Assembly (NCBI RefSeq): GCF_900101015.1
Contig: NZ_FNFZ01000001.1
Span: 137,412-201,411 of the forward strand
DNA from: Sarcina sp. DSM 11001
GTDB lineage: Bacteria; Bacillota; Clostridia; Lachnospirales; Lachnospiraceae
Length of the DNA stretch: 64,000 bases
Direction: 5' to 3'
Part shown: piece after piece, positions 1-64,000 of the stretch
Layout: each line of letters begins with the position of its first letter
Numbering within the stretch: the stretch's first letter is position 1
The notes under the pieces: model-generated
What the model saw: the letters and a program-made list of their open reading frames with translations, nothing else
The model's database searches: none
Told to the model about the DNA's origin: nothing
Made by a program: the position numbers and the translations under genes

Positions 1-1
1 T

Positions 2-292
2 TACAGCCGTGAAGAACTGGAGCGAATGGACAACTATACGCTCCAGATGGCTATTAACGAGATCTATGCCCGACACGGCAGGAAATTCAAAACGGACAGT
101 ATCAGGGAGTATTTCGAAGGCAAGTCCTGGTATACAGGTACGATCGAACCCGAAGCCTTTGACGGAAATGAGGGGAATTATTTTAATGATTATGAGTCAG
201 CAAACCGTGAGCTGATGGCCAGGATCCGCGCCTCCCGTGAGGAGAAGACAACAAGTTCTGAAAAAAAGGAAAAAACAAATAAGAACGATTAA
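2..292 (+). CDS. YARHG-domain protein, C-terminal part
   Basis: The frame is open from the first bases of the window, so the true start lies upstream; a methionine at 26 is internal. The visible 96 residues contain the motif NEIYARHGRKF followed by a YF-x-G-x-x-WY stretch. This is the signature of the YARHG domain, a small extracellular domain often found at the C terminus of Firmicute envelope proteins. The tail is lysine- and glutamate-rich. Function of the domain is not established. A strong GC hairpin without a U tract follows the stop at about 309-336 and may end or process the transcript. Confidence 0.75.
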   Translation, partial: YSREELERMDNYTLQMAINEIYARHGRKFKTDSIREYFEGKSWYTGTIEPEAFDGNEGNYFNDYESANRELMARIRASREEKTTSSEKKEKTNKND

Positions 293-342
293 AAACAGGG
301 TGTTCACAGCTCCACCCCGCCGGGTGGGGGCTGAAGACGAAA

Positions 343-480
343 TGGAAAGGCAGGATCGGGAAAGCTTAAGAGGAAAGCTTAGCAGGAAAGGTTAAAAAAG
401 GAAAAGCGTAAAAGGAAAAGTTTAAAGGGAAAGATTAAAAAAGGAAAAGCGTAAAAGGAAAAGCTTAAAAGAGAAAGGTA
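343..480. repeat. Purine-rich tandem repeat, 12-13 nt unit
   Basis: The gap between the YARHG gene and the next gene is filled by about ten degenerate copies of a unit like AAAGGAAAAGCGT. Each unit contains a Shine-Dalgarno-like GGAAA. No ORF with a plausible start occupies it. It belongs to the window-wide pattern of gap-specific tandem repeats. Confidence 0.7.
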
Positions 481-556
481 AGAGCGATACAGGCCTATGG
501 TAAAAAAGAGCGCAGAAGATAAGATGGCAGAGGGAAAGGATATTAAGGACGGGAAT

Positions 557-1636
557 ATGAAAAAGAAACGGATATTCCCCGCACTGATCGTGGTAGTGAT
601 CCTTATTGCGGCGGCCTGCGCCGGAGGGAGGTACTATTATTATAATCTCCCGGAGCAGAGGTTTTCCAGGATCATGGAACAGGCAGAGCTGGATATGCAA
701 AGCGGGGAATATGAGACCGCAATGACGGCATATGAATCGGCTCTGGAGATCAATTCCCTTGATCCGGATGCGCGCATGGGCAGGGTCCGGGCTCTTTCCC
801 TTCAGGCGGACGGGCTGGCCGGAAAGACAGACAATCCCTCAAAAGCAAAGGCCTGTGAATATTACGGGCAGGTGATCTCGATGACAAAAGAGTATGAGAT
901 GACAGACGGGGAGGGAAAGGAGACAGCCGATGCCGCCCGGGAGAGGATCTCCGCTCTGGAAGAGGAGATCGCAGCCTCCTGTAAATCTGTGGACTGCGAG
1001 ACTGTGAGAGAAGACAGATCCGGGGTGGTCATGGAGCCGGACGGGACCCAGATCTCTTATCTGTGGTACTATGATCAGGTCAGGGTCATTGATGAGTATT
1101 ATCCCTATGCGGAGCAGATCAACAGCTCCCTCAGCGCGGGTATGGATGCGTTTTTTAACACAGAATCCAACGATCCGTCCGCCGCTCTGGTCAAGGCGTC
1201 AGACAGACAGGGAGAATGGCAGGACTATGTCGGCGCGGCAGGCATTTATTCGGGAGATGGACTCCTGAGTATCAGAATGGCAGAGGTAAGGGTGCACGGG
1301 AATACACATAGCAATTATTTCCGCGGGCAGACTTTCCGTCTCTCCGATGCGCAGAGACTGACTCTCCTTGACCTGACGGACAGGACAAAATCAAGCCTGC
1401 GGCGCATGGTGCGCCGCAGGATCTGGGCTTTTCTTGAAGAGGGAGGCTACAGGAATATTTCCAAGGCGGACGTCAGGGACTATGTGGAGAGCACAGATCC
1501 CGAAGACTATAAATTCTGTATCATGGAGGACGGAACGATCTGCCTGATCATTGATCAGGAGATGTCCTTTTTCTCCGCAGAGGATGAGATCCTGGAGATC
1601 CCTCTCGAGGACACTTCAGCTGTTGAAGGGGAATAA
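557..1636 (+). CDS. Membrane-anchored TPR protein with RsiV-like (DUF3298) C-terminal domain
   Basis: The 359-residue protein has a basic N terminus (MKKKR), one hydrophobic segment at about residues 5-25, a TPR-like stretch at about 35-75 (EQAELDMQSGEYETAMTAYESALEI), and a charged linker. The C-terminal half (about 135-359) resembles the extracellular DUF3298/DUF4163 domain of RsiV-type proteins, with a Y-R-G-x-TF element followed by LTLLDL. The domain is known from anti-sigma factors that bind lysozyme, but no sigma factor sits next to this gene, so sensing is only a possibility. The ATG at 557 follows AAGGACGGG at good spacing; an in-frame ATG at 497 lacks a clear ribosome site. The last 82 bp overlap the converging regulator gene. 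Confidence 0.7.
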   Translation: MKKKRIFPALIVVVILIAAACAGGRYYYYNLPEQRFSRIMEQAELDMQSGEYETAMTAYESALEINSLDPDARMGRVRALSLQADGLAGKTDNPSKAKACEYYGQVISMTKEYEMTDGEGKETADAARERISALEEEIAASCKSVDCETVREDRSGVVMEPDGTQISYLWYYDQVRVIDEYYPYAEQINSSLSAGMDAFFNTESNDPSAALVKASDRQGEWQDYVGAAGIYSGDGLLSIRMAEVRVHGNTHSNYFRGQTFRLSDAQRLTLLDLTDRTKSSLRRMVRRRIWAFLEEGGYRNISKADVRDYVESTDPEDYKFCIMEDGTICLIIDQEMSFFSAEDEILEIPLEDTSAVEGE

Positions 1637-3096
1637 TCGGCGCTGACCGATTCGAGGATCTCAAGAGACTTCTCTTCGTCGTAACAGATATCCTCATAGG
1701 GGCGGGCAAAGAAATCCATCGCGGCCCCGAGGATCTCGGGATCCCGGACGGTCACGATCTTGAGGTTTTCCTGCTCATCGGAAATCTTGATATCGGCAAA
1801 ATTCTTGTCCAGAAGGAGCGAGATTCTGGAGCAGGTTTCCGTCAGGGTCTCCCTGATAATATGGAAGGAAATGTGCTGTTCCCGCATGGCTCTTATGTAG
1901 TGCTGTAGTACATCCAGCCGGTCCCCGGGTTCAAGCGGGTTGTAGAGGGAGGAAGGATATTGGTAAATCCTTCCGGTCTCCATGAAATCCCGGATCCCTT
2001 TTTCAGAGACAAAGATAGACAGAGCATGTGCCTTTACGCACTTCAGATCCTTTCTGGCCAGATCCAGTCCTGCGCGGAGGATAAAATTTCTGTCCGGAAG
2101 GTCTTTACGCAGATATTTTTCGTAGAGCTGTACTGTCATAAACGCGCTCAGTCCCGGGAATGTCGAAAACGAAACGGAACCACACCCGACGGTTCTGTGC
2201 AATCCTCTGACCAGCAGGTCCCTGTAATCCCGGCAGTTTTTTGTCAGAGGGGAGCATGCTTCCAGGAGCCTTCTGTATACCGTTTTGAAAAAAGCAACAG
2301 TCTCGGGCGCGTTATGCAGGACTGCATAACGCAGGTCCTCTGAGATCTGCACGACAGCACTCTCCGTGATGACTGCGTAGGGGAGGAAGGAAAACGTGAT
2401 CGAGGAGCTGTGGATGTTCGTGTGGTAGTAATACAGTTCAAAGGGAAAGACTTCCTTGCATAAAGGCAGCATGGTGCTGATCTTTTCCAGATTAAAGGGC
2501 ACAACATCTGTCGAAGTATCTCTTCCTTTAAGCGCAATGATCTGATGGATCGTATAACCGCCCCCAGGGACCGGATGTCTGTTCTTGCAGATCGTCCTGA
2601 GCAGGTCGCAGAATCGTTTTTCAGGCTGCATGCGGATCTGGACGAGTCCGTCCGGACGCTTTATTTCCTCCTGTACAAGGTAGCCGCAGGCACTGAGGAT
2701 ATTGTCCGTCCCCTCAATGACAAGAGATTCTCTCCCGGATCTCCCCCTTTTGTTCCCCGATACAGAGATATAACTGCTCAGGAAGCCCTCCGATATCCGT
2801 GGACGATTCGGAGAAAGGGCCACACAGAGCAGATTATAAATAGCCTTCCTGCGCCCGTATGTTTTCTGCCCTATCTGAAGGATCTCGTACTGTTCTGTGA
2901 GCAGCTCCGTCTGTTCCGGTGACAGATTCAGATAGTGGGAGATCCGGACGACAAGATCCAGTGTCCCGGGTTTCCGGGTGCCCTGAAGGATCTTGTACAT
3001 GGAAGACCTGTCTATTTCGCAATATGAAGCCATTTTGGAAACGTTCACATTAGAAGCGTTGACATAGGAAGAAAGAAGCTGGGAAAATGGATTCAT
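1555..3096 (-). CDS. XRE-family transcriptional regulator with large C-terminal domain
   Basis: The 513-residue protein starts with a Cro/CI-type helix-turn-helix (about residues 8-70; VSKMASYCEIDRSSMYKIL, then KPGTLDLVVRISHYL). About 430 residues without a recognised domain follow and probably form a sensory or oligomerisation part. The start has AAAGGA five bases upstream. The gene converges on the TPR/RsiV-like gene, and their 3' ends overlap by 82 bp so the messages are mutually antisense there. A promoter and two palindromes lie just upstream, suggesting autoregulation. Target genes and ligand are unknown; the divergent purine gene pair is a candidate target by position only. Confidence 0.7.
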   Translation of the reverse strand: MNPFSQLLSSYVNASNVNVSKMASYCEIDRSSMYKILQGTRKPGTLDLVVRISHYLNLSPEQTELLTEQYEILQIGQKTYGRRKAIYNLLCVALSPNRPRISEGFLSSYISVSGNKRGRSGRESLVIEGTDNILSACGYLVQEEIKRPDGLVQIRMQPEKRFCDLLRTICKNRHPVPGGGYTIHQIIALKGRDTSTDVVPFNLEKISTMLPLCKEVFPFELYYYHTNIHSSSITFSFLPYAVITESAVVQISEDLRYAVLHNAPETVAFFKTVYRRLLEACSPLTKNCRDYRDLLVRGLHRTVGCGSVSFSTFPGLSAFMTVQLYEKYLRKDLPDRNFILRAGLDLARKDLKCVKAHALSIFVSEKGIRDFMETGRIYQYPSSLYNPLEPGDRLDVLQHYIRAMREQHISFHIIRETLTETCSRISLLLDKNFADIKISDEQENLKIVTVRDPEILGAAMDFFARPYEDICYDEEKSLEILESVSADYSPSTAEVSSRGISRISSSAEKKDIS

Positions 3097-3176
3097 AGGG
3101 TCCTTTCATTATCGGGAAAATGGTAATAATTGGCATGAATAAATAATGGCATCCTCAATTATTGCTTTCACAAATT

Positions 3177-3211
3177 AGCGTGCTAAAGTAAACTTTACAG
3201 CTATTATAGCA
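3177..3211 (-). promoter_or_regulatory. Extended -10 promoter and palindromes before the XRE gene
   Basis: On the minus strand TGCTATAAT (plus 3203-3211) is an extended -10 element without a good -35. At and just past the predicted start lie two adjoining perfect palindromes. One is GTAAA-C-TTTAC (3188-3198) and the other TTAGC-GT-GCTAA (3177-3188). This is the classic position for a repressor site, plausibly for the XRE protein itself. The region also separates the divergent purO-like gene, so it could control both directions. Confidence 0.45.
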
Positions 3212-3319
3212 CAAACATCTGCCTGTGAATATCTATCTTTTATAAAAAAGATTTGGTAGAATAAAAAAATGGTTAAAACAACAGAACATAAACCAGATGG
3301 AAAGGAAGAGGAAAAACCC

Positions 3320-4039
3320 ATGGCAGATCTGGAAAAGATTTTGAGAGAAGTGAGTTATCCGGGAAGAGGCATTGTGATCGGCAGAAGTGCTGATGGAAAA
3401 AAAGCAGTCATCGCCTATTTCATCATGGGCAGAAGCACTAACAGCCGCAACAGGGTCTTTGTGACTGAAGGAAACGGGATCCGCACAGAGGCTTTTGATC
3501 CCTCAAAAATGGAGGATCCCAGCCTGATCATCTACGCTCCCGTCCGTGTGCTCGGCAACAAGACGATCGTCACAAACGGAGACCAGACTGATACCATTTA
3601 TGAGGGGCTGGACAGGCAGATGACTTTTGAGCAGAGCCTGCGCAGCCGTGAATTCGAGCCGGACGCGCCCAATTATACCCCCAGGATCTCAGGCGTGCTC
3701 CATGTGGAAGCGGGCACATACAATTTTGCCCTCTCTATCCTCAAATCAGATGACGGAGATCCTTCCTCCTGCCTGCGTCAGACTTTTGCCTATGAGAAAC
3801 CTGCCGCGGGCCAGGGACGCTTTATCTCCACTTATCAGGGCGATGGAAATCCGCTGCCTTCCTTCAGCGGGGAGCCCGTCAAGCTTGCTTTCGGAGATGA
3901 TTTTACTGCCGATATTGATGTTTTCGCAGAGCGGATCTGGAAGGCACTCAATGAGGACAACAAGGTTTCCCTGTTTGTCCGCTACATAGACATCGAGACA
4001 GGGGAAGCCGACAGCCGGATCATCAACAAGAATGTTTAA
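3320..4039 (+). CDS. IMP cyclohydrolase-like protein (PurO-type family)
   Basis: The product matches the PurO-like IMP cyclohydrolase family (PF07826 type). It has the N-terminal YPGRGIVIGRSADGK, then AYFIMGRSTNSRNR, and the central PNYTPRISG segment. The family closes the ring of FAICAR to give IMP, the last step of purine synthesis. Length is 239 residues from ATG 3320, which has GAGG upstream; an ATG at 3269 lacks a ribosome site. The AICAR formyltransferase gene follows after 28 bp, so the two steps usually carried by bifunctional PurH are here two adjacent genes. Assignment is by family resemblance and context. Confidence 0.85.
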   Translation: MADLEKILREVSYPGRGIVIGRSADGKKAVIAYFIMGRSTNSRNRVFVTEGNGIRTEAFDPSKMEDPSLIIYAPVRVLGNKTIVTNGDQTDTIYEGLDRQMTFEQSLRSREFEPDAPNYTPRISGVLHVEAGTYNFALSILKSDDGDPSSCLRQTFAYEKPAAGQGRFISTYQGDGNPLPSFSGEPVKLAFGDDFTADIDVFAERIWKALNEDNKVSLFVRYIDIETGEADSRIINKNV

Positions 4040-4067
4040 TATCAACAAGCAAAAGAAAGGACATCAA

Positions 4068-5258
4068 ATGGACACTGCACTGAAAGAACTTCAGCTGAAA
4101 TATGGATGCAACCCTAACCAGAAACCCTCCCGCGTATACATGGAGGATGGCAGCGCGCTTCCGATCACTGTGCTGAATGGAAGACCCGGATATATCAATC
4201 TGCTGGATGCCCTCAACGGATGGCAGCTGGTCAGGGAGCTGAAAGCGGCAACCGGAAAACCTGCCGCGACTTCCTTTAAACATGTTTCTCCGGCGGGAGC
4301 AGCGATCGGTCTTCCGCTGACAGAGGTGGAGGCAAAGATCTACTGGGTAGCTGACAAGGGTGAGCTCACTCCCCTGGCAAGCGCCTATGCCCGCGCGCGC
4401 GGAGCGGACAGAATGTCAAGCTTCGGTGATTTCATTTCTTTGTCCGATACCTGCGATGCCTGCACGGCCAGGCTGATCCAGCCTGAAGTATCCGACGGCG
4501 TGATCGCTCCCGGCTATGATGAGGATGCTCTTGAGATCCTCAGGAAGAAGAAAAAAGGAAACTACTGTGTCCTGCAGATCGATCCGGACTATGTTCCCGC
4601 GCCCATCGAAAAGAAGCAGGTTTATGGGATCACCTTTGAACAGGGCCGTAATGAGCTCGTCGTGGACGATGCCCTCTTCTCCAATATCGTCACAAAGAAC
4701 AAGGATCTGCCCCCTGCAGCCCGCGACGATATGGCGATCGCCCTGATCACTCTCAAATACACCCAGTCCAATTCCGTGTGCTTTGTCAAGGGCGGACAGG
4801 CTATCGGTATCGGTGCCGGTCAGCAGTCCCGCATCCACTGCACACGCCTTGCCGGCCAGAAAGCCGACAACTGGTACCTGAGACAGTGCCCCAAGGTCCT
4901 GGATCTCCCCTTCAAGGAGGGCGTCCGCCGCGCGGACCGCGACAATGCCATCGACCTTTACATTGGCGAGGAGTATATGGATGTCCTGGACGACGGCAAG
5001 TGGGAAGCCCTTTTCACAGTTAAGCCCGAGGTCTTCACTGTGGAAGAGAAGAAGGCCTGGCTCGCCGGCAATAAGGACGTGACACTGGGATCCGATGCAT
5101 TCTTCCCCTTCGGGGACAACATCGAGCGGGCTTTCCGCAGCGGCGTCAAGTATGTCGCCCAGCCCGGCGGTTCCATCCGCGACGACAATGTCATCGAGGC
5201 CTGCAATGCCCATGATATGGTCATGTGCTTTACCGGCATCCGCCTGTTCCACCATTAA
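4068..5258 (+). CDS. purH: AICAR formyltransferase (stand-alone PurH transformylase)
   Basis: The 396-residue protein is the transformylase half of PurH. It carries LKYGCNPNQKPSR at the N terminus, KHVSPAGAA with the conserved Lys-His pair at about 65-72, SNSVCFVKGGQAIGIGAGQQSR, and DAFFPFGDNIERA near the C terminus. It transfers a formyl group from 10-formyl-THF to AICAR. The cyclohydrolase domain is absent and its role is presumably filled by the upstream gene. ATG 4068 has AAAGGA seven bases upstream, better than an overlapping ATG at 4032. The stop codon abuts an inverted-repeat element. Confidence 0.92.
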   Translation: MDTALKELQLKYGCNPNQKPSRVYMEDGSALPITVLNGRPGYINLLDALNGWQLVRELKAATGKPAATSFKHVSPAGAAIGLPLTEVEAKIYWVADKGELTPLASAYARARGADRMSSFGDFISLSDTCDACTARLIQPEVSDGVIAPGYDEDALEILRKKKKGNYCVLQIDPDYVPAPIEKKQVYGITFEQGRNELVVDDALFSNIVTKNKDLPPAARDDMAIALITLKYTQSNSVCFVKGGQAIGIGAGQQSRIHCTRLAGQKADNWYLRQCPKVLDLPFKEGVRRADRDNAIDLYIGEEYMDVLDDGKWEALFTVKPEVFTVEEKKAWLAGNKDVTLGSDAFFPFGDNIERAFRSGVKYVAQPGGSIRDDNVIEACNAHDMVMCFTGIRLFHH

Positions 5259-5454
5259 TATATGATGAAAACAGCGAGTCAAGCGGCTGCAAATGCCATG
5301 CTCGCATGAGCATTTGCAGACATTTGACGAGTGCCCAAACATGAGGAAGAAGCCGTTTTGCGCGCGCTTTTCGCGCAAAACGAGCGGATTCCGAATGGTT
5401 GGAGCGGGCTGGGAGCGTGTAAGCGCGACAGCACGCGTAGTTTTCATCATATAT
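5258..5454. mobile_element. MITE-like element with 15-bp terminal inverted repeats
   Basis: ATATATGATGAAAAC (5258-5272) and its exact reverse complement (5440-5454) bound 197 bp with no ORF. Inside are two very strong hairpins. One at 5287-5319 has 10-bp outer arms (CTGCAAATGC) and a further 5-bp inner stem. The other at 5354-5382 has 11-bp arms (CGTTTTGCGCG). The left terminus overlaps the last base of the purH stop codon. No target-site duplication longer than TA is evident. It may be a non-autonomous mobile element or a structured 3' region of the purine transcript. Confidence 0.5.
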
Positions 5455-5506
5455 GTTTGTGAACAGTAGGTCATGGCCACATGTATGAAGTGCGGGAGGA
5501 AAGACC

Positions 5507-5998
5507 ATGCGTATAGGTACCGGTTATGATGTGCACAGGCTCGTGGAGGGCAGGAAGCTCATTCTTGGAGGAGTGGATATTCCCTATGAAAAAGGCCTGC
5601 TCGGCCATTCCGATGCGGATGTCCTGGTCCATGCCATCATGGACGCCCTGCTCGGCGCAGCCGCGCTCGGGGATATCGGACTTCATTTTCCCGACAGCGA
5701 TCCTACCTACAAGGGAGCGGATTCCCTGAGCCTTGCCGGCCATGTCTCCCGGATCCTGGAGGACAACGGCTGGATCATCGAAAACGTGGACTCTACCGTG
5801 ATCGCTCAGGCCCCGAAGCTCAGGCCTTATATCGACCAGATGAGGACGAATATTGCAAGGGCACTTCGGATCGACGTCACGAAGGTCAGCGTCAAGGCTA
5901 CGACGGAGGAGCATCTGGGCTTTACCGGCAGGGGAGAGGGGATCAGTGCGCAGGCCGCCGCCCTTCTCACGGCTTCCCCGCAACAGCTGCCGGAATAA
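5507..5998 (+). CDS. ispF: 2-C-methyl-D-erythritol 2,4-cyclodiphosphate synthase
   Basis: IspF converts CDP-methylerythritol 2-phosphate to the 2,4-cyclodiphosphate with release of CMP, in the non-mevalonate isoprenoid pathway. The 163-residue protein has the family's usual size and all metal ligands: D8 and H10 in GYDVHRL and H42 in [12 protein letters not shown]. The conserved [13 protein letters not shown] and the C-terminal [15 protein letters not shown] are also present. GGGAGGAAAG precedes the ATG. ispD is not in the window; cysS follows, as in several Clostridia. Confidence 0.97.
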
Positions 5999-6088
5999 GG
6001 CATACCGGGAAAATCCTGAACAAGGAATGCGTAATAAACCACGAATAAATGAACAAACGAATAAATAATCAGAATAAATAATTAATAG

Positions 6089-6129
6089 AAATATATGCTC
6101 AGGGCCTGAAGGTTCTGAGCATATATATG
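6089..6129 (+). promoter_or_regulatory. 12-bp perfect hairpin between ispF and cysS
   Basis: ATATATGCTCAG (6091-6102) pairs exactly with CTGAGCATATAT (6115-6126) around a 12-nt loop. The flanks are AU-rich but there is no proper U tract. It may be a weak terminator of ispF or an element in the cysS leader. No T-box sequence (AGGGUGGNACCGCG) was found. Confidence 0.5.
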
Positions 6130-6172
6130 AGCATATAAGACAGAAACTGTAATCATAGAAGAGGGACTGTAA

Positions 6173-7603
6173 ATGATCAGAATTTACAATACGATGTCGA
6201 AACGCAAAGAGGATTTTGTGCCGCTGCACGAGGGGAAGGTCGGGATGTATGTCTGCGGCCCCACTGTGTATAACCTGATCCATATCGGGAATGCGCGGCC
6301 GATGATCGTCTTTGACACGGTCAGGCGTTATCTGGAATACCGCGGATATGAAGTCAATTTTGTCTCCAATTTCACGGATGTCGATGACAAGATCATCAAT
6401 AAGGCAAAGGAAGAAGGCGTGGATGCCTCTGTCATCTCCGAGCGCTACATTGAAGAGTGCAAAAAGGACATGGCGGCACTGAACGTTCGTCCCGCTACGA
6501 CCCATCCCCGGGCGACCATGGAGATCGACGGCATGATCGAGATGATCAAGAGCCTCATCGACACCGGATATGCCTATGTCGCGAAGGATGGCACGGTGTA
6601 CTACCGCACAAGAAGATTCAGGGATTACGGCAAGCTCTCCCACAAGGATCTGGACAACATGCAGACCGGCCTTCGCATGCTGGCGGTCACCGGCGAGGAC
6701 CAGAAAGAGGATCCGCTGGATTTTGTTCTCTGGAAGCCCAAAAAAGAAGGGGAGCCTTACTGGGAATCTCCCTGGTGCAAGGGCCGTCCCGGCTGGCACA
6801 TTGAGTGCTCCGTCATGAGCAAACGGTATCTGGGCGACACCATCGATATCCATGCGGGCGGAGAAGACCTGATTTTCCCGCACCATGAAAATGAAATCGC
6901 GCAGTCCGAGGCAGCAAACTGCTGCACCTTCGCTCGCTACTGGATGCACAATGCCTTCCTGAATATCGACAATCGCAAGATGTCCAAGTCTCTGGGCAAT
7001 TTCTTTACTGTGCGTGATATTCTGGACCAGTATGACGGACAGGTCCTTCGTTATTTCATGCTGTCCGTCCAGTACAGAAGCCCCCTGAATTTCAGCAGGG
7101 ACCTGATGGAATCCGCCAAAACCTCCTATGAACGCATTGTCAACTGCGCTGAGAACCTCCGTTTCCTTCTGGAGAAAGCAGCTGCAGCGGGAAAGACTGC
7201 CCTGACTGAGGCAGAGGAAGCCCTGCTCCCGGAGGCAGATGCCTTCCGAGTGCAGTTTGAAACCGCCATGGACGATGACTTTAATACTGCGGACGGTATT
7301 TCTGCAGTCTTTGAGCTTGTCAAATGGATCAACAGCCATGCGGATGAGAATTCCTCCGCTGCCTTTTTACAGAAGATCAGTGATGAACTGCAGAGCCTTG
7401 CCGATGTCTGCGGCCTGCTCCTTCAGAGGGACAAAAATCTCGACGAAGACCTCGCTGCTTATGTAGAGGCCCAGATTGCCGGCCGCCAGGCGGCCAGAAA
7501 GGCCCGCGATTTCGCGAAAGCTGATGCGATCCGCGACGAGCTCAAGGCGAAGGGGATCATTCTGGAGGACACCCGTGAAGGCGTCAAGTGGAAGAAGGCC
7601 TGA
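6173..7603 (+). CDS. cysS: Cysteinyl-tRNA synthetase
   Basis: This class I synthetase charges tRNA-Cys. C28 in [10 protein letters not shown] is the first zinc ligand. The HIGH-type motif HIGNAR is at about 37-42. A second zinc region contains [10 protein letters not shown] and [10 protein letters not shown], and KMSKS is at about 269-273. The 476-residue length is normal. The stop codon overlaps the start of mrnC (TGATG), which implies translational coupling. The order cysS-mrnC-rlmB-sigH is a typical Firmicute arrangement. Confidence 0.98.
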
Positions 7604-8160
7604 TGAAAAAGCCTGATACAAGAAGGTTTGACGAGACAGAGACCCGGTCTGACCGGATTGACCAGATTGACCTGATCCCTGACGGATCCGTCGGAGCCGG
7701 CGGACCGGTTTCCGGTCCGGAGAGCGCGGGACCGGAGCTGTTCTCCCTGTACGGGGCAGACCTGGATCTGAGGACGGTCTCGCCGCTCTCCCTGGCCTTT
7801 CTGGGAGATGCGGTCTATTCCCTGATCATCAGGACAAGTGTCCTCGAAAAAGGAAACCGTCAGGCTCAGAAGCTCCATAATGAGACCACTCGCCTGGTGC
7901 GCGCCCAGAAGCAGGCGGCGATCGGCAGATCAATCTATGACCTGCTGACGCCGGAGGAAAAAAAGATCTACCGGAGGGGCAGGAACTCCCACCCGATGCA
8001 TCACGCAAAGGGAGCGTCGCTGGAAGAATACCTCCAGGCTACAGCTCTGGAGGCCCTCTGCGGCTATCTCTATCTCCAGGGGAGGACACAGCGGCTCATG
8101 GACCTGCTCAGGACAGGCCTGCAGATGACGCAGAGAAGAGACGGGGAACCCCTGCTCTGA
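7603..8160 (+). CDS. mrnC: Mini-ribonuclease III
   Basis: MrnC is an RNase III-like nuclease lacking the double-stranded RNA-binding domain; it matures 23S rRNA in Bacillus. The catalytic fold is seen from about residue 50: LSLAFLGDAVYSLIIR with the conserved acidic residue, then QKLHNETTRLVRAQKQA and RGRNSHPMHHAKGA. The protein is 185 residues, about 45 longer than usual because of an acidic and arginine-rich N-terminal extension. ATG 7603 overlaps the cysS stop and has GGAAGAAGG upstream. Confidence 0.92.
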   Translation: MKKPDTRRFDETETRSDRIDQIDLIPDGSVGAGGPVSGPESAGPELFSLYGADLDLRTVSPLSLAFLGDAVYSLIIRTSVLEKGNRQAQKLHNETTRLVRAQKQAAIGRSIYDLLTPEEKKIYRRGRNSHPMHHAKGASLEEYLQATALEALCGYLYLQGRTQRLMDLLRTGLQMTQRRDGEPLL

Positions 8161-8310
8161 CCCCTCTGCCTCTTTTGTGAGACTCCTCTGCCTCTTTTTT
8201 GCAAAGCTGCGTTTTTTCGCATTTTCCGCAGTGAGGTCACACTTCCTGCCTCTTTTTGCTCCGCAGATCCGGAAAGCCCTGCTTTTTGTCATCTGTCATC
8301 TGTTATCATC

Positions 8311-8354
8311 CAGCCTGTACGGCTAAGAGGAAAAAGCTGTACGGGCTGTTTTTT
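8311..8354 (+). terminator. Rho-independent terminator after mrnC
   Basis: An AGCCTGTACGGCT arm and an AGCTGTACGGGCT arm form a 13-bp stem with two wobble pairs, followed by six T. It closes the ispF/cysS/mrnC transcript before rlmB. Confidence 0.8.
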
Positions 8355-8364
8355 ATTATTCTCA

Positions 8365-8466
8365 GGTAATACCCGTGATTTCAGTTGCGGGGTACGCGCG
8401 CAAAAGGGGACCCGCTTCATCGGGTAATACCCGTGACTTCAGCCGTGGGATACGCGCGCAAAAGGG
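8365..8466 (+). repeat. Two tandem 44-nt hairpin repeats
   Basis: Copies at 8365-8408 and 8423-8466 both read GGTAATACCCGTGA, a variable part, then TACGCGCGCAAAAGGG. Each forms a CCC...GGG stem with loop TTCA. Differences between copies keep pairing (G-U to G-C, A-C to A-U). The TTCAGCCGTGGG segment recalls terminal hairpins of IS200/IS605 elements, but no tnpA or tnpB is nearby. Confidence 0.6.
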
Positions 8467-8589
8467 AAGATCATTACATTGCGGTCACTATACCGCTATC
8501 CAAAATAAAGAATAAATGGTCCCTGCTGATAGGGCCTTAGGGCACAGGACCAGAGCAGTTTAAACCGGGAAGGAGGTATTTCTGCAGAT

Positions 8590-9423
8590 ATGGAAGAAGA
8601 AAGAAGGCGTCGGACGCGGGAACGGAAAGAAAAAAGGACCGCGGGACGGGAGGATATAAACAGCAGATTCAACAGAAACACAGCGGAACCTGATGAGAAC
8701 CGGATCGAAGGGCGCAATGCCGTGATCGAGGCTTATCGGGCCGGCAGGACCATAGAGAAGCTCTATCTGCTGGAGGGACCGGCGGAAGGCGCGATGCAGA
8801 CTGTCCTGCGCCTGGCAAAGGAAAAGAATACACCGGTCCGTTTTGTGACCAGGCAGCGGCTGGACCAGCTGTCCCAGACAGGCAAACATCAGGGAGTGAT
8901 CGCCCAGGCGGCGGCATTTCACTATGCCCAGATCGAAGAGCTTTTTGAAAAAGCTGCCGCAAAGGGAGAGGATCCTTTCTTTATCCTGCTCGATCAGATC
9001 GAGGATCCGCATAACCTGGGCGCCATTATCCGGACGGCAAACCTTGCCGGTGCCCACGGGGTCATCATCCCCAAGGACCGGGCGGCCGGCCTGACGGCGA
9101 CAGCGGCAAAGGCCTCCGCCGGAGCTATCCACTACACACCGGTCGTCAAAGTGACCAATCTTGCCCGGACGATGGAGGAACTGAAGCAAAAAGGCCTGTG
9201 GTTTGTCTGCGCGGATATGGATGGAACGCCGATGACCAGGCTGTCCATGACAGGTCCCATCGGTCTGGTCATAGGATCAGAGGGCAGCGGCGTGAGCCGG
9301 CTCGTAAAAGAAAAATGCGATATGACAGCCGCCATTCCCATGAAAGGGGAGATCGATTCCCTGAATGCGTCTGTTGCCGCCGGCATCCTGATGTACGAGA
9401 TCCTCAGGCAGAGGGAGCTGTAG
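8590..9423 (+). CDS. rlmB: 23S rRNA (guanosine-2'-O-)-methyltransferase, TrmH/RlmB family
   Basis: This SPOUT-class methyltransferase has a substrate-binding N-terminal domain (about 35-110, EGRNAVIEAYRAGR). The catalytic domain carries the three SPOUT motifs NLGAIIRTA, LVIGSEGSGVSRLV and IPMKGEIDSLNASVAAGILMYEIL. The family methylates G2251 of 23S rRNA in E. coli. Length is 277 residues with a charged N-terminal leader of about 30 residues. The nearest AGGAGG is 13 bases before the ATG, unusually far. Position between mrnC and sigH supports the call. Confidence 0.95.
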   Translation: MEEERRRRTRERKEKRTAGREDINSRFNRNTAEPDENRIEGRNAVIEAYRAGRTIEKLYLLEGPAEGAMQTVLRLAKEKNTPVRFVTRQRLDQLSQTGKHQGVIAQAAAFHYAQIEELFEKAAAKGEDPFFILLDQIEDPHNLGAIIRTANLAGAHGVIIPKDRAAGLTATAAKASAGAIHYTPVVKVTNLARTMEELKQKGLWFVCADMDGTPMTRLSMTGPIGLVIGSEGSGVSRLVKEKCDMTAAIPMKGEIDSLNASVAAGILMYEILRQREL

Positions 9424-9583
9424 TCACTGGATATTCTTTAGACATTCAGGCAGTCTGGCTGGTCCCGGGAACTTTTTAAAGGCCGCGGGAACCGGGGCTG
9501 TTTTTCGCTAGAACCGGAACTGATCATTAAAGATGAAATACGGCCGGAAAAAGGAATGGATAAGAGCTCAGGGAGGACAGTAC

Positions 9584-10249
9584 ATGAGACCGGAATACTA
9601 TGAAAAGCTGACGGATGATGAGCTTGTCGCGCTTTCCCATGAACAGGATGAGACCGCGACAGAGACGCTCATGAGCCGCTACAAGGGAATGGTCCGAAAC
9701 CGCGCCAGGTCTATGTTCATCCTGGGAGGAGAGTCAGAGGACCTGATCCAGGAGGGGATGATCGGGCTTTTTAAAGCGCTGAGGGATTATGACCGCGGCC
9801 GCGACGCAAGCTTTGCAACCTTTGCCGCGCTCTGTGTTTCCCGTCAGATGTACACTGCTGTACAGGCCTCCGGAAGAAAAAAGCACATGCCTCTGAATAC
9901 GGCAGTTTCCCTGAATGCCCCGCTGGGATCCCACGGAGGCAGGATGGACGATGACAGTGATGACCGTCCCGAGCTGGAGGAAGCACTTTCCGAGGAATCC
10001 GGCACACTTTTTTCGGGAAATTACGGTACGAATCCGGAGAAGGTCATGATCGACAGAGAAAACCTGGACCGGCTGCAGGCGCGGATCGAGACAGAACTCA
10101 GCCCGCTGGAGAAACAGGTCCTGGATCTCCATCTCACCGGCATGAACTATATCGAAATTGCCCGTATCCTCAACCGGGAGGAAAAATCCACAGACAATGC
10201 CCTGCAGCGTATCCGGGCAAAGGTCCGCAGCTGGAAGCAAGAGGGATGA
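9584..10249 (+). CDS. sigH: RNA polymerase sigma factor SigH (Spo0H-like)
   Basis: This sigma-70-family factor of 221 residues belongs to the SigH group, which directs early stationary-phase and sporulation transcription in Firmicutes. Region 2 is at about residues 20-95 (MSRYKGMVRNRAR, EDLIQEGMIGLFKALRDYD). Region 4 is at about 165-215 (LSPLEKQVLDLHLTGMNYIEIARILNR). The linker contains an acidic insertion (GGRMDDDSDDRPE). ATG 9584 has GGGAGG seven bases upstream; an ATG at 9533 lacks this. The cysS-mrnC-rlmB-sigH context matches Bacillus, except that yacP is missing. Confidence 0.92.
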   Translation: MRPEYYEKLTDDELVALSHEQDETATETLMSRYKGMVRNRARSMFILGGESEDLIQEGMIGLFKALRDYDRGRDASFATFAALCVSRQMYTAVQASGRKKHMPLNTAVSLNAPLGSHGGRMDDDSDDRPELEEALSEESGTLFSGNYGTNPEKVMIDRENLDRLQARIETELSPLEKQVLDLHLTGMNYIEIARILNREEKSTDNALQRIRAKVRSWKQEG

Positions 10250-10334
10250 TTACAGGGATAATTACAGGTCAAGCCCCGGCCGGAGGCCGATAAAGCCGAT
10301 GGAGCCGATGGCATCGAAGGATAAGGAAGAGTAC

Positions 10335-10934
10335 ATGTACAGTTTTTTTGCGACGATCTCCAGAATGAAATATATAGAAAGATGGGCCCTGATGCGCAGC
10401 TCCCGTCCGGAAAACCTCTCTGAGCATGCTCTGGAGGTGGCTTCGATCGCCCATGTCCTGTGCACGATCGGAAACCTGCGTTATGGCAGAAGTCTTGACG
10501 CAGACCGGGCCGCTGTCATCGGTCTGTATCACGATGCGACGGAGATCATCACCGGTGACATGCCGACTCCCGTCAAATATCACAACCGGGATATCCGGCG
10601 GGCCTATAAAGATGTGGAAGAGGCTGCCGCGCGGAGGCTGATCGAGCTTCTGCCGGAAGACCTGCGGGGCGTTTACGAGCAGATCCTGCTCCCGGAAACA
10701 GGGGAAAATGGCGATGGGGAGAAATACCTGCTCCGGCTTGTCAAAGCTGCGGACAAACTCTCTGCCCTGATCAAGTGCATTGAAGAGGAGAATGCCGGAA
10801 ACGCCGAATTCAGGACCGCCAGGCAGACGATCCGGGATACTCTCAGGGAAATGTCTGAGGAACTCCCCGAAATAGAGGATTTCTGCAGGGAGTTTCTGCC
10901 CGCTTATGGAAAGACCCTGGATGAGCTGCTGTAG
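10335..10934 (+). CDS. yfbR: YfbR-like 5'-deoxynucleotidase (HD domain)
   Basis: The product is a 199-residue HD-domain hydrolase, the same length as E. coli YfbR, which removes phosphate from deoxynucleoside 5'-monophosphates. Metal ligands are visible in order: R-x-x-NLSEHALEVA, the HD pair in GLYHDATEIITGDMPTPVKY, and a late D in KAADKLSALIKC. The start was set at ATG 10335 after AAGGAAGA; an in-frame ATG at 10308 is possible. Two GGGAT-ATTACAGG repeats lie in the gap to sigH. Confidence 0.88.
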   Translation: MYSFFATISRMKYIERWALMRSSRPENLSEHALEVASIAHVLCTIGNLRYGRSLDADRAAVIGLYHDATEIITGDMPTPVKYHNRDIRRAYKDVEEAAARRLIELLPEDLRGVYEQILLPETGENGDGEKYLLRLVKAADKLSALIKCIEEENAGNAEFRTARQTIRDTLREMSEELPEIEDFCREFLPAYGKTLDELL

Positions 10935-11000
10935 TATTGCCCTGCAGTAATCCTTTACCGGATTGTTTCCGGGATCAAATTATTGCGGGTTTTGAGTTCA

Positions 11001-11147
11001 GCACTGACGTACAGAGCTGACATACAGAGCTGACAAGGACTGACATTCAGCACTGACGTACAGCGCTGAAATACAGGACTGACATACAGCACTGACGTAC
11101 AGAGCTGACATACAACACTGACATACAGTACTGACATACAGGACTGA
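11001..11147. repeat. 13-nt tandem repeat upstream of trmD
   Basis: About eleven units of the form NNCTGACATACAG fill the gap between the YfbR-like gene and trmD. Most units differ at one to three positions. The array stops about 15 bp before the trmD start, leaving a normal GGGAGGGAG ribosome site. Confidence 0.85.
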
Positions 11148-11162
11148 GGGAGGGAGTGTCGG

Positions 11163-11975
11163 TTGAAAATATCTGTTCTCACCATGATGCCCGGCCTGTT
11201 CGGGGATTTTTTAAAGGGACCGGTCATTGAAAGGGCGGTCCGGAAGGGCGCGCTGGAAGTCCAGATCATCGATATCCGCAATTATGCACCGGGCAGCTTT
11301 CGCCATATTGATGATTCCCCTTTTGGAGGAGGGGCGGGGATGGTCATGCGCTGTCAGCCGGTTCTGGATGCTCTGCGGGCCTGCAGAGGAGAGGAGATAC
11401 CCTCATCAACAGTGGATACGTCTGAAGAAACAGGAAAGACGATGACATCAGAAGCTGAAAGGGGATTGCCGGAGAAGATAGATATGTCGTCAGCTTCCCA
11501 CACGGTCATCCTGGCTCCTGCGGGGATCCCTTATACCCAGAAGAAGGCCCATGAACTTGCAAAGGAGGATCATCTGATCCTGGTCTGCGGCCATTATGAG
11601 GGTATGGACGCCCGCATTTATCCTCATGCTGACGAAATGATCTCCATCGGCGATTATGTCCTGACGGGCGGAGAACTTGCTGCCCAGGTGGTCATCGATT
11701 CTGTCGTCCGTCTGCTGCCGGGGAGCCTGCGGGAGGCCAGCACGGTGGAAGAATCCTTTGAAAACGGGCTCCTGGAGTATCCGCAGTACACACAGCCCGC
11801 TGTCTACGAGGGAGAAGCTGTCCCCGAAGTGCTGCGGTCGGGCGACCATGAACGCATCCGCAAATGGCGCCTGCAGCAGTCTCTGCTGCTGACAAAAAAG
11901 GTGCGGCCTGATCTTTTCGCGGCCCATGATCTGACAGAGGAGGAAAAGCACCTGCTGGAAGAAGCGGAAGGTTAA
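11163..11975 (+). CDS. trmD: tRNA (guanine-N1)-methyltransferase
   Basis: TrmD methylates G37 of tRNAs that have G36 and so prevents frameshifting. The protein is 270 residues and starts with TTG (KISVLTMMPGLF follows) after GGGAGGGAG. The knotted SAM site is visible as ILAPAGIPYTQ, LVCGHYEGMDARI and SIGDYVLTGGELAAQVVIDSV, and the C-terminal PQYTQPAVY is present. An insertion of about 25 residues (about 82-108, rich in S, T and E) separates LDALRAC from the SAM domain. Neither rimM nor rplS, common neighbours, is here. Confidence 0.96.
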   Translation: MKISVLTMMPGLFGDFLKGPVIERAVRKGALEVQIIDIRNYAPGSFRHIDDSPFGGGAGMVMRCQPVLDALRACRGEEIPSSTVDTSEETGKTMTSEAERGLPEKIDMSSASHTVILAPAGIPYTQKKAHELAKEDHLILVCGHYEGMDARIYPHADEMISIGDYVLTGGELAAQVVIDSVVRLLPGSLREASTVEESFENGLLEYPQYTQPAVYEGEAVPEVLRSGDHERIRKWRLQQSLLLTKKVRPDLFAAHDLTEEEKHLLEEAEG

Positions 11976-12057
11976 CGTACGAAGCAATGATTCCGCCCCT
12001 CGAGGGGGCGTGTACAAAAACAGCGGAAGAATGATCCAGGGAAAATGCAAAAAAGCA

Positions 12058-12088
12058 TTGACGTGAGAAAGAATAAGTGTTATATAAT
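12058..12088 (+). promoter_or_regulatory. Promoter of the DnaJ-like gene
   Basis: TTGACG (12058-12063) and TATATAAT (12081-12088) with a 17-19 nt spacer form a good housekeeping promoter. Transcription would start near 12095, leaving a leader of about 175 nt. No CIRCE element was found. Confidence 0.7.
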
Positions 12089-12114
12089 ATATATAACAAA
12101 TAGTAAGAAAATTG

Positions 12115-12222
12115 CGACGGCGCGGCCGCGTGCATACGGAAGAGAGCCGGATGCGCGCGGCCGTGTGTCGATAATACCTGTCAGTTGATTACTCTGCCAG
12201 CAAGGGGACGTCAATTCGACGT
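12115..12222 (+). promoter_or_regulatory. Structured 5' leader of the DnaJ-like gene
   Basis: A long GC-rich hairpin spans 12115-12170 (CGGCCGCGTGCAT pairing with ATGCGCGCGGCCG, closed by CGAC/GTCG). A second small hairpin follows at 12208-12222 (ACGTC/GACGT). There is no U tract after either. The first would be very stable. It could act on message stability or translation of this chaperone gene. Confidence 0.5.
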
Positions 12223-12270
12223 TAATACTATATCAGTATGGAGACCTCGGACAGAAGGGAGGTGAAGAGC

Positions 12271-13509
12271 ATGGCGGAATACAGAAAACAGAAAGAAAAG
12301 GATCTGTATGCAATTCTCGGTGTACCGAAGACTGCGGATGAAGCGCAGATCAAGAAAGCATATAGAAAACTGGCTAAAAAATACCACCCGGATATGAATA
12401 CCGGTAATACAGAAGCGGAAAACAGATTTAAGGATATTTCAGAGGCCAATGCGATCCTCAGCGACGCGGAAAAACGAAAGATCTACGATGAATTCGGCTA
12501 TGCGGCTTTTGAGAGCGGAATGGACCCCAAGGAATATGCAAAACGGATGAAGGAGGCGCAGGCAGCCGGTTTCGGCCATGGCGGCGCAGGTTCATACGGC
12601 GGTTTCCGCGGTTTTGGGCCGGATGGCTTCGAGGGCGCTTTCGGCGGTTTCGGAGGCGGCCGGGGAGGCTTTGGAAACGGAAAAGGCGGGAAGACAGGGT
12701 TTTTCCGCAATGGCGACGGCAGTTACACGAGCTTTCACTTTGAGGGAGGAGAAGAGGGAGATTACGGGAACCTCTTTGAAGAGCTTCTCAGAAACGCCGG
12801 AGCAGGCGGAGCAGCTGCCGGGGCAGGAGGCTTCGGACAGGGCGGATCCCGCACCGGAAGTTTCTTTACAGGAGGAAGCCGCGGATCTACAGGAGGATAT
12901 ACGGGAGCAGGAGGCTTTGGAGGAGCATCGGGCTTTCAGGAGAATGCGCAGAACCTGGACGCGGAGATCCCGGTCAGGGTCAGTTTCGAGGAATCCGTTC
13001 TGGGATGTGACAGGAATATCCGCCTGCAGAAAGAGGATGGCAGCGGGACACAGACCCTGAGGGTTCGCATTCCCGCAGGCATTGCTGACGGAAAAACTGT
13101 CAGGCTCCGCGGTAAAGGGCATGTCTCCGCTGATGGAAACAGAAGAGGAGATCTGCTGTTGAGAGTGAGCGTGGACGAGGACAGGAATTACTCCAGAAAG
13201 GGGCAGGATCTCTATACGTCGGTCAGCGTACCTTTTACAACAGCCGTACTCGGAGGAGAGGCGCAGGTACAGCTGCCGGGAGGAAAGAAGATCATGTGCA
13301 AAGTGCCGGCGGGCACGGATGCAGGAAAGAAGATCAGGATCAGAGGTAAAGGAGTCCATGCGGAAAAGAGCAGCGCCATGCCCGGTGATCTCTATGTCAC
13401 TGTGCAGGTGCAGGTGCCTGCTGATCTGACGGATGCGGAGGTCAGGAAGCTGAAGGAGTTTGAGGCTATGGTAGGCGCGCGCCGGAAAGGGCAGGAGAGG
13501 ACTGCGTAA
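12271..13509 (+). CDS. DnaJ-class co-chaperone lacking the zinc finger (CbpA-like)
   Basis: The 412-residue protein has a J domain at about 10-75 with HPD at 39-41. A long Gly/Phe-rich region (about 95-230) comes next, then two C-terminal substrate-binding beta domains (IPVRVSFEESVLGCDRNIRL; VSVPFTTAVLGGEAQVQLPGG). No CxxCxGxG repeats occur, so it is a type II J-protein, stimulating a DnaK ATPase. The Gly-rich part is longer than usual. ATG 12271 follows GGGAGG at eight bases; an ATG at 12238 lacks one. No dnaK or grpE is adjacent. Confidence 0.9.
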   Translation: MAEYRKQKEKDLYAILGVPKTADEAQIKKAYRKLAKKYHPDMNTGNTEAENRFKDISEANAILSDAEKRKIYDEFGYAAFESGMDPKEYAKRMKEAQAAGFGHGGAGSYGGFRGFGPDGFEGAFGGFGGGRGGFGNGKGGKTGFFRNGDGSYTSFHFEGGEEGDYGNLFEELLRNAGAGGAAAGAGGFGQGGSRTGSFFTGGSRGSTGGYTGAGGFGGASGFQENAQNLDAEIPVRVSFEESVLGCDRNIRLQKEDGSGTQTLRVRIPAGIADGKTVRLRGKGHVSADGNRRGDLLLRVSVDEDRNYSRKGQDLYTSVSVPFTTAVLGGEAQVQLPGGKKIMCKVPAGTDAGKKIRIRGKGVHAEKSSAMPGDLYVTVQVQVPADLTDAEVRKLKEFEAMVGARRKGQERTA

Positions 13510-13519
13510 AGAGGGGAGG

Positions 13520-13542
13520 CGGGCACACATCAGCCCGATTTT
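13520..13542 (+). terminator. Terminator of the DnaJ-like gene
   Basis: CGGGC-8 nt-GCCCG followed by ATTTTC, 11 bp after the stop codon. The stem is short. Confidence 0.55.
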
Positions 13543-13565
13543 CTCACGTCTGTGCATGGCTGTGA

Positions 13566-13732
13566 CTGATTGGAGACGCAATTCGCCATGCCGACAGGTT
13601 CACAAACATTTCATGTTTGTTCACTGTCGCGGCATTCGCCGTATACAGACGTTTGATCATCCTTCCGCTGGTGTGCGAGCACCCCATCGTCAGTCTGATC
13701 AAACGTCTGTGCATGGCTCATTGCTACACGCA
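13566..13732 (-). repeat. Structured element, copy 1
   Basis: Read on the minus strand, this segment aligns with 46706-46868 through four blocks. These are TAGCAATGAGCCATGC, ATACGGCGAATGCCGC, CCTGTCGGCATGGCG and ATTGCG. Between the blocks, stems differ in sequence but stay paired. A 15-bp stem (ACAGACGTTTGATCA and its complement, plus 13694-13708 and 13644-13658) replaces a 10-bp stem in copy 2. ACAAACA/TGTTTGT replaces ACGGC/GCCGT. The copy lies between the terminators of two convergent genes, isolated from both. No ORF. Confidence 0.75.
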
Positions 13733-13766
13733 AAAACCGGGCTGCAGGGTATTCCCTGCAGCCCGG
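13732..13766 (-). terminator. Terminator of the acyl-CoA dehydrogenase gene
   Basis: A perfect 13-bp stem (CCGGGCTGCAGGG, plus 13737-13749, with 13754-13766) is followed on the minus strand by five T. Confidence 0.9.
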
Positions 13767-13807
13767 TCTTGTATTCGGGACTGTTGAAGTACAGTCGGTG
13801 GTAATGA

Positions 13808-14953
13808 TTAGCGGAGCATGCTTCCGGACATAACCATCTTCTGGACTTCGTTGGTGCCTTCGTAGATCTCAGTGATCTTGACGTCACGGAGCAGACGCTC
13901 TACGCCGTACTCACGGCAGTAGCCGTAGCCGCCCATGTACTGGACTGCGTGACGGCAGACATCGTTAGCCATAGCGGAAGCGAACATCTTAGCCTGTGCA
14001 GCAAAGAAGCCATAGTTCTCGTGATTGTCCTTTGCGACAGCTGCCTGCCAGGTCAGGAGACGAGCGGCATTGATGTTGGCCTGATCCTCAGCCATACGGA
14101 ACTGGGTGTTCTGGAAAGCAGTGATGGGCTTGCCGAACTGTTTACGCTCTTTGCAGTACTTGATGGCTGCATCGAGAGCACCCTGTGCAAGACCGACAGA
14201 CTGTGCAGCGATACCGATACGGCCGCCGTCGAGAGCCTGCATAGCAATCTTGAAGCCAGTGCCTTCCTTGCCGAGCATATCATCTTTGTGGACGCGGACG
14301 TTGTTGTAGTAAACTTCCGCGTTGGAAGCTGCGCGGATACCCATACGCTTGATGTCGGGCTGGACTTCCAGGCCGGGGGTATTCCTGTCAACCATGAATG
14401 CGGACATGCCCTTGTGTGCAGGGAGGGACTTGTCGGTCAGAGCGAATACCAGGAAGGTATCAGCAAAACCGGAGTTGGTGGTGAAGATCTTGGAACCATT
14501 GATGACATAGTAGTCGCCATCCTTCTCAGCGGTTGTGACGGCGCCTGCGACGTCGGAACCGGCGTTCGGCTCGGTCAGGCCGAAGCAGCCGATCTTGCTT
14601 CCGTCCACGAGGGGACGAAGCCATTTCTCTTTCTGCTCGGGGGTAGCGTACTGCTCAATGATCGAAGCGCAAAGAGAAGTATGAACAGAAATTGTGATGC
14701 TGGTGCTGCCGCAGACTTTTGCGACTTCTTCCATCAGCAGGCAGTAGGTCAGATAATCCATGCCTGTGCCACCGACTTCCTCACTGAAAGGAACGCCGAA
14801 GAAGCCAAGCTCCATCATCTTTTTGACCATATCCATGTTCATCTCTTCCTTCTCGTCCATCTCCTCAGCGATGGGAGCGATCTGTTCCTGAGCGAACTTA
14901 CGGAAAAGCTCCTGCATATCTTTCTGCTCGTCTGTCAGCTGAAAATTAACCAT
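13808..14953 (-). CDS. bcd: Short-chain acyl-CoA dehydrogenase (butyryl-CoA dehydrogenase type)
   Basis: This FAD enzyme of 381 residues is closest in pattern to clostridial butyryl-CoA dehydrogenase, which reduces crotonyl-CoA in butyrate formation together with EtfAB. Signatures are CFGLTEPNAGSDV and, near the end, KITEIYEGTNEVQ with catalytic Glu at about 365. The start was set at ATG 14953, five bases after AGGAGG; a GTG or ATG 15 bp upstream is weaker. EtfA/EtfB, thiolase and crotonase genes are not adjacent, so the gene is alone here. Its promoter carries two palindromes. Substrate chain length is inferred. Confidence 0.88.
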   Translation of the reverse strand: MVNFQLTDEQKDMQELFRKFAQEQIAPIAEEMDEKEEMNMDMVKKMMELGFFGVPFSEEVGGTGMDYLTYCLLMEEVAKVCGSTSITISVHTSLCASIIEQYATPEQKEKWLRPLVDGSKIGCFGLTEPNAGSDVAGAVTTAEKDGDYYVINGSKIFTTNSGFADTFLVFALTDKSLPAHKGMSAFMVDRNTPGLEVQPDIKRMGIRAASNAEVYYNNVRVHKDDMLGKEGTGFKIAMQALDGGRIGIAAQSVGLAQGALDAAIKYCKERKQFGKPITAFQNTQFRMAEDQANINAARLLTWQAAVAKDNHENYGFFAAQAKMFASAMANDVCRHAVQYMGGYGYCREYGVERLLRDVKITEIYEGTNEVQKMVMSGSMLR

Positions 14954-14984
14954 AAATGCCTCCTTCAATCATGTGTGTACCGCC

Positions 14985-15053
14985 GTCACAATATGTGACC
15001 GGCCTAAAATTTACTCCATTAATTAGCATACTAATTAATTCAATAGAATGCAA
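14985..15053 (-). promoter_or_regulatory. bcd promoter with two palindromic operator candidates
   Basis: On the minus strand TTGCAT (plus 15048-15053), 17 nt, TATGCT (plus 15025-15030). A perfect palindrome with 9-bp arms ATTAATTAG/CTAATTAAT around CATA (15018-15039) covers the -10. A second, GTCACA-ATA-TGTGAC (14985-14999), lies about 20 nt past the start point. The first looks like a repressor site. The second resembles half sites of CRP/FNR-class regulators. Neither regulator is known. Confidence 0.6.
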
Positions 15054-15168
15054 GATTTTTTTGGAAGATTTATTACTAAAAATCTTATGTTTATTTTGTA
15101 CAATATGTGTATGGACAAATAAATACGAAAAGACTTCTCCCTTATTTGTGCAATATGGACAAAGAGAG

Positions 15169-15867
15169 TCAGCTGATCCGCAGCATCTGATACCCTATGC
15201 CGATATGGGTCTCGATCAGGGAGAAGTCCGGCTGGGCTGCCTTGAGCTTTTTGCGCAGGGAGGTCATGTAGACGCGGAGGGAGATGATGTCGGTCTCCAC
15301 TCCGCCTCCCCAGATCTGGTCGATGATGTAGGAGTGGGTCAGGACCTTCCCGACATTGGCGCACAGGAGGGTCAGAAGCCGGTATTCGATCGCGGTCAGG
15401 CGGACTTCCTTTCCCGCGAGCGTGACCTGCCGGGAAGTGTAGTCGATGGAGAGATCTCCATTGGTAAAGACCGGATTCTCCTCGCGGCCCGCGCGGATGT
15501 ACTGCATGCGCCGCTGGGCAGCCCGGATGCGGGCGAGCAGCTCCTCGATGGAGAAAGGCTTAGTGAGATAGTCATCCGCCCCGCTGTCCAGAGCCGCGAT
15601 CTTGTCGCTGTCCTCACCCCTTGCGCTGATGATAATGATGACGGCGCCTGACCAGGTGCGGATCGTCCGGATGACTTCGATCCCGTCTATGTCCGGCAGT
15701 CCCAGATCCAGAAGGATCAGGTCCGGGTGGTGGGAGGCGCACAGGGAGATCGCTTCGTTCCCTGTGCCCGCGCTTATGTAGTTGTATTGATTGAGCTTCA
15801 GAGTGGTCGTAATGAGACTGGACACCGATCTGTCATCTTCAACCACCAGTATTTTCATCTCATTCAT
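15169..15867 (-). CDS. kdpE: KdpE-like response regulator (OmpR family)
   Basis: The 232-residue protein has a receiver domain (residues 4-118, phosphoacceptor D54 in LILLDLGLPD, conserved K in YLTKPF). An OmpR-type winged helix follows (about 135-230, RLTAIEYRLLTLLCANVGKVLTH). The pattern is that of KdpE. It is the last gene of the K+ operon, 210 bp after the kinase. AAAGGAA precedes ATG 15867. In E. coli KdpE activates kdpFABC; here the likely target is the ktr operon itself, where GTTAAA repeats are seen. Short ATAACACCAT repeats lie in the gap before it. Confidence 0.85.
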   Translation of the reverse strand: MNEMKILVVEDDRSVSSLITTTLKLNQYNYISAGTGNEAISLCASHHPDLILLDLGLPDIDGIEVIRTIRTWSGAVIIIISARGEDSDKIAALDSGADDYLTKPFSIEELLARIRAAQRRMQYIRAGREENPVFTNGDLSIDYTSRQVTLAGKEVRLTAIEYRLLTLLCANVGKVLTHSYIIDQIWGGGVETDIISLRVYMTSLRKKLKAAQPDFSLIETHIGIGYQMLRIS

Positions 15868-16077
15868 GAAGTGTTCCTTTCGTTGAGCAGCGGCAAGGCC
15901 CTGTCTGCGGAGCTTTGGGCGCAGGGGACTGAAATTCGACTGATACTGCCGCGCTCTTCTTATTATAACACCATCGGGCCATAACACCATGGATTCTTAC
16001 ACCATATACTGCCTTTTAACAGGCAGACTTTTGGCGGAAAGTGATGAGAGCCGCAAGAGAATTGCAGTTATTTATTC

Positions 16078-18234
16078 TTACTGAGGAAGGGTAATCTCTG
16101 CGGCCGGAAGGCGGAAACGGAAGACTGTGCCGCGGGTGCTGCAGGCAGGATTGTCGAAGACTTCGATATCTCCTTCATGGATCTGGAGGATCTGGGCGCA
16201 GAGGTTGAGGCCCAGTCCCATACTGCGGTAGCTGTCGGCGAGCGCATGATGACCTGTATAAAAAAGGTCGAAGACATAGGGCTTTTCCTCGTCGGGGATG
16301 CCGGGACCGTCGTCCGCCACTTCAACGCAGACCATGTCCTTTTGTCTCTCCGCCCTGATCCGGACTGTAGATCCGGCGGGGGTGTATTTAATGGCATTGT
16401 TCAGCAGATTGACCAGAACCTGCATGATGAGCTTGGGATCCATCGGCGCGAACAGAAGCTCATCGGTATGTTCGAACATGATCTTGTGACAGGGATGAGG
16501 GGAGATGTGTCTGAGGCTTTCCTCTATGACATCTTCCATGTTTTCCACTGTCTTTTGCAGGGTGCGGCCGCTCTCCAGGCGGGTCATCGAGAGGATGTTT
16601 TCAAACTGGGCGTTCAGCCACCCTGCGTCCTCGATGATGTCTTCGTAGATCTTGTAGCGGACGCTCTTGGGTAGATCATCCTCATTCCTCCTGAGAGTGG
16701 ACGCGTTGCCGCTGATCGAGGTCAGGGGAGTGCGGAGATCGTGGGAGAGAGACCGGAGAAGGCCTGCGCGGAGCCTTTCGTTCTCTGCCAGGATCTCGGC
16801 TTTTTTCTGCTCCTGCCCCATGCGTTCGTTATCAAGGGCCATCGTGCATTCATGGACGATGGAGAGCAGGATGGTGTTTTCAAAATCGGTGAAGGGACGG
16901 CCGTCCATGTCTATGGCGATCACCCCGAACCGGTTGGCCCCGGAATAGATGCTCAGGTAGCGGCAGGTACTTTCCGGAAAATGGGGAGTAAACGCTCCGG
17001 ACTGGCTGCTGTTTTCCTCAGCCCAGCGGACAGCCTCTGCTTCCGATTTCAGGACAGAGGCAGAGATCGTCTTTTCTCCCGCGGGAAAAATGAGGGGAGC
17101 TTTGTCACCATCATCGACCGGCAGGAACAAAACAGACCGGTTGAGAAGGTGGACAAGCTGCCGGCAGGTGGTGCGGACGATCTCCCGGCTCCCGGATGCT
17201 GTTTCCAGCTGGTTTGATGTATCCAGGAGGATCTTGGCCTGATAGGCGTTTTCGGCGGAGGAACGGGCGATGTTCTTCATCCGGATGGTCACGGTTCCGG
17301 TGATCAGGGCAGCGACCATCGTCACCAGGTAGGTCACCAGATAGGTGGAGTCGTAGACCGCCAGCGTAAACCGCGGCTCAATAAAGAGAAAATTGAACAA
17401 AAGGACATAGAGGATCGCCGCCAGTATACCGTACAGCCGGCTGGAGGTCGTCACGGAGGCGACGAGGACCGCCAGGATATAGATCGTGATGATATTGGAA
17501 TTGCTGAACGTGGAGTGGTAAAAGGCGAAGGAAAGCAGGGTGGCTGCCGTCATGACGGCCAGCACGTTCAGCAGATCCGCCAGGTTCCACGGGCTTTCTT
17601 CTGAACCTCTGCGGATCGCTCCCGGGTAGGGGGAGGACACGGTATCCGGTATGATATGGATATCCACTGTCGGCAGGTAATTCAGGAGACGTTCGTTGAT
17701 GGGCTTTCTCGTCTGCAGGAAAAACGGAGGGGGGCTGTATCCCAGAAAAAGATCCGTCACCTCCGCGCGCTTTGCGTATTCAGAAATGGCGAGCGGAATG
17801 TCGTTCCCGATCACAGTGTGGATCTCGAAGCCGTACTCTCTGGCATATTGGATATTCTCGCTCAGCATGGAATCCGCCTCCGGTTCTTTGCCGTCTATTC
17901 CGACAAAGAGGGCGATGGGGGCGCGGCCCGGAGACGTTTTTCCGGGAAGCGCTTCTGCAGGCTTTCCCCGTGTTTCTTTTGATCCAGGGGATACTGTCTT
18001 AGTCTGTCCGGTGGATACCCCTGCGGACTGCCCCGGAGAGAATGATTTCTGCGGCTCCGGGGGAACGGTTTCGGTCTTGAAAGGGAAAGCAGTCCTGGCT
18101 GCAGTCCTGATCACGCGTTTATTACTGGGGGAGGAGGAAAGGCAGACCATGACAACAGGGCGGGGTGCGCCCCCGCCCTGTGTGAATTTTTTTTCTATAC
18201 CTGTCTTGCTGCCTTTTGTCTGTGCCTGTATCAT
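16078..18234 (-). CDS. KdpD-like sensor histidine kinase lacking the N-terminal KdpD ATPase domain
   Basis: The 718-residue protein starts with a degenerate universal-stress-protein-like domain, interrupted by a Pro/Lys-rich insertion at about 50-105 (about 1-200). Four membrane segments of the DUF4118 type follow (about 215-315), then a GAF-like region, HisKA with His at about 497 (SLSHDLRTPLTS), and HATPase_c (NNAIKYTPAGS, DDGPGIPDEEK, GLGLNLC). Classical KdpD has about 200 more N-terminal residues with a Walker A motif; none is seen here. AGAGG precedes the start. It probably senses K+ limitation or osmotic state for the ktr genes upstream. Confidence 0.85.
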   Translation of the reverse strand: MIQAQTKGSKTGIEKKFTQGGGAPRPVVMVCLSSSPSNKRVIRTAARTAFPFKTETVPPEPQKSFSPGQSAGVSTGQTKTVSPGSKETRGKPAEALPGKTSPGRAPIALFVGIDGKEPEADSMLSENIQYAREYGFEIHTVIGNDIPLAISEYAKRAEVTDLFLGYSPPPFFLQTRKPINERLLNYLPTVDIHIIPDTVSSPYPGAIRRGSEESPWNLADLLNVLAVMTAATLLSFAFYHSTFSNSNIITIYILAVLVASVTTSSRLYGILAAILYVLLFNFLFIEPRFTLAVYDSTYLVTYLVTMVAALITGTVTIRMKNIARSSAENAYQAKILLDTSNQLETASGSREIVRTTCRQLVHLLNRSVLFLPVDDGDKAPLIFPAGEKTISASVLKSEAEAVRWAEENSSQSGAFTPHFPESTCRYLSIYSGANRFGVIAIDMDGRPFTDFENTILLSIVHECTMALDNERMGQEQKKAEILAENERLRAGLLRSLSHDLRTPLTSISGNASTLRRNEDDLPKSVRYKIYEDIIEDAGWLNAQFENILSMTRLESGRTLQKTVENMEDVIEESLRHISPHPCHKIMFEHTDELLFAPMDPKLIMQVLVNLLNNAIKYTPAGSTVRIRAERQKDMVCVEVADDGPGIPDEEKPYVFDLFYTGHHALADSYRSMGLGLNLCAQILQIHEGDIEVFDNPACSTRGTVFRFRLPAAEITLPQ

Positions 18235-18273
18235 GAAATTGCCTCTTTAAGAATAGCGGCTCAGCTTAGTGGC

Positions 18274-18498
18274 TCAGCTCGAAAAATCATTTCCGGAAAT
18301 AGGGTTGTTTGAGACGACATGTCTGGAAAAATCCCTCCTGCCGGCGTTTTCCGCATTGACTTTTTTCTTTTTAGCGTAGTCTTTTCCGAAGCGTTTGCGA
18401 AGTGTCCTCGTTATCATATAATACACGAATCCGGTGTATAATGCGAACCCGATTACAACAAAAATGTTTTCTGCGAGCAATGTGAGCAGGTGTGCCAT
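18274..18498 (-). CDS. Small single-span membrane protein in the K+ uptake operon
   Basis: The 74-residue product has one membrane segment (about 10-30, IFVVIGFALYTGFVYYMI) and a strongly basic cytoplasmic tail (RTLRKRFGKDYAKKKK). It is preceded by GGGGAGGAAAC at good distance, so it is very likely translated. It lies 106 bp after ktrA and 39 bp before the kinase. I do not recognise a family. By size and place it recalls KdpF, a small stabilising subunit, but there is no sequence proof. Confidence 0.7.
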   Translation of the reverse strand: MAHLLTLLAENIFVVIGFALYTGFVYYMITRTLRKRFGKDYAKKKKVNAENAGRRDFSRHVVSNNPISGNDFSS

Positions 18499-18545
18499 GG
18501 TAGTTTCCTCCCCTTTATATATTTTTATATATTATTTTTACCTGT

Positions 18546-18600
18546 ATAACCTTGTTTTTAACCTTGTCTTTTAACCTTGTCTTTTAACCTTGATAACCCT
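18546..18600. repeat. 13-nt tandem repeat between ktrA and the small gene
   Basis: Four to five copies of TAACCTTGTCTTT occupy the gap downstream of ktrA. No terminator is seen there. Confidence 0.8.
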
Positions 18601-18604
18601 GTTT

Positions 18605-19306
18605 TTACAGGAATTTCTGTATGTGTTCATGTTTGCCCAGCACCAGCAGGGTTTCTCCGTGGTGAAGGATCGTATCCGACCGGACATCCATGTTCATCTC
18701 ATGCGTCTGGAATTTTTTATTCGGGCTGTTTTTAAAACGGTTGTAGGAAGCATAATTGCCGGATTCTGAGCGTATGCCGAGAATGTTGATATGAAACTTT
18801 CTCCGGACATCCAGATCCCCGACCTTCTTTCCATTCCAGCGGTCCGGTATGCTGATCTCAAAGATCGCGTAGCCGTCGGAAAGCTCCACGTAATCGGCGA
18901 TATTGTCGGAGCTGTAGCGGATGGCTGTCCAGTAACCAAGCTCGCGCTCCGGGAACACAACTGCGTCCGCTCCGTTGCGCAGCAGGAATTTTTCCTGTCT
19001 GCTGCTGGTAGCCCGGGCTATGACTTTTTTTGCTCCCAGTTCGGAAAGGGTGAAGGTGGTTTGAAGGGAGCTGAGGAAATCGTCTCCGATCGAGACCAGG
19101 CATACATCATAGCTGTGGACGCCTATGGTTTTCATAAAGCCTTCATCAGTGCTGTCCCCGATCCTTGCTTCGGAAGCATAGGGGAGGATGCGGTTGATGC
19201 GGTTTTCATCCTTGTCGATGACCAGAGTCTGGTGACCCAGGTCATGCAGCTTCATGGTGGCAAAGCTCCCGAACCTGCCTGCTCCAATGATCAGTATGTT
19301 TTTCAT
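18605..19306 (-). CDS. ktrA: K+ uptake regulatory subunit KtrA/TrkA type
   Basis: The 233-residue cytosolic RCK protein has an N-terminal Rossmann fold (IIGAGRFGSFATMKL, then the acidic end VIDKDENRI) that binds NAD(H)/ATP, and a C-terminal TrkA-C domain (about 140-233). It gates the KtrB/TrkH pore in response to nucleotides, and TrkA-C domains bind c-di-AMP in some Firmicutes. It lies 81 bp after the pore gene. No c-di-AMP riboswitch was recognised upstream. Confidence 0.9.
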   Translation of the reverse strand: MKNILIIGAGRFGSFATMKLHDLGHQTLVIDKDENRINRILPYASEARIGDSTDEGFMKTIGVHSYDVCLVSIGDDFLSSLQTTFTLSELGAKKVIARATSSRQEKFLLRNGADAVVFPERELGYWTAIRYSSDNIADYVELSDGYAIFEISIPDRWNGKKVGDLDVRRKFHINILGIRSESGNYASYNRFKNSPNKKFQTHEMNMDVRSDTILHHGETLLVLGKHEHIQKFL

Positions 19307-19387
19307 CGTTCTTTTTCTCTTTTCTCTTCTTTTTTCTGCTTAATATCCCACCGCTTATAATCCTGCCGATTATAATCCTGCCGATTA

Positions 19388-20728
19388 TTAACCCACCGAA
19401 ACGTTCTCTACAGGGAAACGCCCTGTGTTCAGGCGGACGGTAGACGCGAGAGCGTATCCCAGGGTGATCCCTCCGATCCGTCCGAAGAACATGAAGGAAA
19501 TCAGGATAAGTCTGGAGACTGTGGACAGGCTGGTGGTGATGCCTGTGGTCAGTCCGACGGTACCCAGCGCGGAGGCGCATTCAAACATGGATGGCAGGAT
19601 CGGGAGCCCTTCGATATTGGAGACGATCATGGTCCCTGCAAACAGGAGGGTGATGTAAAGAGTCAGGAGGGCCATCGCATTGTGGATCACATCCTGTTCG
19701 ATCCTCCGTCCGTAGCAGTTGACATATTCTTTTCTCCTGAGATAGGCGTTCGCAGAGAGGATGAGGATGCCCAGGGTGGTGATCTTCATGCCGCCTGCCG
19801 TCGATCCCGGCGCTCCGCCGACCATCATCAGAAGGATGGTGATGAACCAGCCGCTCTCACTCATCTGGCTGTAATCAAAGGTGTTGAAGCCTGCTGTGCG
19901 GGGCGTCACGCTCTGAAAGAGTGACAGCAGTACGCGTTCTGTTCCGGTGCTGCCCCTGAATTCGATTAAGAAAAAATACAGGAAGGGGAGCAGGATCAGC
20001 AGTGCTGTCGTAGTCAGGATCATCTTGGTCTGCAGACGAAGCCTTTTGAAATGGAGGCGGCAGTGGAGAAGGTCTTCCCAGGTCAGGAAACCGATCCCGC
20101 CTACGATGATCAGGAGCATGATAGTCATATTGACCAGGATGTTCGCGGAGCAGGAAGTCAGTGATGAAAACTGCTCCCGGACGCCCATAAGGTCGAAACC
20201 GGCATTGCAGAAAGCGGAAACGGAGTGGAAGACCGCATATCCGATCCCCTTTACCGGACCGAACTGACTGCTGAAAAAGGGGTAGAGGCAGACAGCTCCT
20301 ATGCCTTCAATACAGAAGGTCCCCGCGATGAGGAACTTCATGAAATGCAGGACACCGCCGATCTGGGGAGCGGAGACCGCGTCCTGAATGGCGATCCTGG
20401 GCATTATTCCGATCTGTACTCCGGTGAGGGACACCATGGCAACTGCGGCTGTTACTACGCCGAGCCCGCCGATCTGGATGAGGATCATGATCACGATCCT
20501 GCCGAACAGTGTCCATTTCGTCGCCGTGTCAAAGACGACCAGTCCGGTCACACAGGCCGCGGAAGTAGAAGTAAAGAGGGCATCCAGGAAGGAGACGCCT
20601 TCACTGCCGACTGAGGCGCACGGCAGCGATAAAAGCAGAGCTCCTGTGAAGATAAAAAGGATGAAACTGAGCAGGATCATCCGGAACGAGGTCAGACGGT
20701 CCTGGATATATATTCTGACATTGAGCAT
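19388..20728 (-). CDS. ktrB: K+ uptake pore subunit KtrB/TrkH type
   Basis: The 446-residue integral membrane protein has the four pore-loop repeats of the SKT superfamily. Selectivity-filter-like glycines occur in TSTSAACVTGLVVFDT, SAFCNAGFDLMG, SVTPRTAGFNTFDYS and SALGTVGLTTGI. It carries the Na+- or H+-driven K+ flux. It is the first gene of the minus-strand K+ operon. Short GATTATAATCCTGCC repeats fill the gap to ktrA. Confidence 0.92.
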   Translation of the reverse strand: MLNVRIYIQDRLTSFRMILLSFILFIFTGALLLSLPCASVGSEGVSFLDALFTSTSAACVTGLVVFDTATKWTLFGRIVIMILIQIGGLGVVTAAVAMVSLTGVQIGIMPRIAIQDAVSAPQIGGVLHFMKFLIAGTFCIEGIGAVCLYPFFSSQFGPVKGIGYAVFHSVSAFCNAGFDLMGVREQFSSLTSCSANILVNMTIMLLIIVGGIGFLTWEDLLHCRLHFKRLRLQTKMILTTTALLILLPFLYFFLIEFRGSTGTERVLLSLFQSVTPRTAGFNTFDYSQMSESGWFITILLMMVGGAPGSTAGGMKITTLGILILSANAYLRRKEYVNCYGRRIEQDVIHNAMALLTLYITLLFAGTMIVSNIEGLPILPSMFECASALGTVGLTTGITTSLSTVSRLILISFMFFGRIGGITLGYALASTVRLNTGRFPVENVSVG

Positions 20729-20794
20729 AACGGGTACCTTTATATAAAAACGAAGTCATAGAATCATAGTCACAGCTTTTCTTTTTATGGGAAT

Positions 20795-20863
20795 ATTATC
20801 GTACAGGGAGCGTTAAAAAGGGGTTAAAGAAAAACGGAAGGAAATTAAAATAGCGTTAAAAAA
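20795..20863 (-). promoter_or_regulatory. Candidate activator-dependent promoter of the K+ operon
   Basis: The minus strand has GATAAT (plus 20795-20800) as -10 without a recognisable -35. Where a -35 belongs, GTTAAA occurs at plus 20812-20817 and 20823-20828, exactly 11 bp apart. A third copy lies at 20855-20860. Direct repeats one helical turn apart before a -35-less promoter fit binding by an OmpR/KdpE-family dimer. Confidence 0.5.
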
Positions 20864-21007
20864 CCGGCAGGCATATGCCTGCCGGAGACGGCAAACGGTA
20901 TGACAGATTTAAAAATCTGAAACAAGTACTCAGTTTATCCAATACGGCGGAGGTATACCAGAAATGCTCCCGGGACTCGAGCCGGCTCGCAGGCCCGGGA
21001 GTTTTTT
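20858..21007 (+). ncRNA. Candidate small RNA (about 150 nt)
   Basis: On the plus strand TTAAAG (20824-20829), 16 nt, TAAAAT (20846-20851) gives a fair promoter. The transcript would hold an 11-bp perfect hairpin (20864-20885), a hairpin CAGATTT/AAATCTG, a GGTAT/ATACC long-range stem, and a strong terminator (CTCCCGGG/CCCGGGAG plus six T, 20967-21007). The next gene has its own promoter after this terminator, so the RNA is independent. The first hairpin followed by six T on the other strand is also a minus-strand terminator. No known riboswitch consensus was recognised. Confidence 0.45.
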
Positions 21008-21034
21008 CATTTAGCTATTATCCTGTAAGAAAAA

Positions 21035-21043
21035 TGTTATAAT
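21035..21043 (+). promoter_or_regulatory. Extended -10 promoter of the phosphatase lipoprotein
   Basis: TGT-TATAAT is an extended -10 element with no good -35 upstream. Transcription would start near 21050, about 90 bp before the gene. Confidence 0.55.
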
Positions 21044-21139
21044 GTGAATATGCAGCAAAAAAGAATGGCGCCTGATCGTCTGTTTCTGAACCGTTCGCAT
21101 AAGGAAAGAAAATAGTAAAAAATTTTTAAGAAGGGAAAT

Positions 21140-22348
21140 ATGAACATGAAAAGAATCCTCTGTCTCCTCATGTCGCTCCTGCTCCTCCTCTCTTGTTTCT
21201 CCTGCGGGAAAAAAGGAACAAAAACGGAGGAGGTTTCAACCCCTTCTGCCGCAGAAGAGGCACAGACAGAAGTAACTGCTGCCGGCACCTCTCCGGAAGA
21301 AACTGCTGTGACGGCTCCTGTTACGGAATACACGCCGTATGGAGCAGTTGAAATGAGCATTCCCCTGGAGGATTTCAACGCCTCCGGCTTCGACCTCGGG
21401 GACAGCTGCGAGGTCAGGTTCAGCAACGGCTATACGTTGGAAGATGTTCCTTATTATAATGGCTACAACGCCAGAAGCGGGGATCCTGTGATCTGCGCCT
21501 ATCCCGGTTACACAAAACCTGTAATCGCATTCTGCCAGGGGACGGAGCTCTGGAAATACGCAGGGCTGAAGGAGGGAGACAGCGTGACGGTCACGCTGAA
21601 GGAAAAAGGCAGATACCGGGAGACTCAGGACATTTTGAATATCGTTTACAGCAACGAGAGAAGTGAATATGAGAGCGATGAGGACTTTGCCAATTTCCGG
21701 GCGCTGTCCGGCGGTGACCTGAAAGAGGGAATGTTTTACCGCGGGGCGTCACCTGTCGACAACTCCATGTCCAGGGCAGAGATTACGGATAATCTTCTCT
21801 GGGCTTATGGGATCCGCTATATCCTTGATCTGGCTGACAATGAGGAGAAAATCGCTTCCTACCGGGAGAAGGAAGATTTTTCTTCAGACTATTTTGTCAG
21901 TCTTTACGAGGACAACAAAGTCTCCCTGTTGGGGCTGACTGCATCCTTCAGGACCGAGAGGTTCATGAAGTCGCTGGCGGGCGGACTGCGCGATATGGTG
22001 ACCATGGAAGGCCCGGTCTATATTCACTGCCTCGAGGGCAAGGACCGGACCGGCTTTGTCTGTGCTCTGCTTGAAGCCCTGGCCGGGGCGTCGTATGAGG
22101 AGATCCTCGAGGATTACATGGCGACCTATGACAATTACTATGGGATCACGCAGGACAGTCATCCCGAAAAATATGAAGCGATCAGACACCTCAAGTTTAT
22201 GGATATCATCAACCAGCTCACTACACTGCCCGACGATGCCGATTTCGGAGGGACTGTTCTAAAGGACAGCGCGGAACAATATCTGAGGGACAGCGGCATG
22301 GCGGAGGATGAGATCCAGACGCTCAGGGTTTATCTCTGTAAAGAGTGA
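21140..22348 (+). CDS. Tyrosine-phosphatase-family lipoprotein
   Basis: The 402-residue protein has a lipoprotein signal (MNMKRILCLLMSLLLLLSC, lipobox cysteine about 21) and a Thr/Glu-rich linker to about 65. A beta-rich middle part and a C-terminal Y_phosphatase3-type domain (about 190-400) follow. The P-loop HCLEGKDRTG has nucleophile C297 and the CX5R arginine; a DLADNEEK segment may hold the general acid. Such phosphatases act on phosphotyrosine or phosphoinositide-like substrates. Here it would face the outside of the cell, so the substrate is unclear. AAGGGA precedes the start. Confidence 0.85.
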   Translation: MNMKRILCLLMSLLLLLSCFSCGKKGTKTEEVSTPSAAEEAQTEVTAAGTSPEETAVTAPVTEYTPYGAVEMSIPLEDFNASGFDLGDSCEVRFSNGYTLEDVPYYNGYNARSGDPVICAYPGYTKPVIAFCQGTELWKYAGLKEGDSVTVTLKEKGRYRETQDILNIVYSNERSEYESDEDFANFRALSGGDLKEGMFYRGASPVDNSMSRAEITDNLLWAYGIRYILDLADNEEKIASYREKEDFSSDYFVSLYEDNKVSLLGLTASFRTERFMKSLAGGLRDMVTMEGPVYIHCLEGKDRTGFVCALLEALAGASYEEILEDYMATYDNYYGITQDSHPEKYEAIRHLKFMDIINQLTTLPDDADFGGTVLKDSAEQYLRDSGMAEDEIQTLRVYLCKE

Positions 22349-22456
22349 TCTCTGGAAGGAGTGATTTCTGGAAGGAGTGATCTCTGAAAGGAGTGATCTC
22401 TGAAAGGAGTAGTCTCTATAAGGAGTGATCTCTATAGGAAGTGATTTCTGCAAGGA
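22343..22456. repeat. 16-nt tandem repeat with SD-like cores
   Basis: About seven units of the form AGTGATCTCTGAAAGG run from the phosphatase stop to the mobB-moaC start. Every unit contains a GGAG or AAGG core that resembles a ribosome-binding site. Confidence 0.85.
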
Positions 22457-22465
22457 ATGGAAAAA

Positions 22466-23497
22466 ATGGGGATTTTTTCAGCCGTCTGCGGCATCAAAAA
22501 CAGCGGGAAAACAACGCTGACAGAGAAAATAGTGAAGGCATTGACCGGGAGAGGGATGCGGGTCGCAGTCATCAAGCACGACGGCCATGCCTTTGAATGT
22601 GACCTCCCCGGAAAAGACAGTTTCCGCTATGTGGAGGCCGGTGCATACGGGGCGGCAGTGCTTTCGCGCGGGCAGGTCTTCCTGCGGAAGTTCGGGACAT
22701 TCCCTGATATGGAGGAGGAGCCGGAAGCGCTGGCTTTTTTTAAGAGAGCCTGCGGGGCCTTCCCTGAGGCTGATGTGATCCTGGCGGAGGGGTTCAAGGG
22801 CCTCCCTATTCCGAAAATCGAGATCGTCCGCAGCGGAATCTCGCGCTCACCGGCCTCGAATCCGGAGGGACGCTTTCTCATTGTGTCCGACCTGCCGGAG
22901 GATCTCTTCAGTGAGAGGACGCTTCCTTTTGAAAATATAGACGGGATCGCTGACGCGATCCTGGAAAACGGCGGGAGAACGGAAACGCTGGCTTCGGGAC
23001 AGGAGAAAGGGGAGGCTTCAGGCATGCAGGATTTTACACATTTCGACGAGAGCGGCAGAGCCAGAATGGTAAATGTCGGAGACAAGGACATCACCCGCAG
23101 GACAGCGGCCGCTGAGGGCAGGGTTCTGGTAAACCCTCATACTTTCCAGCTGATCAGAAGCGGCGGCATGAAAAAGGGAGACGTCCTGGGGACGGCGCAG
23201 GTCGCGGGCATTATGGGCGCCAAGCGCACTTCCGACCTGATCCCCATGTGTCATCCCCTGTTTCTCTCAGGGATCAGGCTGGATCTGACCCTGAATGAAG
23301 AAGCGTGTGCTGTGGATATTCGGGCGGAGGTTTCCTGTGAGGGAAGGACCGGCGTCGAAATGGAAGCACTGACTGCAGTCTCGACAGCGGCGCTGACTGT
23401 TTATGATATGTGCAAGGCAGTACAGCGGGATATGGAGATCACGGACATCCGCCTGGTGTCAAAGACAGGAGGGATCCATGGAGATTATCACTGTTAA
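22466..23497 (+). CDS. MobB-MoaC fusion protein (molybdenum cofactor synthesis)
   Basis: Residues 1-165 are MobB, a GTP-binding adapter for molybdopterin guanine dinucleotide formation (P-loop GIKNSGKT at 9-16, then VAVIKHDGH and DVILAEGFKG). After a linker of about 20 residues, residues 187-343 are MoaC, cyclic pyranopterin monophosphate synthase, with MVNVGDKDITRRTA, LIPMCHPLFLSGI and GVEMEALTAVSTAALTVYDMCKA. ATG 22466 is nine bases after AAGGA; ATG 22457 is too close to it. A second good start, ATG 23024 with AAAGGGGAGG eight bases before, sits exactly at the MoaC boundary and could give free MoaC. Confidence 0.93.
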   Translation: MGIFSAVCGIKNSGKTTLTEKIVKALTGRGMRVAVIKHDGHAFECDLPGKDSFRYVEAGAYGAAVLSRGQVFLRKFGTFPDMEEEPEALAFFKRACGAFPEADVILAEGFKGLPIPKIEIVRSGISRSPASNPEGRFLIVSDLPEDLFSERTLPFENIDGIADAILENGGRTETLASGQEKGEASGMQDFTHFDESGRARMVNVGDKDITRRTAAAEGRVLVNPHTFQLIRSGGMKKGDVLGTAQVAGIMGAKRTSDLIPMCHPLFLSGIRLDLTLNEEACAVDIRAEVSCEGRTGVEMEALTAVSTAALTVYDMCKAVQRDMEITDIRLVSKTGGIHGDYHC

Positions 23498-23569
23498 AAA
23501 AGGGAAAAAAGGCTTATACTTGTACTATTCCGGTCCTGAAAGCGAAAACCCTGACAGGGAGAGGCTGAT

Positions 23570-24817
23570 ATGCTCAAAAACTGTGATTATAAAATAGTGA
23601 GAGATGTCCTTCTTGAGAAGGCAGCTCCTGTGGATACGGAGGAAGTCCCGCTGCAGGATTGTGCGGGAAGAGTTCTGGCCCGGGAGATTCTGGCACAGTC
23701 GGATATTCCTCCCTTTGACCGTTCGCCCTACGACGGTTACGCTTTCCGGGCGGAGGATACAGCTCAGGCATCCGAAGAGCAGCCGGTGACGCTGCGGATC
23801 ACAGACTATATAGCGGCGGGAGACGTCCCCCACTGCCCGGTAACGGCGGGGACAGCCGCCCATCTCATGACAGGGGCTCCGGTCCCTGAGGGTGCGGACG
23901 CGGTCCTGCCCTTTGAAAAAACAAGGTTCACAGAGGAGACTGTGACGATCAGCGAGCCGCAGAAATCCGGATCCAATATCGTCTACGCAGGAGAGGACGT
24001 CCAAATGGGACAGCTCCTGTGTCCTGCTGGTATCCGGATCGATGCAGGCCTGGCGGGGACCCTCGCCGGGCAGAGGATCCTGCGCCCTCTGGTCTACAGA
24101 AAGCCTGTCGTTGCCATCCTGTCCACCGGAACGGAACTCCTCGAAGAGGATGAAGACCCGTCTCCGGGCCGGATCAGCAATACGAACCGCTACACGCTGC
24201 AGGCGGCCTGCACCCTGGCGGGCTGCACGGCTTTTTATGCCGGGACTGCGAGAGATGATGAGGACGAGATCAGCCGGCTCCTTACAAAAGCAATGGAAAG
24301 CTGTGACGCCGTGATCATTTCGGGAGGAGTCTCAGTGGGCGATTACGACTGCACCCCGGCCGCCATGGAAAAGGCGGGGATCCGGCTGCTGGCCAGGGGT
24401 CTTTCTCTGAAACCGGGGATGGCAGGAGCTTATGGAATCTGCGAGAAAGAAGGAAAGGGATCCGGCGGTTCCGGCGGGAACGGGATCCCGGTCTTCGGGC
24501 TCTCCGGCAATCCGGCAGCCTGTATGACAGCCTTTTATGCGGTGGTCCTCCCTGTCCTGAAAAAGAGAACGGGGCTGCGGCAGTATCTGCCTGAGCATGT
24601 ACGGGTAAGGCTGACAGAGGATTACAGCCGCAGAAACCAGTCCGCCCGCCTTCTGCGGGGCAGGATCGATCCCGGAGGGACGGTCCAGGAAATGCAGATC
24701 AGCCCGCGTCAGGGCAACCAGATGCTGGCCAGCTTTGCAGAGAGCAATGCCTTCGCGGAGATCCCTGCCGGTGCCTCCCTGGAGGCCGGCGATATTGCGG
24801 ATGCCTTTCTGTTTTAA
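23570..24817 (+). CDS. moeA: Molybdopterin molybdenumtransferase MoeA
   Basis: MoeA inserts molybdate into adenylylated molybdopterin. The 415-residue protein shows the N-terminal VPLQDCAGRVLAREI and SDIPPFDRSPYDGYAFRAED. Domain 3 has the GTELLEEDEDPSPGRISNTN, DAVIISGGVSVGDYD and GLSGNPAACMTAFYAVV signatures, and domain 4 is C-terminal. It lies 72 bp after the mobB-moaC fusion. moaA, mogA and moaE are not in the window, so the cofactor pathway is completed elsewhere. Confidence 0.95.
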   Translation: MLKNCDYKIVRDVLLEKAAPVDTEEVPLQDCAGRVLAREILAQSDIPPFDRSPYDGYAFRAEDTAQASEEQPVTLRITDYIAAGDVPHCPVTAGTAAHLMTGAPVPEGADAVLPFEKTRFTEETVTISEPQKSGSNIVYAGEDVQMGQLLCPAGIRIDAGLAGTLAGQRILRPLVYRKPVVAILSTGTELLEEDEDPSPGRISNTNRYTLQAACTLAGCTAFYAGTARDDEDEISRLLTKAMESCDAVIISGGVSVGDYDCTPAAMEKAGIRLLARGLSLKPGMAGAYGICEKEGKGSGGSGGNGIPVFGLSGNPAACMTAFYAVVLPVLKKRTGLRQYLPEHVRVRLTEDYSRRNQSARLLRGRIDPGGTVQEMQISPRQGNQMLASFAESNAFAEIPAGASLEAGDIADAFLF

Positions 24818-25041
24818 CTAACTTTCTGTCTGCCGGCTGTTTCCGGCTGTCCGGAGCGCTGCGGGAGCCCGGAGCGCTTGAACAGGCGAATGCCCTTTGG
24901 GGAGCTGCCTTTGAGGAGCTTCGCCGCATCCTCTTTGACCGCCACCGCCGCGGAGCCCGGAGCGTTCAAAGAGATGAATGTTTTTGAGCGGGCAGGCGCA
25001 GATCCTGGCCGCAAATCTGTAATGAATGGAGCTTTTTTCAG

Positions 25042-26310
25042 ATGAAACTGTTTGCCCTGATCCTGTTTATCCTGATGTATGTCCTGATGATCACCCTGCC
25101 GAAGCACAGACCCTTCTATGCACTCGGGGTCGGAGCCGTTTTCCTGGTCAGCGGAGTCCTTCCTTTCGGAAGGCTGCTCTCCACGATCAACTGGAATGTT
25201 CTGATGATGATCAGCGGGACGATGATCATCGTCTATTATTTCATCCGGTCCCTGATGCCGAACCTGCTGGCAGACATCCTTCTGGAAAAATCAGGAAATG
25301 TCATGTGGGTCACGATCTATATGTCCCTGTTCGCGGGACTGATCTCCGCCTTCATTGACAACGTGGCCACCGTCCTGATGGTAGCTCCTGTCGGTCTTGC
25401 GGTCTGCAAAAAGCTCGGCATCAATCCGGTCAGCATGATCCTGTCTATCGCAGTCTCTTCCAACCTGCAGGGCGCGGCGACCCTGGTCGGTGATACCACT
25501 TCGATCATGCTGGGTGACTTTGCCGGCATGAATTTCATGAATTTCTTCTGGATGAAGGGAAGGCCGGGGATCTTTTTTGCCGTGGAACTGGGTGCAGCCG
25601 CCACAGTGCCGATCATGATGATCCTTTTCAGAAAGAACAGGGAGCCGGTGGAGGCAAAGGAAAGGACCAAGGTAAAGGAGTACATGCCCAGCGCCATGCT
25701 GGTGGGAATGGTGCTCGCCCTGATCATTGCCTCTTTTATCCCGGACACGCCCTCCGTGATCAACGGGATCATCTGCTGTACTCTGGCCGTTCTCACGATG
25801 CTGATCGATTTTATAAAAAACAGGGAGACCGGAAATCTTAAAGGAGCTTTGAAGAGCCTTGACCTGGAAACCCTTCTTCTCCTCACAGGCCTTTTCATCG
25901 TCATCGGAGGGATCACAGAAGCGGGAATCATCGATGATTTTGCCGGACTTATCGTGAAGTTCGGGTCAGGCAATCTTTTCCTGCTCTATTCGATCATTGT
26001 CTGGGGATCGGTCCTGATCTCGGCTTTTGTCGATAATATTCCCTATGTGGCGACGATGCTCCCGGTCCTGACTGTTGTGACGAGGTCAATGGGAGTGGAG
26101 CCTTATCTTCTGTATTTCGGCCTCCTCACAGGAGCTACTCTGGGCGGTAATCTGACCCCCATCGGCGCTTCGGCGAACATTACCGCCGTCGGCATGCTCA
26201 AGAGAGAGGGGCATGAGGTATCTTTTGGAGATTTTATGAGAATCGGCGTGCCTTTTACCCTGACTGCCGTTTTCGTAGGCTATGTGTTTATCTGGACTTT
26301 CTGGAGATGA
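25042..26310 (+). CDS. ArsB/NhaD-type anion or Na+/H+ transporter (ion transporter superfamily)
   Basis: The 422-residue protein has about eleven membrane segments and two related halves. The halves are marked by SAFIDNVATVLMVAPVGLAV and SAFVDNIPYVATMLPVL, followed by SNLQGAATLVGDTTSIM and GATLGGNLTPIGASANI. These paired signatures define the ArsB/NhaD group of the ion transporter superfamily. The substrate cannot be read from sequence (arsenite, Na+/H+ or dicarboxylate). No ars genes are near. The 224-bp gap before it contains three repeats of CCCGGAGCG. Confidence 0.85.
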   Translation: MKLFALILFILMYVLMITLPKHRPFYALGVGAVFLVSGVLPFGRLLSTINWNVLMMISGTMIIVYYFIRSLMPNLLADILLEKSGNVMWVTIYMSLFAGLISAFIDNVATVLMVAPVGLAVCKKLGINPVSMILSIAVSSNLQGAATLVGDTTSIMLGDFAGMNFMNFFWMKGRPGIFFAVELGAAATVPIMMILFRKNREPVEAKERTKVKEYMPSAMLVGMVLALIIASFIPDTPSVINGIICCTLAVLTMLIDFIKNRETGNLKGALKSLDLETLLLLTGLFIVIGGITEAGIIDDFAGLIVKFGSGNLFLLYSIIVWGSVLISAFVDNIPYVATMLPVLTVVTRSMGVEPYLLYFGLLTGATLGGNLTPIGASANITAVGMLKREGHEVSFGDFMRIGVPFTLTAVFVGYVFIWTFWR

Positions 26311-26399
26311 GATGATGCAGGCCGCAGTTACAGCACTACAGCCGGACGGGCCGGCCCTTTTTGACCCGACGGCGCACTTCCTCAGGAATGGAGATCACT

Positions 26400-27653
26400 A
26401 TGAAATCAAAAAATGACATCGACATCACGATCGGCGGCAAAACCTTTACCCTCAGCGGTGTTGAGAGCGAGGATTATCTCAGGGAGGTGGCTGCCTACCT
26501 GAATGAGAAGATCAGAGGTTTTTCTGACGACGCTTCCTACTGGCGGCTTCCCAACGACATGCGCAATGTGATGCTGCAGCTCAATCTGGCGGATGACTTT
26601 TTTAAGGAGCACAGCAGGGCGGCGGCCCTTGAGGCGCAGGTCCAGGAGCTGGAGGAGCAGCGGGCCCAGGCTGACAGTGATCTGGAGGAGGTCAAAAAAA
26701 GCGCGCAGGAGGCTGCCGTCAGGATCACCGAGCTGGAAGCAGATGCCGCAGGACTCAGGGACAAGGTTCAGCGGGCGTCCGCGGCGGAAAACTCCGCGAC
26801 CAAGCGGTTCGGAGCCGAAAAGAGCCGGGCTGGAAAGCTCGAGGAGGAGCTGGACGCCCTGCGGCGCAGCAAGGCAGAGGCGGATAAGGCTGTACAGCGC
26901 CTGAAAGAGGAGCTTGCCAAGACCAGGGAAGACCTCTCTCAGGAGCTCGGCAGGACAAAGACGGATCTGGAACAGAAGCTTTCCGATTCCGAATCACGGC
27001 GCAAAAAAGAAGTGGGGGATCTCCAGCAGCTGCGCAAAAAGGAAATGGCGGATCTCCAGGAACAGAGAAAGAAAGAAGTAAAGGAACTGCAGGATCTCCG
27101 GGACAAGGATGTGAAGAACCTGCAGGCGCAGAGACAGCAGGAGGTCAGGGAGATCCTCGGCCGGCATGAGAAGGAGATCCGGGAAAAGGAAGCCAGCAGC
27201 GCCAGGACTCTCAAGGAGCGGGAGGATTCTCTGCAGAAGGAACTGGCAGAGACCAGAAAGGACCTCACCGGAAAGCTCGAAGCCCAGAAAAAAGAGGCCG
27301 GACAATACAAGGATAAGCTGGCCAGAGCCGAGGCGGAGATCGGAAAGCTCCGGTCGGGGCTGGAGACCGCCCGCCGCAATGAAGAGGAGACGGGCAAGAA
27401 GCTCTCGGCCCTTGAGAAAGAATTTGACGAAAGGCTCAGGACCGGGACAGAGAAATATGTTACCCGGACCAGGGAGGCAGAACAGGCTCTTGCAAAGACG
27501 CAGGAGGATCTGGCTGTTCTCCAGGAAAAGGAAAACGAGCACATGCAGGCAGCGGCCAGGGTGCGCGACACCATGCAGGAGATCGTCTCCCAGTACGGGC
27601 GGTTCGGGAAGTCCCTGGAGGAGGCCGTTGACCAGATGCGGGCTCTGGAATAA
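26400..27653 (+). CDS. ZapA-domain protein with long coiled coil
   Basis: Residues 1-80 are a ZapA domain (IDITIGGKTFTLSGVESEDYL, then VAAYLNEKI and MLQLNLADDFF), the FtsZ-ring-associated module. The rest of the 417 residues is predicted coiled coil rich in K, E, Q and R. Residues about 202-267 are six exact 11-residue units of the type KKEVKELQDLR. Bare ZapA is about 90-150 residues, so this is an unusual extension that could bridge the division ring to another structure. ATG 26400 has GGAG six bases upstream. A terminator follows at 27734. The usual U32-peptidase neighbours are missing. Confidence 0.85.
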   Translation: MKSKNDIDITIGGKTFTLSGVESEDYLREVAAYLNEKIRGFSDDASYWRLPNDMRNVMLQLNLADDFFKEHSRAAALEAQVQELEEQRAQADSDLEEVKKSAQEAAVRITELEADAAGLRDKVQRASAAENSATKRFGAEKSRAGKLEEELDALRRSKAEADKAVQRLKEELAKTREDLSQELGRTKTDLEQKLSDSESRRKKEVGDLQQLRKKEMADLQEQRKKEVKELQDLRDKDVKNLQAQRQQEVREILGRHEKEIREKEASSARTLKEREDSLQKELAETRKDLTGKLEAQKKEAGQYKDKLARAEAEIGKLRSGLETARRNEEETGKKLSALEKEFDERLRTGTEKYVTRTREAEQALAKTQEDLAVLQEKENEHMQAAARVRDTMQEIVSQYGRFGKSLEEAVDQMRALE

Positions 27654-27670
27654 ACCGGTCCTGCGGGGCA

Positions 27671-27733
27671 GGAGATTTTTTTGAAAATACAAGAATCTTT
27701 TTTAAATTATACAAGAACTTTTTTGAAACAATA
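27671..27733. repeat. 22-nt repeat before the zapA-like gene's terminator
   Basis: Three copies of ATACAAGAA-YY-TTTTTT-N-AAA precede the terminator. The third copy contributes the left arm of the terminator stem. Confidence 0.7.
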
Positions 27734-27796
27734 CAAGAGCCTTTCCTGATCAATGCGCGGGCATTATCGAGAGAAAGGCTCTTGTCATTCTTTTTA
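27734..27796 (+). terminator. Terminator of the ZapA-like gene
   Basis: CAAGAGCCTTTC pairs with GAAAGGCTCTTG across a 27-nt loop, followed by ATTCTTTTT. Confidence 0.85.
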
Positions 27797-27900
27797 CTGA
27801 TTATTTTACTGCTGTTTATATCTGTTTATGTTTATATCTGCTCTATATGTTTATATAGAAATATAGTTTATATAGAAATATATAGAAGTTCCGGCGGCGG

Positions 27901-28962
27901 TCAGTCAAGCTTCATATCACCATCTTTGATGAGACCGGCTTTTCTGAACGGGACGGCGAACAGCGGAGTGAGGATGGCAGGCAGGATAAAGGAGATCAGG
28001 ATGAGGCCGATCCAGTCCATGGCGGTGATGCCCGCCTTCGTCCCTGCGGCAACATCTGCGACCCAGCCCGCATAGACTCCGATCTGTCCGACGAGCCCGC
28101 AGGTGCCCATTCCGGAGGACACGGGACTGCCATTCATCTGGAGATGGAACAGGCAGGTCGCGACAGGGCCGGTGACAGCGGCGGACAGGATGGGAGGGAT
28201 CCAGATAAAGGGATTTTTGACAATATTGCCCATCTGCAGCATCGATGTGCCGATACCCTGGGAGACGATACCGCCCCATTTGTTCTCTTTAAAGGACATC
28301 ACGGCAAAGCCGACCATCTGGGCGCAGCAGCCGGCTACAGCAGCTCCGCCTGCCAGTCCGGTGAGTCCCAGAGCCGCGCAGATCGCGGCGGAGGAAATAG
28401 GCAGGGTCAGCGCTATGCCGACGATGACAGAAACGATGATCCCCATAAGGAAGGGCTGAAGGTCAGTAGCCCACATGATAATGGCACCGACGCTGGAAGC
28501 TGCTTTTCCGATGGCGGGCGCGACCAGGGAAGCGAGCCCGACGCCGGAGAGGATCGTCACCAGGGGGGTGACAAGAATATCAATCCTGGTCTCTTTGGAG
28601 ACAGCTTTTCCGAGCTCGGACGCGATGATCGCGATGAAAAGGACGGCGAGCGGTCCGCCGGCACCGCCCATCTGATTAGCAGCAGTCCCGACTGTGACCA
28701 GGGAGAAGAGGACAAGGGGAGGAGCCTGGAGGGCATATCCGATCGCGACAGCCATCGCCGCGCCGCTCATGGAAGAAGCAAACCCGCCGACATCCACCAG
28801 GGGCTGAATCCCCAGCTGCGTTCCCAGCGTATTGAGGATGGTGCCGATGAGCAGAGAAGCGAACAGACCCTGTGCCATAGCCCCGAGCGCATCGATCCCG
28901 TAGCGCCGCGCCGAGATCACGATGTTTTTGCGGGCAAGAAAGCCCTGAGAATTCTTCTTCAT
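27901..28962 (-). CDS. PTS EIIC-like membrane protein (PTS_EIIC_2 family)
   Basis: The 353-residue protein has about ten hydrophobic segments rich in Gly, Ala and Ser. The pattern (YGIDALGAMAQGLFASLLIGTIL, GTAANQMGGAGGPLA, PISSAAICAALGLTGLAGGAAVAGCCAQMVGFA) matches the PF13303-type EIIC family. No EIIA or EIIB is adjacent, so whether it moves sugar by phosphotransfer is uncertain; family members are often orphan. AAAGGA is eight bases before the start. The promoter lies 270 bp upstream, behind a repeat array. Confidence 0.8.
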   Translation of the reverse strand: MKKNSQGFLARKNIVISARRYGIDALGAMAQGLFASLLIGTILNTLGTQLGIQPLVDVGGFASSMSGAAMAVAIGYALQAPPLVLFSLVTVGTAANQMGGAGGPLAVLFIAIIASELGKAVSKETRIDILVTPLVTILSGVGLASLVAPAIGKAASSVGAIIMWATDLQPFLMGIIVSVIVGIALTLPISSAAICAALGLTGLAGGAAVAGCCAQMVGFAVMSFKENKWGGIVSQGIGTSMLQMGNIVKNPFIWIPPILSAAVTGPVATCLFHLQMNGSPVSSGMGTCGLVGQIGVYAGWVADVAAGTKAGITAMDWIGLILISFILPAILTPLFAVPFRKAGLIKDGDMKLD

Positions 28963-29049
28963 ATTATGGTATTCCTTTCTTTTATCTTCTTTCCCTTTTT
29001 TACAGTGTCTTTTCTTACAGTGTCTTTTCTGCTTCTGAGATTACAGCAG

Positions 29050-29182
29050 CTGACCAGCCAAATACAGCGGCAGATCCAGCCAATTGCAGCGGGTGTTCCA
29101 GTCAATTCAGCGGTGGGTCCAATCAAATACAGCTCCTGATCCAGTCAATTGCAACGGCAGATCCAATCAAATCCAACAGCGG
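29050..29182. repeat. 22-nt tandem repeat in the leader of the EIIC-like gene
   Basis: Six degenerate copies of CCAGTCAATTGCAGCGGNNNNN lie between the promoter and the gene. They would be transcribed as part of the leader. Confidence 0.85.
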
Positions 29183-29223
29183 ATTCCATAGCTGATTTTT
29201 ACAAGTTGTGTTACAGCTGTCTT

Positions 29224-29274
29224 GTCAGGTGCCCTGACGCGCTCATTATTAAGCACATGCGGGCGGTTTGTCAA
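29224..29274 (-). promoter_or_regulatory. Promoter and palindrome for the EIIC-like gene
   Basis: On the minus strand TTGACA (plus 29269-29274), 17 nt, TAATAA (plus 29246-29251). The perfect palindrome GTCAGG-TGC-CCTGAC (29224-29238) covers the predicted start point and is a good repressor-site candidate. Confidence 0.65.
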
Positions 29275-29383
29275 GCTTTATGGGGAGAATAGAATGGTTT
29301 TTTAAGAAGTACAGCTATTTGAGCAGATTGGCTTGATTCATATCTTTACAATTTTATACCTTTCCTTATATTAAATAAGGGAT

Positions 29384-29412
29384 TTGAACTATTCCATCAA
29401 TTAGTGTACACT
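29384..29412 (+). promoter_or_regulatory. Promoter of the galE-dlt operon
   Basis: TTGAAC (29384-29389), 17 nt, TACACT (29407-29412). Transcription would begin near 29419, leaving a leader of about 135 nt. Confidence 0.65.
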
Positions 29413-29555
29413 GTGGGATAAGATACAGACTGCAGCAACTGACTGTATCATTATATTTTTAATAATTGTAATTGTGTAAATTAACTAAGGAAGTAATTAA
29501 GGAAAGGAGGAGGCTGTGCGCCTGTGGATCAGGGGGCGCGCCGCCGCAAAAGGAT

Positions 29556-30575
29556 ATGGCTATTCTTGTTACGGGAGGTGCCGGATTTATCGGGAGTCAC
29601 ACGGTCGTAGAGCTTCTGGATGCCGGATATGATGTTGTGGTTGCGGACAATCTCTATAATGCAAAGGAGATGGTCCTGGACAGGATAGAAATGATCACCG
29701 GGAAGAGGCCTGCATTCTATCAGCAGGATATCTGCGACCGCGAGGGCCTCGAGGCGATTTTTGAGAAGGAAAAGATCGACGCAGTGATCCATTTCGCTGG
29801 TTACAAGGCAGTGGGAGAGTCTACCCAGAAGCCGATCGAGTACTACCGCAATAATCTCGGCTCAACTCTGACGCTCTGTGATGTAATGAGAAAGCACGGC
29901 TGTAAAAAGATCGTCTTTTCTTCCTCCGCTACGGTTTACGGAGATCCCGCGTTTGTGCCGATAACCGAGGAATGCCCCAAGGGCCTGACCACGAATCCCT
30001 ACGGGGAGACCAAGTCCATGCAGGAGAGGATCCTGACAGATATCTGGAGAGCCGACAGCGAATGGCGTGTCATGCTGCTGAGGTATTTCAACCCCATCGG
30101 GGCGCATAAGAGCGGACTGATCGGAGAGGACCCCAAGGGCATTCCCAACAACCTGCTGCCCTATGTCGCCCAGGTGGCCTCCGGCAAGCTGGAAAAGATC
30201 CATGTCTTTGGCAATGACTATGATACTCCTGACGGGACAGGTGTCCGCGATTATATCCATGTTGTCGATCTGGCGAAGGGCCATGTCAGCGCGATCAGGG
30301 GCATGGAAAAACTGGAAGGCGTCAATGTCTTCAATCTCGGTACGGGGATCGGCTACAGTGTCCTTGACATTATCCGCGCTTTCTCCGCTGCCTGCGGCAA
30401 AGAGCTTCCCTATGTGATCGATCCCAGGCGTCCCGGTGATATCGCGACATGCTATTCCGATCCTTCCAAGGCCAGGGAGGTCCTCGGCTGGACTGCTGAA
30501 AAGAATCTTCAGGACATGTGCACAGATGCCTGGCGCTGGCAGTCTCAGAACCCTGACGGCTATGTGGAGAAATAA
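29556..30575 (+). CDS. galE: UDP-glucose 4-epimerase
   Basis: This extended short-chain dehydrogenase of 339 residues (E. coli GalE has 338) interconverts UDP-glucose and UDP-galactose. It shows NAD-binding GGAGFIGSH near the N terminus, SSSATVYGDP, the catalytic YxxxK in NPYGETKSM, and the C-terminal GWTAEKNLQDM. The start was set at the ATG giving the standard MAILVTGG end; AAAGGA is close upstream. It leads the D-alanylation genes, so its sugar nucleotide may feed a cell-wall glycopolymer; that link is inferred. Confidence 0.95.
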   Translation: MAILVTGGAGFIGSHTVVELLDAGYDVVVADNLYNAKEMVLDRIEMITGKRPAFYQQDICDREGLEAIFEKEKIDAVIHFAGYKAVGESTQKPIEYYRNNLGSTLTLCDVMRKHGCKKIVFSSSATVYGDPAFVPITEECPKGLTTNPYGETKSMQERILTDIWRADSEWRVMLLRYFNPIGAHKSGLIGEDPKGIPNNLLPYVAQVASGKLEKIHVFGNDYDTPDGTGVRDYIHVVDLAKGHVSAIRGMEKLEGVNVFNLGTGIGYSVLDIIRAFSAACGKELPYVIDPRRPGDIATCYSDPSKAREVLGWTAEKNLQDMCTDAWRWQSQNPDGYVEK

Positions 30576-30682
30576 GGATAGAAAAAAAGAAGCATAAAGG
30601 AAACGTGATTCTCCTCCCCGCAGACCTGAACCGGAGGAAGAGCTCATCCGGAGGGAAACCCGGAGGAGAATCTGGAGGAATA

Positions 30683-32230
30683 ATGAAGAAACATAAAAAC
30701 CGGATCCTGAGGGCAGTGCGCGCGGCAGTGTTCCTGTTTGTGCTGGCCTTAATGATCCTGGGCCTGGATAAATCCCTGAAGCTCATTCAGGAGGATAATC
30801 TCTGCCCCCGCTATTATGAATATCCCAAAGACACTTTTGACGTTGCCTTTCTGGGCGCGTCTTTAGTCATGTACGGAATTTATCCGGTGGAGATGTATGA
30901 TGAATACGGAATCGCCTCCTATAGTCTGACCACAGGCAATCAGTCGATCGAAGCTTCCTATTACCTGGCAAAGGAAGTCATTGAGAAGGACCATCCCTCC
31001 CTCATCGTGCTGGACTGCAGCTTTGCCAGCTCCGATGAAAAAAAGATGGAGCCCCAGTATATCCACTATATTACGGATACAATGCCTTATCTGAACAAAA
31101 ACAGGCTTGATATTATCCGGAATCTCGCCATTACAGATGACTATAAGCCCCTTCTGTTTCCCCTGATCGCTTTTCATTCCCGGTGGCAGGAGCTGACCTA
31201 CGGGGATTTTCTCCCGCAGACAAAGGAGATGGTATACGGGGCGAAAATCACAGGCCGGGTCAATGTGACCGCGCCTTATGACGAAGCGAAGATCACTCCC
31301 GGGGCTCTGTCTGAGCAGTCCCGCTCTTCGATCGAAAAGATCATCAGGCTGTGCAGGGAAAACGACACCGGTCTGATGCTCCTTACGATGCCTGTCCCGG
31401 GAAAAAACAAGTTTTTTGATCAGGATGGTTATAACTTGCGCGTCAGTGCCGCCGCCGAGGTCGATGAGCTCGCCAAAAAGAACGGTATCCTCCATGCCAA
31501 CTATGTCGGGGACAAAAAGAATCTGGAGGATCTGGGCTTAGATCTGCAGATGGATGCCTATGACGGCGAGCATCTCAACCGCTGGGGAGCCGCAAAGTTT
31601 ACCAGGACTCTCGGAAAGTACATTAAAGCCCATTTTGACATTCCCGACAGACGGGGCCAGGGCGGCGCCTATTCTCTTATTGAAAAGGATCTGGAGAATT
31701 ATCCGGTCAACAGGATGAGGGACTCTCTGCAGCGGTCGATCTTTCTCAGAGACTATGCGGCTTCTCTTCACAGCGATGTGTCCGCGGAGCCCGTGGAGGA
31801 TGCCCTGATCCTGGTGGCGCTCAACGGCAAAGTGGATGACGATATCCTGACGGAGGAGGAAGCTGACCTTCTGCGCTCCTTTGGCCTGAGCAGTGACCTG
31901 CATTCCTGGGAGGGACACGGCTGGCTTGCCGTGATCGACGGCGGCAGAGTCGTCTATGAGACAGCTCTCAGAGAAGATGAACCGGATTTCATGGACTCCT
32001 ATGAAGGGGAGAGCGGGAAACTCCGCTACCAGCTGACCAGCGGCCGTATCGATGAAGAGACAGAGGTCGTCCACAGCGCCGCCTCTATTGTGGTCAATGG
32101 TCTGGAATACGCCACTGAGGACAGGGGACTGCATTTCGCTGTCTTCCGCAAGTCCACCGGAGAGCTGATGGATTCCGCCTGGCTGGATATCCACAGCTAT
32201 GCCCTGGAGTTTACCCACGATCTCCATTGA
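30683..32230 (+). CDS. DltD-like membrane-anchored SGNH protein with extra C-terminal domain
   Basis: The 515-residue protein has one N-terminal membrane span (about 12-30) and an extracellular SGNH-hydrolase-type domain. Ser60 lies in the FLGASLVMYG block and a DGEHLNRWG block near residue 295 supplies the Asp/His pair. This layout and the neighbours fit DltD, which acts in transfer of D-alanine to teichoic acid outside the cell. Residues about 365-505 are an additional domain (ALILVALNG, WLAVIDGG, GLHFAVFRKSTGEL) that recalls the FAM3/ILEI-like fold; this is tentative. GGAGGA precedes ATG 30683. Confidence 0.75.
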   Translation: MKKHKNRILRAVRAAVFLFVLALMILGLDKSLKLIQEDNLCPRYYEYPKDTFDVAFLGASLVMYGIYPVEMYDEYGIASYSLTTGNQSIEASYYLAKEVIEKDHPSLIVLDCSFASSDEKKMEPQYIHYITDTMPYLNKNRLDIIRNLAITDDYKPLLFPLIAFHSRWQELTYGDFLPQTKEMVYGAKITGRVNVTAPYDEAKITPGALSEQSRSSIEKIIRLCRENDTGLMLLTMPVPGKNKFFDQDGYNLRVSAAAEVDELAKKNGILHANYVGDKKNLEDLGLDLQMDAYDGEHLNRWGAAKFTRTLGKYIKAHFDIPDRRGQGGAYSLIEKDLENYPVNRMRDSLQRSIFLRDYAASLHSDVSAEPVEDALILVALNGKVDDDILTEEEADLLRSFGLSSDLHSWEGHGWLAVIDGGRVVYETALREDEPDFMDSYEGESGKLRYQLTSGRIDEETEVVHSAASIVVNGLEYATEDRGLHFAVFRKSTGELMDSAWLDIHSYALEFTHDLH

Positions 32231-32283
32231 CCGGTTATTCCGAGGACATTATGAGGATATTATAAAGGGAGTGTAATGAAATA

Positions 32284-33945
32284 ATGGCATTCTTTTCCTG
32301 GCAGTTTATCTGCTTTCTGATCGTCGCTGTGACGGTCTATTATCTGATCCCGGGACGTTTCCAGTGGATCGTCCTTCTGATCTCCAGTGCCTGGTATTAT
32401 TTTGTGGGCGGTGGCCCGCGAGCTGCCATTTTTGTGGCGGTCACTGTAGTGACTACCTGGGGCGGAGCCTGTCTGATGGACAGCATCCAGAAAAAGGAGG
32501 AGCTCAAGGCTCTGGAAGCGGCTGCTCACAGCAGTCCGTCGGAGGAAGGAGACTCAGGACCTTCTGCCGGGAAGCCGGTGAAGCTCTCCCGCGCGCAGAA
32601 AAAGGAACTCAAGGCTCTGGTCCAGAAAAAAAAGCGCCTGGTCCTGACGCTGGTCCTGCTGCTCAATTTCGGGATCCTCGGCGTGCTGAAATACGGCAGT
32701 TTTGTATCTACAAACCTCAACAGCCTGTTTGCCCGCTTTCACTCGGGGACCCAGATCCCTGTGGTGGATTTCATACTGCCTCTGGGCATTTCCTTCTATA
32801 CCTTCCAGTCCATGGGTTATCTGATCGATGTATGCAGGGGAAAGTACCGCGCCGAGCGGAATCTCTTCAGGCTGGCCCTGTTCACCTCCTATTTTCCCTC
32901 CATCCTCCAGGGACCCATCAACCGCTACGATGAACTTGCCTCGCAGCTGTACACTCCCCACCGGTTCGACGACCGGCGCTTCAGGGAGGGGATCCTCAGG
33001 ATGCTCTGGGGCTTCTTTAAAAAGATGGTCATCGCGGAAAGGGCTTCGGTGATCGTCAATGAAGTGTTCGGCGGATTTGAACAGCACAGGTACGCGGGAT
33101 TCACGATCCTGGTCGCAGCCTTCTTTTACGGCATTCAGCTGTATGCGGATTTTGCAGGCGGTATCGACATCGTCGCCGGAGCTTCCGAGCTGTTCGGAGT
33201 CAGTATCCGGGAGAATTTCCGCCAGCCTTATATGTCCAGAAGTATCTCCGAGTTCTGGCAGCGCTGGCATATGTCCCTGGGCAACTGGATGCGCGACTAT
33301 GTTTTTTACCCCATTGCCCTTTCAAAGCCCTTTGCCAGGATGCAGAAGAGCCTCAGGAAAAAGATCGGACCCTACTTCGGCAAGGTATTTCCCTCCTTCC
33401 TCGCTTCCTTTATTGTCTTTATCCTCGTCGGGATCTGGCATGGAGCGAACTGGAAATATGTGGTCTACGGCATTTATCACGCCACATTCGTCTCGACAGA
33501 GACCCTGTTTGAAAAGCCCTACGCGGACCTCAGGCGCTTTTTCCATATCCGGGATGAAGCGGCGGGCTGGAAGCTGTTCCAGATGGTCCGCACCCTCTTT
33601 ATCGTCTCCATAGGACGCTACTGCGATGTGGCTCCGGACGCGGGAACCGTGTTCCGGCTTTTGCGCGCGACCTTTTCCCGGTTCAATCCCTGGATCCTCT
33701 TTGACGGGAGCCTCTTCACATTCGGCATCGATGAGAGAAATTTCGGGCTTCTGATCCTGTTGATCATTCTCGTAGCCGCTGTTGATATCATCAATGAGCG
33801 CGGCCAGACAGTCCGCGGGATCGTGGCCTCCCAGCAGCTGCCCTTCCGGTGGGCCGTGTACTTGACCGCGATCGCTGTCATCCTGGTCTTTGGCATGTAC
33901 GGACCCGGTTTCGACATGGCGTCCTTTATATATGCACAGTTCTGA
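32284..33945 (+). CDS. dltB: MBOAT-family O-acyltransferase DltB
   Basis: The 553-residue membrane protein has about 11 spans. The MBOAT signatures are LPLGISFYTFQSMGYLIDV, LQGPINRY, and the catalytic histidine in VGIWHGANWKYVVYGIYHA. DltB channels D-alanine from the carrier protein across the membrane. A hydrophilic, charged loop of about 45 residues (residues 75-120) is longer than usual. It lies 53 bp after the DltD-like gene. Confidence 0.9.
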   Translation: MAFFSWQFICFLIVAVTVYYLIPGRFQWIVLLISSAWYYFVGGGPRAAIFVAVTVVTTWGGACLMDSIQKKEELKALEAAAHSSPSEEGDSGPSAGKPVKLSRAQKKELKALVQKKKRLVLTLVLLLNFGILGVLKYGSFVSTNLNSLFARFHSGTQIPVVDFILPLGISFYTFQSMGYLIDVCRGKYRAERNLFRLALFTSYFPSILQGPINRYDELASQLYTPHRFDDRRFREGILRMLWGFFKKMVIAERASVIVNEVFGGFEQHRYAGFTILVAAFFYGIQLYADFAGGIDIVAGASELFGVSIRENFRQPYMSRSISEFWQRWHMSLGNWMRDYVFYPIALSKPFARMQKSLRKKIGPYFGKVFPSFLASFIVFILVGIWHGANWKYVVYGIYHATFVSTETLFEKPYADLRRFFHIRDEAAGWKLFQMVRTLFIVSIGRYCDVAPDAGTVFRLLRATFSRFNPWILFDGSLFTFGIDERNFGLLILLIILVAAVDIINERGQTVRGIVASQQLPFRWAVYLTAIAVILVFGMYGPGFDMASFIYAQF

Positions 33946-33983
33946 ACAGACGTTGCCGGTCATCCATTGACCGGTAACAGGGC

Positions 33984-34033
33984 ATTTTCAAAGTTCGAAA
34001 TTTTCAAAGTTCGAAATTTTCAGAGTTCGAAAA
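33984..34033. repeat. 17-nt tandem repeat between dltB and dltA
   Basis: Three copies of TTTTCAAAGTTCGAAA. Each copy is itself nearly palindromic (TTCGAA core). Confidence 0.85.
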
Positions 34034-34129
34034 TAGAAAGGATGCGCTTTTTGCGTCATAACCCGATTGACTGAAATCCGATCAAACGAAGGGGCAGGTC
34101 ACTGAACCAGCCCCAACAGGAGTAAAAAT

Positions 34130-35845
34130 ATGAAAAATGCAGTGATGGCTATGCTCGAGGAAAACGCACAGAGGTTTCCGGACAAGATCGCTCTAGCGGA
34201 TGAATTCAGACAGATGTCTTACAGGGAGTATCTGACGGCAGCTGTTCTTGTTGCCCGCGCGATCACCCCGCAGCTCTGCGCTCAGGCGGCCCTCAGGGCA
34301 GGAGTGCCCGCAGACGGTGTCGATCCACAGGCCGTCCGCTGTAATCCCGTGGGTGTCCTGATCGACCGCAACGTCCTGTCGGTGGCTTCCTTTATGGGGA
34401 TAGCCTATACCGGCAATTTCTATGTCCCGCTGGATCCCGAGCTGCCGGCTGTACGCATGTCGACGATCCTGCAGGAGCTTTCACCGCTCCTTTTGATCGA
34501 CGCCCGGGAGACCCCGGGCCCCCTGCCGGTTCCGGTGGACGTACCGGTCCTGGACGTCAGGACCATGTTCCCGGTCCCCGGAGAGATCTCTGAAGAAAAC
34601 TCAGGGAAAGCTGAAGAGAGTTCTGCTGAGGATCTGGAGGCGTTTCTTCAGGAGGCTCGGGAGCGGCGCAGGATGATCGTGGACACAGATCCGCTCTACG
34701 CTGTCTTTACTTCCGGCTCGACAGGAGTCCCCAAGGGAGTCCTGGTCTCCCACAGGTCTCTTTTTGACCTTACGGACGCCTTCGAGGAAGTGTTTGGATT
34801 TGAGGAGGATACGGTGTTTGGAAACCAGGCTCCGTTTGATTATGACGGTTCCTCCAAGGATCTCTATAATGCCCTGCACTGTGGGGGGAGAGTCGAGATC
34901 ATCCCCCACAGGATGTTCATGTTACCCGCTGTTCTGTTGGAATATCTGGCGGTCCGGTCAGTCAATACGATCATCTGGGCTGTCTCCGCGGTCAGGATCG
35001 TGGCGGACTTCAGAGCCCTGGACGCGGTAAAGACCAGTGTTCCGCTCTGCCTGCGCAAGGTGATGTTCTCCGGCGAGGTCATGCCTGTGAAGACGATCAA
35101 TTACTGGATGCAGTTCTTCCCGGATGCCCTGTATGTAAATCTGTACGGTCCCACCGAGATCACCTGCAACTGCACCTATTATACGATAACGCGGCGGTTC
35201 GAGCCGGATGAGAAGTTCCCCATCGGCAGGGCTTTCCCCAACACCCGTGTCTTTCTTCTGGAGAAAAAGGAGAGTGATAATGAAGAAGCCGGGGCAGGCG
35301 GTGTGCCCGCTCAGAGCGGAAACCGCGTCTGCGGGATCATTCCGGACAGTCTGCCGGACGTGCGCGGTGAGATCTGCGTCGAAGGGACCTGTGTCGCCCT
35401 GGGCTATTGGAATAATCCGGACCGCACTGCGGAGAACTTCACTGCCAAACCCGGTGCCTCGGTGACACTGAATAGAATTTACAGAACCGGAGATCTGGGA
35501 TATTATAATAAAGAGGGAGAGCTTTGCTTTGCTTCCCGCGAGGACAACCAGATCAAGCATATGAGCCACAGGATCGAACTGGGAGAGATCGAGGCCGCGC
35601 TCAACGCGATCGATTTCATCGATGTCGCCTGCTGCTTCTATGATCACGACAGACACAAGATCGTCTGCGTATACCAGGCGGGAGAGGACAGGCGCAGACA
35701 GATCGCTACCGCGCTCGTCGACCGGCTTCCCAAATATATGCGTCCCAACAAATATATCCGGATGGAACAGATGCCCCTCAATGCCCATGTCAAGATCGAC
35801 CGGCGCCTGCTTCGGACGATGTATGAAGAAGGAAAGCTGAAATGA
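34130..35845 (+). CDS. dltA: D-alanine--carrier protein ligase DltA
   Basis: This adenylating enzyme has the core motifs YAVFTSGSTGVPKGVLVSH, NQAPFDYDGSSKDLYNALHCGG, LYGPTEITCNC, YRTGDLGYYN, and late MSHRIELGEIEAALN with the catalytic lysine in HVKIDRRLL. The FD-x-x-x-KDLY pattern and the CGG segment are typical of DltA rather than of fatty-acid ligases. It activates D-alanine and loads it on DltC. At 571 residues it is about 65 longer than usual because of insertions near 45-65, 150-180 and 382-408. Start ATG 34130 follows AGGAG. Confidence 0.88.
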   Translation: MKNAVMAMLEENAQRFPDKIALADEFRQMSYREYLTAAVLVARAITPQLCAQAALRAGVPADGVDPQAVRCNPVGVLIDRNVLSVASFMGIAYTGNFYVPLDPELPAVRMSTILQELSPLLLIDARETPGPLPVPVDVPVLDVRTMFPVPGEISEENSGKAEESSAEDLEAFLQEARERRRMIVDTDPLYAVFTSGSTGVPKGVLVSHRSLFDLTDAFEEVFGFEEDTVFGNQAPFDYDGSSKDLYNALHCGGRVEIIPHRMFMLPAVLLEYLAVRSVNTIIWAVSAVRIVADFRALDAVKTSVPLCLRKVMFSGEVMPVKTINYWMQFFPDALYVNLYGPTEITCNCTYYTITRRFEPDEKFPIGRAFPNTRVFLLEKKESDNEEAGAGGVPAQSGNRVCGIIPDSLPDVRGEICVEGTCVALGYWNNPDRTAENFTAKPGASVTLNRIYRTGDLGYYNKEGELCFASREDNQIKHMSHRIELGEIEAALNAIDFIDVACCFYDHDRHKIVCVYQAGEDRRRQIATALVDRLPKYMRPNKYIRMEQMPLNAHVKIDRRLLRTMYEEGKLK

Positions 35846-36008
35846 TCGCCTGCCGGCCGGAAAACCCTTCCCGGAAACGGGCTCCGGACAGCGGGATTTG
35901 AAAAACAGGACATGTTAACCCGCGTCCGGCGCAAAAGGCCCGCGATCGAGCCTTGAATGATCGGGCATTGTATTTACCCTGCATTTCGACATGGAGGTAA
36001 CAGAGAAT

Positions 36009-36248
36009 ATGGAAGAAAACAGACAAGAACTGATGGAGATCCTGGAGGAGACCAGGCCGGACATTGATTTTGAAAACGAGACCGCTCTGATCGACAAAGA
36101 GATGCTGGACTCCTTTGACATTATTTCCATTGTCAGTGAGATCAACGAAGCTTTTGACATCAGCATCAATGTCAATGATCTGCTGCCTGAGAATTTTAAT
36201 TCCGTGGATGCGATCCTTGCGCTGATCGCCAAGCTCCAGGAGGAGTGA
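36009..36248 (+). CDS. dltC: D-alanyl carrier protein DltC
   Basis: This acyl-carrier-type protein of 79 residues has the phosphopantetheine serine in LDSFDIISIV (about S37). That is the DS-F/L context of DltC, and the size is normal. It carries D-alanine as a thioester between DltA and DltB. ATG 36009 follows GGAGG by ten bases; an ATG at 35991 would read through that site. It is the last gene of the dlt set, giving the order D-B-A-C instead of the usual A-B-C-D. Confidence 0.88.
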   Translation: MEENRQELMEILEETRPDIDFENETALIDKEMLDSFDIISIVSEINEAFDISINVNDLLPENFNSVDAILALIAKLQEE

Positions 36249-36457
36249 CGCGGCCAGTGTCTCGTTCCCGGTCTTGTATGCCATGAACAGATCCTGAAAA
36301 ACTTCAGAAGGGCAGAGCTCTGTAAACAGACTGTTGTCACCGGTCAGTGTGCGGCCGGATGCACCGGTTCATTTATGGATCCTGCCCGGGTCCGGCCTTG
36401 CCCCGCTGCAGGCTGCGGACCGATGTGTGTCATGGGCTGTGGAAAGTGAGGAACAAT

Positions 36458-39121
36458 ATGGAAGTGAATGACCGTAAGGATTTCCTCTCTGTATCGGAGA
36501 ACGTGCTTCTTCAATCTTTTATTACTGAATATATCAGAGTTTTTATTGTCGACCTGGAGAATGACAGATATTCCCTGCTCTACGAGAAAGAGGAGGATCC
36601 TCTCATCAGGGACCTGATGCGCAGCACCACCGGATACGCGCAGTTCAATCATCGGATCAGCGCTCTTTATACTGACCCGGCCTATATTTCGTGGAGAGAG
36701 GAGGAAGGGAGCACCGAACATATCAGGACAATGCTGCAAACCCAGCCTGTGTTCACTTTTGTCTATCCCTTCAAAACGGATAAACGATGGTTAAAACTGG
36801 AGATCCGTCTTTTGGAAAAAAAAGATGGAATCCCCGCCAGGGTGCTGCTAGGTCTTAAAGATACCCGGCACGGCATAAAGGAGGCTTTCTCTTTAGACCA
36901 GGGCAGCATGGACAGCGGTCAGAGCCTTGAGCAGTACATCAGCAGCCTGTTGAGCCGGCTCGACTGGGAAAAACGATACAGGAGAGCGCTCTCTTATGAT
37001 GCTGCAGGAGTTTTTGAGATCAATGTGTCCAGAAACAGGATCGTATCCGGCGCTGCGGACAACGAAGAGCTGTTTTATCACGAACCGGGGGTGGATATCC
37101 CCGGAGATTTTGATGTCCATCTGGCAAGCTGGAGAAAACGTATCCTGTCTACCCGTGAACGGGAGGTCTTTGACAGGACGATCAATCAGAGAGCCCTGCT
37201 GGAAGCCTTTTACACCGGGGTCACGGAATTCAGCCTGTCCTACAGGGTGAGCGACCGGTACGGGGTACCCGCCTATCTGAGAGAGAATGTCGTGCTCACG
37301 AAAAATGAGGAGACCGGGGAGGTGACCGGTCTCATTGTGATGAGAGATATCACGGCACAAAAGATGGTCGAGGAGGAAAACGAACGACGCAGACGCCTGA
37401 TCACAGCCCTGTCCTCTGATTATACTACGGTGTTTCTGGCTAATCTGGAGCGGGACACCTATGAGATGTACCGCGGCAGCGAGGGAGTGATGACGCAGTA
37501 TTCCAGGTGTCTGGTCCGATCCTTCCAGGAATCGGTGAGATTATTTGCTGAGAAAGGCGTTAACCAACAGGACAGAGACATGTTCATTAACATGTTCGAT
37601 CCGGAGACACTGAGAAGAAATCTGAGAGAAAAGGAATATTTTTACTTTACATTCCGTTTCGGCATGGACAGAGGACCTGCTTTTATCCGCGCAAAGATCC
37701 TGCGGGTCGGGAATGCGGATCAGGACCTGTCTGATGTCATCATCGGTTTTGCTGATATCACAGAGGAGCGCAGGAGTGAAGAGCAGCAGCGGAGGCTGCT
37801 GGAAAACGCGCTGGAGCGGGCCAGAAACGCCGACCACGCCAAGAGCCTCTTCCTCACGAATATGTCCCATGACATCAGGACTCCTATGAATGCCATCCTG
37901 GGATTTACCCGTATAGCCATGGCTCATCTGGAGGATGAGGAGAGGATCAGGGACTGCCTGAACAAGATCCTGGATTCGGGGGATCATCTGCTGGGGCTGA
38001 TCAATAATATTCTGGATATGAGCCGGATCGAGAGCGGCCGGATGGAGCTTCACGAGAGAGAGGGGTCTTTCAGAGATACGCTTTCCTTTGTCCAGGATGC
38101 CATGAGGCCTATGGTCAATGAAAAGAATATCACTTTGTCTGTCGAGATCGACTCCCGGTCAGAACTGGTTTTCTGTTATGATCAGACAGCCATGAGGCAG
38201 CTGCTCCTGAACCTGCTCAATAACTCTGTCAAATTCACGGAACCCGGCGGCAGGATCCAGTTGAGGATCAAGGAGGAAAATCCGGCTTCGGCAGGATATT
38301 CTTCGCTCTTCATCTCGGTCATGGATAACGGGATCGGAATGAACCGGGATTTTGTCAGGAGGATTTTTGAACCTTTTGAGAGAGAATATGATCCGGCTGT
38401 CAGCAGGACTCCCGGGAACGGGCTCGGAATGCCGATCTGCAAGGGGATCGTGGAGTCTATGGGCGGAACGATCGACGTCTACACGGAGAAAGGAATCGGG
38501 ACGGAAGTTGTGATCCATCTTTCCCTCAGGCTCCCGAAGGGAAGCAGGCAGTCCGGGACGGAATCTGCAGGTGTTTCTTCCGGAGATCCTTCCTCCCGCA
38601 GGCCGCAGGAGCTGAAAGAGGAAGCCGGAGGGACGCATACCGGATATACCTCAGAGAAAGACCGCGATTTCCCTTCTCAGGAGCTTTTTGTGGAACTGGA
38701 TCCAAGCGGAAAAAGGCTGCTGGTCGTGGAGGACAACGAGCTCAATATGGAGATCGCCTGTGAACTGCTGGAGGAAGCCGGTTTTACGATCGAAAAGGCA
38801 TTTAACGGCAGAGAAGCGGTTCGCATGGTCGCTGTATCGGAGCCGGGCTATTATGATGCCATACTGATGGATGTGCAGATGCCGGTCATGGATGGATACG
38901 AGGCGACGGCCAGGATCAGGGGACTGCAGGATCTGGACCACGCGGGGATCCCCATCATTGCCATGACAGCAAATGTATTTGAAGAGGACATGAGAAAGTG
39001 CCTGGAAGCCGGAATGGATGCTTTTATCGCCAAGCCTGTGGAGATCCGCAAGGTGATCCGCACGCTCACACCGGTCCTGCAGGCGCACGGAAGGATCATG
39101 CCCCGCAGGAACAGAGTCTGA
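36458..39121 (+). CDS. Hybrid sensor histidine kinase/response regulator
   Basis: The 887-residue protein has no membrane segment, so it is probably cytosolic. The first 430 residues form PAS-like sensory repeats (for example [19 protein letters not shown] and [17 protein letters not shown]-type ends). HisKA has His471 ([19 protein letters not shown]), HATPase_c shows [22 protein letters not shown] and [10 protein letters not shown], and a receiver domain closes the protein with Asp805 ([11 protein letters not shown]). No separate output regulator is adjacent, so its phosphorelay partner is elsewhere. The start was set at ATG 36458 after GTGAGGAAC. Confidence 0.9.
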
Positions 39122-39180
39122 CGTGTGCAACATTGGGAACATTGTTTGCCGTTCTCAGCGTTGTGATAGGGAGGTAAAAA

Positions 39181-39813
39181 ATGAACACTATCCGCCGAAA
39201 ATGGAGCAGACTGCTCCTGGTCCCGCTGATCTGCATTGCTCTTATCCTGCTCTGCGGCTGTTCGGGTGCCGGCAAATCCGCATCTGCAGAACCGCAGAAG
39301 CTCCAGGAGTTATCAGCGCAGGAAAAAGAATCCGGAACGGAAGAAGACCGGGAGACGGGCACTGGCTCTGAAGGGGAGGGGTCCGGATCCGGGGATGAGG
39401 ATTACTACGAAAACGACGATGAAGATTATCTGACAGATGAGGATCCTCCTGAAGAAGGCCGGGATACACAGAAGTCCGGGGCGGACATCGATGAGAACGG
39501 TGTCTACACGACAAAAGAGGATGTTGCCCTCTATCTGCATACCTATGGTCACCTCCCCCACAATTTCATGACCAAAAAAGAAGCCAGATCCAGGGGGTGG
39601 TCCGGCGGAGCGCTGGAAAAGTATGCTCCGGGGATGTGCATAGGCGGCGACCGTTTCGGAAATTATGAGGGAATACTGCCGGATGGACACTACCATGAAT
39701 GCGACATCAATACCCTCGGGGAAAAGCGCGGTCCGGAAAGGCTGGTCTATTCGGATGACGGCAGGATCTATTATACAGCGGACCATTATGAGACATTCGA
39801 GCTCCTTTACTGA
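39181..39813 (+). CDS. Barnase-family ribonuclease, lipoprotein form
   Basis: The 210-residue protein has a lipoprotein signal (LICIALILLCGC, lipobox Cys about 25) and an acidic Gly/Ser/Glu/Asp linker (about 35-95). The C-terminal barnase domain (about 100-210) aligns with barnase through DVALYLHTYGHLPHNFMTKKEA and CIGGDRFGNYEG. All three catalytic residues are kept: Glu in YHECDIN, Arg in PERLVYSDD, His in ADHYETF. It should be an active guanyl-preferring RNase displayed outside the membrane, as a toxin or for RNA scavenging. The barstar gene follows. GGGAGG precedes the start. Confidence 0.92.
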   Translation: MNTIRRKWSRLLLVPLICIALILLCGCSGAGKSASAEPQKLQELSAQEKESGTEEDRETGTGSEGEGSGSGDEDYYENDDEDYLTDEDPPEEGRDTQKSGADIDENGVYTTKEDVALYLHTYGHLPHNFMTKKEARSRGWSGGALEKYAPGMCIGGDRFGNYEGILPDGHYHECDINTLGEKRGPERLVYSDDGRIYYTADHYETFELLY

Positions 39814-39932
39814 GAGCAGAATGTCTGTGGCAATAACCGGAGGCAGGCTGTATAGGAATAAGTCTTTTTCCGGAGCGGTGTACTGAACGGGATATACTCT
39901 GCGCTGCCGGACAGTTTGTTTGAGAGGTGAGT

Positions 39933-40394
39933 ATGGACGAATATTTGATTGACCTTTCAGGTGTTACAGACAGAGATTCGCTGCACCAGTGCCTCAGGGA
40001 TGCTCTTCCCCTGCCGGAGTGGTACGGTAATAATCTGGATGCGCTGTATGATTCTATGACGGAGATGTCTGTTCCCGTGACGATCCGGTTTCTGGGATCG
40101 GAGAAAGCGCAGGACAGGCTGGGTGATTATTTTGAAATGTTCCGCAGAGTCCTGCAGGATGTGCAGTCAGACCTGCCGGGTCTCACTGTATTTTTTGAAG
40201 ATCCCCTTGAAGCTTCCTCGGAAAATCCCCGTGAGGATACCTTTGAAGACTCTTCTGAAGATTCCTCTGAAAAAGATTCCTTTGAGGAAGCTTCCCTGGA
40301 GAACCCTCAAGAGCCGGATCTGGAAAAGATCTATATGGCTCAGGGGGAAATGGAGGATGGCGGGGATCTGAATGAGGACTTCGAAGAATACTGA
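39933..40394 (+). CDS. Barstar-family RNase inhibitor with acidic tail
   Basis: Residues 1-90 are barstar (YLIDLSGVTDRDSLHQCLRDALPLPEWYGNNLDALYDSM) with the conserved barnase-contact residues in WYGNNLDALYD. It should block the RNase of the preceding gene in the cytoplasm. About 60 additional C-terminal residues are extremely acidic (repeats of EDSSE and EDTFE type) and not part of classical barstar. GAGAGG lies five bases before ATG 39933. The pair is a toxin-immunity module. Confidence 0.92.
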   Translation: MDEYLIDLSGVTDRDSLHQCLRDALPLPEWYGNNLDALYDSMTEMSVPVTIRFLGSEKAQDRLGDYFEMFRRVLQDVQSDLPGLTVFFEDPLEASSENPREDTFEDSSEDSSEKDSFEEASLENPQEPDLEKIYMAQGEMEDGGDLNEDFEEY

Positions 40395-40432
40395 AGAGAA
40401 AAGTTCCGGGTGGATCCGGAAAAGCACCGGAA

Positions 40433-40478
40433 ACAGGACCTGGTAGAGGAGCAGAGGACCTGGAAGAGGAGCAGAAAG
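40433..40478. repeat. 20-nt direct repeat after the barstar gene
   Basis: GGACCTGG-W-AGAGGAGCAGA occurs twice in tandem in the gap before the phosphoesterase gene. Confidence 0.75.
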
Positions 40479-40523
40479 AAGACCGGGAAGAGTTCTGAGT
40501 AAGGAAATATATAAGGGAATTAT

Positions 40524-41219
40524 ATGGAAGAAAGCAGAACACTGATCATTACGGATATACACGGCTGTTATGACGAGTGCAGATCTCTCCTTGAGAAAAT
40601 GTCTTTTGATGAGGAAAGGGATATCCTGGTCAATCTCGGAGACACGATCGACAGAGGCCCCGCCATTTACGAGACCTTCGTATTTCTCAGAGATTTGAAG
40701 GAGAGAATAGGAGAGCGCTTTATCCTGATCCGCGGAAACCATGAACAGATGATGCTGGATGCAGCCGCGGAAGGCGGCAGGAGCAAGGATCTGTGGTATT
40801 ATAACAGCGGAGAAAAAACAGTCTTTTCCTTCCTGAATCACAAACACCGTTTCCAGGAGTTTCTTTCCTGGTATGAGGCAATGCCTTATTATTACACTAC
40901 GGCAAAATACAATTGTGTCCATGCCTGCCTTAAAGACCCCGATCCTGCTGCGAACGATATCCAGACCCTGATCTGGGGCAGAGATACGGACTATTCGGGC
41001 AAGCTGGTGATGACGGGACATACCCCCTACAGGTTCCCCATCTATTATCTGGGTGACCAGTACGGCAGGATCGACGAGGATGTATGGACCTATCTGCCTG
41101 AGAAAGGAATGATCGCTCTGGACACCGGCTGTGTCTACGGAAACAGGCTGACAGGAATGATCATCACAGGCAGCAGGAAGTTCCTTGTCACTTCAGTGGC
41201 TTCAGGCGTAAAAAAATAA
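40524..41219 (+). CDS. Metallophosphoesterase (PrpE/ApaH-like)
   Basis: The 231-residue protein has the calcineurin-type motifs in order: TDIHGCYDE, NLGDTIDRGP, IRGNHEQM, a VHACL in place of the usual VHAG, and MTGHTP. This pattern is shared by bacterial PPP phosphatases and diadenosine tetraphosphatases (PrpE, ApaH). Substrate cannot be decided from sequence. It is followed after 13 bp by the LCP gene, probably in one transcript. Confidence 0.85.
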   Translation: MEESRTLIITDIHGCYDECRSLLEKMSFDEERDILVNLGDTIDRGPAIYETFVFLRDLKERIGERFILIRGNHEQMMLDAAAEGGRSKDLWYYNSGEKTVFSFLNHKHRFQEFLSWYEAMPYYYTTAKYNCVHACLKDPDPAANDIQTLIWGRDTDYSGKLVMTGHTPYRFPIYYLGDQYGRIDEDVWTYLPEKGMIALDTGCVYGNRLTGMIITGSRKFLVTSVASGVKK

Positions 41220-41232
41220 GAGGTACATTTTA

Positions 41233-42777
41233 ATGCCATCAACATCTACATCCAGAGATATCAATGATAATAAAAAGAGTCCGGAAAACAGAGGGCCGGA
41301 GAAAAAAAGCACCGGTTCCCACAGAAGAAAAAAGGGGAAAAGATTATTGCGCTCTAAAAACCTGCATGTGTTAGGTGCCGTCCTTTCCCTGCTCCAGGCC
41401 GGAGCCGCAGCCCTTTTTATTTATCTGCTGAACGGGACCGGCATGATTCCGTGGAAATATGTCATGACGGCTTTTGCAGTCCTGGCGGGAATGGTCCTGC
41501 TGGTCGTCCTGCTGGTGGGGATCCGCAAACGCAGGACCAGACTGGCAGCCGTATTCATCAGCGCTGTCATGATCATAGTCCAGCTTATCGGGTCCAGTTA
41601 TCTCTACCGGACTATGAATATGCTCAGGAGCGCAGAAAACTCCTACAAAACTGACCTGCTGGATATTGCCGTCCGCAGTGATGATTCCGCCCTGGAGATC
41701 GCGGACACTGCCGATTACCGTTTCGGGATCGTGGATGATCTGACAGAAGAAGAAAAGAATACCCTTCTCGAGGTGATCCGGCGAAAGACGGGAAAGGAAG
41801 TGGAGATCAAAACCTACAGCACAGCTGTCGAAGCGGTACGCGCCCTCTTGAACAAGGAAGTGGATTCCGCCGTTTACAGGGAGGCTTATGCCCCTGTCCT
41901 GGAAGAAGTGATGGACTCCTATTCCAGCGGCGTCCGCATTGTGGACACCTATGAGATCAGGACGGAACTCGAATACGAGAGCGTAGAACCGGGCGAACCC
42001 TTCCACCTTTTGATCAGCGGCATCGACGTAAAGGGCGATATCTCCCAGGCCAGCCGGAGCGACGTCAACATTATCGTCACCATCAATCCAAAGACAAAAA
42101 AGATCCTCATGACGACGACCCCCAGGGACTATTACGTGGAGATCCCCGGTATTTCAAACGGACAGCGCGACAAACTCACACACGCCGGCATTTACGGAGA
42201 GGACGCCTCCATCCGCACCCTGGAACAGATCTACGGGATCGATATCACCTATTATGTGCGCGTCAACTTTACGACACTGATCGACATAGTCGACGCGATC
42301 GACGGTGTCGATGTCTGGTCGGACTACGAGTTTGATTGTTATACCGATCATAAAGTACATATCGACAAGGGAATGAACCACCTGAACGGACGACAGGCCC
42401 TCGCTTTCTGCCGGGAGCGTTTCAGCTTCCCTGACGGAGACAACCAGAGAGGAAAAGACCAGGAGGCAGTCCTGAAGGCCATCATAGAAAAGGTGATGTC
42501 GCCGGCCCTGATCGTCAACGCCAGTGCCCTCATCGACAGCATGCGCGGTTCTTTCCAGACTGACATGCCCGAGACCAAGATCGCCGAGCTGATCAGCCAG
42601 CAGCTCTCGGAGGGCACCGACTGGATCATACTCAGACAGGCTACCGAGAGCGGTCCCAGCGGAATGGAAAACACCTACTCAGGAGGAAAACTGTCTGTGA
42701 CCTGGCCCGACGAATACAGTATTAAAAAGAACTCCGCCAGAATGAAGATCATCCTGGACGAAAGGCCCGAGAACTAA
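41233..42777 (+). CDS. LytR-CpsA-Psr (LCP) family glycopolymer ligase
   Basis: The 514-residue protein has a basic N-terminal cytoplasmic stretch, three membrane segments (about 40-125), and a spacer of about 110 residues. The extracellular LCP domain (about 250-430) has LLISGIDVKGDISQASRSDVNIIVTINPKTKKILMTT-type order, with conserved Arg/Asp in RSDV and TPRDYYV, then GVDVWSDYEF and RQALAFCRERFSF. LCP proteins attach teichoic acids or capsule to peptidoglycan. With dlt genes 6 kb upstream it fits an envelope-polymer region. The N-terminal half before the LCP core resembles the YvoF/BrpA-like longer subgroup. Confidence 0.9.
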   Translation: MPSTSTSRDINDNKKSPENRGPEKKSTGSHRRKKGKRLLRSKNLHVLGAVLSLLQAGAAALFIYLLNGTGMIPWKYVMTAFAVLAGMVLLVVLLVGIRKRRTRLAAVFISAVMIIVQLIGSSYLYRTMNMLRSAENSYKTDLLDIAVRSDDSALEIADTADYRFGIVDDLTEEEKNTLLEVIRRKTGKEVEIKTYSTAVEAVRALLNKEVDSAVYREAYAPVLEEVMDSYSSGVRIVDTYEIRTELEYESVEPGEPFHLLISGIDVKGDISQASRSDVNIIVTINPKTKKILMTTTPRDYYVEIPGISNGQRDKLTHAGIYGEDASIRTLEQIYGIDITYYVRVNFTTLIDIVDAIDGVDVWSDYEFDCYTDHKVHIDKGMNHLNGRQALAFCRERFSFPDGDNQRGKDQEAVLKAIIEKVMSPALIVNASALIDSMRGSFQTDMPETKIAELISQQLSEGTDWIILRQATESGPSGMENTYSGGKLSVTWPDEYSIKKNSARMKIILDERPEN

Positions 42778-42789
42778 ATCGGAAAACGG

Positions 42790-42930
42790 GAGTAGAAAGC
42801 TGATATTGTAAAACTGAAATAGAAAAGCTGAGATCGGTAAGCTGAAATGGAGATTCTGAAGCTGTAGAGCTGAAATCGGAAAGCAGAGATAAAGAATTCA
42901 AGAAAGAATTCAAGACTCGCTCGCGAGTCT
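42790..42930. repeat. Degenerate AGCTGAAAT repeats and an 8-bp hairpin
   Basis: About seven units of AGCTGAAAT-N-GAAA type run after the LCP stop, then two AAAGAATTCAAG copies. A perfect hairpin follows (AGACTCGC/GCGAGTCT, loop TC, 42913-42930). Confidence 0.7.
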
Positions 42931-42951
42931 CACGCGATGAAGAGAAGAATA

Positions 42952-43000
42952 AAAAACGCCCGGGAAACCAGTCAAAGACCAGTTTCCCGGGCGCTCTATT
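42952..43000. terminator. Bidirectional terminator
   Basis: GCCCGGGAAAC (42958-42968) pairs with GTTTCCCGGGC (42982-42992). Six A precede it, giving a T run for the minus-strand PAP2-like gene, and TATTATTTT follows for the plus-strand LCP gene. Confidence 0.88.
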
Positions 43001-43018
43001 ATTTTGGATTTCAGACGA

Positions 43019-43810
43019 TCAGGCGTGAACGCCTCTGCGCTGCGGCAGACCGGAAGCCCATCCGCGTCTTTTGCGCTGGGCATATCCGAGTACAAAGCCC
43101 AATCTGTAGACACACAGATGTGTGAACAGGTAAAGGGCGAATGCGATCACAACATCTGAAGAGGAATGCTGCTTGATCAGCATGGTCGAGATGATGATCA
43201 GGACTCCCAGAAGAGTCAGGAAAAACCGGGAGAATCCGCGGACCTGCGCGGGCAGGATCTTTCCATCATCCGTTTTCCAGTTCCAGTCCCAGATACCGGC
43301 GATGATGCACAGACTGTTGAAGACGTGTATGCTGGGAGTCAGGTTTGTCGGAGTATCGGCCAGATACAGAAGACCGACCATTTTGGTAAATATATTGTCC
43401 TCCGGCATGACCTCAGGCCGCATCAGGTGGATGTTGGGAAAAACCACCGAGACAAAAATGAAGGCGGTCATTCCGATGATCAGGCAGGTGCAGACCCTGC
43501 GGTAGGTATCTTCATGGACCATCAGAAGGAAAAGTATACTGCCGAGGATATAGGGAAACCAGAGCAGGTAGGGGATGACAAATACCGGGACAAAGGGGAT
43601 CAGATCATCCGCTGCGTTATGGATCACCGTATAATGAAGCCGGTTCCAATGTTCGATCAGCGTAAAACCGGTGAGATAGATGATCATATATACCACTACG
43701 GGCATCAGGAGCTTCAACTTTCTGACAGGAAGAAAAGCGGATAAGCGATCTCCAACGAGGCGGCAGAAAGAATGTCCCCTGTTTATTTCTTTATTGAGAA
43801 TAGACGTCAT
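43019..43810 (-). CDS. PAP2-like membrane phosphatase
   Basis: The 263-residue protein has about six membrane segments and a modified PAP2 signature. PSIHVFNSL stands where PSGH is usual, and KQHSSSDVV replaces the SRxxxxxHxxxD motif while keeping the His and Asp. Such inositol-phosphatase-like variants are common in Firmicutes and hydrolyse or transfer lipid phosphates; possible roles are undecaprenyl-phosphate recycling or phosphatidate breakdown. ATG 43810 has GTGAGG nine bases upstream. It is convergent with the LCP gene. Confidence 0.78.
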   Translation of the reverse strand: MTSILNKEINRGHSFCRLVGDRLSAFLPVRKLKLLMPVVVYMIIYLTGFTLIEHWNRLHYTVIHNAADDLIPFVPVFVIPYLLWFPYILGSILFLLMVHEDTYRRVCTCLIIGMTAFIFVSVVFPNIHLMRPEVMPEDNIFTKMVGLLYLADTPTNLTPSIHVFNSLCIIAGIWDWNWKTDDGKILPAQVRGFSRFFLTLLGVLIIISTMLIKQHSSSDVVIAFALYLFTHLCVYRLGFVLGYAQRKRRGWASGLPQRRGVHA

Positions 43811-44050
43811 GGGCAAAAACCTCACTCATTTCGGGAAAATATCAGCATTTCGGGAATATGTCAGCGGTCCTGTCATGGTTCTTCAGAAATGATTTTGTAT
43901 ACTGGATCATTTCTGCATCATTGGCATGTTACTCTTTTGGCAAAAAAAAGGCAATACTTTTTTCGGAAAGTTAATAAACGTTTATGTTTTGATTTACAAG
44001 CTATTTTTAATCCTGTTAATCCTTTATTTCCGGTTGATCATATTTTCTGC

Positions 44051-44079
44051 TTGATTATTAGGAACCTTCTTGATATACT
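44051..44079 (+). promoter_or_regulatory. glyA promoter
   Basis: TTGATT (44051-44056), 17 nt, TATACT (44074-44079). Transcription from about 44086 gives a 5' leader of about 250 nt. Confidence 0.7.
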
Positions 44080-44085
44080 TCATTT

Positions 44086-44337
44086 CTGTAGCGCCAATCT
44101 GTCCATGGTCACCTATTGACCAGATTCAAGGTGCTTTCGCGTTTTCCGGACACATGCTGTCACATGCTGTGTGACCGGGAACGTCATCCTGTGATCGTCC
44201 GGAGTTCCGCGATCGCGGCATCGTCAGCAGTATGAAATCCGGTTTTTCAAATGTGATTATTTATGATCATTCATTACCCGGAAGAACGGGACGTTTTATC
44301 GGTTTTCATTCACAAAAGCTCTGTCAGGAGGAAATAA
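44086..44337 (+). promoter_or_regulatory. Structured glyA leader, possible riboregulator
   Basis: The leader contains GGTCA/TGACC (44107-44121). A two-layer stem has outer CCGGAC/GTCCGG (44146-44151 with 44197-44202) and inner GTCACA/TGTGAC (44159-44175). CCGCGATCGCGG follows (44207-44218). There is no U-tract terminator, so control, if any, would be on translation or stability. It does not match a THF, glycine or SAM riboswitch consensus that I can recognise. Confidence 0.45.
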
Positions 44338-45576
44338 ATGTATTCAATCGAAGAAGTCAGAAAGGTCGATCCTGAGATCGCGGCTGCCATTGAACAGGAA
44401 GTGGAGCGTCAGAACCAGCATATTGAACTGATCGCATCGGAGAACTGGACCAGCAAAGCGGTGATGGCTGCAATGGGAAGCCCGCTTACCAACAAATATG
44501 CAGAAGGCTATTCCGGCAAACGGTATTATGGCGGCTGCCAGGTCATCGATATCGTGGAGACCATTGCAATCGAGCGCGCAAAGAAGCTTTTCGGCTGCAC
44601 TTATGCAAATGTACAGCCTCATTCCGGCGCCTCCGCCAACCTTGCCGTAGAGTTCGCGATCCTCAAACCCGGAGATACCCTGATGGGAATGAACCTCAAT
44701 CAGGGCGGCCACCTCACTCATGGAAGTGCTGCCAATATTTCCGGTACCTATTACAATATTGTCCCCTACGGTGTAGATGAGAATGGCTTTATTGACTATG
44801 ACGCTCTCATAAAGCTCGCTGCCGAGACAAAACCCAAAATGATCATCGCCGGTGCCTCCGCCTACGGAAGGACTATTGATTTCAAAAAATTCCGCGAAGC
44901 TGCCGATACCTGCGGCGCTGTCCTGATGGCTGATATTGCGCACATCGCAGGCCTTGTGGCGGCCGGTCTTCATCCGAGTCCCTTCCCCTATGCCGATGTT
45001 GTGACGACCACGACCCACAAGACTCTGCGCGGCCCCAGAGGCGGCCTGATCCTTGCCATGGAAGAGACCGCGAAGAAATACAACTTCAACAAGGCTGTGT
45101 TCCCCGGGACCCAGGGCGGCCCCCTGGAGCATGTGATCGCAGCCAAGGCTGTCTGCTTCAAGGAAGCCCTTGAGCCCTCTTTCAAGGCCTATATGGAGCA
45201 GGTCAGGAAGAATGCGGACGCCCTCTGTGCAGGACTTATGAACCGTGGGATCGACATCGTATCCGGCGGCACGGACAACCACCTGATGCTTGTGGACCTC
45301 ACAAAGGAGGATCTGACAGGCAAGGAAGTTGAGAAGTGGCTTGACGAGGCCTGCATCACGGCCAACAAGAACACGATCCCCAACGAACAGCGCTCTCCTT
45401 TCGTGACCAGCGGTATCCGTCTGGGCACTCCTGCGGCAACTACCCGCGGACTTGTCGAGGACGATATGGACAAGGTGGCGGAAGCCATTTCCCTGGTCAT
45501 TAAGCAGAAAGAAGCCGGGATCGATCCCGCCAGAAAGATCATTGCAGGCATTACTGCAAAATACCCTCTCTCCTGA
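44338..45576 (+). CDS. glyA: Serine hydroxymethyltransferase
   Basis: This PLP enzyme interconverts serine and glycine with THF and is the main source of one-carbon units. The 412-residue protein has [18 protein letters not shown], the PLP lysine in [15 protein letters not shown], and the C-terminal [15 protein letters not shown]. Length and motifs are standard. AGGAGGAAAT precedes ATG 44338. It is monocistronic, with its own promoter and a terminator after the stop. One-carbon supply links it to the purine and TrmD reactions in the window. Confidence 0.98.
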
Positions 45577-45630
45577 CATATGACAGGACTGAGACAGGAT
45601 TAAGACAGCATTAAGAAAAACTGATCCACC

Positions 45631-45676
45631 AGGACAGGCATGATACCATTGTTCGGTACCATGCCTGTCCTTTTTA
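45631..45676 (+). terminator. glyA terminator
   Basis: AGGACAGGCATG pairs with CATGCCTGTCCT around an inner ATACC/GGTAC stem, followed by TTTTTAC. Confidence 0.88.
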
Positions 45677-45697
45677 CATAAAGATTTAAGTGGTGAT

Positions 45698-45785
45698 CCT
45701 GCCGGACACACGGATTTCTGCTGAGTACACTGCCGGGCACATGGATTTCTGCTGAGCACACTGCCGGGCACACCGGGTTTTCTGC
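45698..45785. repeat. 35-nt tandem repeat after glyA
   Basis: About 2.6 copies of a unit containing GGATTTCTGCTGAG and ACACTGCCGGGCACA. This is the longest unit among the gap-specific repeats. Confidence 0.8.
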
Positions 45786-45929
45786 CAGGTGCGCGGACCT
45801 GGTCAGAGTGCTTAATCTATATATACTATAAGCGGAAACAAATAAGGGCTTGCAGCGGGTATATAAGGTATATAATTGTAGGCAAAAGTCTGAAAAATCA
45901 GAAAATAACAGCAAATTAAAATAAAATAA

Positions 45930-45958
45930 TTGACAAATACCGGTTTGAACCCTATAAT
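45930..45958 (+). promoter_or_regulatory. Perfect consensus promoter driving a gene-free region
   Basis: TTGACA (45930-45935), exactly 17 nt, TATAAT (45953-45958), within an AT-rich upstream tract. It is the only full consensus match in the window. No coding gene lies downstream before the terminator at 46933. Confidence 0.85.
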
Positions 45959-46705
45959 TATCTCATAAAGTACTTCAAGAGAAGGTGACGAGAAGATCAC
46001 CGATCAAGCTCCGGATCAGAAGCAGATCCTACTTCAGACAGACTGGATAATATGAATGATCTCAAAGGATCATTCAAAAGGAAATTGTCTCAAAGGACAC
46101 TTTCGCAGGATGGCTGCCAGGATGACGTGAATCTCCGGTACCTCCCACAATATTCCAGGTTTTTGAAAGAAATCCTGCATCTGATGAAAGAGAAGAAAGG
46201 AAGGTACACGCCACCGGAACATTACAGTACAGCTTTTTAAAACAGTTACAATTGAATAGAGTCCGCAATTGAGTACGTAAAAGATAAGTGGTGAATCGCA
46301 GCGTCGGATATTTTGAAGGATTGCACGATTGATCATAAAGTACACCGGATGAATAAAAGCCCGACATATCCTGAATCGGAAACCGGAGAAGTGAAGGATG
46401 GGAAAATGAGTGGAACAGCTCATTTTCGGATCATCACACTGATCAGACAGTAGATGAAAGGGATGAGAGGCAAGTTTCAGAAGGATGATATTTTATGAAA
46501 GAGAATGCAGGTCTGGAGAAAGCATCAGAGAATGCAGCAGGATCTGACCGGACATCACAGTACAATCAGTACAAAGGTGAAGAGGAAAGAGAGCGGAGAG
46601 CCAGACAAAAAGGAGGAAAAGTCCATTGGATGGTGTTAGCTGAGGGAGAGCGTTCGTCGCAGTAAGCCCGTTGGAAAAGACGGCAGATGAATGCTCTTCC
46701 TTGTT

Positions 46706-46868
46706 GTTGCGCGCAAGCAATGGGCCATGCGCATCTGAAATAGCGGTAGCTTCCGTAAGCCAGCTCACAGGCAGGTGGAGATCTTTTCGGATGCATACGG
46801 CGAATGCCGCTACAGCGAACGGCGAAGCCGTGAGCCTGTCGGCATGGCGGATTGCGCCCCTGCAATCC
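46706..46868 (+). repeat. Structured element, copy 2
   Basis: This copy matches the element at 13566-13732 in inverted orientation. Paired parts are GCAAT-GGG-CCATGC (46717-46730) with GCATGG-CGG-ATTGC (46842-46855), and GCATCTGAAA (46731-46740) with TTTCGGATGC (46785-46794). CGGC-GAAT-GCCG is at 46798-46809, ACAG with CTGT around ACGGC-GAA-GCCGT (46820-46832), and GGATTGC/GCAATCC at 46849-46868. Two of these stems are rewritten but preserved in copy 1. Confidence 0.75.
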
Positions 46869-46894
46869 ATGCATCATGGACATAAAAATAGAAT

Positions 46895-46933
46895 AACCGG
46901 CCGGGAAAGCACAATGCCTTCCCGGCCGGTTTT
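46895..46933. terminator. Bidirectional terminator
   Basis: AACCGGCCGGGAA (46895-46907) and TTCCCGGCCGGTT (46919-46931) form a perfect 13-bp stem with T runs on both strands. It ends the non-coding transcript and the minus-strand activase gene. Confidence 0.88.
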
Positions 46934-46994
46934 GTAATTACGTCTTATTAGTCCTTACTTTTGATTACTTTCCTTTTTTTTACTTTCTGAATAA

Positions 46995-49900
46995 TTACTT
47001 TCTGAATAATCTCCTGAAAAGGCCCGGGCCTTTCCGGGTGCTCTTTTTCACAGGAGGAGTCTGTTCCTGTCCGGGAACGCAGCCGATGGAAGCATTTTCG
47101 CTGTCGATTTCCGGAGCTGTATCAATCTGTCCTGAAGATGCCGGGGGAATCTCCCCGTTTTTCTTTCTCTCCAGGTTTTTCTGAGCGGTAGCGAGCATCA
47201 GCTTGATGCGGTTGAGCTGGTTGACCTCGCTGGCACCGGGGTCGTAATCGATCGCGGCGATATTGGCGAGCGGGTATTCCCTCCTGATCGCTTTGATGAC
47301 TCCCTTGCCAACGACATGGTTGGGCAGGCAGCCGAAGGGCTGGATGCAGACGATGTTTTCGACACCGTCTTTGATCAGCTCGACCATTTCTCCGGTGAGG
47401 AACCATCCCTCGCCGGTTTCGTTGCCGATGGATACGATGGGCTCGGCAAACTTCACCAGGTCATAGATGCTGGCGGGAGCATCGAAGTGCACGCTCTTCT
47501 CATAGGCGCGGTAGATCGGCTTGAGGGCGGCCTCAATGGCGTGGATGCCGAGGGTGCTCTTGCGCGCGGTCTTTTTGCTTGTTCCGAGGTTTTCCGCCTT
47601 ATAGACCTGATTGTAGAAGCAGTAGAGCATGAATCCCATCAGGTCGGGAACAGTGGCTTCGGCGCCCTCCTGTTCCAGCAGGTCGACCAGGTAGTTGTTA
47701 GCGGCGGGCGCGTATTTGACCAGGATCTCTCCGACGATGCCGACGCGGGGCCGGCGTTCCTCGCGGATCGGGATGGCGTCAAAATCACGGATCATCTGTA
47801 CGGCCAGGCGCTGGACCTTGGGAAGGTTCAGGCCGTTGGTCTTTGTCAGGAACTCCGTGCAGATGTGCTTCCACTTCAGGTGTTTAGCCTCTACCATGCC
47901 TTTTTTGAGTTCGTAGGGACGCATGCGGTAGACGCAGCGCATCATGACGTCTCCGAAGACGATGGCATAGGCTGCCCGGGTAATGAGTTTCAGGTCCATC
48001 TTGAAGCCCGGATTTTCCTCGAGGCCGGACATATTGACGGAGACCACTGGGATCTGCCCCATTCCGGCTTTTGTCAACGCCCGGCGGATAAAACCGACAT
48101 AGTTGGAAGCGCGGCAGCCGCCGCCTGTCTGGGACATCAGGACCGCAGTGTGGTTCAGGTCGTATTTGCCGGAATCCAGTGCCTCCATGATCTGGCCGAC
48201 CACAAAGAGCGAAGGGTAGCAGGCATCGTTGTTGACATATTTGAGGCCGAAATCAACTGCCCTGCGGTTGTCGTTGGGCAGGACGACCAGGTTGTATCCG
48301 CAGGCCCTCATGGCGGGCTCGATGAGCTCAAAGTGGATCGGCGACATCTGCGGGCACAGGATCGTGTAGTTTTCGCGCATCTCCGCTGTAAAAGGCACTT
48401 TTTTGATGGCCGTTGAACGGATCTGGCGTTTGGTGTTTTTCTGATCCCGGATCCGGATAGCCGCGATCAGGGAGCGGACGCGGATGCGGGCGCTGCCGAG
48501 GTTGTTGACTTCGTCTATCTTGAGGCAGGTATAGATCTTGTCCGAGCCTGCCAGGATGTCATTGACCTGGTCTGTCGTGACGGCATCGATGCCGCAGCCG
48601 AAGGAATTGAGCTGGATCATCTCCAGGTCGTCGCGCAGACGCACATAGTTGGCGGCCGCGTAGAGACGGGAATGGTACATCCACTGGTCCAGGACTGTGA
48701 TCGGGCGGTCCGGAGTCGAGAGGTGGGAGATGGAGTCTTCCGAAAGGACTGCTATACCATAGGAGGTGATCATTTCGGGGATGCCGTGGTTGATCTCCGG
48801 GTCGATGTGGTAGGGACGGCCGGCCAGGACGATGCCCTTGACGTGGTTGTCTTCCATAAACCGGAGGACCTCTTCACCCTTTCTGCGGATGTCGATGCGG
48901 GACTGCTCCAGTTCCTCCCAGCCCGCGGCACAGGCGGCGTGGATCTCATCCCTGGGAATCTCTTCCCCGAATTCGCGGTCCATGGCCTCTGTGATGGTGC
49001 GCAGGCTGGTAAAGGCCATGAAGGGATTGCGGAAACGGACCTTGCCGTCAGTGATCTCCTCCACGTTATTGCGGATATTTTCCGGATAGGAGGTGACGAT
49101 CGGGCAGTTGTAGTGGTTGTCCGAGGACGCAAATTCCGAGCGCTCATAAAAGAGAGACGGATAGAAGATGAAGTCCACTCCCTTTTGAATGAGCCACATG
49201 ACATGCCCGTGCGCGATCTTGGCCGGATAGCAGGCGGATTCGCTGGGGATCGACTCTATTCCCATCTCATAGATCGCGTGGGTCGAGAGAGGGGAGAGCA
49301 CGACACGATAGCCGAGCTTTGTAAAGAAGGTTGCCCAGAAGGGGTAGTCCTCGTACATGTTCAGCACACGTGGGATCCCGACCGTGCCGCGGGGAGCCTG
49401 GTCCTTCGGGAGGGGACGGTAGCCAAAGATCCTGCCCAGCTTGTATTTATAAAGGTTGGGCATGTTGTTCTGCGAGGCTTCCTTTCCGAGTCCTCTTTCG
49501 CAGCGGTTGCCGGAGATGAACAGGCGCTCCTGCGCGGGTGCCGCTGTACCTGCCGGTCTTCTTGCGTACGTTTTTTTCTCAGTGATTTTTTTGCGGGAGG
49601 CGGATTCTGCCGGTTCCGTGCCGAGAGCCCGGGCGGCGGTTTCCCTTGCCCGGCCGGCGGTCTCAAAGGCAGTCTCTTTTGCGCGCTCCGCAGTTTCGAG
49701 GGCAGTCTCTTTTGCCCGGCCGGCTGCTCTGCCGGCGGTTTCGAGGGCAGTCTCCCTTGCGCGCTCCGCAGTCTCGAGAGCGGTCTCTTTTGCCCGGCCT
49801 GCGGTCTCACGCGCAGTTTCCCTGGCTTTTTCCGCCCTCTCTCTGGCCTTCGCCGCAGCGCTGCTCAGAATGGGGCTGCTTTCGATGGCCTTTGCGGCGC

Positions 49901-52133
49901 GGTCAGCGGTCTCTCTTGCCTTTTCCGCCGCTTCCTTTCTGGTCTTGCCGAGGGAGCTCTCTTCGATCGCCTTCGCTGCTCTGCCGGCGGTTTCTCTTGC
50001 CTTTTCTGCCGCTTCCTTTCTGGTCTTGCCGAGGGAGCTCTCTTCGATCGCTTTCGCTGCTCTGCCGGCGGTCTCTCTTGCCCTTTCCGCTGTTTCTTTT
50101 CTGTTCTTTTTTGCAAAGGGATTGTCTTCAATGACCCTTGCGGCGCGGTCCGCAAGTCTGCCTGCGGAACCTGTCCTGGTCTCGGAAAGACTGCTTCCCT
50201 CACCGGAGACGGGGACATCTGGTTCAAATTCGGAGGCACCATCTGTGGAATCGGCTGCTTCGCTCCTCAGGAAATGGTTGATGGTCAGTCTGCAGTTGTT
50301 GGTACAGCGGCCGCAGTTGGTGAGCGTGGTCTCAAACTGGAGATTTTCGATCTCATCGAAGGAGAGCATGGTCGTCTCATGCTTTCCGTCATAGCGTTCA
50401 CGCGCGATCAGGGCCGCGCCGAAAGCTCCCATGATGCCGGCGATATCAGGCCGGGTGACCTGGCCGCCGGAGATCGTCTCGACACTGCGCAGGACAGCGT
50501 CGTTATAGAAGGTCCCGCCCTGGACGACGATGTTCTGCCCCAGCTGGGAGGCGTCAGAGACTTTGATGACCTTGAACAGGGCGTTCTTGATGACAGAATA
50601 GGCGAGGCCGGCGGAAATGTCAGCGACGTCAGCTCCCTCTTTCTGGGCCTGCTTGACACGGGAATTCATAAAGACCGTGCAGCGGGTCCCCAGATCGATG
50701 GGGTGTTTCGCGAACAGAGCGGCCTTTGCAAAATCCTGTACAGAATAATCGAGGGATTTGGCAAAGGTCTCGATAAAGGAGCCGCAGCCCGAGGAACAGG
50801 CTTCGTTGAGAAGGACATTGTCCACAGCCTTGTTTTTAATGCGGATGCACTTCATATCCTGTCCGCCGATGTCGAGGATACAGTCGACCTCGGGGTCAAA
50901 AAAGGCGGCGGCATAGTAGTGGGCGATCGTCTCTACCTCTCCTTCATCCAGAAGGAAGGCGGCTTTCAGGAGCGCCTCGCCGTAGCCCGTGGAGCAGCTG
51001 CGGGCGATCCTGGCACCTTCGGGAAGGAGGCGGTGGATCTCGGTGATCGAGTCGATGGCAGTCCGGACCGGGCTGCCGTTGTTATTGCTGTAAAAAGAAT
51101 AGAGCAGGGTCCCGTCCTCACCGACCAGAGCCAGCTTGGTCGTCGTGGAGCCGGCATCGATCCCCAGGAAGCAGTTTCCTTTATAACCGGAGAGATCTCC
51201 CCTCTTCACTTGCGCTTTTTCATGGCGGCGGCAGAAATCGTCATATTCCTCCTGCGAGGCGAAAAGAGGGTCCATGCGTCCGATCTCAAACTCCATGTGG
51301 AGCTGGCCGGAGAGCCTTTCCGCCATTTCGGACAGGAGTACATGGTTGTCCTCCTGCGCGTTCATGGCGCTGCCCATGGCGGCAAAGAGGTGGGAGTTTT
51401 CCAGGTCGATGGTATGCTCGTCGTCGAGCTTCAGGGTCCGGATGAAAGCCTCTTTGAGCTCCGGAAGGAAATGCAGCGGGCCGCCCAGGAAGGCTACATA
51501 GCCCCGGATGGGCTTGCCGCAGGCAAGGCCGCTGATGGTCTGATTGACCACTGCCTGGAAGATGGAGGCAGCCAGGTCTTCCTTGGTAGCGCCCTCATTG
51601 ATCAGGGGCTGGATATCGGACTTGGCAAAGACACCGCAGCGGGCGGCGATCGTATACAGGGACCTGTAGCCGCGGGCATACTTGTTGAGCCCTGCCGCGT
51701 CTGTCTGCAGAAGGCTTGCCATCTGGTCGATAAAGGAGCCTGTGCCGCCGGCGCAGATTCCGTTCATGCGCTGTTCGACACTGCCGTTCTCAAAGTAGAT
51801 GATCTTGGCGTCCTCACCCCCCAGCTCGATGGCGACATCTGTTTTAGGGGCGAGCTTTTCCAGTGCGGTGGAGACGGAGACGACCTCCTGGACGAACGGC
51901 ACCTGCAGATGCGTGGCCAGCGTGAGGCCTCCGGAGCCTGTGATCACCGGATGGACAGTCAGATCTCCGAGCTTTTCAAGCGCGTCCTGCGTGAGGCTGC
52001 GCAGAGTTCCCTGAATGTCCGCGTGGTGGCGGCGGTAATCGGCGAACATGATATTATAAGAAGGATCCAGGACCGCGATTTTGACAGTGGTGGATCCGAT
52101 ATCGATTCCCAGTGTGTAATCTCTTGAAATCAA
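46995..52133 (-). CDS. Acyl-CoA dehydratase activase-related protein (BcrA/BadF ATPase, DUF2229) with LEA-like insert
   Basis: The giant protein of 1712 residues has two ASKHA ATPase domains (GIDIGSTTVKIAVL at about 9; LGIDAGSTTTKLALV at about 320). A cysteine motif NCGRCTNNCRLTI (about 605) and a second SGNRCERG (about 875) follow, then a DUF2229-type and a 2-hydroxyacyl-CoA dehydratase-like part to the end. The family couples ATP hydrolysis to electron transfer via Fe-S clusters. Between the cysteine motifs is a repeat of about 170 residues (665-840) rich in A, K, E, R and T. Start is TTG at 52133 with AAAGGAG eight bases upstream. No dehydratase subunits are adjacent; the substrate is unknown. 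Confidence 0.85.
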   Translation of the reverse strand: MISRDYTLGIDIGSTTVKIAVLDPSYNIMFADYRRHHADIQGTLRSLTQDALEKLGDLTVHPVITGSGGLTLATHLQVPFVQEVVSVSTALEKLAPKTDVAIELGGEDAKIIYFENGSVEQRMNGICAGGTGSFIDQMASLLQTDAAGLNKYARGYRSLYTIAARCGVFAKSDIQPLINEGATKEDLAASIFQAVVNQTISGLACGKPIRGYVAFLGGPLHFLPELKEAFIRTLKLDDEHTIDLENSHLFAAMGSAMNAQEDNHVLLSEMAERLSGQLHMEFEIGRMDPLFASQEEYDDFCRRHEKAQVKRGDLSGYKGNCFLGIDAGSTTTKLALVGEDGTLLYSFYSNNNGSPVRTAIDSITEIHRLLPEGARIARSCSTGYGEALLKAAFLLDEGEVETIAHYYAAAFFDPEVDCILDIGGQDMKCIRIKNKAVDNVLLNEACSSGCGSFIETFAKSLDYSVQDFAKAALFAKHPIDLGTRCTVFMNSRVKQAQKEGADVADISAGLAYSVIKNALFKVIKVSDASQLGQNIVVQGGTFYNDAVLRSVETISGGQVTRPDIAGIMGAFGAALIARERYDGKHETTMLSFDEIENLQFETTLTNCGRCTNNCRLTINHFLRSEAADSTDGASEFEPDVPVSGEGSSLSETRTGSAGRLADRAARVIEDNPFAKKNRKETAERARETAGRAAKAIEESSLGKTRKEAAEKARETAGRAAKAIEESSLGKTRKEAAEKARETADRAAKAIESSPILSSAAAKARERAEKARETARETAGRAKETALETAERARETALETAGRAAGRAKETALETAERAKETAFETAGRARETAARALGTEPAESASRKKITEKKTYARRPAGTAAPAQERLFISGNRCERGLGKEASQNNMPNLYKYKLGRIFGYRPLPKDQAPRGTVGIPRVLNMYEDYPFWATFFTKLGYRVVLSPLSTHAIYEMGIESIPSESACYPAKIAHGHVMWLIQKGVDFIFYPSLFYERSEFASSDNHYNCPIVTSYPENIRNNVEEITDGKVRFRNPFMAFTSLRTITEAMDREFGEEIPRDEIHAACAAGWEELEQSRIDIRRKGEEVLRFMEDNHVKGIVLAGRPYHIDPEINHGIPEMITSYGIAVLSEDSISHLSTPDRPITVLDQWMYHSRLYAAANYVRLRDDLEMIQLNSFGCGIDAVTTDQVNDILAGSDKIYTCLKIDEVNNLGSARIRVRSLIAAIRIRDQKNTKRQIRSTAIKKVPFTAEMRENYTILCPQMSPIHFELIEPAMRACGYNLVVLPNDNRRAVDFGLKYVNNDACYPSLFVVGQIMEALDSGKYDLNHTAVLMSQTGGGCRASNYVGFIRRALTKAGMGQIPVVSVNMSGLEENPGFKMDLKLITRAAYAIVFGDVMMRCVYRMRPYELKKGMVEAKHLKWKHICTEFLTKTNGLNLPKVQRLAVQMIRDFDAIPIREERRPRVGIVGEILVKYAPAANNYLVDLLEQEGAEATVPDLMGFMLYCFYNQVYKAENLGTSKKTARKSTLGIHAIEAALKPIYRAYEKSVHFDAPASIYDLVKFAEPIVSIGNETGEGWFLTGEMVELIKDGVENIVCIQPFGCLPNHVVGKGVIKAIRREYPLANIAAIDYDPGASEVNQLNRIKLMLATAQKNLERKKNGEIPPASSGQIDTAPEIDSENASIGCVPGQEQTPPVKKSTRKGPGLFRRLFRK
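49625..50115 (-). repeat. Tandem coding repeat (27-residue and 11-residue units) in the activase
   Basis: Two almost identical 81-bp copies encode RETAGRAAKAIEESSLGKTR plus KEAAEKA (plus about 49905-50070). A degenerate third copy and a run of 11-residue units of ETAERAKETAF type follow. Such Ala/Lys/Glu/Thr 11-mers are typical of group 3 LEA-like amphipathic helices. Confidence 0.85.
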
Positions 52134-52290
52134 AGAGGATCTCCTTTCAACATAGAATCAGTCTGCTCCGTGAAGAGGATTCTACATTGTCAATGATCGG
52201 GAGCAGAATGCCTGACAGAGCTGCTTGTTTCTATTTGGGTAACAGATTAGCTTATTTCTGAATCTATGAAAATAGTTTTCTGAATCTATG

Positions 52291-52319
52291 ATTATAATAG
52301 AAGAGAGAATAAAAATCAA
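52291..52319 (-). promoter_or_regulatory. Promoter of the activase gene with downstream direct repeats
   Basis: On the minus strand TTGATT (plus 52314-52319), 17 nt, TATAAT (plus 52291-52296). Just past the start point TTCTGAATCTATGA is repeated twice, about 24 bp apart (plus 52255-52292). A TAGAATC/GATTCTA hairpin lies in the leader. Confidence 0.65.
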
Positions 52320-52388
52320 CGAGGCCGGATAAAAACAGATTCGGCAGACAACCCTTTATGTGAACAGAACGTATACATTTTTTAATGA

Positions 52389-52417
52389 TTGTATATATGT
52401 TGAACTTATTTTATAAT
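52389..52417 (+). promoter_or_regulatory. Promoter of the surface protein gene
   Basis: TTGTAT (52389-52394), 17 nt, TATAAT (52412-52417), then a leader of about 80 nt ending in AAAGGAGG. Confidence 0.7.
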
Positions 52418-52505
52418 CTTTTGCGACCAAAAGGAAACCGCGATCCGCGGCTTCTTGTTTTTTCGAAAATGCCTGAACTAAAAGTAGTACGAAAGGAGGC
52501 AGGAA

Positions 52506-55500
52506 ATGAAACGAGTGACTCGTTTGGTCGCGTGGATGCTCATTGCTTTTTTGATCGCCGGAAATCTCCAGGCGCCTGTTTTTGCTGCGGCGGCAGACGA
52601 AGGTGCACTGGAGCAGGATGTGATCGAAGCGGAGGTGTTGGAAGAACCTGCTGAGGGAGCAGCCGGTCCGGAAGAATTGCTGCCGGAGGCAGAAACTGCT
52701 TCCTCTGAAGCAGAGGATCCAGCGTCTGATGACGAAGCAATTGACGCCGGCACGGACGAATCTGTACAGGAGACAGAAGCGTCTGATACCGAAGATGAGG
52801 AGGCTGGTCCTGAAGGCAGGATATTTGATACGGAGGAAGATAAAGCCGCAGAGGAGAATGCAGCTGCGGAAGAAGATACCCTTCCGGAACAGGAAGTGGG
52901 CACTTCTGAACCCGCTGATCCTGTACCTGCTGATTCGGAAGAAATCGATGCGGATTTGCCTGAAGAAACCGATGCGGATGTTCCGGAAGGAACAGAGACT
53001 GTAGAGGAAGATGCTTCAGAAACCGGAGGTTTCGATAATGCAGGAGAGGCGGAGGACGCTTTTCAGGATGTCCTGACGGATCCTCAGGACGCTGCGGAGC
53101 AGGAAACTCCGGAAGAAGCCTCTTCTGCCCTGGAAGAAGAGACGGCTGGAGAGCTGCTGAAGGAGGAGGTCTCCGAGGAGAGACTGCAGTCGGGTGCGGA
53201 TCCTGAGGAAGAGAATTCTGAACAGGAATACGGGGAGCTGTATGTCTGGCCGGAAGGCAATCCCTACGAATCATGGCAGGAAGTCGATATTCTCGGCTGC
53301 GACTCTGTCACTCTGTCCGTCTATGCGGAAAACAGCCTGGGACATGAGATCCGGTATCAGTGGTTTAAGGAGAGCCGTCAGGATCAGAATTCCAATTTTG
53401 AAGATGAATGGACGGAGATTGCGGACGCCACAGAAAAAGATTACGTGGTGGAAGCTCCCACCTGTCTGGACAGGTTCCGCTGTGTTGTGACAGATGCGGA
53501 TCAGAATGAGGGATATGTGGATTTCGAGCTCCGTGCTGAAAATGGCTTCTATATCACCCGGGATTTTAAAAAGGACGGTTATATAATAGATAACATTCAG
53601 GATGTGAGAGGGCTGGACAGCATTACCATCCATCTGGAGACCTACGCGGAGGATCTCGATGGAATCACCTACCAGTGGTACCGTCAGGATGGAGAGGATG
53701 CTGTGGAACTGGAGGGAGAGACAGGAGATTCCCTCACCGTGCAGGATCCTCAGAACGGGACAGCTTATTTCTGCAATGCAAGAGATAAATATGGCTACAG
53801 CTCCACTCTATGGTGCTATTTCCGCCAGAATAACAATCTGGAGGTCTATGCCGGATACGAAAATGACAACTGGGTATATGATCTGACTATTGACCCCAGA
53901 AATGAAGAGACCTATACGCTGACTCCGCATGTGGAAGCGGACGATATGGAGGGCCTCCGGTACTCGTGGAGCATGTGGGATGGAAATGATACTTATGATG
54001 GAATCGGAGAAGAGGAGAGCCTCTATATTGACCATCAGCCGCAGGGCAACACGACCTATTACTGTGAGGTGACCGACCGTTTCGGAAACAGCGGGACCGC
54101 GAGATATTACTTCCTTGAAGATATCGGCCTGGAGGTATATCCGGAGGGGGCAAGTGCTGATCATCCATCGGCTTCCTATGTTGTTGCCGGTATGGACAAG
54201 ATAACTCTGACCGCGGTGGTCCATGTAGAAGAAGGAAAGAGAGTATCGTATTACTGGCGGGCAGACAGCAGTAAAGAGCGGATTCTCGATGAAGAACAAG
54301 GCACTGTTCTGGGGTCCGGTGAGCTCACGCTGAAAGTTTCGCTGCCTGAGGGGGGAGAAACCTTCTATTGCGAGGTCAGCGACGGACACGGGAATTCAAA
54401 AACCGCTGAATTCCATTTTGAAGAAATCGCGCCGCTCATGGCAGCCAGACCGGATGGAGCAGAAGAGGGAGAAGACACCGCGATCGTCGAATTTGACCCG
54501 GATGAGCCCACCTGGTTCTCAATGCGTGCCATCTATGAGGGAGAAGAGGATGAAGACAATATCCTTTACACCTGGAAGGATGGAAACGGAGAAGAAATGA
54601 GGTCCGGATATGGTTATAATTACTATGGAGAAGGCAAGGACGATTATGAGGACGGCGAGAGGATCAGCTGCACTCTGACCGATTCCTTCGGCCAGAGCGC
54701 TACCGTTTATTTTGTGATCTCTGTCAAGACCAAGATTGCTGCCGCGCCTGAGCAGACCTTTTTCAGAAACTGGGGCGCCTATGGAGGAGACTGCGAGTCG
54801 GGAGACGCGCGCATAAGCTATACACCCGGTCAGGAGATCACACTCAAAACGGTCGCAGAGACGAGACCTGCCGGGGAGATCACTTATGCCTGGTATGCCT
54901 CGGAGGAAGAGGATCCGGAGGACTGGGGCGAGCCTATCGCAGGGGAAACGGACCGCATTTTGAAGGTACAGGATCCTCATAAAAACTACCGCTGTGTGGC
55001 AACCGCTGCGGGAAAGGACGTATCGGCCCACGCCACTTTCTACCTCGAGGCGGAAAACCATCTTTTCGTTTATCCGGAAGGAAACAGAAGAAAAGATGAT
55101 ACCGCGGAGATCTATGCGGAGGCCGGGAAACCCGTCACCTTGAAGGCGATCGTCGAGGCGGATGACAGCACGGGTCTCACCTATAAATGGTTCCGGGAGA
55201 CCGTAACAGAGGAAGGAGTATCCGATTATGATGTCCAGGTGGACGGCGCGTCGGACAGCCTTGTGACAGGACCGGTGACAGAGCAGACAGGATACTGCTG
55301 CAGGGTCGAGGATCAGTATGGAAACAGCGGCAGCGCTTATTTTAAGATCAATCTGAACAAGCTGGACGTTTATCCGGTCGGCAGGACGACGAGTTCCAGG
55401 TTCCGGGAAATCGAGGCTGCGCTCGGCGGGACAGTTACCCTCAAGGCAAAGGTCGTGACATCTGATCCCGGGACAGTGGTCACCTGGAAATATCTGGATC

Positions 55501-58500
55501 CGGAAACTGATTCCGATCTTCCTGTGACAGGTACTTTTGACAGCGCTTCCTCCACGGCGGAGCTTGTCCTTGACCAGATCAGCAAGACCGGAACTTATAA
55601 GTGCCAGGTCAGGGACTCTTACGGGAATCAGGAAGAGGCTTATTTTGACGTTCTTGTAAATCATTTCCGCGCCTGGACCGCGGATGATCCCGACAGGGAA
55701 GTTGTCGATGTACGGGCAGCAGCGGGAAGAGATGTGACGTTACGGATCGGGACCGGAGGCGATGATCTGTCCAAAGTGACCTATACCTGGGAGAAGGTTG
55801 AAGAAATATGGGATTCAGATACATGGGAGTATCGGGAAAACGTACAGACGGTCGGATCGGACAGGGACCTGATCCTGCAGGGCGTGACGGATACTGCCAC
55901 CTATCGCTGCAGGGTATCTGACGGATATGGAAACAATAAAGAGATCAGCTTCAATCTGAGCGTAGATACGGTCGTGGCAGAGGCAGACGGTCCCTCTGAG
56001 TTTTCTGTCATCCCCGGCGAGAGCGTAACTATGAAGGTGAAAGCCGAGGGAGGTCCCGATGCGGGAGAACTCACCTATATGTGGGAAGCCAATGGGGATG
56101 TTCTAAAAGGAAAAACCTCGGATACCCTGACTATAACTCCGGAAAAATCGGGAACATATTGCTGCTACGTCAGTGGTAAATCTGTCAATGAGGCCTGGGT
56201 CGGTTTTCAGGTTGAGGTGAATCATCTGAGGGCCTGGCCAAAGGGGAAGGAAGAGTACAGCAGTTACGACTCCCGGTATGTGGAAGAGGGAGCTGCAGTC
56301 AGGCTCGAAACAGCCTGGGATGCGGACGACAAGGATGTGTCCTTCAGCTGGGTAGATGATGACGGAGAGATAGAGGGCGCGGACAGTGACAGTCTGACCA
56401 CAGAACCTGTAACCGGCAACCGCTTCTACAAGTGTACCGTCAGTGACAAGTATGGCAATGAAGAAGAAGTCAATTTCTGGATCTATATTGATGAAAAGCA
56501 TTTTTCAGCCAGACCGGAAGGCGCTGAAGAAGGAAAAAATGAAGTCATCGTGGATGCTGAAGACGGCAAACCTGTTTCCCTGAAGGTCGTCCTTGATAAT
56601 GCGGAAGAGGGAGAAACCTATACCTACCGCTGGATCGATGTCACGGATGGCAGGCAGAAGATCATCAACGGAGCAGCTTCGGATACTCTGGTGATCTCTA
56701 AAGCGCGCGCGAATGAACGCTATATCTGCCAGGTCACAAATGAAGAAGGCTACTCAGAGAACACGCCTGAGGCAGTGTTCAATATCAGGACCAACCACTT
56801 CCGCGCGACCAGTGCAGTCGGCCAGAAAGATGGGTCCTGGGACGACGCCTGGAAGGTCCTTGCATATCCTGGAGGAATGGCGACTCTCAAAGTAGATGTC
56901 ACCGCGGATGACACGAGCGCTCTGACTTATAAATGGCTGGATGACGGAGATGTGCAGGAGGAGATCTTCTCCGATACACCGGGCAGCTGCCGGGTCAAAG
57001 CTCCTGAACAGGAAAATGCCGGGGGAGAGAGCTATTACAATCTTTATTACTGCTATATCAGCGATCAGTATGGAAATGAAGAGAGAATCACTTTCCGGGT
57101 GCATGCCGATAAGAATGTTCCTGTCTTAAAGGAAATCAAAGAAGGGGATGTTGTCCTCGCCCCTGCCTCCGGCACCGGGCTGGTTTATGACGGAAAAGCC
57201 AAAGAACCGGAAGTGACTGTTACCGTGGATGAAAAAGTCCTAGAAGCCGGAACAGATTATGAGGTCTCCTACAGCGGCAACGTGAACGCAGGAGAGAACA
57301 CTGCTAAAGTGACGGTCACCGGTAAAGGAGATTACGAAGGAGTCGTGGAGAAGACCTTCTCCATCGCAAAGGCTGGCCAGAATCTGAAAGCGGATGACCT
57401 GGCAGTCAATGTTTTCAGCAGCGGCAGGATCGGACTTACCGGAGCTGAAGGAAGCGTCAGCTATACCAGCAGCACCCCGGCCATAGCATCTGTCGATGCC
57501 GATGGTACCGTGACCGGCAAAAAAGCCGGAACCGCAAAGATCACTGTCCAGGCAAAAGAGACGGAAAACTATCTCCCTGCCGAAACAGAGCTTACAGTCA
57601 CCGTCAACAGGATCAGACTGGCGGCCGGCGATGTGACCGTTGACCCTGCTCCGCTCACCTATAACGGGAAAAAACAGACTCCCGCAGTGACGGTCAAAAA
57701 GGGCAGCAGAAAACTGGCAGCGGACAAGGATTACACTATTGTTTATGCGGATAACCTCAATGCGGGCACCGCAAAGGTGACGGTCACCGGCAAAGGCAAT
57801 TACAGAGGAGCCGTGGAGAAGACCTTCTCCATCGCGAAGGCTGACCAGAAGCTTACTGTAAAAGCGGCAAAGGCCTTGATCAGTGTCGGACAGACAACGA
57901 CCGTATCCGTCAGCGGAGCAAAGGGAACGAAGACCTTCAAGTCCAATTCCTCAGCCGCGGCAGTAAACAGCAAGGGTGAAGTAACAGCAAACAAGGTCGC
58001 GACTGTAAAGATCACAGTATCGGCCGCTGCAAAGCCAAACTTCAATCCCGCCTCCGCTTCTGTGACGATCAAGATCGCTCCCGGGGCAACTAAGAAACTG
58101 ACCGCAGCCAACCAGGCTAAGGGAATCAAGATCACCTGGCAGAAGGTTGCCGGTGCCAAAGGCTATATCATCTACTGCAACAACAGCAAAGTCAAAGCAA
58201 TATCGGGAGGCACAACCGTCTCCTGGGCCGATACAAAGGCTGATACAGACGGTATTAAATATACCTATAAGGTTGTGGCAAATGCTTCGACCGGCACAAG
58301 CACCCTGTCGAGATCCGTGACAATATTCCGGGTCTCCGCTCCGGCGATCAAGTCCGTGAAAAACACCGCCTCTAAAAAGGCAACAGTAACCTGGGGCAAA
58401 AAACTCAAGACGACCGGCTATGAGATCCAGTACAGCCTCAAGAAGAACTTCAGCGGCGCAAATACCGCAAAGATCGCAGGCATGACGACGGTCTCGAAGG

Positions 58501-58622
58501 TTATCGGGAATCTTACGAAGGGAAAGACCTGGTACTTCAGAATCTGCGCCGTCAAGAAGGTCGGCAGTACCACTTATAGATCTGTCTGGAGCAGTGTGAA
58601 ATCCATAAAGATCACAAAGTAA
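52506..58622 (+). CDS. Secreted multi-domain surface protein with 13 Ig-like repeats
   Basis: The 2038-residue protein has a signal peptide (MKRVTRLVAWMLIAF, cleavage after VFAA) and a very acidic, low-complexity stretch (about 35-240). Thirteen modules of about 95-105 residues follow (about 240-1530), each with a core W and a Y-x-C-x-V-x-D-x-YGN end, the Ig-like pattern. Then come MBG-like and Big_2-like modules (about 1537-1860; TAKVTVTGKGDYEGVVEKTFSI occurs twice in variant form) and fibronectin-III-like ends. No LPxTG or SLH anchor is visible, so attachment is unclear. AAAGGAGG precedes the start. A role in adhesion is inferred. Confidence 0.85.
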   Translation: MKRVTRLVAWMLIAFLIAGNLQAPVFAAAADEGALEQDVIEAEVLEEPAEGAAGPEELLPEAETASSEAEDPASDDEAIDAGTDESVQETEASDTEDEEAGPEGRIFDTEEDKAAEENAAAEEDTLPEQEVGTSEPADPVPADSEEIDADLPEETDADVPEGTETVEEDASETGGFDNAGEAEDAFQDVLTDPQDAAEQETPEEASSALEEETAGELLKEEVSEERLQSGADPEEENSEQEYGELYVWPEGNPYESWQEVDILGCDSVTLSVYAENSLGHEIRYQWFKESRQDQNSNFEDEWTEIADATEKDYVVEAPTCLDRFRCVVTDADQNEGYVDFELRAENGFYITRDFKKDGYIIDNIQDVRGLDSITIHLETYAEDLDGITYQWYRQDGEDAVELEGETGDSLTVQDPQNGTAYFCNARDKYGYSSTLWCYFRQNNNLEVYAGYENDNWVYDLTIDPRNEETYTLTPHVEADDMEGLRYSWSMWDGNDTYDGIGEEESLYIDHQPQGNTTYYCEVTDRFGNSGTARYYFLEDIGLEVYPEGASADHPSASYVVAGMDKITLTAVVHVEEGKRVSYYWRADSSKERILDEEQGTVLGSGELTLKVSLPEGGETFYCEVSDGHGNSKTAEFHFEEIAPLMAARPDGAEEGEDTAIVEFDPDEPTWFSMRAIYEGEEDEDNILYTWKDGNGEEMRSGYGYNYYGEGKDDYEDGERISCTLTDSFGQSATVYFVISVKTKIAAAPEQTFFRNWGAYGGDCESGDARISYTPGQEITLKTVAETRPAGEITYAWYASEEEDPEDWGEPIAGETDRILKVQDPHKNYRCVATAAGKDVSAHATFYLEAENHLFVYPEGNRRKDDTAEIYAEAGKPVTLKAIVEADDSTGLTYKWFRETVTEEGVSDYDVQVDGASDSLVTGPVTEQTGYCCRVEDQYGNSGSAYFKINLNKLDVYPVGRTTSSRFREIEAALGGTVTLKAKVVTSDPGTVVTWKYLDPETDSDLPVTGTFDSASSTAELVLDQISKTGTYKCQVRDSYGNQEEAYFDVLVNHFRAWTADDPDREVVDVRAAAGRDVTLRIGTGGDDLSKVTYTWEKVEEIWDSDTWEYRENVQTVGSDRDLILQGVTDTATYRCRVSDGYGNNKEISFNLSVDTVVAEADGPSEFSVIPGESVTMKVKAEGGPDAGELTYMWEANGDVLKGKTSDTLTITPEKSGTYCCYVSGKSVNEAWVGFQVEVNHLRAWPKGKEEYSSYDSRYVEEGAAVRLETAWDADDKDVSFSWVDDDGEIEGADSDSLTTEPVTGNRFYKCTVSDKYGNEEEVNFWIYIDEKHFSARPEGAEEGKNEVIVDAEDGKPVSLKVVLDNAEEGETYTYRWIDVTDGRQKIINGAASDTLVISKARANERYICQVTNEEGYSENTPEAVFNIRTNHFRATSAVGQKDGSWDDAWKVLAYPGGMATLKVDVTADDTSALTYKWLDDGDVQEEIFSDTPGSCRVKAPEQENAGGESYYNLYYCYISDQYGNEERITFRVHADKNVPVLKEIKEGDVVLAPASGTGLVYDGKAKEPEVTVTVDEKVLEAGTDYEVSYSGNVNAGENTAKVTVTGKGDYEGVVEKTFSIAKAGQNLKADDLAVNVFSSGRIGLTGAEGSVSYTSSTPAIASVDADGTVTGKKAGTAKITVQAKETENYLPAETELTVTVNRIRLAAGDVTVDPAPLTYNGKKQTPAVTVKKGSRKLAADKDYTIVYADNLNAGTAKVTVTGKGNYRGAVEKTFSIAKADQKLTVKAAKALISVGQTTTVSVSGAKGTKTFKSNSSAAAVNSKGEVTANKVATVKITVSAAAKPNFNPASASVTIKIAPGATKKLTAANQAKGIKITWQKVAGAKGYIIYCNNSKVKAISGGTTVSWADTKADTDGIKYTYKVVANASTGTSTLSRSVTIFRVSAPAIKSVKNTASKKATVTWGKKLKTTGYEIQYSLKKNFSGANTAKIAGMTTVSKVIGNLTKGKTWYFRICAVKKVGSTTYRSVWSSVKSIKITK

Positions 58623-58718
58623 GGAGCTGCCTGAAAAAATACGTGGGTAAAATGCACGGGAAAAAGGTGCAGGAGATATCCATGAACTATGAGTGGACAG
58701 GTCCCGGGACATGAACAG

Positions 58719-58770
58719 AAGAATCCAGCCGGAGATCCTCCTACGGGGGGGGGACGGCTGGATTCTTTTC
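58719..58770 (+). terminator. Terminator of the surface protein gene, with a G9 run in the loop
   Basis: GAATCCAGCCG pairs with CGGCTGGATTC, followed by TTTTC. The loop contains nine consecutive G (58745-58753), a slippage-prone tract. Confidence 0.85.
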
Positions 58771-58832
58771 TTTTATAAATGGGATTTCATCAAGGATTTC
58801 ATCAAGGAATATTTCTGTCTGGATCGCCGGAA

Positions 58833-58861
58833 TTGTCATCCTTACTGTATCATGGTACAAT
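58833..58861 (+). promoter_or_regulatory. Promoter of the rhomboid-like gene
   Basis: TTGTCA (58833-58838), 17 nt, TACAAT (58856-58861). Confidence 0.65.
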
Positions 58862-58928
58862 AGACCGATAAAAACTGTATCAGAATGAAGGATGAGAGCA
58901 GGAGAAAATCCTGAACCGGAGGAAATAA

Positions 58929-59825
58929 ATGAATAATCTTGAAAATAAATACGGGAAATATGCTGTCAGCGGCTTATCCCTGAAGCTGGTCGTACTCTAT
59001 GTGATCGGATATGTGCTGTATTATACAATGCCGGGTATTTTCGCCCTTCTGACGCTGGACGTGACCGCTCTTCTGAACGGGCAGATCTGGAGAGTCGTCT
59101 CCTGGCTCCTGGTGCCCCCGGATGGAGGCTCTAATCTGTTCTTCGTCGCCATCATGCTGTTCTTTTATTACAGTATCGGGACATCCCTGGAAAGGGTGTG
59201 GGGAGATTTTAAATACAATGTCTTTATTTTTCTTGGAATCTTTCTGACTGTCCTGAGTGCTCTGGCCTGGTATGTGCTGGTCAGGCTGACCGGAGGTCTT
59301 ACGCCGGTTGAACTGGCGGTCCTGAGCAAATCGGCAGCCCCCTTCTTCAGCACATATTACATCAATATGTCGATCTTCCTGGCATTTGCCCTCACCTTTC
59401 CGGAGGCCCAGGTCTACCTGTTCTTCGTCCTCCCGCTCAAGGTCAAATATCTGGGCTGGGTCGATGTGGGCTTCCTGCTCTTGAGCATGGTCACAGGCAA
59501 CAGCGCCGAGCGCTTCGTGATCGGAGCGGCCCTGCTTAATGTCCTTTTGCTCTTTATGCGGTCCCGCAACTGGATGAGCTATTCACCCGGCCAGGTCATC
59601 CGCAGGCAGAAATTCCGCAGATCTGTCAACGAGGGAAAAAAGAGCGCTGCCGGTCCGCAGTCCCTGCACAGGTGCGCGATCTGCGGCCGCACGGAAAAAG
59701 ATGACGACACACTCGAATTCCGCTACTGTACGAAATGTGAGGGTGGGCTCGAGTACTGTCAGGACCACCTGTTTATCCATACCCATGTAAAGAAGGGCGA
59801 GCCGCCCCACATGATGAAAATGTGA
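58929..59825 (+). CDS. Rhomboid-like membrane protein with C-terminal zinc-ribbon-like motif
   Basis: The 298-residue protein has six membrane segments arranged like the rhomboid fold (QIWRVVSWLLVPP, FYYSIGTSLERVWGDFKYNVF). The catalytic GxSG and His of active rhomboid proteases are not seen, so it is probably a pseudoprotease. A cytoplasmic tail (about 245-298) has C-x2-C, C-x2-C and a late C/H set (CAICG, YCTKC, YCQDHLFIHTH) that could bind zinc. Function is unknown. The sigma-like gene follows after about 77 bp and may be cotranscribed. Confidence 0.7.
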   Translation: MNNLENKYGKYAVSGLSLKLVVLYVIGYVLYYTMPGIFALLTLDVTALLNGQIWRVVSWLLVPPDGGSNLFFVAIMLFFYYSIGTSLERVWGDFKYNVFIFLGIFLTVLSALAWYVLVRLTGGLTPVELAVLSKSAAPFFSTYYINMSIFLAFALTFPEAQVYLFFVLPLKVKYLGWVDVGFLLLSMVTGNSAERFVIGAALLNVLLLFMRSRNWMSYSPGQVIRRQKFRRSVNEGKKSAAGPQSLHRCAICGRTEKDDDTLEFRYCTKCEGGLEYCQDHLFIHTHVKKGEPPHMMKM

Positions 59826-59902
59826 GGGAAGTCTGATGAAAAACATTGAGCCGGGCGGTTTCAAACGGGCGGTTTCAAATAAGAAGAGGCAGATTAATAT
59901 TT

Positions 59903-60655
59903 ATGGATGATCATACAATAAAACAGGAACAGGAATTCCTCGCTCTCCTTCAAAAGGCGCTCAGACAGGCAAAAGAAAACGGCGGGAGAATCTCCAGGGA
60001 TGATATCAGGGAGCTTTTTTCCTCTTTTTCACTGGATGAAGACCAGATGGGGCAGATCGAAGCATATCTGAAAGCCCACAAGATGGCGGTCGGATCCGCT
60101 GCGGGAAACGGCGATGACACTCTGGCAAAAGAGGAGAGGGAATTTCTGGAGTATTATATGGAGAGCCTGAAGGAGATCCCGAAGCTCTCCGATCAGGTGA
60201 TGGATGCGGTGAGGATCTCCGCGATGGCGGGGGAGCGCTCCGCCCAGAGGGAGCTGACAGAGCAGATGCTCGACAAGGTCGTGGACATCGCCAGACTCTA
60301 TTCCGGGCAGGGGATCAGTATTGAGGAACTGATCGGAACGGGGAATGAGGCGCTTGTGACGGGAGTGAAGCTCCTGGGCCATCTCGACAGCCCGCGGGAA
60401 GTAGACGGAGAGCTCGCCAGGAGAGTCATGGACAGCATGGAGGACCTGATCGCAGTCACCATGGAAAACAACACCAGGGACAGAGAGATGGAGGACCTTG
60501 TCAACCTTGTGGCAGACAAGGCTAAAGAGCTCTCGCAGATCCTCGGCAGAAAGGTGACTCCGCAGGAGCTGGCGGACGAGGGAGACGTGACCCTGGACCA
60601 GATCAGGGAGGCCCTCAGACTGACGGGGGATGGGATCGAATCCCTGGATTCATGA
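59903..60655 (+). CDS. Degenerate sigma-70-like protein
   Basis: The 250-residue protein has a helical acidic N-terminal part (1-75), then a segment resembling sigma regions 1.2-2.2 (KVVDIARLYSGQGISIEELIGTGNEALVTGVKLL, about 130-165), and a C-terminal segment resembling region 3 (ILGRKVTPQELADEGDVTLDQIREAL). Regions 2.3-2.4 and 4, needed to melt and read promoters, are missing. It may bind core polymerase without DNA recognition, for instance as an anti- or co-sigma factor; this is inference. ATG 59903 follows AGAGG by about 13 bases. Confidence 0.6.
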   Translation: MDDHTIKQEQEFLALLQKALRQAKENGGRISRDDIRELFSSFSLDEDQMGQIEAYLKAHKMAVGSAAGNGDDTLAKEEREFLEYYMESLKEIPKLSDQVMDAVRISAMAGERSAQRELTEQMLDKVVDIARLYSGQGISIEELIGTGNEALVTGVKLLGHLDSPREVDGELARRVMDSMEDLIAVTMENNTRDREMEDLVNLVADKAKELSQILGRKVTPQELADEGDVTLDQIREALRLTGDGIESLDS

Positions 60656-60854
60656 GACTTCCCTTATGGATTTATGAAATCTTTATGGATTCATGAAAAC
60701 TTCCCCTTACAGCTCAGACTGTATCGAGAACCGGGTGGTCTTGTATAATTACCAACACAAAGACCAGGCCATCGAAACACAAGCCGTTGTAACAGAAGGC
60801 TCCTCCCTTCTGAATGAATTGACCCGGGCAGGGAAAAAGGGTTATAATACTGCT

Positions 60855-60976
60855 TGAAAGAAATCGTTCTCTTTTCATACAGACTATCCGTGAGAGATTT
60901 GATCTGGACCTATAGTGATAATTGATCAATGTAATTTACAGCCGGGCGCAGGCGTATGCTTCGTGCCCGGTTTTGT
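60855..60976 (+). ncRNA. Candidate small RNA (about 120 nt)
   Basis: TTGACC (60819-60824), 18 nt, TATAAT (60843-60848) is a strong promoter. A terminator CCGGGC...GCCCGG with TTTTG follows at 60942-60974, well before recA and its own promoter. The interval has no ORF with a ribosome site. It looks like an independent small transcript of unknown class. Confidence 0.5.
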
Positions 60977-61140
60977 TGCGCGCTAGTCTGTGAAAAGCGG
61001 GATCTGTTCAGCTGCAGAAGAGAGTTCTCTTTTGTGAAAAGAAGTTCAACGGAACGGGCGTCCCGGACTGAGCCTGTTTCAGCAATTTATAAAAGACGGT
61101 TATATCGATTAAAAATCGAAAAAAAGTTCGAAAAAAAGGC

Positions 61141-61188
61141 TTGCAGACAGCAGTACTTGATGGTATACTTTTAACGAACGGATGTTCT
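61141..61188 (+). promoter_or_regulatory. recA promoter and LexA (SOS) box
   Basis: TTGCAG (61141-61146), 17 nt, TATACT (61164-61169) is followed at the start point by CGAACGGATGTTCT (61175-61188). This matches the Gram-positive LexA box GAAC-N4-GTTC. Binding there would block recA transcription until DNA damage. Confidence 0.9.
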
Positions 61189-61210
61189 GAAATATTAAAG
61201 GAGAATTGAT

Positions 61211-62275
61211 ATGGCAATTTCAAAAGAAGACAGGCAGAAGGCCCTGGATGCGGCACTTACACATATAGAGAAACAGTTCGGCAAGGGAGCTGTAATGAAA
61301 CTCGGCGACCCGGCTGCCCAGATGAATGTTGAGACGATCCCTACGGGATCTCTCAGCCTGGATATCGCCCTCGGGCTCGGAGGAATTCCCCGCGGCAGGA
61401 TCATTGAGATCTACGGCCCTGAGTCCTCTGGCAAGACGACAGTCACCCTGCACATGATCGCGGAGGTACAGCGCCGGGGCGGTATCGCGGGCTTTATCGA
61501 TGCCGAGCACGCCCTTGATCCGGTCTATGCAAAGAATATCGGGGTGGACATCGACAACCTCTACATTTCCCAGCCCGACAGCGGGGAGCAGGCGCTGGAG
61601 ATCACGGAGACCATGGTGCGGTCGGGCGCGATCGACATTGTCGTAGTGGACTCCGTGGCGGCTCTCGTGCCCAAGGCGGAGATCGACGGCGATATGGGTG
61701 ACTCCCACGTCGGCCTGCATGCCCGCCTGATGTCCCAGGCCCTCCGCAAACTTACGGCGGTCATCAGCAAATCCAACTGTGCAGTCGTCTTCATCAACCA
61801 GCTCCGCGAGAAGGTCGGCGTTATGTTTGGAAATCCTGAGGTGACGACCGGCGGCCGCGCCCTCAAGTTTTATGCTTCCGTGCGAATGGACGTGCGCAGG
61901 GTCGAGACCCTCAAGCAGAGCGGTGAGAGTATTGGAAACAGGACCAGGGTCAAGATCGTAAAGAACAAGATCGCTCCGCCTTTCAAAGAGGCCGAGTTTG
62001 ATATCATGTACGGCAAGGGCATCTCCTACGTCGGCGACGTCCTGGACCTTGCCGCTGCCTGCGACATCGTCAACAAAAGCGGCGCATGGTATAACTACGA
62101 GGGAAACCGCGTCGGCCAGGGCCGCGAGAACTCCAAACAGTTCCTTTTGGATCATCCGGATATCCTCGCCGAGATCGACCGCAAGGTCCGTGAGCACTAT
62201 AACCTCGATCCGGAGGGGGCCAGGACCTTTACACCGGAGGCTGCCGATGAGCTGCCGGAAAAAGAAGAACAGTAA
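61211..62275 (+). CDS. recA: RecA recombinase
   Basis: The 354-residue protein has Walker [10 protein letters not shown], the DNA-binding loops around [19 protein letters not shown] and [23 protein letters not shown], and a normal acidic C terminus. It forms the strand-exchange filament and triggers LexA cleavage. AAAGGAG lies before ATG 61211. The LexA box upstream shows SOS control. recX follows, as in many bacteria. Confidence 0.99.
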
Positions 62276-62385
62276 CTGTTCAGAACCACCGCTTTCGGGG
62301 TGATCTCCTGTTTTGCGAAAAAATGATACAGCCGTTTTCATGAAATGTCATGAAATGACCCGAAGAACAAGGTTTGATTGGAGAT

Positions 62386-62460
62386 GGAATCTTGGAAGAT
62401 GAGAACTTGAAAGATGAGATCTTGAAGGATGAAAGCTGGAAAGATGAGAATTTGAAGATG
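62386..62460. repeat. 15-nt tandem repeat between recA and recX
   Basis: Five copies of AACTTGAAAGATGAG. The array is open in the recX frame (pentapeptide NLKDE) from a TTG at 62374, so it could be translated. More likely it is one more gap repeat. Confidence 0.8.
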
Positions 62461-63219
62461 ATTCTTTCCATCGAAAAACTGGACAGATACGGCAGAGTGA
62501 CAGAGTACATCCCGGAACCAACAGAGCCCACCTTATCCAAAGGGAACAGGATGACAGACTGCATGAAAACGGAGCGGCCAACCTCAGAATATTCTAAGGG
62601 TGGTCCATCTTCCAGGGGCAGTAGAATATCCGGCCGCCTGCGGGTGACGATGCAAGACGGCGAATCCTTTACAATATCCGAACGTCAGGCACTTCGTCTG
62701 GGCCTTGAGTCGGGAGCCGGGATGACACAGGATGTTTATGAAGAGATCCTTTCGGATCTCAGGAGTTCCTGTATGCGGCGCTGCGGAGCTCTCCTCGGGA
62801 ACCGGGACTACACAGTAAAAAGACTTCGTACAAAGCTGGGAGAGGCCGGGTTCCCCCCTCTGATTATTGAAGAGTGTATCGGAAAGCTTATTGATGCCCA
62901 TTACCTGGATGACCGACGCTATGCCCAGAGCTATGTGCGCAGCCATTTGAACGACAGAAGCAGGCTGAGGATCACGCAGGATTTAATGGGACGCGGAATA
63001 GCAGAATATGTGATCGAAGAAGCTTTTGCGGCGGCAGGGGAGGAGACAGATCCGGAAGAGGCACAGTTCAGACAGATTCGGTATCTGTTGAAAAAAAGAG
63101 GTTTTGACCCGGATGCACCCGATTTTAAAGAAAAGCAGAAAACCATGGCTTTTCTGCACCGAAAGGGTTATGAGCCTGACCTGATCCGGCGGGCGATGGA
63201 GTGCAGAGATGATCTATAA
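62458..63219 (+). CDS. recX: Regulatory protein RecX
   Basis: RecX binds RecA filaments and limits their activity. The three-helix repeats typical of the family are present: LLGNRDYTVKRLRTKLGEAGFPPLIIEECIGKL, YLDDRRYAQSYVRSHL, and GIAEYVIEEAFAA. The protein is 253 residues from ATG 62458; reading from a TTG at 62374 would add 28 residues made of the 15-nt repeat. No strong ribosome site marks either start. The N-terminal 75 residues are poorly conserved and hydrophilic. Confidence 0.88.
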   Translation: MILSIEKLDRYGRVTEYIPEPTEPTLSKGNRMTDCMKTERPTSEYSKGGPSSRGSRISGRLRVTMQDGESFTISERQALRLGLESGAGMTQDVYEEILSDLRSSCMRRCGALLGNRDYTVKRLRTKLGEAGFPPLIIEECIGKLIDAHYLDDRRYAQSYVRSHLNDRSRLRITQDLMGRGIAEYVIEEAFAAAGEETDPEEAQFRQIRYLLKKRGFDPDAPDFKEKQKTMAFLHRKGYEPDLIRRAMECRDDL

Positions 63220-63336
63220 AGTGCTATAGCACATGATAAGCCTCCTCTTTTTACTATTATCATGATTAAGCAGATCAAGGTGTACCTCGAAGTATTGAAC
63301 GGGAAAGGATTCTTGATCTTTCTCTGTGAGCATTAG

Positions 63337-63386
63337 ATGCCTCCTTTGCAAACGACAACCTGTTTGCAAAGGAGGCATTATTTTTG
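63337..63386 (+). terminator. Terminator after recX
   Basis: ATGCCTCCTTTGCAAAC and its exact complement form a 17-bp stem with an 8-nt loop, followed by TATTTTTG. Confidence 0.93.
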
Positions 63387-63597
63387 AAATAATGTAGTTT
63401 GATTACGAACATCTCTCTTTTGGAAAAGAAATCATTTGTGTTCATAATGACCGCGACAGGCTGCAATGAAAACTTTCGAGGGGTGTACTGCCGCCTTTTG
63501 ATTGTAATATCTGATTGCAGGTCGTGATTTCGGGCTTGAATGGAGGTGACTTGAAAAACGGTTTCTGACAGTGGTTTTTGTCATCTGTTTTACAGAA

Positions 63598-63675
63598 TTG
63601 ACAATCAGCCCGGTAATCATTAGAATATTTATTAATTTATCAGACTCCTGATTGTATACTATCGTGATAGTATAC
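63598..63675 (+). promoter_or_regulatory. Promoter and perfect palindrome of the binding-protein gene
   Basis: TTGACA (63598-63603), 17 nt, TAGAAT (63621-63626). About 20 nt past the start point lies a perfect palindrome with 10-bp arms GTATACTATC/GATAGTATAC around GT (63654-63675). It could be a repressor site acting as a roadblock, or a 5' hairpin in the message. Confidence 0.7.
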
Positions 63676-63721
63676 AGGCGGGAAAAGATACAAATCATAC
63701 TATTAAGGAGGAAATAGTAAA

Positions 63722-64000
63722 ATGAAAAAGTTGATCGTTTTTCTGTTGGCAGGAGTAATGGCTCTGAGTCTGGCAGCCTGCGGCGGTTCAGGCGGCTCTA
63801 CTACAGCTCCGGCGCAGAATGCCGGCGGTGATGCAGCTCCCGCGGAAGGCAGCGCTTCAGGCGATGTGATCAGGATCGGTGTCTTCGAGCCTTCCACCGG
63901 TGATTCCGCATCGGGCGGCAAGAAGGAAACCCTCGGCATGCAGTATGCCAACAAGAATACTCCTACCGTCGAAGCCGGCGGCAAGACCTATCAGGTAGAG
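63722..64000 (+). CDS. Branched-chain amino-acid ABC transporter substrate-binding lipoprotein, N-terminal part
   Basis: The gene runs off the window; 93 codons are visible. It has a lipoprotein signal (MKKLIVFLLAGVMALSLAAC, lipobox LAAC), a Gly/Ala/Ser linker, and then IRIGVFEPSTGDSASGGKKETLGMQYANK. That is the start of a periplasmic-binding-protein-like I domain of LivJ type. AGGAGG precedes ATG 63722. It probably begins a liv operon importing branched-chain amino acids, but the permease genes lie outside the window. Confidence 0.88.
   Translation, partial: MKKLIVFLLAGVMALSLAACGGSGGSTTAPAQNAGGDAAPAEGSASGDVIRIGVFEPSTGDSASGGKKETLGMQYANKNTPTVEAGGKTYQVE

Follow-up and report, generated by a model that had tools for sequence, protein, structure and literature searches.

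The window, by which we mean the whole 64,000-nt stretch of DNA analysed, contains two copies of a folded element, and each copy lies behind a hairpin that is followed by T-rich sequence (Table 1). An earlier reading, made from the sequence alone, had reported both copies at these positions, with linkers in common and with stems that are unlike in sequence and still paired, and all of this was borne out. The linkers ATACGGCGAATGCCGC and CCTGTCGGCATGGCG occur in both copies; the stem GCATCTGAAA/TTTTCGGATGC, which includes one G.U pair, stands against ACAGACGTTTGATCA/TGATCAAACGTCTGT, and a second stem, ACGGC/GCCGT, stands against ACAAACAT/ATGTTTGT. The span originally given for copy 1 (46706-46868) comprises the element together with its T-tract and tail. 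The model R2, trained on 27 rows from which both window copies are absent, gave exactly two matches in the window at E values up to 10. Folding of copy 2 with its flanks was far better than that of shuffled sequences (z of -6.4, with 0 of 200 shuffles as good), and for copy 1 with its flanks, whose P2 is degenerate in the inner half, it was not (z of -0.9, with 39 of 200 as good). The terminator scan assigned the hairpin upstream of copy 2 to the plus strand; when read on the minus strand, the hairpin is followed by TTTTT.

Table 1. Features of the two element copies and of their surroundings in the window
Feature	Position	Strand	Remarks
Hairpin of 14 pairs after acyl-CoA dehydrogenase gene, directly before copy 2	13736-13767	-	T-run 13736-13732
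Copy 2 of the element	13578-13732	-	R2 model 124.9 bits, E 1.6e-33
Copy 2 P1 5' strand, GCAATGAGCCATGC	13711-13724	-	Partner 13578-13591
Copy 2 P2 hairpin, 66 nt, variable arms	13645-13710	-	
Copy 2 P3, TACGGCGAATGCCG	13630-13643	-	
Copy 2 P4 hairpin	13593-13629	-	
Immediately downstream of copy 2: truncated repeat, GCCATGCACAGACG, of its P1/P2 5' arm	13547-13560	-	
Promoter-like TTGACA-17-TATAAT of the long region, sigma-70-type, 12/12 positions	45930-45958	+	
Long conserved region preceding copy 1, no recognised family	45960-46707	+	Similar sequence in ten relatives
Conserved 3' hairpin of long region, then T-rich tract; copy 1 starts just after	46644-46700	+	
Copy 1, four-way junction, inner half of P2 degenerate	46708-46855	+	R2 model 88.7 bits, E 3.2e-23
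Copy 1 P1 5' strand, GCAATGGGCCATGC	46717-46730	+	Partner 46842-46855; R2 alignment
Copy 1 P2 hairpin, 64 nt, variable arms	46731-46794	+	
Copy 1 P3, TACGGCGAATGCCG	46796-46809	+	
Copy 1 P4 hairpin	46810-46840	+	
Copy 1 P1 3' strand	46842-46855	+	R2 alignment
Terminator-like hairpin downstream of copy 1	46895-46931	+	Scan gives minus strand

With the sequence-only reading came the proposal that a model be built and that the genome and its relatives be scanned with it. This was done, and many more copies were found. In the genome that holds the window, the P3 word ATACGGCGAATGCCGC occurs at 14 places with at most one mismatch, of which 13 fall within elements or within a partial tandem copy, and the remaining one (L013) seems to be a chance occurrence. 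The model R1 was built from 12 copies of this same genome, so that its scores there are high by construction, and it recovered 12 full copies below E 1e-30 together with seven weaker pieces. The element is therefore two-copy, as had been claimed, within the window but not genome-wide. In the genus, a threshold of E up to 0.01 gives between 1 and 24 matches per genome in 43 of 61 genomes, this one among them; completeness of at least 90% is reached by 25 genus genomes, and nine of these are without any match. The family was sampled with one genome per genus, our own genus excepted; 136 of 299 genomes match at E up to 1e-6, which corresponds to 135 of 298 sampled genera, and the copy numbers are lower bounds, 10 candidates having been scored per genome. 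A draw of 245 genomes from the class gave 12 matching genomes at E up to 1e-4, eight from the same family and four from other families (G419, G436, G537 and G557, the first at 2.6e-5 only), and the 233 class genomes without a match serve as a background check on the model. No match was obtained in viral contigs with one exact 22-mer, in plasmids by blastn with one copy as the query or in phages by blastn with another copy. The two window copies are members of a large dispersed family of folded elements of about 150 bases that is present in many gut bacteria.

Membership in a known Rfam family had been named as an outcome that would speak against the claim, and the copies searched never reached a gathering score in Rfam 15. 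Across the window the sole gathering-level match is the Clostridiales-1 RNA (RF01699; 5266-5446, 87.8 bits), which lies away from the element and was rejected as its relative, the sequence being unlike by eye. The copy 1 region, searched at E up to 5, gave seven matches, all far under gathering. For L095, L124 and L139, searched at E up to 1, the matches over the element were three microRNA-type hairpin models on L139, all sub-gathering, which match its perfect P2 (best E 1.6e-4); L313, L234, L241 and L263, searched at the gathering level, gave one tRNA and nothing else. A group II intron was also rejected, as the element is about 150 nt long and no group II Rfam match was present either in the window or at any of the seven element loci that were searched. 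In the open-licence papers retrieved for this element or for Lachnospiraceae repeats, the element is not described.

The consensus runs from a T-tract through TGCGCG and one or two further bases to AGCAATGAGCCATGC (the 5' strand of P1), P2, an A, TACGGCGAATGCCG (P3), P4 and GGCATGGCTCATTGC (the 3' strand of P1). It folds as a four-way junction of P1, a 65-nt P2 with arms that change from copy to copy, a near-invariant P3, and P4. Despite the turnover of its arms, P2 is 65 nt long in 79 of 90 genus copies; these were retained from 115 parsed and 96 unique copies after those without P4 or with odd length were dropped, and the set is enriched in many-copy genomes and in copies with the lead and P3 motifs that the parser needed. 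In 27 diverse genus copies 84.3% of cells were paired and double changes were found in 40 of 62 pairs, a level that 0 of 500 shuffles reached. In this set P1 has no double change and P3 is invariant, and the signal comes from P2 (29 of 30 pairs) and P4 (11 of 14). R2 was trained on 27 of 37 non-redundant copies. Family-wide, 34 matches outside the training set (32 loci, with one antisense match in L260 and one second match in L248) were 89.1% paired, with 60 of 62 pairs double-changed and 0 of 500 shuffles as good, figures that are somewhat favoured in that R2 itself served both to retrieve these matches and to fit them. In this set P1 and P4 covary too, and sliding the partner strand by 1-3 columns left pairing at only 35-43%. 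Among 79 genus copies, a copy's own P2 arms pair at 78%, compared with 54% when arms are swapped between copies.

The mismatches in these stems depend on the strand that is read. In P2 of the 79 genus copies there are 105 cases of tandem G.A/A.G and none of tandem T.C/C.T, and in the family-wide set G.U outnumbers A.C by 73 to 23 and G.A outnumbers T.C by 136 to 11. A mechanism acting on duplex DNA would be strand-neutral, whereas the observed mismatches are biased; therefore, it is the top strand that folds, as single-stranded RNA or DNA. Pairs of G and A are tolerated by RNA and by single-stranded DNA alike. The excess of G.U leans towards RNA, and the share of G.U among standard P2 pairs of the family-wide set, 37 of 749, is low for an RNA. 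Thus, covariation beyond the controls and strand-specific wobble pairs, the marks of a structured non-coding RNA, were both present.

P2 turnover was followed in 20 pairs of sites with common flanks, with a pair-by-pair comparison for 17; the site pairs are not independent of one another, and five of the 20, and several others, have common rows or weak flanks. Some pairs had few changes in P2, and these were mostly one-sided (5 one-sided and 0 double in both L012/L014 and L118/L147, 2 and 0 in L125/L167, 3 and 1 in L153/L169, and 7 and 1 in L165/L198). Others had many double changes within conserved surroundings, namely 9 of 24 P2 pairs in L136/L202 (flanks 93 and 95% identical, P4 95%), 10 in L129/L166 (flanks 90 and 93%, P4 92%) and 7 in L130/L164 (flanks 92 and 84%, P4 95%). 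At orthologous sites, the whole P2 hairpin thus appears often to be exchanged as a block. Such an exchange might be the work of gene conversion, or a new copy might insert and recombine with the old one. Because P2 often appears to be replaced in this manner, covariation between two copies is not mainly the product of stepwise compensation. The claim that the structure is selected is well supported by the covariation across the family and by the strand-specific mismatches, and the fold has been conserved for a long time. The paired change between two copies, on which that claim had been based, is nevertheless weaker evidence than it looks. An antisense or guide role for the P2 arm was not supported by the two arms tested. 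The copy 2 arm matched, besides itself, only two sites with three mismatches in 4.15 Mb, and the L139 arm matched its own two arms in G050 and nothing in G005 or G008. In these two cases, the P2 arms were not copied from other sequence of the genomes.

The copies prefer particular sites. Among 87 non-redundant copies, 50 lie directly after a same-strand hairpin and T-run, compared with 50 of 1,740 random upstream positions, a control that includes coding positions and, like the count itself, covers the same-strand orientation alone. A tRNA gene is present on the same strand in the 130 nt upstream of 10 of 122 copies (3 of 90 genus copies and 7 of 32 others). The 5' flank ends in T in 80 of 90 copies at one position, and there is no matching rule at the 3' side. 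At L116, L134, L143, L144 and L174 an upstream open frame runs into the first bases of the element. Scans of the flanking frames covered 57 of the 82 neighbours upstream and 57 of the 77 downstream, and the commonest Pfam family accounts for 3 of the 57 upstream and 2 of the 57 downstream. Regulation of a shared pathway is therefore not supported, the neighbouring genes being of many families.

The region of about 780 nt in front of copy 1 (45930-46707) is 73-82% identical in ten genomes of the genus and has no Rfam match. To judge from its sequence, the region resembles a non-coding RNA of large size, absent from the library, with the hairpin and T-rich tract at its end. Short conserved patches of it also match other genomes, including repeat-free ones. 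Copy 1 had been described as the end of a long RNA. It does lie directly after a conserved, transcript-like region, but the element does not belong to that RNA, because the 3' hairpin of the region is kept in nine relatives with no element match behind it, and in eight of the nine the same downstream gene was also recognised. The matches of the ten relatives stop at query positions 721-793, where the element begins at 779, and a model scan of their loci (L311-L320) gave no element match. TGCGC follows the T-tract in at least five of the nine relatives (L313, L314, L315, L317 and L318), and L315 retains a stub of about 18 nt, TGTGCGCGTAAGCAATGA. Some "empty" sites may therefore be losses that left a stub rather than sites that were never occupied.

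Many similar copies at unrelated sites, together with variable presence at orthologous ones, are the pattern of a MITE-type repeat, and the family displays both. At L015-L018 there is no element match behind the gene that lies upstream of copy 2. In G025, L186 and L187 have in common a block of about 245 nt (92% identity over 248 columns) that starts at the T-tracts of two different terminators, a duplication of the element inside a single genome. Modules are mixed as well: a tailed subfamily, which ends in a hairpin and ATTT, carries near-identical P2 at unrelated sites in four species (G008, G011, G027 and G052) with different P4 modules. The within-genome test of P2 covered those 79 copies in which its length is 65. 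Second copies, in tandem or partial, are often present. Copies that are 3'-partial, with the 5' end kept after a terminator-like T-tract, occur in this genome (L272-L275) and in others, and 5'-truncated remnants of the tailed form exist. The two strands of P1 make up an inverted repeat. The flanks yielded no clean target-site duplication; those of the tailed subfamily are loosely alike (TGnAATTT) by eye, which is unreliable copy by copy, and the 3' ends are ragged, so that the outer boundary is uncertain. No longer, gene-bearing version was present among the GCAATGAGCCATGC matches listed for 13 genomes or in the 20 regions read.

We consider that these are probably short non-autonomous mobile repeats, of about 150 nt and up to about 245 nt with tails, whose top strand forms a four-way junction and which are inserted by an enzyme after terminators and tRNA ends. 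A trans-acting enzyme would recognise the folded single strand through the conserved P1, P3 and P2 apex and would insert new copies behind terminators and the 3' ends of tRNA genes, where, we propose, copies do little harm. Recombination of a resident copy with a newcomer or with any other copy would swap P2, and the fold may be retained as the recognition substrate and perhaps also as part of read-through transcripts. Several copies are found at orthologous sites across species, which is more than a pure parasite needs.

This retention in several species, including the L136/L202 and L129/L166 pairs, is consistent with an alternative that we regard as possible but doubtful, namely that the element is a resident cis-acting RNA. 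It would be a 3'-end element that polymerase transcribes after passing leaky terminators, with the long P2 duplex as a processing site, a backup stop or a protection of transcripts, and its spread would be incidental. The top strand tolerates G.U far more than A.C, as an RNA would, and the location of 50 of 87 copies after a terminator-like hairpin (same-strand orientation alone covered) suits such a role. P2 is also terminator-like family-wide in having an A-rich 5' arm and a T-rich 3' arm; however, a T-tract in P2 is absent from most genus copies (L004 is an exception). Two further observations argue against a cis-acting RNA: the flanking genes have no common function, and the presence of the element varies between sites and among the nearly complete genomes of the genus, nine of which lack it.

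A further reading, which we hold to be rather unlikely, is that the family constitutes a widespread class of mobile structured RNA of gut Clostridia, in which the mobility machinery would read the RNA fold and not the sequence. P2 would be a swappable 65-nt duplex cassette, fixed in length and free to be replaced, and the element would be in effect a bacterial version of a SINE, directed to terminators and to the ends of tRNA genes.

The strand-specific fold, the T at the 5' flank of 80 of 90 copies, and the hairpin and ATTT that end the tailed subfamily are features of a further alternative, an IS200/IS605- or REP-type mini-element of single-stranded DNA, whose mobiliser would be a Y1 (HUH) transposase with its cut after TTT. 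A Y1 search that gave 50 matches included weaker matches in frames of 221-363 aa, called RAYT-like from their length alone, in G000, G005, G011, G025, G052 and G053; such matches were absent from all five element-free genomes of that search. However, no element was present at the 27 Y1 loci searched for a mobilising enzyme (0 of 11 with long Y1 frames and 0 of 16 others, with flanks of about 1.3-2 kb), and G008, G027 and G037 contain no long Y1 frame despite 24, 17 and 11 element matches, respectively. GTAG, the tag of one REP class, stands directly before P1 in 15 of 90 copies but is missing in the other 75. We therefore judge this alternative unlikely, and we rejected membership in the REP/RAYT class, since neither GTAG nor CGTC, found in the leader of 3 of 90 copies, is family-wide and no element lies at those Y1 loci.

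Quite unlikely, too, is a SINE-like retroelement, whose RNA would be copied by a reverse transcriptase primed at terminator T-tracts, much as terminators are used by group IIC introns. This would account for copies with one end at T-tracts and the other end truncated, and for the RNA-like mismatch pattern, but the truncation is at the 3' end of the folding strand, where target-primed copying would truncate the 5' end, and no group II intron family matched on the element in the window or at the loci searched. Quasi-palindrome correction, by which arms copied from each other in replication would yield covariation without selection, is very improbable even though P2 arms range from perfect to strongly mismatched and the outer arms of L165 are matched while its orthologue L198, with an identical outer 3' arm, has a 5' arm that is mismatched, since arm copying is strand-neutral and the asymmetry in both G.A over T.C (136 to 11) and G.U over A.C (73 to 23) disfavours it in its pure form, and since P1 and P4 also covary.

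Several known systems come close to the element. ERIC and BOX are structured intergenic repeats of 100-200 bp in other bacterial groups, BOX being modular, and, as commonly described, they resemble the present element in size and in intergenic structure. Group IIC introns, which are ribozymes with a reverse transcriptase, insert behind transcription terminators; the element is likewise found behind terminators but is far shorter. The bcr1-bcr18 repeats of the Bacillus cereus group are described as dispersed, mostly chromosomal sequences of about 100-400 bp, of which bcr1-3 are MITE-like and two, bcr10 and bcr18, conserve a secondary structure; transcripts of the two strains studied contained 40-51% of the copies, and the first bcr element is described as restricted to the Bacillus cereus group, with a TTTAT motif (PMC6542083, PMC3446304). 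Set beside these descriptions, the present family is alike in size and behaviour and unlike in its spread over 135 of 298 sampled genera, its four-way junction, its paired changing arms and its terminator preference. REP sequences, as outlined in one report, measure 20-40 bp and carry a GTAG or CGTC tag at one end (PMC3733652). The dispersed single-strand hairpins, mosaics and arrays of REP and BIME sequences as outlined there (PMC3733652) resemble the present elements, but the latter form a 150-nt four-way junction, have GTAG in 15 of 90 copies and are absent near the Y1 loci searched. The bcr and REP repeats are thus the published kinds nearest to the present family. As its breadth, four-way junction, variable arm and terminator preference set it apart from the bcr repeats, we call it a dispersed structured repeat outside any named family.

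A folded element that occurs in nearly half of the sampled genera (135 of 298) of a major family of gut bacteria is thus without an entry in Rfam 15. It combines features that are usually separate, dispersed mobile repeats on the one hand and RNA-grade covariation with strand-specific non-standard pairs on the other, and its arm of fixed length and changing sequence poses a concrete puzzle. Copies at terminators, and some after tRNA genes, may reshape 3' ends and read-through. The family is worth recognising in annotation, and wherever covariation between two copies is taken as proof of a regulatory RNA.

Several minor observations were made in the course of this work. L012 and L014 (G000:C21 and G000:C69) are near-identical copies of one element-bearing locus in the assembly of the window's own genome and represent either a duplication or a strain mixture. 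The 3' tail module CCGACCGAATCCACAACAGTTCGAAAAACTG and its variants also occur alone and in tandem, without a four-way junction (L203, L206 and L225). A small extra hairpin module, CATCTCCTTCGGAG, is present at the base of P4 in L007, L074, L154, L174, L175, L191 and L192, which are from different species. Finally, in three genomes (L270, L276 and L277) a short hairpin resembling P1 is conserved by itself (GCAATGAGCCATGC, about 11 nt, GCATGGCCCATAGTATGC), as if it were a kept remnant of the element.
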